This document shows, one piece after another, positions 1 through 21,727 of a DNA stretch of 21,727 bases (the stretch's first letter is position 1; every line of letters starts with the position of its first letter). The position numbers were made by a program, and so were the translations under genes. The notes under the pieces were generated by a model that saw nothing but the letters and a program-made list of their open reading frames with translations, ran no database searches and was not told the DNA's origin. The stretch is from a virus. The DNA lies in the IMG/VR virus record IMGVR_UViG_3300042293_000853, positions 1 to 21,727 of that record; one strand, 5' to 3'.

Positions 1-159
1 GATGAGAATGTCATGCTTACTGCAAAAGAAGTTGACAATGGATGGCATTGGTGTTATAGTTGGGATAGTCTTCTCATTCATGTAGAAGATGTTGAGTTTG
101 AACATTGTAAATGTGATTTTATGAAAAAGTTTCGTAAGGAAAAAACAAATGAGAATTAA
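1..159 (+). CDS. C-terminal part of a small unknown phage protein
   Basis: The window opens inside an open frame whose last 52 codons are visible, so the start is missing. The fragment has a Trp/Cys-rich core (GWHWCYSWDSLLIH), followed by an acidic stretch and a CxC motif (EHCKCDF) and a basic tail. I have seen similar short proteins with this Trp/Cys pattern in T4-like phages, but I know no function for them. The spaced cysteines could bind a metal; that is inference. The last codons overlap the start of the next gene, which suggests co-transcription on the plus strand. Confidence 0.75.
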   Translation, partial: DENVMLTAKEVDNGWHWCYSWDSLLIHVEDVEFEHCKCDFMKKFRKEKTNEN

Positions 160-415
160 ACCCCCTACACTCGGAGAAAAAATTGCTATGACAATTACAA
201 ATGATAATGCACCTATTGCTGATGCATCCACTCTTGTGGCTCGTCTTGAGGAACACTCTGACTTTGCTCACAAGGTAGTGCGTGATCTGTTGCGTGAAGC
301 ATCAGAAAGAATTCAGTTTCTCACAAAGGAACGGGATTTCTATGAACTTCGCATGACGTTCTATGCTAAGGATGCACAACGAGAAATTGATTGTGCTTCC
401 AAAGAATCAGCATAA
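149..415 (+). CDS. Small unknown protein, 88 aa
   Basis: The frame starts inside the 3' end of the previous gene, with an AAGGA Shine-Dalgarno sequence 8 bases before the ATG. A second possible start at 188 has GGAG 11 bases upstream and would give a protein beginning MTITNDNAP. The product is mostly helical and charged, with a likely amphipathic helix in the second half (about residues 35-80), and no recognisable domain, signal peptide or membrane segment. It ends 9 bases before tRNA-Glu and is probably read from the same transcript. I do not recognise the family. Confidence 0.7.
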   Translation: MRIKPPTLGEKIAMTITNDNAPIADASTLVARLEEHSDFAHKVVRDLLREASERIQFLTKERDFYELRMTFYAKDAQREIDCASKESA

Positions 416-424
416 ATAATTTAC

Positions 425-499
425 GGTCCTATCGTCTAGCCCGGTCAAGGACCTGAGACTTTCAATCTCAGTACATGGGTTCAAATCCCATTAGGATCA
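425..499 (+). tRNA. tRNA-Glu (anticodon TTC)
   Basis: A full cloverleaf can be drawn. The acceptor stem is GGTCCTA with TAGGATC (one G-T pair) and the D arm begins GTCT. The anticodon stem is TGAGA/TCTCA around the loop CTTTCAA, giving anticodon TTC, and the T arm is ATGGG-TTCAAAT-CCCAT. The discriminator base is A. CCA is not encoded, so the host must add it. It would read GAA/GAG codons. The AGGA in its 3' acceptor strand lies 5 bases before the ATG of the next gene and could serve as that gene's ribosome binding site in the unprocessed transcript. Confidence 0.95.
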
Positions 500-501
500 C
501 T

Positions 502-690
502 ATGAATGATATAGAAACAAGATTGCGAAATATGGCTGATAAGTGGCGTACAGTAAACCAAGAGGTTTATGATATTTGTCGTGATGCTGCTGAAGAAATT
601 CGAGTACTCAAAGCATCAGGTAAGTATACAGATGATATCATCAATGCATACAAACATGGAAGTGGATGGGGAAAGGGTAAAGATGAGTAA
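502..690 (+). CDS. Small unknown protein, 62 aa
   Basis: The ATG lies 2 bases after the 3' end of tRNA-Glu. An in-frame upstream ATG at 475 lies within the tRNA and its apparent peptide is only translated tRNA sequence, so I chose 502. The product begins MNDIETRLRNMADKW and is a charged, probably helical protein with a Gly/Lys-rich end (GSGWGKGKDE). No domain is recognised. Its stop codon overlaps the start of the next gene (ATG at 683), a sign of translational coupling. The only Shine-Dalgarno-like sequence (AGGA, 493-496) is part of the tRNA. After tRNA processing the mRNA would begin CUAUG, almost leaderless. Confidence 0.7.
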   Translation: MNDIETRLRNMADKWRTVNQEVYDICRDAAEEIRVLKASGKYTDDIINAYKHGSGWGKGKDE

Positions 691-1126
691 TAATATTAAA
701 AAACTTGCAGAGAAGCATCCACTTGTGTTTGCTCATATGTCAGAATCATCACACTCCGATCTACCTGATGGATGGATGACTCTTGTTGATGAACTGTGTT
801 CTAAACTGACTCCACTACTTGTTGAGTCATATGCCAATTATCCACTCAACGAAGAAGACAACATGATTGGTATTACAATCGACCAAATTAAAGAAAAGTT
901 TGGTGGTCTTCGATTCTATTGTAGTTTTCTCACCGAAGATACTGATCTGTGGGGAAAGGCTACTGATATAATCAATGAATATGAAAAGAGATCATATAGT
1001 GTCTGCCAGGTAACAGGTAAACCTGGAACACAATGTTCTGTAGGAAGACAAGTTATTACTCTGTGCGAAGAAGAACGTGTTCGTATGAAGGGTATAACTA
1101 TGAAGGAAGCACCGTTCAGATTTTGA
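683..1126 (+). CDS. Conserved phage protein of unknown function (EKFGGLRFY family)
   Basis: The start at 683 (MSNNIKKLAEKHP) overlaps the end of the upstream gene and follows a GGGTAAAG sequence that could bind the ribosome. The 147-aa product has the pattern GWMTLVDELC (residues 30-39), then QIKEKFGGLRFYC (68-80), then a Cys-containing tail (SVCQVTGKPGTQC ... TLC, 107-128). I recall this order from a widespread phage protein family whose tail usually resembles a zinc ribbon (CExCGxxG). Here the Cys spacing is altered (C108, C118, C128), so metal binding may be weakened. Function is unknown. The TGA stop codon is also the first three bases of tRNA-Gln. Confidence 0.8.
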   Translation: MSNNIKKLAEKHPLVFAHMSESSHSDLPDGWMTLVDELCSKLTPLLVESYANYPLNEEDNMIGITIDQIKEKFGGLRFYCSFLTEDTDLWGKATDIINEYEKRSYSVCQVTGKPGTQCSVGRQVITLCEEERVRMKGITMKEAPFRF

Positions 1127-1196
1127 GGGTTAGTTCAGTTGGTAGAACGTGGGACTTTGGTTCCCAATGTCGGGAGTTCGACTCTCTCACCCTCAG
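1124..1196 (+). tRNA. tRNA-Gln (anticodon TTG)
   Basis: The 73-base cloverleaf has acceptor stem TGAGGGT/ACCCTCA with the U1-A72 pair typical of glutamine tRNAs. The D arm is GTTC/GAAC, the anticodon stem TGGGA/TCCCA around CTTTGGT (anticodon TTG), and the T arm GGGAG-TTCGACT-CTCTC with one G-T pair. The discriminator is G and no CCA is encoded. It would read CAA. Its first three bases are the TGA stop codon of the preceding gene, so the mRNA and tRNA cannot both come intact from one transcript: 5' processing of the tRNA removes the stop codon of the message. Confidence 0.95.
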
Positions 1197-1214
1197 TTAG
1201 TTAAGGAAATATAT

Positions 1215-1472
1215 ATGGCAAAGTTTCAACCTATCGGCAAATACATTTGGGTCAAGACTACTTTTGGTGGAGAGAAGACCAACGAGTTTGGTATCATCTA
1301 CCAAGAGCGTTCTAAGTCTAAGTTCATTTGGAGTACCGTGCTGGCTATCGGTGATAAGTTAACCGAAGACATCAAGGTTGGTGATGAGATTCTTTGGGAT
1401 GTCACCCAATTAAAAGATGGCTACAGTGGAAACCATTTAGTGCATCAAGATTGGGTTCAGGCTACTAATTAA
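1215..1472 (+). CDS. GroES-like co-chaperonin, 85 aa
   Basis: I chose the ATG at 1215 because AAGGA lies 7 bases upstream; upstream in-frame ATGs fall in tRNA-Gln. The protein fits the GroES fold: N-terminal strand FQPIGKYIWVK, a short mobile loop ending in FGIIY (compare GGIVL of bacterial GroES, which binds GroEL), then STVLAIGDKLTEDIKVGDEILWD, matching the GEVLAVG...VKVGDxVxF signature. It is shorter than host GroES (about 95 aa) and the roof region is reduced. T4-like phages often encode such proteins (T4 gp31 is the classic case) to adapt host GroEL for folding the capsid protein; that role here is inference. A likely terminator lies 18 bases downstream. Confidence 0.75.
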   Translation: MAKFQPIGKYIWVKTTFGGEKTNEFGIIYQERSKSKFIWSTVLAIGDKLTEDIKVGDEILWDVTQLKDGYSGNHLVHQDWVQATN

Positions 1473-1474
1473 TA

Positions 1475-1957
1475 TTATATTTTTATATCAAGCAAGGTTC
1501 CCATATTGGGTTTCTTTGCTTTTTTAAGATTAATATCAGCTTGTGTATCAATATGTTTACGAATGGTTTCATTTGCATCAGCGATAGAATCATAATCTCT
1601 TTCACTAACACTTAATCCTCTTTCTTTTATAAGAGAATCACGAGTAGATTTTGTTATATGTTGAAGAGCATCATATAAATCAGGTTCACCATATCGGGTG
1701 GTAAGGTTTTTATGTAATTCTCCAAAGTGTTGAGAATCATCACCTAAAATTTTAGATATTGATCCATCTAAGTGTTTTTTAAATTCACCGTGAATACCCG
1801 AATCATCACCTTTGACATTTGGAAGTTCACTTTTGATAAAATGTAAAAACTGACCTAATACATGATCTCTATGGTCATTTATTCTTGGTTTTTTATCTCC
1901 GTAATTAAACGGTACAATATCATTTGCTTCAAGTAAATATTCTTTAAAGGTTTTCAT
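1475..1957 (-). CDS. Probable capsid internal protein with T4-type capsid-targeting sequence
   Basis: The 160-aa product begins MKTFKEYLLE-A. This matches, in length and pattern, the ten-residue capsid-targeting sequence of the T4 internal proteins (MKTYQEFIAE-A as I recall it), which the prohead protease removes after [L/I]-x-E. The rest is charged, largely helical, and rich in His and Asp, and I do not recognise it. The mature protein would start at Ala11 and may be packaged with DNA and injected, as T4 internal proteins are. It has its own late-type promoter (1965-1972, 7 bases before the ATG), no Shine-Dalgarno sequence, and a terminator upstream separating it from the previous gene. Packaging is inference from the N terminus. 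Confidence 0.75.
   Translation of the reverse strand: MKTFKEYLLEANDIVPFNYGDKKPRINDHRDHVLGQFLHFIKSELPNVKGDDSGIHGEFKKHLDGSISKILGDDSQHFGELHKNLTTRYGEPDLYDALQHITKSTRDSLIKERGLSVSERDYDSIADANETIRKHIDTQADINLKKAKKPNMGTLLDIKI
1490..1526 (+). terminator. Probable intrinsic terminator of the plus-strand run
   Basis: AAGCAAGG (1490-1497) pairs with CTTTGCTT (1514-1521) with one G-T pair. An inner CCCA/TGGG stem closes a 3-base loop, and six T residues follow (1520-1525). It lies 18 bases after the stop codon of the GroES-like gene and inside the 3' coding end of the opposing gene, where it encodes part of the C terminus of that protein. Confidence 0.55.
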
Positions 1958-1964
1958 ACTACAA

Positions 1965-1972
1965 TATTTATT
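1965..1972 (-). promoter_or_regulatory. T4-type late promoter (AATAAATA)
   Basis: On the minus strand the octamer AATAAATA, one mismatch from TATAAATA, ends 7 bases before the ATG at 1957. By T4 rules (octamer at -13 to -6) transcription would begin about 2 bases before the start codon. No Shine-Dalgarno sequence fits in between. Confidence 0.65.
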
Positions 1973-1981
1973 AAAAGAAAC

Positions 1982-2004
1982 AACCCCCGAACTTCTCGGG
2001 GGTT
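1982..2004 (-). terminator. Strong hairpin, probable terminator
   Basis: AACCCCCGA and TCGGGGGTT form a perfect 9-bp stem with a 5-base loop. Read on the minus strand it is followed by GTTTCTTTT, so it can terminate transcription coming from the gene at 2036-2668. It stands just before the late promoter of the next minus-strand gene. Confidence 0.75.
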
Positions 2005-2035
2005 GACATACTAAAGGTTCAAATTCTAGTACGAT

Positions 2036-2668
2036 TTATCGGGGTCCTCTAAAATACATTTTATTCTGATCATCACGCATACCACGTGCATCTGTTTGAT
2101 CACCAATACGTTGTAAAACATCTTCAATGTGTGCAGCAAATGCACCTTTACCCCCTAAAAGTTCATATGATGCTTTAAGACCTTCTGCGTGCGAAGAATC
2201 AGCTTGATCTAAACTTCCTTTTTTAATTAATTGACTAAGATGTTGAGAAATTTCAGAATGAGTTTGTGGATCAATAGAACCACCTGCACTACCACCTTCA
2301 TCATTGTCTAAAAAATCTTGAAGCATATCTGCCGATGATGGACCTTTTGCTTCATTCAACATGGTAGGAAATCCACCATAAACAATATTATTTCTATTAT
2401 TGTTTATAATAACTCTACCTTCTTTGAGAGCCTTCTTTTTATCAATGGCTTTCTTAATTGCCTTATCCTTGGATCCAAAGTATTCATCCTTAGATGATTC
2501 TACTTCACCATCACCATCATAGTCTTTAGTGGATTTCTTTCCATTCTTACTATTTTTACCATTCTTCTTGGATTTGTTAAACTTACTAATATCAAATCGT
2601 TTCTCAATAAGATTGAGTTGTGCTTGAAGTTGTTCGTATAATGCTTTGTAGTAGTCTAGGTCATTCAT
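2036..2668 (-). CDS. Virion-type protein with EF-hand-like loop and internal-peptide cassette
   Basis: The 210-aa product has an N-terminal helix (to about residue 30) and a Lys/Asn/Ser-rich linker. It then has DYDGDGEVESSKDEY (49-63), which fits a calcium-binding EF-hand/dockerin loop, followed by the basic helix FGSKDKAIKKAIDKKKALKE. Residues 84-106 are a cassette bounded by two sites fitting the prohead protease rule, LKE83-G and LNE106-A, and containing IVYGGFP. A second copy lies in the gene at 3436-3840. The remaining 100 residues are unrecognised. The ATG lies exactly 5 bases after TATAAATA, so the mRNA is probably leaderless. I recall the DGDG...DEYFGS pattern from other T4-like virion proteins. 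Function is unknown. Confidence 0.7.
   Translation of the reverse strand: MNDLDYYKALYEQLQAQLNLIEKRFDISKFNKSKKNGKNSKNGKKSTKDYDGDGEVESSKDEYFGSKDKAIKKAIDKKKALKEGRVIINNNRNNIVYGGFPTMLNEAKGPSSADMLQDFLDNDEGGSAGGSIDPQTHSEISQHLSQLIKKGSLDQADSSHAEGLKASYELLGGKGAFAAHIEDVLQRIGDQTDARGMRDDQNKMYFRGPR
2351..2428 (-). repeat. Duplicated cassette, copy 1 (GRVI...YGGFP...NE)
   Basis: This segment encodes residues 81-106 of its gene and is similar in both protein and DNA to 3745-3813. Shared blocks include the plus-strand strings GGAAATCCACCATAA and ACTCTACCTTC, with indels between. The conservation suggests duplication or recombination of a short module between two virion genes. Confidence 0.65.
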
Positions 2669-2673
2669 ATTAT

Positions 2674-2681
2674 TATTTATA
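2674..2681 (-). promoter_or_regulatory. T4-type late promoter (TATAAATA), leaderless geometry
   Basis: The perfect octamer TATAAATA on the minus strand ends 5 bases before the ATG at 2668. In T4 the octamer spans -13 to -6, which places +1 on the A of the start codon. It overlaps the stop codon of the upstream gene (2677-2679). Confidence 0.85.
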
Positions 2682-3396
2682 AACTTAATCGTTTATCCTG
2701 TGTTGATTTAATGTATGCATTCATTTTATCCAAGTAACCCTTATTTCGCAATTCCTTGAATACCATATTCTCAATACTCACTTCTCCAGACTTTTTGAGT
2801 CCAGAACTTCTCATATTTCTAAGTTTTTCTTTTAATTTATCAAAAGATTCATCTTCTGCATTTGATGAAATTAAATCATCAATTTTTTCAATATATTCGG
2901 TAACCTTCTTTTCAATACTTGGATCTTCTAAATTTACTTCTTGATGCTTAGGCTCTGTTATCCATTGGTCATTAAGAACGCTATAAGCCCCCTGATCAGG
3001 TGGTACGGCTTCTTTAACGTCTTGAGCGTATACTTCTACATCATGCCCTAGAATGGTTATATCATGAGTTAGTGACCAAAGTTGTTTCTTATCTTTAAGG
3101 TAGTCATCTATTAAATTTGGGCAGTTATCAATTTTTCTTTTATCAACCAAAATGTGAAGATCAATGTCTGAATATGATGTGTAAGCATAACTTGCATTAC
3201 CACCAACTAGAATATAATCTTCTACTGCACTTTCTGGTAATCCAACCCACTTTACCCAGGTACGCCCAATATCTAAAAGTTTAGCTTTAATGTCTTTTCT
3301 TAATTGCATACCATCCCAAATCTTTGGATTTAGTTCATCATGGTATTCAAGAGTTGAAGAAGTATTTTCTTCTAAGAATTTTTTAAAAGAAAGCAT
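2677..3396 (-). CDS. Nucleotidyltransferase-fold protein with capsid-targeting-like N terminus
   Basis: The 239-aa product starts MLSFKKFLEE-N. This N terminus resembles the T4 capsid-targeting sequence and has a prohead protease-type site after Glu10. Residues 60-85 carry the polymerase-beta-like nucleotidyltransferase signature: GG at 65-66, then SDIDLH with Asp77 and Asp79, and a probable third acidic strand HDVEVY (118-123). The next part (GAYSVLNDQWI) also recurs in phage proteins annotated as nucleotidyltransferases. The last third is helical and charged. The catalytic residues seem intact, so activity on RNA, protein or a small molecule is possible; the substrate is unknown. No Shine-Dalgarno sequence or good late octamer is adjacent; a TATATAAA-like box lies about 30 bases upstream. 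The combination suggests an enzyme packaged in the capsid. Confidence 0.8.
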   Translation of the reverse strand: MLSFKKFLEENTSSTLEYHDELNPKIWDGMQLRKDIKAKLLDIGRTWVKWVGLPESAVEDYILVGGNASYAYTSYSDIDLHILVDKRKIDNCPNLIDDYLKDKKQLWSLTHDITILGHDVEVYAQDVKEAVPPDQGAYSVLNDQWITEPKHQEVNLEDPSIEKKVTEYIEKIDDLISSNAEDESFDKLKEKLRNMRSSGLKKSGEVSIENMVFKELRNKGYLDKMNAYIKSTQDKRLSL

Positions 3397-3435
3397 TTTA
3401 GATTCTTTAATAATTTTTTTCTTTATATATGATCA

Positions 3436-3840
3436 TCAATAATTAGACCGATATTGTTCTATCCACCATGTAATCTGAAACCAAAGATCATACTCATATG
3501 CTTTTCTTCTTCTAAGATACTCTTCTCGTGATTCTCCATCTAATTGTCTTGGACTATTTGCTTCTTGCCATTCAATAAACCATTTGTCAAATTCTGGTGT
3601 ATTATATGGTGGCACTCTTCCTGGTGGTAGAATTCCAGGAGGTGTTCCAACTGGAGTTCCTTGAGATGGTCCTGCTTGAGCTGGTACTTCTGCAACATTA
3701 TTATTAGTAAGATTTTGAGCAGTTATTATTGTTGGTGCAACAACTTCATTAATTATTTTAGGAAATCCACCATAATTAATATTATTAGTTCTAATTACTC
3801 TACCTTCATTTAAATTATATTTTTTATTATGGTGTTTCAT
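3436..3840 (-). CDS. Virion-type protein with N-terminal internal-peptide cassette
   Basis: The 134-aa product begins MKHHNKKYNLNE, and its residues 10-32 repeat the cassette seen in the gene at 2036-2668. Two sites fit the prohead protease rule, LNE12-G and INE32-V, and the stretch between contains NINYGGFP. A Pro/Gly-rich linker follows (about 50-78), then a compact acidic and aromatic C-terminal region (YNTPEFDKWFIEWQEA ... LWFQITWWIEQY). It starts 3 bases after the stop of the gene at 3844-4884 and has only a weak GAG before the ATG, so coupling is likely. Function is unknown. Proteolytic maturation is inferred from the paired sites. Confidence 0.7.
   Translation of the reverse strand: MKHHNKKYNLNEGRVIRTNNINYGGFPKIINEVVAPTIITAQNLTNNNVAEVPAQAGPSQGTPVGTPPGILPPGRVPPYNTPEFDKWFIEWQEANSPRQLDGESREEYLRRRKAYEYDLWFQITWWIEQYRSNY
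3745..3813 (-). repeat. Duplicated cassette, copy 2 (GRVI...YGGFP...NE)
   Basis: This is the second copy of the module at 2351-2428, here close to the N terminus (residues 10-32). Both copies are flanked by the motif [L]-x-E before GRVI and [L/I]-N-E at the end, so cleavage would release peptides of 20 and 23 residues. Confidence 0.65.
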
Positions 3841-3843
3841 TTA

Positions 3844-4884
3844 TTATCTCATTCCATGTGCGGCTTTTAATTTCATAACTTCTCGTTGGTATGCATTTCC
3901 TTGAGCAGTATTTAAAGTCTGCCATTTTGCATCCTGTGGAATTTCTTCTTCTTCGGTATCAGGATCATCAAAATGTGTTACAATTAAATTTCTAAGTCTT
4001 GCTTCTACTTCTGGTGTATTTGTAAAACCTTGATATGGTTGGGGCTTTAAAGGATCCATAGGTGGTTGTTGTGGCATACCTTTCATACCCTTTTTACCTT
4101 TTTTAGAAGGCATACCAGGAGGTGGCATACCACCTGGAGGTCCAATTGGTGGCATTCCAGGTCCACCTGGAGGACCAACTAATGCCAATTCTTCAGTTAT
4201 ACCATTATCATTATAATTTTTAATTTTATACACTTGACGAGAATACTGATCATAATGATATGTCTCTGTAGGAACTCTAGGTGTTGCACGACCTGATTGT
4301 TCATCTGATACATAAATGTTGTATTTTTGCAACAATTCTTTTAAATTTTGATTCAGATGATTGGCAACAGCATTATTCATTGTTTGCCATGTTACAACTT
4401 TTGATTCTGGTGCTAAATTAAATTTTTCTTTTATTTTATCACTATAAGCTCGGCTAACAGAACTGTTATCAGTTTTATCAGCATATTGATTAACAAATTG
4501 TTGAACTGAAGCTGTTAAATTTGGAGCAACTTCAAATCCCATACCAAAACTTGCTGTATTTACAGATGTTCCAGGAGCATTAGTTACAATTACTGCCTCT
4601 GCACCGGTTGGATTAGTCGCAGTATCGAAGTATGGAAATATATTACCAACTGCTTCTTGACCTTTGCCTGGAGCTAATACAGGTGGTGCATTAGCTTCAA
4701 AGATATCATCAAATGTATGTTGAACTATTTCTTTTTTATTCTTAATTTTATTACGTTTAAAAGAATCAAATAACTGAGATTTAATTCCTTTGTTGACTTT
4801 TTTAATGCCTAAAGCGGAAGAATTTAGTTTTGCACCAAAAACATCCTGCACGTTATAAACATTTCCTTCATTCATTTCTTGCAT
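3844..4884 (-). CDS. Large virion-type protein with Gly/Pro-rich region
   Basis: The 346-aa product begins MQEMNEGNVY. A basic helical segment (about 25-55) ends in FDDIFE63-A, a site fitting the prohead protease rule. A folded-looking middle follows (65-230), then a Gly/Pro/Met-rich stretch (about 238-290: GPPGG, PPIGPPGG, KKGKKGMKGM) and a short acidic C-terminal region (PDTEEEEIPQD). The Gly/Pro run is collagen-like in composition but not a regular Gly-x-y repeat. The ATG lies exactly 5 bases after a perfect TATAAATA. The basic N-terminal 63 residues could be a removable scaffold-binding propeptide; that is inference. I do not recognise the central domain. Confidence 0.7.
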   Translation of the reverse strand: MQEMNEGNVYNVQDVFGAKLNSSALGIKKVNKGIKSQLFDSFKRNKIKNKKEIVQHTFDDIFEANAPPVLAPGKGQEAVGNIFPYFDTATNPTGAEAVIVTNAPGTSVNTASFGMGFEVAPNLTASVQQFVNQYADKTDNSSVSRAYSDKIKEKFNLAPESKVVTWQTMNNAVANHLNQNLKELLQKYNIYVSDEQSGRATPRVPTETYHYDQYSRQVYKIKNYNDNGITEELALVGPPGGPGMPPIGPPGGMPPPGMPSKKGKKGMKGMPQQPPMDPLKPQPYQGFTNTPEVEARLRNLIVTHFDDPDTEEEEIPQDAKWQTLNTAQGNAYQREVMKLKAAHGMR

Positions 4885-4889
4885 AATAC

Positions 4890-4897
4890 TATTTATA
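4890..4897 (-). promoter_or_regulatory. T4-type late promoter (TATAAATA), leaderless geometry
   Basis: The perfect TATAAATA on the minus strand ends 5 bases before the ATG at 4884. This places the expected transcription start on the first base of the start codon. It probably drives the run 4884 to 3436. Confidence 0.85.
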
Positions 4898-4920
4898 CAT
4901 TATAGTTCATGAAGATAATT

Positions 4921-5211
4921 ATGGCAAAAATACGCAAAACAGCTCCAGCTAAAAAAAGAAAATCCCCAATTCTTCCACCAGTACCAGTAAAGGTTTATCC
5001 AGCTTTTATTCAATCTTTTATAGATGAAGTTGAAAGTAAAAACAATTTTAAAGTTGTCGTAAATCAATACAATGAAGATGCAGCATATCATGTTGGGGTA
5101 TGCAAGCCAGTAAAGCATAATAAGTATCATTGTATTTGGATGTCAAATTTTGTAGAAAATGAAGAAATTTTAAAATCATTCTGGTTAAGCGAATCATTTA
5201 AAAATTCCTAA
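4921..5211 (+). CDS. Small basic protein of unknown function, 96 aa
   Basis: I prefer the ATG at 4921 (MAKIRKTAPAKKRKSPILPP), which begins a typical N terminus. An in-frame ATG at 4909 would add four residues. The first 20 residues are strongly basic and Pro-rich, and the rest is a small mixed domain (YPAFIQSFIDEVESKNNFKVVVNQYNED ... KYHCIWMSNFVENEEILKSFW). No family is recognised. A weak sigma70-like pair (TTGCAT at 4879-4884 and TATAGT at 4901-4906, 16-base spacer) lies just upstream, divergent from the late promoter of the opposite gene. Its stop codon lies in the CCTAAATA box before the next gene. Confidence 0.65.
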   Translation: MAKIRKTAPAKKRKSPILPPVPVKVYPAFIQSFIDEVESKNNFKVVVNQYNEDAAYHVGVCKPVKHNKYHCIWMSNFVENEEILKSFWLSESFKNS

Positions 5212-5214
5212 ATA
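5207..5214 (+). promoter_or_regulatory. Possible late promoter (CCTAAATA)
   Basis: CCTAAATA matches the last six bases of the T4 late octamer and ends 8 bases before the ATG at 5223. No Shine-Dalgarno sequence lies between. It overlaps the stop codon of the preceding gene. It suggests that the tandem genes downstream are expressed late. Confidence 0.45.
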
Positions 5215-5222
5215 TTTGTAAC

Positions 5223-5483
5223 ATGTACGACAAATACTCTATAGTAACAGGCATAACCGCAAATCCAGGTATCAGACTACCTAAACATAAAGGTATTATG
5301 ATTGGAAATACTGGGGCAACTGGGCACTTTAGAGCAAACTGTATTTCTAATACTGGTAGTTTAACAGGAATTACATTTTATACTGTTAACCATAACGTTG
5401 AAGGTTATTCCATTCTTCCATTACAATTGCATACGCTGGAATCAATTTCTGCAAGTGGACCTTCAATATCTTTATTGAATTAA
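5223..5483 (+). CDS. Small virion-type protein, tandem paralogue A, 86 aa
   Basis: The protein starts MYDKYSIVTGITANPGIRLPKHKGIMIGNTG and ends in SISLLN. It aligns along its full length with the next gene product (MYDKY, ITxxPxxRLxKHK, xxNTGxxx..., PLQLHTLESISASG against PVQMYSYNIAVAST, and LLN at the end). The sequence is rich in Gly, Ser, Thr and Ile, with a probable all-beta fold, and has no signal peptide or membrane segment. This composition suits a small structural protein such as a decoration or fibre-tip component, but I do not recognise the family and the role is inference. The late-like box just upstream fits a structural role. Confidence 0.7.
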   Translation: MYDKYSIVTGITANPGIRLPKHKGIMIGNTGATGHFRANCISNTGSLTGITFYTVNHNVEGYSILPLQLHTLESISASGPSISLLN

Positions 5484-5493
5484 AGGATTAACT

Positions 5494-5769
5494 ATGTACG
5501 ATAAATACGCATATTCAACTTTGATTACTCCATCACCAAATACAAGACTAGCTAAACATAAAGCGGTAATGTTAATTAACAATGTTGCTAGTCATGGAAG
5601 TAACCCAGCTGATAATTCCTTTTTAGTAATAAATAAATCTGGTAATACTGGTTTTTACAGTCCCACATCTCCAAGTAACGCTGTTAAACCATTTACAATT
5701 ATACCAGTACAAATGTATAGTTATAATATTGCTGTTGCTTCAACAGTTTCAGTATATTTATTGAACTAA
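5494..5769 (+). CDS. Small virion-type protein, tandem paralogue B, 91 aa
   Basis: This is the second member of the tandem pair, 10 bases after the first, with a good Shine-Dalgarno sequence (AAAGGA, 6 bases before the ATG). It begins MYDKYAYSTLITPSPNTRLAKHK and ends VSVYLLN. The ends are conserved relative to paralogue A while the middle (about residues 27-65) has diverged and carries a short insertion. That pattern is expected if the termini form a shared scaffold and the middle an exposed variable loop. Function is unknown. It is translated from the same message as paralogue A. Confidence 0.7.
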   Translation: MYDKYAYSTLITPSPNTRLAKHKAVMLINNVASHGSNPADNSFLVINKSGNTGFYSPTSPSNAVKPFTIIPVQMYSYNIAVASTVSVYLLN

Positions 5770-5770
5770 T

Positions 5771-5977
5771 ATGTCTAAAGACATTCGATGTCTGATTACC
5801 AACAACCTTCTTAAAAAGGGTGAGTGGTTTTGGCTATCGTGGGAAATGGATGCTGCCATCTCAGCACCCGGTCTAGCAGAATTAGAAATGCGCCGTCATG
5901 ATCCTGACGATGACTTTGCTAGAATGTTGTGGCAAGAATGGGAATGGACTCGGGAAATCGGAAACCCAGATCTTTAA
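5771..5977 (+). CDS. Small acidic Trp-rich protein, 68 aa
   Basis: The ATG follows the previous stop codon by one base (TAATATG). There is no Shine-Dalgarno sequence, so translation probably depends on coupling. The product is acidic with six Trp residues (GEWFWLSWEMDAA ... MLWQEWEWTREIGN) and a DPDDD run. It has no membrane segment and no recognised domain. Its TAA stop overlaps the stop codon of the convergent gene (TTAA at 5974-5977). Function is unknown. Confidence 0.65.
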   Translation: MSKDIRCLITNNLLKKGEWFWLSWEMDAAISAPGLAELEMRRHDPDDDFARMLWQEWEWTREIGNPDL

Positions 5978-6630
5978 TTTCTTAACATTCTAGAAATCTT
6001 TTGTGATACCGATTCCTTAACTGTTTTCCAGTTCTTGCTAGGAAGTTCGTATTTGCCTTCATCTTCTGGTTCTTCTTCATCACCAATTACATTATCAGAT
6101 GCATCAAGTCTTACATCTTGAGCATCAGCATCACCGTCTCTATCAACATCAGTGGGTTTAGAGTCGTGTGCCCAAGGAAATGAAGGTAGTTTTCCATATG
6201 GAACTTCTTCTGTGCCTGAATCTGGATCTGTTGGATCGTATGAGTCATCAGCAACATCCCCTCCATGGTATCCAGTTTCTACACGTTGAACACCACCACC
6301 AATAGCAGCTTTTTCATTTTTAATTTGAGCAGCTCTATCTTGGAATCCACTAAAATCAAAATCACTCAATTCTCCCTCACCAGAACTTGCAGCTTTACCA
6401 GCTGATTCAGCAGCAGCAGCTTTAGCTGCACGTCTTTTTTCGCTGTCTACAAGTGAACGTGCTTTTTTTGCAGCCATTCCTGCTTCACTGCGATTAGGTT
6501 TATAGGCTTCATTTAACATTTCACCGTTATATGAACGTTGTTCTGCAAGAATTTCAAATCCTTTGCGTTGGGCTTGAACACCAGCTTCGTTTAAGGAATG
6601 AATCCAACCGTAATAACCTTTATTCTTCAT
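5974..6630 (-). CDS. Virion-type protein with three protease-type sites and an EF-hand-like loop
   Basis: I chose the ATG at 6630 (MKNKGYYGWIHSLNE) over an upstream in-frame codon because a late-like octamer ends 5 bases before it. The 218-aa product has three sites fitting the prohead protease rule in its first 41 residues: LNE15-A, LAE30-Q and LNE41-A. An Ala/Lys/Arg-rich helix follows, then an acidic low-complexity region. In that region DVDRDGDADAQDV fits a calcium-binding loop (D-x-D-x-D-G). The very acidic tail includes EEEPEDE. No catalytic domain is seen. A cleavable N-terminal targeting region of up to 41 residues is inferred. The gene converges on 5771-5977, sharing TTAA. Confidence 0.7.
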   Translation of the reverse strand: MKNKGYYGWIHSLNEAGVQAQRKGFEILAEQRSYNGEMLNEAYKPNRSEAGMAAKKARSLVDSEKRRAAKAAAAESAGKAASSGEGELSDFDFSGFQDRAAQIKNEKAAIGGGVQRVETGYHGGDVADDSYDPTDPDSGTEEVPYGKLPSFPWAHDSKPTDVDRDGDADAQDVRLDASDNVIGDEEEPEDEGKYELPSKNWKTVKESVSQKISRMLRN

Positions 6631-6635
6631 ATTAT

Positions 6636-6643
6636 TATTTAGT
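6636..6643 (-). promoter_or_regulatory. Late-promoter-like octamer (ACTAAATA), leaderless geometry
   Basis: ACTAAATA differs from TATAAATA in its first two bases and ends exactly 5 bases before the ATG at 6630. This is the same spacing as the two perfect octamers at 2674 and 4890. It abuts the -35 box of a divergent sigma70-like promoter. Confidence 0.55.
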
Positions 6644-6670
6644 TGACACAAAAGTTCTATATGCTATACT
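6643..6670 (+). promoter_or_regulatory. Sigma70-like promoter (TTGACA, 16, TATACT)
   Basis: TTGACA (6643-6648) and TATACT (6665-6670) are separated by 16 bases. The -10 box ends 6 bases before the ATG at 6677, so the expected transcription start coincides with the start codon. No Shine-Dalgarno sequence is present. The perfect -35 suggests host RNA polymerase and early expression. Confidence 0.8.
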
Positions 6671-6676
6671 TCCTCT

Positions 6677-6811
6677 ATGACTTATGGTTCACATGGTGCA
6701 GGTAAGGGAAGTTCCCCTAGACACGTAAATTTGGAACAATATGGCAAAAATTATGAAGCAATTTTTAAAAAGAAGCCAGTAAAGAAAAAGCCTAAAAAAG
6801 CACCTAAATAA
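6677..6811 (+). CDS. Small basic phage protein, 44 aa
   Basis: The frame encodes MTYGSHGAGKGSSPRHVN, then LEQYGKNYEAIFKKK, and a Lys/Pro-rich tail. The N-terminal pattern G-SHG-GKG--PR-V followed by a short helix ending in IF is one I recall from many very small phage proteins, which supports real coding despite the size. The role is unknown; the basic tail could bind nucleic acid. It lies directly behind a strong sigma70-like promoter with no leader and ends 5 bases before tRNA-Tyr, so the two are probably transcribed together. Confidence 0.75.
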   Translation: MTYGSHGAGKGSSPRHVNLEQYGKNYEAIFKKKPVKKKPKKAPK

Positions 6812-6816
6812 ACTAC

Positions 6817-6899
6817 GCAAGAGTACTCAAGCGGTCAACGAGGGCAGACTGTAAATCTGCTGATTAATTTCTACGAAGGTTCGAATCCCTCCTCTTGCA
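6817..6899 (+). tRNA. tRNA-Tyr (anticodon GTA), class II with long variable arm
   Basis: The acceptor stem is GCAAGAG/CTCTTGC. The anticodon stem GCAGA/TCTGC encloses CTGTAAA, giving anticodon GTA. A long variable region (TGATTAATTTCTACG) follows, as in bacterial tyrosine tRNAs. The T loop TTCGAAT is standard, the discriminator is A, and no CCA is encoded. It would read UAU and UAC. Confidence 0.95.
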
Positions 6900-6907
6900 T
6901 TTATTAT

Positions 6908-6935
6908 TTGACTTCGTTTCAGATATGTGTATAAT
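6908..6935 (+). promoter_or_regulatory. Sigma70-like promoter (TTGACT, 16, TATAAT)
   Basis: TTGACT (6908-6913) and a perfect TATAAT (6930-6935) are separated by 16 bases, the same spacer as the promoter at 6643. The -10 box ends 6 bases before the ATG at 6942, again placing +1 on the start codon. Confidence 0.8.
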
Positions 6936-6941
6936 ATGACT

Positions 6942-7298
6942 ATGGAAACATCTCCAGATCCAATTAAAAAAAATTCATATCATATTTCAGAGTCTGTATT
7001 AAAACAGATGGATGAAGCCAAGCAAGCTAAAAAAATGTATAAATCTCCTAAACATTACGAATACGATCCATCTCTCAATGGTTTACAGGAACTTGGATCA
7101 AACCAAGTTGTTATCAATCAAGCACTTAATGATAGAATGAAAACATTAGAGGCTCACAATTCAGCTTTAATATATCGATTAAAACAATTAGAAACCATTC
7201 TTACATCTAAAAACTTTATTGATTATAGTGAAAAATTAGATGAACTTATGGATAAACTTGATGATCTTCAATCTAGAGTTGATTTGCTTGACGAATAA
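6942..7298 (+). CDS. Coiled-coil protein of unknown function, 118 aa
   Basis: The start at 6942 (METSPDPIKKNS) is chosen because it falls at the expected transcription start; ATGs at 6927 and 6936 lie in or directly behind the -10 box. The N-terminal half is polar, and the C-terminal half (about residues 60-118) is a strong coiled coil with heptad leucines (LEAHNSALIYRLKQLETIL, and KLDELMDKLDDLQSRVDLL). No other domain is visible. It may form a dimer or trimer and act as a scaffold or adaptor. I do not recognise it. The first gene after the promoter is without a Shine-Dalgarno sequence, while the genes downstream have them. Confidence 0.75.
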   Translation: METSPDPIKKNSYHISESVLKQMDEAKQAKKMYKSPKHYEYDPSLNGLQELGSNQVVINQALNDRMKTLEAHNSALIYRLKQLETILTSKNFIDYSEKLDELMDKLDDLQSRVDLLDE

Positions 7299-7321
7299 AT
7301 AAACCGGAGTATATTATTATT

Positions 7322-7495
7322 ATGCCTAACTCAAAACAACGTCTTACTAAACGTGCTCATAAGAAGCGTGAAGAACGCATGAAGCGCAATCGTATTCAGA
7401 GTCTTATGAAGGCTCGTGTTGGTACACTTCGCAGTCTTGACGCGAGTGGACAACTTCCTGTATGTGTCAAGGAAAAGAGACTGCCCAATGGCTAA
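7322..7495 (+). CDS. Very basic small protein, 57 aa
   Basis: The frame reads MPNSKQRLTKRAHKKREERM and continues KRNRIQSLMKARVGTLRSL, ending with the short segment QLPVCVKEKRLPNG. Arg and Lys make up roughly a third of the residues, so RNA or DNA binding is plausible. GGAG lies 12 bases before the ATG, a little far. The end overlaps the next gene (ATGGCTAA, 7488-7495), the usual sign of coupled translation. I recall similar short basic proteins in T4-like phages but know no function. Confidence 0.75.
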   Translation: MPNSKQRLTKRAHKKREERMKRNRIQSLMKARVGTLRSLDASGQLPVCVKEKRLPNG

Positions 7496-7784
7496 AACTG
7501 CCACAATGATGTCGTTTGATGAACTTCGAAAGAAGTATGATCATATTGATTGTTTTTTCACATATTATAATGGAGAGAAATCTTCTTTTGATTTTTATGG
7601 CACTGATGCAAATGGAACTGAGGTTCGTATTTCCATTGGTGGATGTCCTGCATGGATCAAGACTATTGAGTTTGGTCCTAAAGATCCTATAAATATTAGT
7701 GATTCAATTGAACGTCATGTTCGATTTGTCTCTGTTACAGATAACCGTGGTAAGCAAGTTTACGAACAATTTTTTGATGTCTAA
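7488..7784 (+). CDS. Unknown protein, 98 aa
   Basis: I chose the ATG at 7488 (MAKTATMMSFDELRKKYD), which overlaps the previous stop codon. Upstream in-frame ATGs lie deep in the previous gene. The product appears to be a small alpha/beta domain: a helix, then strands HIDCFFTYYNGEKSSFDFYG, VRISIGGC, ERHVRFVSV and KQVYEQFFDV. There are no catalytic motifs, signal or membrane segments. It is the second gene of a tight run, followed 9 bases later by a gene with a good ribosome binding site. Function is unknown. Confidence 0.75.
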   Translation: MAKTATMMSFDELRKKYDHIDCFFTYYNGEKSSFDFYGTDANGTEVRISIGGCPAWIKTIEFGPKDPINISDSIERHVRFVSVTDNRGKQVYEQFFDV

Positions 7785-7793
7785 AGGAAACTA

Positions 7794-8228
7794 ATGGGAA
7801 ATTCAGATTATAACGATTTTAGAAATTGGCAGAATGGTGACGATAGTGAAGAGAACAATCCACATGATGGATTCTTCTTCTTTGGTAATTCTAGCCCAGA
7901 ATTTAAGAAGATGTGGGATCAAATGCGTAATGGTGAAAATCCTGCCGATAGCCTTCGTGACTATCTTAATATGGATGACATGTTGGATAAATGGGCTCAA
8001 GACAATAAGAAGAAACCATTTAATCCAAACAATCCACCAAAACATTCACGTAGACCAATTAAGCATAAGCCTAAGACAACTCCATTTAGTCAAGAAGAAT
8101 ATTTTAAACTTATTGAAATTCGTGGATACCTTGCTATCAAGGAACAATTTGCACATGTTAAGGCATTAGATAAGTTGCTTAATCAGATTGTTATTAAGCC
8201 TATAAACAATCCAGGAGAGTTCCAATGA
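7794..8228 (+). CDS. Unknown hydrophilic protein, 144 aa
   Basis: The ATG is preceded by AAAGGA 5 bases upstream. The product begins with a Gly/Asn/Asp-rich acidic segment (residues 1-35, with FFFFG), and has a helical region (DSLRDYLNMDDMLDKWAQDNKKK). A basic Pro-rich linker follows (KHSRRPIKHKPKTTP), then a C-terminal helical pair (YFKLIEIRGYLAIKEQFAHVKALDKLLNQIVI). The arrangement of two small helical parts joined by a flexible basic linker suggests a binding protein, but I recognise no family. Its last codons overlap the ATG of the next gene. Confidence 0.75.
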   Translation: MGNSDYNDFRNWQNGDDSEENNPHDGFFFFGNSSPEFKKMWDQMRNGENPADSLRDYLNMDDMLDKWAQDNKKKPFNPNNPPKHSRRPIKHKPKTTPFSQEEYFKLIEIRGYLAIKEQFAHVKALDKLLNQIVIKPINNPGEFQ

Positions 8229-8437
8229 CATATATTGCAGGTGAAGCATACCAAAAGGGATATTCAGCCCGTATGGGTGGTGCAGAGAAGGCATCAAATG
8301 TTTATGAGTCTACCAGTGTGTATTGGCAAGAATGGGCTACTGGTTGGGATGATGCTCACACTAAGATAATTAGTGAAGCCAGAGAAAATACTGGCTGTTC
8401 AAAACCTAAGTGTTGTAAGACGTTTATTCAAGAATAA
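8225..8437 (+). CDS. RMF-like (ribosome modulation factor fold) small protein, 70 aa
   Basis: The ATGA overlap with the previous gene and a CAGGAG site 5 bases upstream fix the start. Residues 7-46 follow the ribosome modulation factor pattern: EAYQKGYSARMGG (A-x-x-x-G-x-x-A/G), a short polar segment ending in Y, then WQEWATGWDDA (W...W-x-x-G-W-x-x-A). Bacterial RMF (about 55 aa) promotes 100S ribosome dimers in starved cells. Many phages carry RMF-like proteins of unproven function. Here the tail adds a Cys cluster (GCSKPKCC, 57-64) absent from RMF, which may bind metal. I am fairly sure of the fold and unsure of any ribosome role. Confidence 0.65.
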   Translation: MTYIAGEAYQKGYSARMGGAEKASNVYESTSVYWQEWATGWDDAHTKIISEARENTGCSKPKCCKTFIQE

Positions 8438-8463
8438 AAAAATTCCCCGAAAGGGGATTTTTA
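8436..8463. terminator. Bidirectional intrinsic terminator
   Basis: CCCC-GAAA-GGGG (8445-8456) with a stable tetraloop is flanked by an A run on the left and a T run on the right, so it can stop transcripts from both directions. It separates the plus-strand run ending at 8437 from the minus-strand gene ending at 8461; the latter's stop codon is in the T run. Confidence 0.85.
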
Positions 8464-9951
8464 AATATGTGGTTTTAAAATTTGATCAATTTTAGTATGA
8501 TGTTTTGGGTCTATGTGTTTTTTAAAATATTCAATTGCTTCTGGATGAATATTAATATGATCTTCACGACCGCGAGTTAAACTTCTAAGTGATCTTATTT
8601 CAATATTAGACCCGGCTGTATCTGTATTTTTATGAGTTGTACTTTGACTACGATTTCTATCTATTATTCTACCGGATAAAGGTTTCCAGTGTGAACTTAT
8701 AGAACTTGTTGGAATCATAAAAAATTTGCCACTTTTATTTCTTCTAACTCCAACCCCTTGAGGCCATTTTGTGTTTAAATTCTCAATGTGTTGTGATTTT
8801 TCTTTTTCAATATCTTCTGCTGTTGCAGTTTCTTTTTTTAATTTGGTTGGAATTTTACCTTCAAAACGATCTGTTTTTATATCAATTCCAGTAGTCCCAT
8901 TGTCTGGTAAAAATGTATAAGCATCTGGAAGTTTTTCTTTTGATCTTTCATCAGGGTGTGATGGTGTTTTTTTCTTAATCTGATTTACAGAATTTATAAA
9001 TTGTCTAAAATGATTATTTCTTTCATTTTCATCATCTATTTGTGATATATCATGCAGACCTTTTGCAAATAAAAGTGTTCTTGCATGTAGTTCTGCTCCA
9101 TGACTATCGGTACGATCAATTACAGGTTTATCATTAGTACTATACTTTATATCAAGTATTGATGATACTGTGTCATTTATGGGTGCATGTAAATCGTCGG
9201 GAATGTCATAACTTTTTTTTTGTTTTGTTTTTGGTTCCATGGGAACTTCTTCATTTAAGATATCTAAAAATCCTAAATTGTATTCTTCAACAAAACTTTT
9301 AGCAGGATAGGAAAGCCAATGAATATCTTTATTAGATCTTATAGCCATCTTACCTGAAGGATTTCTTTGTTGAAATCTTTTAAGATATCTTTTGGTTACA
9401 CTATCTGGAATATGCTTCCAGGCTTTAGCATTTTTAAAATGTTTAAATTCTTTATCATCTACATCAAACATTTCTACTGGCATACGAGTAAACATAGGTG
9501 CTTCCAAAGGTTTATCGTATCCCATAACTCCACCAGTACTTTGAACATCTTGAGGAGTACCAAGAGTACCTGGAGCACCACCACCAGAAACCATACCAGC
9601 ACCCATATCTTCGTTGATTAATAAACCAGATTCAAGATAACCTTCAATAAAGAATAAAAATTCATTTGAATTTAATCCAAGTGATTCTGCTTCTTCGTTA
9701 AACATTTGAAAAGTAGAAACATAACTAGCTAAACGAGCTTTCGTATAGCTCATAGGAAGTTGATCAAAAATCTTCTTTAATTTAATTATAAAATATTCGT
9801 AAGGATCAATGCTACTCTCTGGTTTGAGTAGATTACCTTCTGCATCAATCACCCCAGATGAAAACGATGCTAGACTCGTATAAGGAGCCGTAATAGTTTC
9901 AGAAAATTTGGATAACGAGAATGAAGGTATGTAAGCTGATGAAGACTGCAT
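8461..9951 (-). CDS. Large virion-type protein, 496 aa
   Basis: The N-terminal 110 residues are partly helical and hydrophobic (FIIKLKKIFDQLPM, EFLFFIEGYLESG) and end in LLINE114-D, fitting the prohead protease rule. A Gly-rich linker follows (MGAGMVSGGGAPGTLG). Residues 155-215 (TRMPVEMFDVDDKEFKHF, then KHIPDSVTKRYLKRFQQRNP and IRSNK) form a small domain I have seen as a recurring part of T4-like virion proteins. A second site, LNE234-E, follows it. The rest is polar and unrecognised. ACTAAATA ends 7 bases before the ATG and there is no Shine-Dalgarno sequence. The sites suggest maturation into two or three pieces; this is inference. Confidence 0.7.
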   Translation of the reverse strand: MQSSSAYIPSFSLSKFSETITAPYTSLASFSSGVIDAEGNLLKPESSIDPYEYFIIKLKKIFDQLPMSYTKARLASYVSTFQMFNEEAESLGLNSNEFLFFIEGYLESGLLINEDMGAGMVSGGGAPGTLGTPQDVQSTGGVMGYDKPLEAPMFTRMPVEMFDVDDKEFKHFKNAKAWKHIPDSVTKRYLKRFQQRNPSGKMAIRSNKDIHWLSYPAKSFVEEYNLGFLDILNEEVPMEPKTKQKKSYDIPDDLHAPINDTVSSILDIKYSTNDKPVIDRTDSHGAELHARTLLFAKGLHDISQIDDENERNNHFRQFINSVNQIKKKTPSHPDERSKEKLPDAYTFLPDNGTTGIDIKTDRFEGKIPTKLKKETATAEDIEKEKSQHIENLNTKWPQGVGVRRNKSGKFFMIPTSSISSHWKPLSGRIIDRNRSQSTTHKNTDTAGSNIEIRSLRSLTRGREDHINIHPEAIEYFKKHIDPKHHTKIDQILKPHI

Positions 9952-9958
9952 ATACTAA

Positions 9959-9966
9959 TATTTAGT
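9959..9966 (-). promoter_or_regulatory. Late-promoter-like octamer (ACTAAATA)
   Basis: The octamer ends 7 bases before the ATG at 9951 and overlaps the stop codon of the upstream gene (9962-9964). It has two mismatches to TATAAATA, the same variant as at 6636. Confidence 0.45.
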
Positions 9967-10360
9967 TTTCAGCCTGTAACAACTTTCGATCAACTCTAGG
10001 GTCTGTATTAATTTTATTATAATTAACTTCTGGAATAGACACATTACTAAATTCCAAAAATACCAGAAATGATTTCAAATATGAATGTAATCTTGGTTCT
10101 AGTTTAAAAAAGAGAATTCTAATGCAATTCTCTTCACCAAACACATTTCTTAAAATTATAATATGGTTCATTATAAGACGTTCTCTTATAGATTTTAACG
10201 TCTTATGCTTATGAATTTTTTGTAATAGTCTCTTAACGTATTTAATACGCTTTAAATCATCAATAAATTCATTTTTTCCAGAGCATTCTGGATTAAAATA
10301 AGTCTTTTGACAGAAGTCTAAAAAGTCTTCTTCATTCAAAAAGCTACTTTTTGGATTCAT
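9962..10360 (-). CDS. Conserved small phage protein of unknown function, 132 aa
   Basis: The start at 10360 (MNPKSSFLNEEDFLDFCQKTY) is preferred; upstream in-frame codons overlap the previous gene. The protein is helical and basic, with DDLKRIKYVKRLLQKI, RERLIMNHIIILRNVFG and RILFFKLEPRLHSYLKSFLVFL. This succession of LKRIKY...RL..NHI..L.NVFG...R.LFFK matches a conserved short protein I recall from T4-like phages of aquatic bacteria, possibly the family named DUF7207, which I cannot confirm. The N-terminal LNE10-E could be a protease site but is less convincing than in its neighbours. The start is 7 bases from the upstream stop and lacks a Shine-Dalgarno sequence. Confidence 0.75.
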   Translation of the reverse strand: MNPKSSFLNEEDFLDFCQKTYFNPECSGKNEFIDDLKRIKYVKRLLQKIHKHKTLKSIRERLIMNHIIILRNVFGEENCIRILFFKLEPRLHSYLKSFLVFLEFSNVSIPEVNYNKINTDPRVDRKLLQAEN

Positions 10361-10367
10361 TGTTATA

Positions 10368-10913
10368 TTAATGCATGCAGCCACAATCGGTCCCACTATT
10401 TAATGAAGATTCACCACTGGGTACGATTGCGATACTAAGTTTCTTTAAGAAATTTGGTTGTTTGGTAACAGTAACAGATAAAGATAAAGAATGTCCTAAT
10501 TTTTCTTTAATTCCATCACCTTGACTGAAGCCTTTTACACTTACATCATCATATGGGTTCTGACCATATACACCAAGTTGAGGGCTACCATATTGAACTA
10601 AATCGAACAAGTTTAGTCCGTCTTGCAATGCAGCCTTGTAACCAAAATCAAAACCAAAGTGGTTTAATTTTTGCTTGATTACTGCCATTACTCCATCTGG
10701 ATCAATGTATTCTCTTGATGAAAAACCATAAAGCATTGCATTAATAGCATCAAGTGAATGAGGAAGCTTTATATTAAAAGTACCTTTGTCAGTTAATGCG
10801 GATTGTCCTAGTTTACCTTGAGGATCACCAATGTAAAGTCCACCACCAAAGGTTTGTTCTGGTGCGTTTTCTTGTAATACGTTAATTTTGGTTAATAATT
10901 GTTTAAATTTCAT
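10368..10913 (-). CDS. Virion-type protein with cleavable N terminus, 181 aa
   Basis: The product starts MKFKQLLTKINVLQE15-N, a basic amphipathic leader ending in a site that fits the prohead protease rule. The mature part begins with a Gly-rich strand (FGGGLYIGDPQGKLG) and has mixed alpha/beta content, including REYIDPDGVMAVIKQKLNHFGFDF. It ends with the unusual CGCMH. A calcium-loop-like YIDPDG is present but incomplete. ACTAAATA lies 12 bases before the ATG and there is no Shine-Dalgarno sequence. Function is unknown. The neighbours on both sides show the same kind of leader. Confidence 0.7.
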   Translation of the reverse strand: MKFKQLLTKINVLQENAPEQTFGGGLYIGDPQGKLGQSALTDKGTFNIKLPHSLDAINAMLYGFSSREYIDPDGVMAVIKQKLNHFGFDFGYKAALQDGLNLFDLVQYGSPQLGVYGQNPYDDVSVKGFSQGDGIKEKLGHSLSLSVTVTKQPNFLKKLSIAIVPSGESSLNSGTDCGCMH

Positions 10914-10928
10914 TGGTGTTCTTTATAT

Positions 10929-11819
10929 TTAGTTCTGAATTATTTTCTTATTCATCAAACCATATAAATTGGGATTATATGGTTTTGTAAGTAAAGAATT
11001 CAATGTATTGGCAGAAATAGCCTTAGTTACATTTTCTAATTTATTATCTGGTAAAACCTCTGTACTCTCTTTTAACATAGAAGATACTGATTGAGTGCTC
11101 CAGGTCCTACAAGCCCAGTAGCGAGCTTTCCAGCGCGGTCCAGGGGTGTCGCAATTGTGTCTTGCACGGAAATTGCGACGACGAGCTGGATTATCTCGTT
11201 TAATTTCCATATTAGGGTCACCAAAATTAACTTTAACCACATTACCTTTATCATTCTTTACAAAAACTTTATACTTTTTAACATCACCAGCCATAATTTT
11301 ATTTAATTTGACTTTTTTGTTTCCATCTTCACATATTTCAATTTTTTCATTGTATTCATTATATGAAGTCTCTTCAATATTATCTACAAATCCCATTACT
11401 GTGTTAGCTTCAAAAATTTCAGTACTTTCACAATTATTATTTAAAAAAGTTACATGATAAAGCCCATTAGACTCTTCGATATAATCTACTTCTAACATCT
11501 GACCAGATTCATTGATAATCACATCGCATGGAAGCAATTCGTGTGCTTCAATTGTATCAAAATTCATTGTAAATACATTAGAAGCACCTTCTACTGCAAA
11601 CACATTATAAGATTCTTTAATCTCAGAAACACCAGATTTTACAAATACTGGTTTCTTACCTTTGCTCTCGGTAGTTTCTTTTTTGCTTTTAATAGTTTTC
11701 TTATCAGCATTGCGCTTTTTAATAGAACTATTCTTGGCAGCTTTTTTAGCTAGCCATTTACCAAGTCCTGTTTCTGCAAATATCTTTTCAAGGAGAATGT
11801 TAACATTTTTAGAATTCAT
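10929..11819 (-). CDS. Virion-type protein with conserved C-terminal RARHxC...YWAC domain
   Basis: AGGAA lies 6 bases before the ATG and the start follows the stop of the 790-aa gene by 2 bases, so translation is coupled. Residues 1-50 are a basic leader with LLE11-K as a possible protease site. Residues 72-150 form a beta-rich domain (VFTMNFDTIEAHELLPCDVII ... YHVTFLNNN). Residues 182-240 are a distinct domain containing YKVFVKNDKGNVVKVNFGDP, a basic RRRNFRARHNC segment and WKARYWACRTW. I recognise this last domain as a recurring unit of T4-like phage proteins but cannot name it with certainty. C223, C237 and H221 could bind metal. The DNA coding for it (about 11085-11207) is visibly more GC-rich than its surroundings. 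Confidence 0.75.
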   Translation of the reverse strand: MNSKNVNILLEKIFAETGLGKWLAKKAAKNSSIKKRNADKKTIKSKKETTESKGKKPVFVKSGVSEIKESYNVFAVEGASNVFTMNFDTIEAHELLPCDVIINESGQMLEVDYIEESNGLYHVTFLNNNCESTEIFEANTVMGFVDNIEETSYNEYNEKIEICEDGNKKVKLNKIMAGDVKKYKVFVKNDKGNVVKVNFGDPNMEIKRDNPARRRNFRARHNCDTPGPRWKARYWACRTWSTQSVSSMLKESTEVLPDNKLENVTKAISANTLNSLLTKPYNPNLYGLMNKKIIQN

Positions 11820-11821
11820 GA

Positions 11822-14194
11822 TTAGTTCCTATTTTGTGTTTCACCTTTATGGTGGCCATTATCAGCTCTATTTTCAGAACGATCCCGAACACGTAAATTC
11901 TTTACATTGTTTGAACCACCATTACGAATAGCATTTTTATGATCAATATCTTTTTTAGATCCTTTTTTAACAACTCCCTTTTTGATCATCAGTTCACGTG
12001 CAGCAGTTCTTGAAGCACGTTCTTTTTTCTGCTTGGGTTTACCGTGGTAATTCTTATATTCTTTTTTATAATTTCTTAAATACTTTTCTTCTAGATTATC
12101 CGCGATGATATCTTCAAACAAAGGAATAAGATATTCTGTATTTTCAACAGTATATGCGTAAATTTTATTTAAAATTGGAATCAAACATCCAGCACGTAGA
12201 TCATCTTCTTCTAAAAGAAGAGGACCATAATGTTCAATCACATTTCTTTCCGTGTCAGAAATAATGTTAACTTTATTCAATTTGGACAATAAAAAATTAT
12301 TTGTCAAAGATTCAATAAGCATTTCATTAATAACAAAGTAATTTTCACCTAACAATTTATCCGTAACAGTTTCAGTTTTGTTTACGGGAATCTTAATTGT
12401 CTTTTTTCCAATAGTAACATAATTATACTCTATTGAATTGATATCTTCAGGTTTAAATCCAGGAAGTAAACTAGCGTTAATATCAAAAGATAGATTATCA
12501 ATTGAATTTTTAACAATTAATGAAAGTGGCTCAATAGATTTTCTATCTACAAAAAGTTTATTTGTATTCTGTGTGTCTTCTTTACCCTCAACTACGGTTT
12601 TCCACTTTTGTAAATTCTGAACAGCCGACTTTTTATAGGTGGATATGTTTGAAGTATCCATTGCAAATTCATTTTGTTTGATATCGATTGAGGCAGTTTT
12701 AGCAACCTCACTCATATAATCATCAGACATTGGAAATACACCATTGGTTGTTATAATATGGTTTGGTGCATTCTTTGGGTCAACCATACCATCACCACGT
12801 AAAGATGTTTGTAATATATTCTTAGTTAAAGAAACCAAGAATGAATTCTTTTTTCCACCTTTAAATAAATCATTACCAGCTTTTTTAATTGAACCTTCGT
12901 ATGCTGAAACAGATGCTGCAGGATTGATTTGACCATTTTGATCAATTACAAAACCTAAACTCTGTCCAGATGGAGAAAATATTTCTTGTGATTGAAATTT
13001 CTTTACTAATTCCGGATTACTAAGAATGAGTTGAATTGATTGATCAGGCAACAACTGTGGAGAAAATTTATCACCAAATGAAGTTACATCTGCTAGAAGT
13101 TTCTTAACATATGGATCTGATTTTGCAAGTTCTGGATCCATGAGTGTTTTTGTCAACGCATTACCAATAATACCTCTAACAATTTTTCCACTTTGATTTA
13201 AAGCGTTTGTGCTCATGGTAAATTCACCACCAGCAGAAATCTTGAATTTGTATTCACCACATTGTAATTCTGGAACACCATCAGAATACATACTAGAATT
13301 ACCAGATTCAACTGTAGTTAACAAATTTTGGATACACTCATCACCGATTTGTGATAGAATCTTATTTGCTTGTAAAAAAGCTGTCTTAGTAAAATCTAAA
13401 GAATTTGCTGATCCAGAAAATAATGCATTTAATTCTTGTTCACTGGCACCAGCTTTTAATTTGGCAGCAAAAATTAAAGCATTGATTACTTGTTGATTGT
13501 AAGGTAGATTTGAAGTAGTATTGATACCAAATTGGTTACTCAAAGCTTCAAAGGTAATATTATCAAATTCTGAAGATTTTTTAGGAGCTCTAATGCTCTT
13601 AAAATATTCTTGTTGCAGATCTAATGGCATAGATGCCATTTGATTGGTATCCATACCTTGCATGGCTTGCAAAATTTCTTGTTTGGATAAGCGTTTAGCT
13701 TTCTGTGGCTGTTCTTCTTTGGTTTCTGGCTCGCCCTGTTTAGTTTTTTTAGGCTTACCATCTTCTGTAGGAGTTTTAGCTTTTTTATCTTCTTTTTCTT
13801 CTGAAGCTTTTAATTCACCAAATAGTAATTTGGACGCACGAGTTTGTTCAAATTTTGGATCATTAGTAAAACTCTTTGCTTCATCTTCGGTTAATGCATC
13901 CCCTTTATTTAATTTTACATGTGTTTCTTTATTAAAAGAATCTTTAAAAATTAATTGGACTCTACCAGAAGCAGTTTTTACAGCAATAACTTCTTTTACC
14001 AATTCTCCTTTTGATTTTCTATCTCTTGGGATTTTCTTTGATCTTTCAACTCTTTTACGGGCTGCGTCTTTGGATTTATTGTTAGATGCGTTACCAGTAG
14101 CCTTTTCTTTGGCTATAGCTTCCCCAGTAGTCCTAAAGGAGTCTGAGGAAGTGCGGGAGGCTTCGGTTAACTTTAAAAGATCTTTGAAGTTCAT
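11822..14194 (-). CDS. Very large virion-type protein with C-terminal HNH nuclease-like domain, 790 aa
   Basis: The N terminus MNFKDLLKLTE11-A is a capsid-targeting-like leader with a protease-type site. Residues 35-175 are highly charged and low in complexity (KPKKTKQGEPETKEEQPQKAK). Residues 180-650 look like a large folded, mostly helical body that I do not recognise. From about 725 the protein turns basic and ends in an HNH-like domain: ERASRTAAREL, then KKDIDHKNAIRNGG with Asp751-His752, SNNVKNLRV with Asn766, and RSENR with Asn775. This D-H...N...NLR...NR pattern recurs in phage HNH proteins. I infer a packaged protein able to nick or cut DNA. GATAAATA ends 7 bases before the ATG, with no Shine-Dalgarno sequence. 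Confidence 0.75.
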   Translation of the reverse strand: MNFKDLLKLTEASRTSSDSFRTTGEAIAKEKATGNASNNKSKDAARKRVERSKKIPRDRKSKGELVKEVIAVKTASGRVQLIFKDSFNKETHVKLNKGDALTEDEAKSFTNDPKFEQTRASKLLFGELKASEEKEDKKAKTPTEDGKPKKTKQGEPETKEEQPQKAKRLSKQEILQAMQGMDTNQMASMPLDLQQEYFKSIRAPKKSSEFDNITFEALSNQFGINTTSNLPYNQQVINALIFAAKLKAGASEQELNALFSGSANSLDFTKTAFLQANKILSQIGDECIQNLLTTVESGNSSMYSDGVPELQCGEYKFKISAGGEFTMSTNALNQSGKIVRGIIGNALTKTLMDPELAKSDPYVKKLLADVTSFGDKFSPQLLPDQSIQLILSNPELVKKFQSQEIFSPSGQSLGFVIDQNGQINPAASVSAYEGSIKKAGNDLFKGGKKNSFLVSLTKNILQTSLRGDGMVDPKNAPNHIITTNGVFPMSDDYMSEVAKTASIDIKQNEFAMDTSNISTYKKSAVQNLQKWKTVVEGKEDTQNTNKLFVDRKSIEPLSLIVKNSIDNLSFDINASLLPGFKPEDINSIEYNYVTIGKKTIKIPVNKTETVTDKLLGENYFVINEMLIESLTNNFLLSKLNKVNIISDTERNVIEHYGPLLLEEDDLRAGCLIPILNKIYAYTVENTEYLIPLFEDIIADNLEEKYLRNYKKEYKNYHGKPKQKKERASRTAARELMIKKGVVKKGSKKDIDHKNAIRNGGSNNVKNLRVRDRSENRADNGHHKGETQNRN

Positions 14195-14200
14195 CTATCT

Positions 14201-14803
14201 TTATTTATCACTATTAAAATCCCCTTTATTGCTGAAAGGATTGTAAAGTATTAAATTTTTATGGCTTTTAGCTCTACCATTGCTAACTCGGTAAAGAGCC
14301 TTTGAACTTAAATTGTTATTTTTAGCAAATTCTCTAACATTATCTACAACAATTAGTTGTTTTGTGGTCATATCCTGAAACACCACTTGTTTAGTAATTG
14401 CAATCTTTTGTGGGAGGGCTTTTTTAACTTTAAAGTGGGCACCCTCGGTTGGTTTAATAGCACGTATTTCTACTGCTGTCCACCCCTTATATGTTTTACG
14501 AGTTCCATTTAAAAGATCACATATCTTTCCAGATGTCATTCCTTGTTCTTTAGCAAATTCTGCCATGTTGGTAAAGAATGTTTTTTCACCAGTATCGGCT
14601 CTCTTTAACCAATACCCGTTTTTTTCATCTTCTGGTGGAATCCATTTCCATTCTCTACCATTTTTTTTAAAAAACCCACCATGTTCTTGGGTAAATGCAG
14701 TTCTCTGGTGTAAAGCTCTGGAATTATCATTCATTTTAATCCAAAGTTTACTCCCACGAGTATTAATAATTTCTTCTAACGATTTTATTTTATGATATTC
14801 CAT
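14201..14803 (-). CDS. Two-module helix-turn-helix DNA-binding protein, homing-endonuclease-like
   Basis: The 200-aa product starts MEYHKIKSLEEIINTRGSKL, with TAGGA 6 bases before the ATG, and overlaps the end of the exonuclease gene by 14 bases. Residues 72-110 (GEKTFFTNMAEFAKEQGM, then SGKICDLLNGTRKTYKGW) and 150-186 (VDNVREFAKNNNLSSKALYRVSNGRAKSHK) are two copies of a helix-turn-helix unit. They resemble the NUMOD1-type DNA-binding modules of homing endonucleases. I see no GIY-YIG, HNH or other nuclease motif in the N-terminal 70 residues. It may be the DNA-binding remnant of a homing enzyme or a sequence-specific regulator. The early-type promoter upstream groups it with the exonuclease, not with the virion genes. 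Confidence 0.7.
   Translation of the reverse strand: MEYHKIKSLEEIINTRGSKLWIKMNDNSRALHQRTAFTQEHGGFFKKNGREWKWIPPEDEKNGYWLKRADTGEKTFFTNMAEFAKEQGMTSGKICDLLNGTRKTYKGWTAVEIRAIKPTEGAHFKVKKALPQKIAITKQVVFQDMTTKQLIVVDNVREFAKNNNLSSKALYRVSNGRAKSHKNLILYNPFSNKGDFNSDK
14202..14209 (-). promoter_or_regulatory. T4-type late promoter (GATAAATA)
   Basis: GATAAATA, one mismatch from the T4 late consensus, ends 7 bases before the ATG at 14194 and overlaps the end of the upstream gene. It lets the virion genes downstream be expressed late, independently of the exonuclease run upstream. Confidence 0.6.
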
Positions 14804-15443
14804 GGTTATTCCTATAACTAATTATTACATTTTTTAATTTCTTGACATATTTTATAGGTTTATTTTGAAATACCTGTGTCAAACCATCTTCACATGAAAT
14901 AAGAATAGCAAAGTTTTCTACAATAATTCCAGTTCTTTCCTGAAACATTAATGCATATGCTGTTGCTTGTGTAAAATAACTTTCAACATCTTGTTTTCTT
15001 TTTTCTTTACTGCTTGCTTTAAAATCTATAATGGAAAGCTTACCATCATATTCAGCGATACAATCGGTCCTTCCAGCAAGACCTAGGGTTTTAGACCATA
15101 GTGGCGTTTCAATAGCAACTATATTTTGGATTTTGTCGAGTTCTGGTTTAATTTGATTAAATAATACTTTAAAATTTGGAAGCATATTATCAAAATCAAG
15201 TATTTCATTATTTAAATAACTTTCAATTAAACTGTGTAATTTAGTACCTCTAGCAAGAACTCTTCTACTTTCTTCTGGATTTTTTCTTCTCCATTCAGCA
15301 AAAAAGTTTTGTTTATCCCATCCTACAACCGAAGTAACACTTGGAAAAATGCCACCTGGGGTTTCATAAAAGCGTTTACCATCAACGGTAACTTCTTTTA
15401 ATTTATTATCGATTTCTATTGGTTTATGTAAAAAGTTATTCAT
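14790..15443 (-). CDS. PD-(D/E)XK exonuclease, MGME1-like
   Basis: I take the ATG at 15443 (MNNFLHKPIEIDNK); a GTG at 15470 would add nine residues but lies inside the -10 box. The 217-aa product has the order expected of phage and mitochondrial MGME1/Cas4-like exonucleases. It runs FPSVTSVVGW (33-42), RGTKLHSLIE (65-74), an acidic IETPLWS (111-117) and GLAGRTDCIAEYDGKLSIIDFKAS with Asp127, Asp140 and Lys142. The final helix is YFTQATAYALMF with Gln159 and Tyr163. All core catalytic residues are present. Such enzymes degrade single-stranded DNA ends and act in replication or recombination. The sigma70-like promoter at 15461-15488 fits early expression, although the gene sits among late virion genes. 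Confidence 0.85.
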   Translation of the reverse strand: MNNFLHKPIEIDNKLKEVTVDGKRFYETPGGIFPSVTSVVGWDKQNFFAEWRRKNPEESRRVLARGTKLHSLIESYLNNEILDFDNMLPNFKVLFNQIKPELDKIQNIVAIETPLWSKTLGLAGRTDCIAEYDGKLSIIDFKASSKEKRKQDVESYFTQATAYALMFQERTGIIVENFAILISCEDGLTQVFQNKPIKYVKKLKNVIISYRNNHGIS

Positions 15444-15460
15444 GAATACACATTCTGATA

Positions 15461-15488
15461 AGTATAACACACATTATATAAATTACAA
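15461..15488 (-). promoter_or_regulatory. Sigma70-like promoter (TTGTAA, 16, TATACT)
   Basis: On the minus strand TTGTAA (15483-15488) and TATACT (15461-15466) are separated by 16 bases, the same spacer and -10 box as the early-type promoter at 6643. The expected +1 is near 15454, leaving about 11 bases before the ATG. It would make the exonuclease and helix-turn-helix genes an early unit inside the late block. Confidence 0.6.
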
Positions 15489-15494
15489 ATTTTA

Positions 15495-17108
15495 TTATCT
15501 AAGTCTAATAGTACGGGCTGTCTGGTATAAATTTTGAAGCATGGCACTAATATCACCACCCTTCATTCTTTTTTGTTCATCGTCATCATAACTTCCACGA
15601 CCACCATTATCATTTGACCCCATTGGTAAACCAGGTAAAGTTGGTGGTACTGGTCTACTTGGTTCACTTGGAAGAGTAACTTTTCCTGGTGGGGGAAGTA
15701 AACCACCTCCTCCTGGAGGAGGAGGAGTTGTTCCAAAACCTGTTGTTTGAGTTTGTTTTTGTACTACTGGGGCTTGATATGGAGCCTGTACAGGAGCTTG
15801 ATATGGATTTTGTGCTGGAATTTGAACTGGAACTTGAGCGGGAGCTTGAATTGGAGCTTGAGCTGGAGCTTGATATGGGGCTTGTGATGGAGCTTGATTA
15901 GGAATAGATGGAATAACTGTATTTAAATTAATATTAGGAGAGCTTTGATTTAAATTTACTTTATTTTGAACTATCTTTGGAGAATTTACTGGAACCGAAG
16001 TTGAAACTTGCTTTCCTCCACCAACATTTGAACCAGCACTTGATTGAGCTGGGTTTGGAGCACTTGATCTCATTGAAGTACCATATGTTGGTGCTACTTG
16101 AGTTGTTCTAGTAGCTCTTGCCACCATATCAGCCTCAACGGAACTCATTCCACTAGCAGCTGGGGCATCTAATAAACCTGTAGCCATAATTGCTGCAGTA
16201 CGAACTGGACTAGACGATGCTGCTTTAGCATATTGATTTGCTACAAAAGGAATAGCTGCCTTTGTGCCTCTAATAGCCAATCCAGGAGCTGCCATTGCTA
16301 ATGGTATAGTAGCTGAAGCTGCGGCATTACCAAAAAGTTCTGCACCGGGAGATGCTTCTGTTCCTTTAATAGTATTTTCTGCACCTTGCATCAATCTATT
16401 ATATGCAAGCATTTCCATACCACCTAATGCAGTAGCAGTTGCTGCTCTTCCAACTCCTAAAACAGATGGTTTACTGAGACCCATTGCGCGTAATGCTGAT
16501 CCTCCAACACTTTTTGCAAGTCCAGTACCAGCAGTTAATAGTAAATCGTCTTTACTATTTTGTGGGTTGTCCATATGTTTTTCATAATATTCACCAGCAT
16601 TATCTAAAAATTCACCTTGACGAATTCCTTCCCATGCAGGAGCAATTAATTTTTCATTCTTAGTATCTTTTTTACCACCAAATAAATCAGTTGCTGTTCT
16701 TGCTATCCACCCTGATTGATATCCTTGAACTCCACGTCCTGGAGCTTTTTGTGCTTCGAGTCTTCCGCTTGATCTATCTAAGATTAAAGGATTCGTAACA
16801 TCACCTGCAATATTTGAATATTCATTTCTAGTTAATAAAGAAACAGATTGTGGATCTTGATCTAAAACTGTAAGATATGCTCTATCTATATCGTTTTTGG
16901 TTATCTTAGATGCTTTACCTGTTATTGATGCAGATAATTTTGCATTTGCTTCCGCTTCTTTTTGTACTTTAGCATCAAATTCTTTTCTTAATTTTGCATA
17001 AGATCCTGAAGCAACTTTAGCTACTGGAGAATCTTCATCTTCATTCAAAATATTTTGTTGATATCTTTGTTCTAAAAGATATTTTACAATTGGATGTAGT
17101 CTACGCAT
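15495..17108 (-). CDS. Large virion-type protein with hydrophobic centre and Pro/Gln repeats, 537 aa
   Basis: AAAGGA lies 9 bases before the ATG and the gene follows the 667-aa gene by 2 bases. The N terminus has two protease-type sites, LLE13-Q and LNE23-D. A helical charged region follows, then an Ala/Gly-rich hydrophobic stretch (about 187-320). This includes LLLTAGTGLAKSVGGSALRAMG, ATATALGGMEMLAY and ASATIPLAMAAPGLAIRG, and could contain several membrane-inserting helices. Residues 404-449 are a tandem (A/V)-P-x-Q repeat and 461-495 are Pro/Gly-rich; the tail is polar with a short final helix. The architecture would suit an injected protein that interacts with the membrane, as podovirus core proteins do. 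That is inference only; I do not recognise a family. Confidence 0.7.
   Translation of the reverse strand: MRRLHPIVKYLLEQRYQQNILNEDEDSPVAKVASGSYAKLRKEFDAKVQKEAEANAKLSASITGKASKITKNDIDRAYLTVLDQDPQSVSLLTRNEYSNIAGDVTNPLILDRSSGRLEAQKAPGRGVQGYQSGWIARTATDLFGGKKDTKNEKLIAPAWEGIRQGEFLDNAGEYYEKHMDNPQNSKDDLLLTAGTGLAKSVGGSALRAMGLSKPSVLGVGRAATATALGGMEMLAYNRLMQGAENTIKGTEASPGAELFGNAAASATIPLAMAAPGLAIRGTKAAIPFVANQYAKAASSSPVRTAAIMATGLLDAPAASGMSSVEADMVARATRTTQVAPTYGTSMRSSAPNPAQSSAGSNVGGGKQVSTSVPVNSPKIVQNKVNLNQSSPNINLNTVIPSIPNQAPSQAPYQAPAQAPIQAPAQVPVQIPAQNPYQAPVQAPYQAPVVQKQTQTTGFGTTPPPPGGGGLLPPPGKVTLPSEPSRPVPPTLPGLPMGSNDNGGRGSYDDDEQKRMKGGDISAMLQNLYQTARTIRLR
15762..15899 (-). repeat. Tandem repeat coding for (A/V)PxQ units
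   Basis: The plus strand shows repeated GGAGCTTGA-like units of 12-18 bases (for example GGAGCTTGATATGG), coding on the minus strand for QAPYQAPAQAPIQAPAQVP and further copies, about residues 404-449. The short near-identical units are prone to change in copy number by slippage or recombination. Confidence 0.75.
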
Positions 17109-17110
17109 TA

Positions 17111-19114
17111 TTATTGTCCTTTACGAAGACGTTTGATTTGATCATCAATATCGTTTGTACTTCCTGGAGCAATCGAAGGTTTAGAAGTACCTGATGACAT
17201 AATATCTGACAACAATGATGTTCCATATTCAGCTGGCTGTACTGGACCAGCTACATCTGCATCACCAGCTTTTCCTGGTACTGCTCTTTGTTGTCGTCTT
17301 TCTTGTTCTCTTTTTCTACCCTGTATAGCTTGATCATCTAAGCTTCTTTGATTTTGTTCTCTTGCTCTTACATCAGCTCTACCAGCAGCAAGATTAGCAT
17401 TATCACCACCTGTTGGGGTTGGTAAGAATGGTTGTGGTGCTGCTCTTTGCTCAGTACCACCTAACATAAATGGTACCTTTGGTGCTGGTGGACCCATTTT
17501 ACCAGGTTCAATATATCCTCTAGATGGGATTCTAGTACTATTCTTTGCTAAAGATGCTGTGAGTGCAGCAGATTTATCTGAACTAGCCTGTAATCTTCCT
17601 TGATTTTCAAGAGAACCTTGTTGAACTCTTTCTTTATTAATTTGAGACATTACTTGTGGCATTACAGAAGCTTTATCTTTAGCAATCTCTTGTGCTCGAA
17701 TTTCTGGATTATTTTGGAAATCGCTTAGTGCTTGAGCAGACCTATCCATTGTACGTGTAAGTCTACCACCTTCAGCTACTCGTGCATCACTAGCATTTCT
17801 TTGCATGTTTATCATGCTATCTGTTGACCCAGCAAGATCTCTAGCTTCAGCTGAACTATATTTTCCACCCATAGCTCCAGCTTGTCTGATTACCAAAGAA
17901 CTGTCTTCTCTATTAGTAGCATCATAATCTCTACCAGTATTAGACTTAAATTCACCATAAGTCATATTGGTACCTTGAATCTTAACACCCTGCATTTTTT
18001 CTTTACGATCAGCAGCTTGTTGTGCTGCATCTGCACGATTTTGTTGATCTCTTTGAGCTACATCTCTTTTAGTAGCATCTCGAGATACATTAAATGTTGA
18101 TTCAGTATCTGCATCAAAATAGGCTTTACTTCGAGTACGGGCAGCTGCTTCTTGTGCAGCTTGTTCTGGTGTTTTATTTGCACCAGCAAGAGCATCTATG
18201 TCATCTTGCATTTGATTACCGCTACCAGAAAGCTCTGAAGAAAGAACTGGTTTACCTTGCATACCTGCAACTTTACTTCTGATACTAGATTCTAAACCTG
18301 CATTAGGTTTTGAAAGTGATCCACCTTTCATCATTATCTTTGCTAATGCTAATTCACCAGCATCTTTAGCACTTAATGTAGAAGGATCTTGATTTGAAGT
18401 TCTGTTGATAACATCAGCTAATTGTGTTGACTGTCTTTCAGTATCTCGTTTTGCTCTAAAATTTCTTAAGTTTTCTCTATTTTGTGGAGTATCGGCTGGT
18501 AAATTTGGATTCTTTGTATCCATTTGTAATTTAGCTTGATCACCAACATTACCACCACTTGGAGTAGGTCCTTGCAACATAGAATCTTCTGGCGCACTGT
18601 TATATGCTAATGCTTCATCTTCTTGTGCTCGTCGTTTATTAATCCCGCGTTGCGTTTTTCTATCTTCTTCTTGTTTATTTACAGCAGCTACATTAGCAGC
18701 GTACTGCTCAGGATTCTCATCTTTCCATGAACCCTTTCCACTATTTGATCTACGGCTAGGACCACCTGTAGATGCACCGCCACCAAATGAGCCAAATGAT
18801 TGTGCTTGTGCTTCTGTTAAGTTAAATAAATTGGATGTAATGTTAGGAGAAGACCCAACATTTCTTGGAGTTCCTTTTTTAATAGAACTTTCATTTAAAG
18901 CAATGAGTGGTAATACACTATTTTTTATATCATTTGAGATACGTGGTTGTACCAAGTCTTTGTCAACATAAAAAGGAGAATTTAATGACATAATTTTTGT
19001 AATGTCTTCCTTTAATGATGAGGCTCGTTTAACAGAATTGATGTCTGGATTCTTTGTTTTGGTTAAAAAATCCTTGACTTCCCAATAAAATAGTCTATCT
19101 TGTTTATTATCCAT
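17111..19114 (-). CDS. Very large low-complexity virion-type protein, 667 aa
   Basis: The start at 19114 gives MDNKQDRLFYWEVKDFLTK. The first 101 residues contain sites fitting the prohead protease rule at LKE36-D, LNE75-S and LTE101-A, then a Gly-rich segment. The remaining 560 residues are unusually rich in Ala, Gln, Arg, Asn, Asp, Ser and Gly, with few aromatics or long hydrophobic runs. This suggests a largely disordered or single long helical protein (AAQQAADRKEKMQ, EQAAQEAAARTRSKA, REQNQRSLDDQ). No catalytic motif is visible. A TCTAAATA box lies 10 bases upstream of the ATG. The start codon shares CCATGG with a plus-strand ATG. A core or scaffold-type role is possible, but that is inference. 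Confidence 0.7.
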   Translation of the reverse strand: MDNKQDRLFYWEVKDFLTKTKNPDINSVKRASSLKEDITKIMSLNSPFYVDKDLVQPRISNDIKNSVLPLIALNESSIKKGTPRNVGSSPNITSNLFNLTEAQAQSFGSFGGGASTGGPSRRSNSGKGSWKDENPEQYAANVAAVNKQEEDRKTQRGINKRRAQEDEALAYNSAPEDSMLQGPTPSGGNVGDQAKLQMDTKNPNLPADTPQNRENLRNFRAKRDTERQSTQLADVINRTSNQDPSTLSAKDAGELALAKIMMKGGSLSKPNAGLESSIRSKVAGMQGKPVLSSELSGSGNQMQDDIDALAGANKTPEQAAQEAAARTRSKAYFDADTESTFNVSRDATKRDVAQRDQQNRADAAQQAADRKEKMQGVKIQGTNMTYGEFKSNTGRDYDATNREDSSLVIRQAGAMGGKYSSAEARDLAGSTDSMINMQRNASDARVAEGGRLTRTMDRSAQALSDFQNNPEIRAQEIAKDKASVMPQVMSQINKERVQQGSLENQGRLQASSDKSAALTASLAKNSTRIPSRGYIEPGKMGPPAPKVPFMLGGTEQRAAPQPFLPTPTGGDNANLAAGRADVRAREQNQRSLDDQAIQGRKREQERRQQRAVPGKAGDADVAGPVQPAEYGTSLLSDIMSSGTSKPSIAPGSTNDIDDQIKRLRKGQ

Positions 19115-19136
19115 GGCTATGAAATATTTAGATTTC

Positions 19137-19144
19137 TATAAATA
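19137..19144 (+). promoter_or_regulatory. T4-type late promoter (TATAAATA)
   Basis: A perfect TATAAATA on the plus strand ends 10 bases before the ATG at 19155. With T4 spacing transcription starts near 19150, leaving a leader of about 5 bases. It supports 19155 as the start of the HNH gene, because the upstream ATGs at 19113 and 19119 would not be transcribed from it. Confidence 0.75.
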
Positions 19145-19154
19145 CTTAAAAGGT

Positions 19155-19643
19155 ATGAATAAACAGGTTCTCTTGTTAAACCAAGATAGTACACCCCTTA
19201 ATATCATTACCATTAGTAAAGCCTTTAAATTGATCAGCCGAGACAAAGTTTGGGGCGATGTTTCAGATGAATTTATCGAAGTAGTCTCTGTATCTAAGAC
19301 TATCAAAATTCCCAAAATTTTAATTTTAAAGTATTATGTAAAATTGCCTTATAAAAAAGCATCGGCTTCTCGGCAAAATATTTTAAAAAGAGATCAGTAT
19401 TGCTGTCAATATTGTGGAAAAGAAATGAATAACAAAGATGCTACTATTGACCACATTATACCTACCTCTAAAGGTGGAGCATCTTCTTGGGTAAATATGG
19501 TAGCATCGTGTAGAGAATGTAATTTGTTTAAAGGTAGTAAAACTCCAAAAGAAGCAAAAATGGTTTTAAAAAATAGACCAAAAGAACCTTCTTATGGATT
19601 CTTGTTTGAATCTATGCTAATTACCTTTAGAAAGAAAAAATAA
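19155..19643 (+). CDS. HNH endonuclease (HNH_5-like), 162 aa
   Basis: I chose the start MNKQVLLLNQDSTPLNIITISKA because relatives of this family typically begin close to the V-L-x-L-N-x-x-x-x-PL motif and because of the late promoter just upstream. ATGs at 19113 and 19119 in frame are alternatives. The nuclease domain is complete: RDQYCCQYCGKE with Cys84 and Cys87, ATIDHIIPTSKGG with Asp99-His100, SWVNMVASCRECN with Asn114 and the Cys119/Cys122 pair, and KGSKTPKEAKMVL after it. These are the zinc-binding and catalytic residues of standard HNH enzymes. Whether it is a homing enzyme or acts in phage DNA processing cannot be told. Its stop overlaps the next ATG (TAATG). Confidence 0.85.
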   Translation: MNKQVLLLNQDSTPLNIITISKAFKLISRDKVWGDVSDEFIEVVSVSKTIKIPKILILKYYVKLPYKKASASRQNILKRDQYCCQYCGKEMNNKDATIDHIIPTSKGGASSWVNMVASCRECNLFKGSKTPKEAKMVLKNRPKEPSYGFLFESMLITFRKKK

Positions 19644-19948
19644 TGCCCAATTATGCTTTTAAGTGTGAAAATTGTGATCATTGCTTTGATGAAATGTTAA
19701 ATCTTTCAGATAGAGACATTCCATTGACACAACCATGTCCAGAATGTAAAAAGAAAAAGGTTTTTAGAAATTGGGGTGAGAGCAAGCCCATCTTAATGGC
19801 AGATGCTACACTTACTCCAACAAAAGCCATGGGTAGTCAATTCAAAGAAGTTATTGATAAGATTAAATCCAATGGTCATGTTCCAAAGAGGTTTCATGAA
19901 AAATTGGATAATAGCCTACACACAAATGCAGGTCGAAGACTACGTTAA
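19643..19948 (+). CDS. FmdB-type zinc ribbon protein, 101 aa
   Basis: The start overlaps the stop of the HNH gene by one base. Residues 1-46 are a standard FmdB/CxxC zinc ribbon: MPNYAFKCENCDHCFDEMLNLSDRDIP with Cys8 and Cys11, followed by PCPECKKKKVFRNWG with Cys32 and Cys35. Such proteins are common in bacteria as putative regulators and frequent in T4-like phages of aquatic hosts. The biochemical role is not established. The second half is basic and helical (GSQFKEVIDKIKSNGHVPKRFHEKL). The stop codon overlaps that of the convergent RuvC-like gene (TTAA at 19945-19948). Confidence 0.85.
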   Translation: MPNYAFKCENCDHCFDEMLNLSDRDIPLTQPCPECKKKKVFRNWGESKPILMADATLTPTKAMGSQFKEVIDKIKSNGHVPKRFHEKLDNSLHTNAGRRLR

Positions 19949-20484
19949 GTTTTAGATTCTATCAAAGCCTTTAAAACATAATAACTGTCAATAACATCTG
20001 TAACAGGATTACTTAAAGTTTTCTGACCAAACATTGATTTTAAATCAGTGTTTGTTTCTTTACTGAAGGTCTCATACATTACCTGTTTATCAGCGTTACC
20101 TTTGCCTGTAGCGCATTTCTTGACCTTGGCTGGCTCTACGATGGTTACAGGAATGGCGTGCTTATAGAGCTTGTATTTGAGAAGACCCATGTTCTCTGCT
20201 AAATTGAATACTCTACCTTTAGCACCATATGCATAACCTTCCATACCAACATCTGCAGCACCAATACAAAGATTGGTTGCCCATTCTGATATTGTGTCAA
20301 ACCGATCTACATCTTGTACATATTCTTGAAATGATTCACCAGTAATATTTGGTGCAATCTTATCAGCATATTTTTTAATATTGGTGAGATAATAGAAAAA
20401 ACAATTATCAAACTTAAAAGTCTTGCGTTCATCAAATAAACATAAGCAAGGGCAAGTTATTGAATAATCGATTCCTATTAACAT
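19945..20484 (-). CDS. RuvC-like Holliday-junction resolvase, 179 aa
   Basis: The protein has the RNase H-like resolvase order: IGIDYS with Asp6 on the first strand, GMEGYAYGAKGRVFNLAENMGLLKYKL with Glu82, VTIVEPAKVKKCATGKGNADKQVM (substrate-loop region) and PVTDVIDSYYVLKA with Asp163 and Asp166. These are the four acidic residues expected to bind two metal ions. Such enzymes cut branched DNA before packaging, the job of endonuclease VII in T4. I prefer the ATG at 20484. An ATG at 20493 adds three residues, but its first bases would lie before the expected transcript start set by TATAAATA at 20497-20504. Confidence 0.85.
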   Translation of the reverse strand: MLIGIDYSITCPCLCLFDERKTFKFDNCFFYYLTNIKKYADKIAPNITGESFQEYVQDVDRFDTISEWATNLCIGAADVGMEGYAYGAKGRVFNLAENMGLLKYKLYKHAIPVTIVEPAKVKKCATGKGNADKQVMYETFSKETNTDLKSMFGQKTLSNPVTDVIDSYYVLKALIESKT

Positions 20485-20496
20485 GGTATACATATA

Positions 20497-20504
20497 TATT
20501 TATA
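20497..20504 (-). promoter_or_regulatory. T4-type late promoter (TATAAATA)
   Basis: The perfect octamer ends 12 bases before the ATG at 20484 (3 before the one at 20493). The expected +1 is near 20491, giving a 7-base leader without a Shine-Dalgarno sequence. Its TAA is also the stop codon of the small ORF upstream. Confidence 0.75.
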
Positions 20505-20586
20505 CCTCGGTCAGAGATGATGGTTCCTTAGTAATACGATGGAGTATACTTCGAATGTCCCCAAAAGGATTACGAGGATTAACCAT
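20500..20586 (-). CDS. Possible very small protein, 28 aa
   Basis: The frame reads MVNPRNPFGDIRSILHRITK, followed by EPSSLTEV and TAA. A good AGAGGTG sequence lies directly before the ATG, and a TCTAAATA box lies about 15 bases upstream. The composition is protein-like and the frame ends exactly in the next late promoter, a spacing seen for other genes here. It fills the space between the HNH and RuvC-like genes. Size alone makes it uncertain. Confidence 0.4.
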   Translation of the reverse strand: MVNPRNPFGDIRSILHRITKEPSSLTEV

Positions 20587-20611
20587 CACCTCTGCCTAAA
20601 ATATTTAGAAT

Positions 20612-20644
20612 AAAAAACCCTTCCTGTTTAGGAAGGATTTTTAT
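20612..20644. terminator. Bidirectional intrinsic terminator
   Basis: CCTTCCT (20619-20625) pairs with AGGAAGG (20630-20636) across a GTTT loop, with an A run before and a T run after. It can end transcripts from either side. Read on the minus strand it terminates the ribonucleotide reductase, tRNA-Asn, HNH unit, and it includes the HNH stop codon. Confidence 0.8.
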
Positions 20645-20990
20645 ATTTATCTACAATTTCTTGGTCGTGTAGTTCAAAATGGCAGTTTGAACATAATAAG
20701 ATACACTTATCAAGTTCATCTTTAACTCTTTGCCATGATACTGCAAACATTTTATTAGAATTTACTTCAAATAATTTTTTACTTGGATCTATATGGTGGA
20801 ATGATAATGCCCTATTACATTTTGTATATCCACATGATTGGCATTTACCACCTTTATATTGAACTGCTTTTTCTTTTAATTTATTTCTTCGTACACTAAC
20901 TAAACAACCTTGACAATAATTTTTATTGTGTATTTTGTTTTGTTTATTTGGAATTACATCTCTTAAACATCTTTTACATATATGCTGCAT
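20628..20990 (-). CDS. HNH endonuclease next to tRNA-Asn, 120 aa
   Basis: The start at 20990 (MQHICKRCLRDVIPNKQNK) is 2 bases after the 3' end of tRNA-Asn; upstream in-frame codons lie in the tRNA. The N terminus has a zinc-finger-like set (Cys5, Cys8, Cys26, Cys29). The nuclease part is GKCQSCGYTKCNRALSFHH with Cys50, Cys53 and His65-His66, then IDPSKK, SWQRVKDELDKCILLCSNCHFELH with Cys100 and Cys103 and final His residues. This ALSFHHIDP...ELDKCxLLCSNCHxExH pattern is that of free-standing HNH homing-type nucleases common in phages. GAGGAG in the tRNA end is too close (2 bases) to be a normal ribosome binding site. Confidence 0.85.
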   Translation of the reverse strand: MQHICKRCLRDVIPNKQNKIHNKNYCQGCLVSVRRNKLKEKAVQYKGGKCQSCGYTKCNRALSFHHIDPSKKLFEVNSNKMFAVSWQRVKDELDKCILLCSNCHFELHDQEIVDKYKNPS

Positions 20991-20992
20991 AA

Positions 20993-21064
20993 CTCCTCGG
21001 ACTGGACTCGAACCAGTAACCTGGCGGTTAACAGCCGCCCGCTCTACCATTGAGCTACCAAGGA
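20993..21064 (-). tRNA. tRNA-Asn (anticodon GTT)
   Basis: On the minus strand the 72-base cloverleaf has acceptor stem TCCTTGG/CCGAGGA (one G-T pair), D arm GCTC/GAGC and anticodon stem GGCGG/CCGCC around CTGTTAA (anticodon GTT). The T arm is ACTGG-TTCGAGT-CCAGT. The discriminator is G and CCA is not encoded. It lies 7 bases after the ribonucleotide reductase stop codon and 2 bases before the HNH gene. Confidence 0.95.
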
Positions 21065-21071
21065 AAGTGAT

Positions 21072-21727
21072 TTACACTATCTGACATCCACCTGCACTAC
21101 AGGCAAACTCCTTACCAACTTCTGTGTTATCTTCTGATTCATACTTCATCAGATCATTGAAGTTAACCTTGACCTTTGGATGTGCTGCATATGTTGCAGA
21201 ATCAATTTGCTCAAACGGTGCCTGAGCATATGTATGATTATCACCACCCGGTAAGAATGCAATACCGGTTGCCATATCAAAGTTCTCCCACAGCCAATTA
21301 CCTACTTCAAGGAATTCACTATCCTTATAGTTGACGGTAACGGAAGGTTTGTGATGACAGTAATGCTCTTGATATGTTTTCCACAGATCAAGATGATCAA
21401 GTGCACGAAGATCTTCTGTAGTAACAGTACCACGAGGAGCCTTCATTGCAAAAGTAAATACGGCAGTAGAAGTTGGGTTTATCACATCATCCTCGCACGG
21501 GACTCCTTGATCCTTCATCAAGTTATATAAAGGATCTTTCTTGTCCAACCGTATTCTGCGGAAATAATAATCCGCATAGCGTGGATGTAAACCCGAAGCT
21601 GAATCCACCAAGCAAGAAGTAGTGCCTTCTGGCTTGACGCAAGTGATTGACTTGCTAGGATTAATACCCAACTTCTCTGCCCATTTGAGATTTGTAGCCG
21701 TTGCATGGTCACGAAGATTCTCAAGAA
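21072..21727 (-). CDS. nrdJ: Class II (B12-dependent) ribonucleotide reductase, C-terminal part
   Basis: The frame is open to the window edge, so the N-terminal part is missing; 217 residues are visible. KSITCVKPEGTTSCLVDSASGLHPRYADYYFRRIR corresponds to the substrate-phosphate-binding KPxGT loop and the following conserved HPxxxxYYxRRxR of monomeric adenosylcobalamin-dependent ribonucleoside-triphosphate reductases (Lactobacillus leichmannii type). The last residues, ACSAGGCQIV, carry the C-terminal cysteine pair that re-reduces the active site. The enzyme makes deoxynucleotides for phage replication. Codon choice looks somewhat less AT-biased than in the virion block. The gene is followed by tRNA-Asn and the HNH gene, apparently on one transcript. 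Confidence 0.9.
   Translation of the reverse strand, partial: LENLRDHATATNLKWAEKLGINPSKSITCVKPEGTTSCLVDSASGLHPRYADYYFRRIRLDKKDPLYNLMKDQGVPCEDDVINPTSTAVFTFAMKAPRGTVTTEDLRALDHLDLWKTYQEHYCHHKPSVTVNYKDSEFLEVGNWLWENFDMATGIAFLPGGDNHTYAQAPFEQIDSATYAAHPKVKVNFNDLMKYESEDNTEVGKEFACSAGGCQIV

Follow-up and report, generated by a model that had tools for sequence, protein, structure and literature searches.

T4-like cyanophages encode an MGME1-type exonuclease of PHROG family 298 in a phoH-exo-gp33 cluster, where gp33 follows the exonuclease gene. NUMOD modules are parts of I-HmuI and of other HNH and GIY-YIG homing endonucleases. One such enzyme, the GIY-YIG nuclease I-TevI, shows how a homing-endonuclease part can act on transcription: its DNA-binding domain alone represses its own promoter, through an operator that overlaps a late promoter (PMC2988022). 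The same source describes the free-standing seg and mob genes of T4 as endonuclease genes that have their own middle or late promoters, and places the promoters of downstream genes within the inserted gene.

Here we describe a locus in which these two kinds of parts stand side by side. It lies in a 21,727-b virus record (IMGVR_UViG_3300042293_000853, positions 1 to 21,727), which we analysed whole and call the window. An exonuclease gene (exo) of the same family and size as that of the cyanophages is followed by an overlapping gene for a predicted DNA-binding helix-turn-helix protein (HTH; Table 1). Exo of MED4-213 and S-PM2 likewise overlaps its next gene, by 14 and 23 b. Unlike in the cyanophage cluster, however, the next gene here encodes a NUMOD HTH protein, gp33 lies elsewhere (5/5 long related contigs) and the neighbours are late-type. 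HTH shares the module fold and a GKRKxxKG-like core with the NUMOD homing endonucleases, but it has another N-terminal domain and no nuclease domain that we could find, is fixed in its lineage and has an early-type promoter. In this it also differs from seg and mob, which it resembles in the placement of the downstream gene's late-type motif, here at or just after the HTH end. I-TevI is comparable in how it works only; DNA binding by HTH is predicted. Each part of the pair belongs to a known family; in the open-licence papers that we searched, we found no description of the pair and no co-mention of MGME1 with a homing endonuclease.

Table 1 Features of the exo-HTH locus in window coordinates
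Feature	Position	Strand	Basis or remark
HNH-type C-terminal domain of the 790-aa protein (PHROG 4590)	11849..12085	-	HNH assigned by homology to an L190 domain
790-aa downstream gene, propeptide-like N terminus MNFKDLLKLTEA	11822..14194	-	
NUMOD/HTH DNA-binding protein (predicted), 200 aa	14201..14803	-	
TAAATA late-promoter-like motif of the 790-aa gene	14202..14207	-	13 b before ATG, overlaps HTH stop codon
NUMOD-like module 2 of HTH, residues 133-190	14234..14407	-	Homologous to module 1
NUMOD-like module 1 of HTH, residues 62-118	14450..14620	-	Highly conserved KICELLNGKRKTYKGWTA core in relatives
Conserved N-terminal domain, HTH residues 1-57	14633..14803	-	Three helices and a beta hairpin
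MGME1-like PD-(D/E)XK exonuclease (exo), 217 aa	14790..15443	-	Profile and PDB-sequence matches
AGGA Shine-Dalgarno-like site of HTH, within exo	14810..14813	-	Read from sequence
60 b upstream of exo: promoter and possible operator or leader	15444..15503	-	Conservation among close relatives
Extended -10 element TGTTATACT of the exo promoter	15461..15469	-	
Weak -35-like hexamer TTGTAA, spacer 16	15483..15488	-	
537-aa upstream gene, no family found	15495..17108	-	Variable between relatives
CTAAATA late-type motif upstream of the 667-aa gene (17111-19114)	19125..19131	-	

Results

Judged by its relatives, the window represents part of a T4-like phage genome. We call it T4-like because a related 137-kb contig, G002, encodes a major capsid protein up to 54% identical to cyanophage gp23 together with terminase, gp32-type and RNR genes, and because gp33 (PHROG 254) is present in the long relatives, away from exo in all five. 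The position of HTH in the cyanophage gp33 slot raised it as a candidate replacement for the late co-activator gp33; we rejected this given that separate gp33 gene. Close isolates were not found, since the window's HTH protein matched only two phage records, both partially (records very near the window were possibly excluded). A single match to an 8-kb contig in genome_contigs, binned as a Chitinophagaceae MAG, is too weak to name a host. Among the window proteins scanned, none matched a PHROG head or tail family. A RuvC-like gene lies 4.5 kb and an RNR gene 5.6 kb upstream.

The exonuclease assignment is consistent across methods. The protein matches the PHROG 298 exonuclease with an E value of 3e-58 and Pfam PDDEXK_1 above cutoff, and alignment against PDB sequences (E 0.1 or better) returned four chains, all MGME1 (best 5e-19). 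Residues H70, D127, D140, K142, Q159 and Y163, which we take to be catalytic from the RecB/MGME1 superfamily set (H, D, D-x-K, Q-x3-Y), are invariant in 28/28 aligned exos from the window clade, cyanophages and more distant phages. We place the start at the ATG at 15443 and the stop at 14790; a GTG at 15470 would give a longer protein but is not conserved, an in-frame stop taking its place in L006 and L008. By these criteria, exo is an intact member of the MGME1-like family with predicted DNA exonuclease activity. The family is common: 950 of 50,697 phage records contain it, including many from T4-like cyanophages. It adjoins phoH and gp33 in the two cyanophages that we inspected; in Det7 its neighbours are a UvsY-like gene and a helicase.

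Both genes lie where the original prediction had put them, and the start of HTH overlaps the exo stop by 14 b. Overlap was seen in every one of 168 loci measured (several share one contig) and spans 14 b in 111. Seen from the exonuclease, the association is looser: among 153 distinct exos, HTH is next to exo in 112 and near it in 4, gp33 is next in 6 and near in 5, and the remaining 26 have other surroundings. As 37 of the 153 have no HTH that we found adjoining or nearby, exo does not need HTH. The smallest clade of the exo tree that holds all HTH-linked exos (support 0.72) includes 18 without HTH, so that one gain followed by several losses or moves looks the same as several gains. In seven loci (L259, L263, L267, L268, L274, L278 and L285), an unrelated gene overlaps exo in place of HTH, and behind it stand, by eye, sugar-nucleotide/glycosyltransferase-like genes. 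In Sinorhizobium phage phiM7 (L245:5459-6633), the exo 5' end shares 19 b with a gene annotated as an HNH endonuclease.

We then characterized HTH. It matches PHROG 2081 (E 1e-11) and scores 26.2 bits against the Pfam family I-HmuI_NUMOD-like (PF22083), just under the 27-bit cutoff. In the full predicted model (pLDDT 84), module 2 superposes on I-HmuI residues 117-169 (Z 6.2, rmsd 1.6, 51 residues), and modules 1 and 2 are homologues (hhalign E 5.5e-13). Nothing credible emerged from a search of the HTH profile against PDB sequences (best E 0.2). Modules of the NUMOD1 type lacking a nuclease had been predicted. Their NUMOD character and the missing nuclease family held up, but NUMOD1 itself gave no Pfam match at E 1 or better. 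Nor did HNH or GIY-YIG nuclease families match in Pfam at E 1, and hits of HTH to PHROG HNH-endonuclease families fall on its HTH modules.

Six residues of the N-terminal domain (N14, W21, N25, G43, F45 and W54) are invariant among 48 aligned sequences. A nuclease hidden in this domain had been suggested as something to look for by structure prediction. Foldseek returned no PDB match below E 1 for the domain predicted alone (pLDDT 76), which is weak evidence but led us to drop this candidate. Given that result, and given that VIA-align of the full model covers mainly residues 136-189, we do not claim the domain as a new fold.

Far from decaying, HTH appears to be maintained. Of nine pairs tried for dN/dS, one proved saturated and another yielded no value; the seven close pairs scored range from 0.03 to 0.16. 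Together with a module 1 core that is nearly invariant among relatives, these values argue against the earlier proposal of a decayed homing enzyme. HTH proteins of the window clade have two modules. Shorter ones, of ~112-145 aa, combine the N-terminal domain with a single module, lacking module 2, and occur in distant relatives (L190, L247, L248, L251, L253, L254, L264, L275, L277, L279, L280 and L283). The DNA-binding modules likely descend from a homing endonuclease, and their recruitment into a fixed, early, predicted DNA-binding protein is the best explanation of the sequences that we compared.

To place the pair in its lineage, we compared gene order around relatives of each gene. Of 120 exo relatives in IMG/VR we kept the best 80, and HTH lies directly downstream of exo in all 80 loci. 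The best 80 of 109 HTH relatives comprised 11 loci already among these and 69 new ones, all of which contain exo. A profile that included the short HTH proteins retrieved 249 relatives, and exo lies upstream of HTH in each of the best 80 loci kept. Starting instead from the 790-aa downstream gene (184 relatives, 79 loci kept), the pair was carried by all 19 loci (L154-L172) that match this gene over all or most of its length. A further 57 loci (L173-L229) match only its C-terminal part; with the window's sequences as queries at 1e-4, exo and HTH appeared in L190 alone among them. We pooled the HTH proteins, counting them as distinct by sequence and dropping genes cut by a locus end or with less than 700 b upstream. 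In this set of 118, 114 abut exo, 4 have exo within 4 kb and 0 are without it. Gene order thus runs against the mobile insertion that the original prediction had considered, and the pair is, as far as these comparisons reach, a stable genome module of its lineage and not a recent insertion. Conservation of the pair in all relatives together with late expression had been named as the outcome that would speak against insertion. The pair was kept at its site in all loci examined, whereas its promoter looks early in silico.

The four loci with non-adjacent genes are L255, L284, L325 and L350. In the first three, a PHROG 455 (KWDG) type gene lies between exo and HTH, and HTH still precedes a nucleotidyltransferase-type gene, which suggests that HTH is also tied to the latter. 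In L350, a distance of ~1.6 kb separates the exo end from HTH, beside which we detected no HNH-type gene. In L255 (999-2201 and 2849-6959), L284, L325 and L329, we observed both the KWDG-motif protein between exo and HTH and a cytidylyltransferase-like protein after HTH, the latter in L255 with a C-terminal SET domain match.

A sigma70-like promoter had been proposed for the pair. The predicted promoter, TTGTAA-16-TATACT at 15488-15461, ends its -10 element 17 b before the exo ATG. A scan of the window alone does not single it out (43 promoter-like sites in 10 kb versus 40.0 +/- 5.4 in shuffles, not above chance), but comparison between relatives does. The extended -10 motif TGnTATAnT occurs within 75 b upstream of exo in 35/48 non-redundant loci, compared with 0/48 on the reverse strand, 0/144 upstream of the HTH, 790-, 296-, 181-, 667- and 496-aa genes, and 0.6% of random 75-mers. 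Wider upstream stretches contain it in 59/86 cases for exo and 5/78 for HTH. Among 31 hand-picked distant loci, the exact extended -10 is found in 4; a sigma70 score of at least 10 of 12 is reached by 12/31, versus 1.3% of random stretches, and 19/31 fall below.

Sequence upstream of exo is unusually conserved among close relatives. Across the 60 b before exo, seven close loci differ by 3.7%, versus 20% at exo fourfold sites; the seven include the window's twin L005 and two near-identical pairs. In pairs with fourfold differences above 0.3, the upstream 55 b differ by 49-63% when compared without gaps. The conservation, limited as it is to close relatives, could perhaps reflect constraint on promoter and leader alone. 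By-eye inspection for repeats identified no operator upstream of exo.

Most neighbouring genes instead have a late motif of the TATAAATA type upstream. It resembles the T4 late motif TATAAAT (PMC3037559) and the Aeh1 late-motif variant with C at -12 (PMC2988020). We found [CT]TAAATA upstream of the 181-aa gene in 36/44 cases, the 496-aa gene in 10/13, the 790-aa gene in 10/28, the 296-aa gene in 0/15 and exo in 6/48, with 3.5% in random stretches. The shorter TAAATA stands upstream of the 790-aa gene in 28/28 cases and of exo in 13/48 (random stretches, 6.8%). At all 24 non-redundant HTH/790 junctions TAAATA lies at -12 or -13, overlapping the HTH end in 13 and following the HTH stop in 11. 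These counts support, from sequence comparison, an early-type (sigma70-like) exo-HTH operon among late-type genes, as had been predicted. The accompanying claim that the pair sits between two late genes fits propeptide-like N termini and the motifs upstream of the 790-aa gene (TAAATA) and the 667-aa gene (CTAAATA), but not the 537-aa gene directly upstream of exo, which has no late motif within 100 b.

Several further observations concern these neighbours. Gene starts at window positions 14194, 10913, 3396 and 1957 encode MNFKDLLKLTEA-, MKFKQLL-, MLSFKKFLEE- and MKTFKEYLLEA-like N termini, respectively. We take them to resemble T4 capsid-targeting propeptides, hinting that the proteins are virion-internal, and a late virion block is a plausible reading of the neighbourhood. 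The 537- and 667-aa genes (15495-19114) are partly or wholly unrecognizable in many relatives whose exo is 68-98% identical.

A gene with an HNH-type C terminus follows HTH in 105 of the 111 distinct HTH genes with enough downstream sequence. In the homologous domain of L190, HNH_3 scores above the Pfam cutoff. The HNH match is absent in L255, L283, L284, L346, L350 and L378; L255 has a SET-like C terminus (Pfam) instead, and in L346 and L378 the large downstream gene is broken into pieces. The domain in the 790-aa protein (PHROG 4590) has relatives in 29 phage records, including proteins of Vibrio phage ICP2.

Discussion

We tentatively propose, at somewhat less than an even chance, that exo and HTH form a fixed early operon in which the NUMOD protein limits the exonuclease as an autorepressor. 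A host-sigma70-type RNA polymerase would transcribe both genes from the predicted extended -10 promoter while the flanking genes wait for T4-type late promoters. With HTH translated from a start inside the exo end, presumably by coupling, both proteins would be made together. Exo, by family a DNA exonuclease of the MGME1 kind, might process ends in recombination or replication, or help to break down host DNA. HTH would bind at a defined sequence, most likely within the conserved region that surrounds its own promoter, and shut the exonuclease off before progeny DNA accumulates; the second module of the window clade may strengthen or lengthen the recognized site.

Four points favour autorepression over other roles. 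A nuclease capable of attacking phage DNA as it replicates must be limited in time, the order of the two genes suits such a limit (enzyme first, DNA-binder second), the 60 b upstream of exo are unusually conserved among close relatives, and the I-TevI DNA-binding domain is a known autorepressor (PMC2988022). The early synthesis of the pair, the binding by HTH and its purpose are all things that we infer. Our analysis makes autorepression of the exonuclease the most likely role for HTH, with a part as its targeting partner possible.

That second role is the main rival of autorepression. NUMOD modules would here target or load exo, bringing it to particular sites in phage or host DNA. The tight linkage of HTH to exo (114/118 distinct HTH proteins adjoining it, none without exo within 4 kb), the gene overlap and the shared early-type promoter all speak for such a partnership. 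Yet other sequence separates the two genes in L255, L284, L325 and L350, and 37/153 distinct exos have no HTH found nearby, and we regard targeting as unlikely. HTH could alternatively look downstream and serve as the DNA-binding subunit for the nuclease of the HNH-tailed, late-type and possibly virion-internal protein. It is favoured by the presence of this gene behind HTH in 105/111 cases, by the HNH_3 match in L190 and by L255, L284 and L325, in which exo is displaced yet HTH keeps its place before a nucleotidyltransferase-type gene. The two promoters nevertheless belong to different classes, early and late, and the HNH match is missing in 6/111, which leaves this reading decidedly unlikely. 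The near-constant HNH-tailed neighbour also motivates a broader idea, to us a long shot: a three-part DNA-attack system of early exonuclease, early NUMOD specificity protein and late, virion-internal HNH nuclease. If it were true, the virion would deliver the HNH nuclease, the NUMOD protein would direct it to the DNA of competitors or the host, and the cut DNA would fall to the exonuclease; a homing endonuclease would in effect have been dismantled and redeployed as a weapon.

HTH might instead regulate the surrounding late genes and leave exo alone, for example by silencing the neighbouring late promoter early in infection. The fixed position of TAAATA at -12 or -13 in 24/24 junctions, overlapping the HTH end in 13, would suit such control. 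T4-type late promoters, however, need late factors of their own, and with gp33 present an extra late repressor is not required; we consider this role highly improbable. Recent acquisition of exo-HTH as a mobile insertion, with HTH a decayed homing endonuclease, could appeal to the origin of NUMOD modules as homing-endonuclease parts, to the annotated HNH endonuclease gene overlapping exo in phiM7 and to the pair's own promoter. We reject it: none of the 80 exo loci or 19 downstream-gene loci has an empty site, 114/118 HTH proteins keep their adjacency, HTH is under purifying selection and exo is widespread, so that within the window clade insertion is already contradicted by synteny and very improbable. 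The endonuclease-specific promoters of T4 moreover are middle (5) or late (2), with none early (PMC2988022).

Whichever role HTH plays, homing-endonuclease DNA-binding modules have here become fixed as a conserved partner gene in which we detect no nuclease. The T4-like lineage that carries it lacks close relatives in the phage records that we searched, and the gene belongs to an early-type operon held among late-type genes. This makes testable the idea of an early exonuclease throttled or aimed by a domesticated selfish-element domain.

A last observation concerns the late-type motif TAAATA, for which a distance of 11-13 b to a following ATG is favoured, both in the window (14202-14207) and in contigs G002 and G004 (L230-L242). 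In G002, 16 ATGs lie at a spacing of 11 and 8 at 12, with 0-7 at the other spacings from 6 to 40; in G004, 13 lie at 11 and 10 at 12, with 0-9 at others. Assuming that T4 spacing applies, the 5' ends of late transcripts would coincide with the start codon or lie directly beside it, and the late mRNAs of these phages are possibly leaderless.
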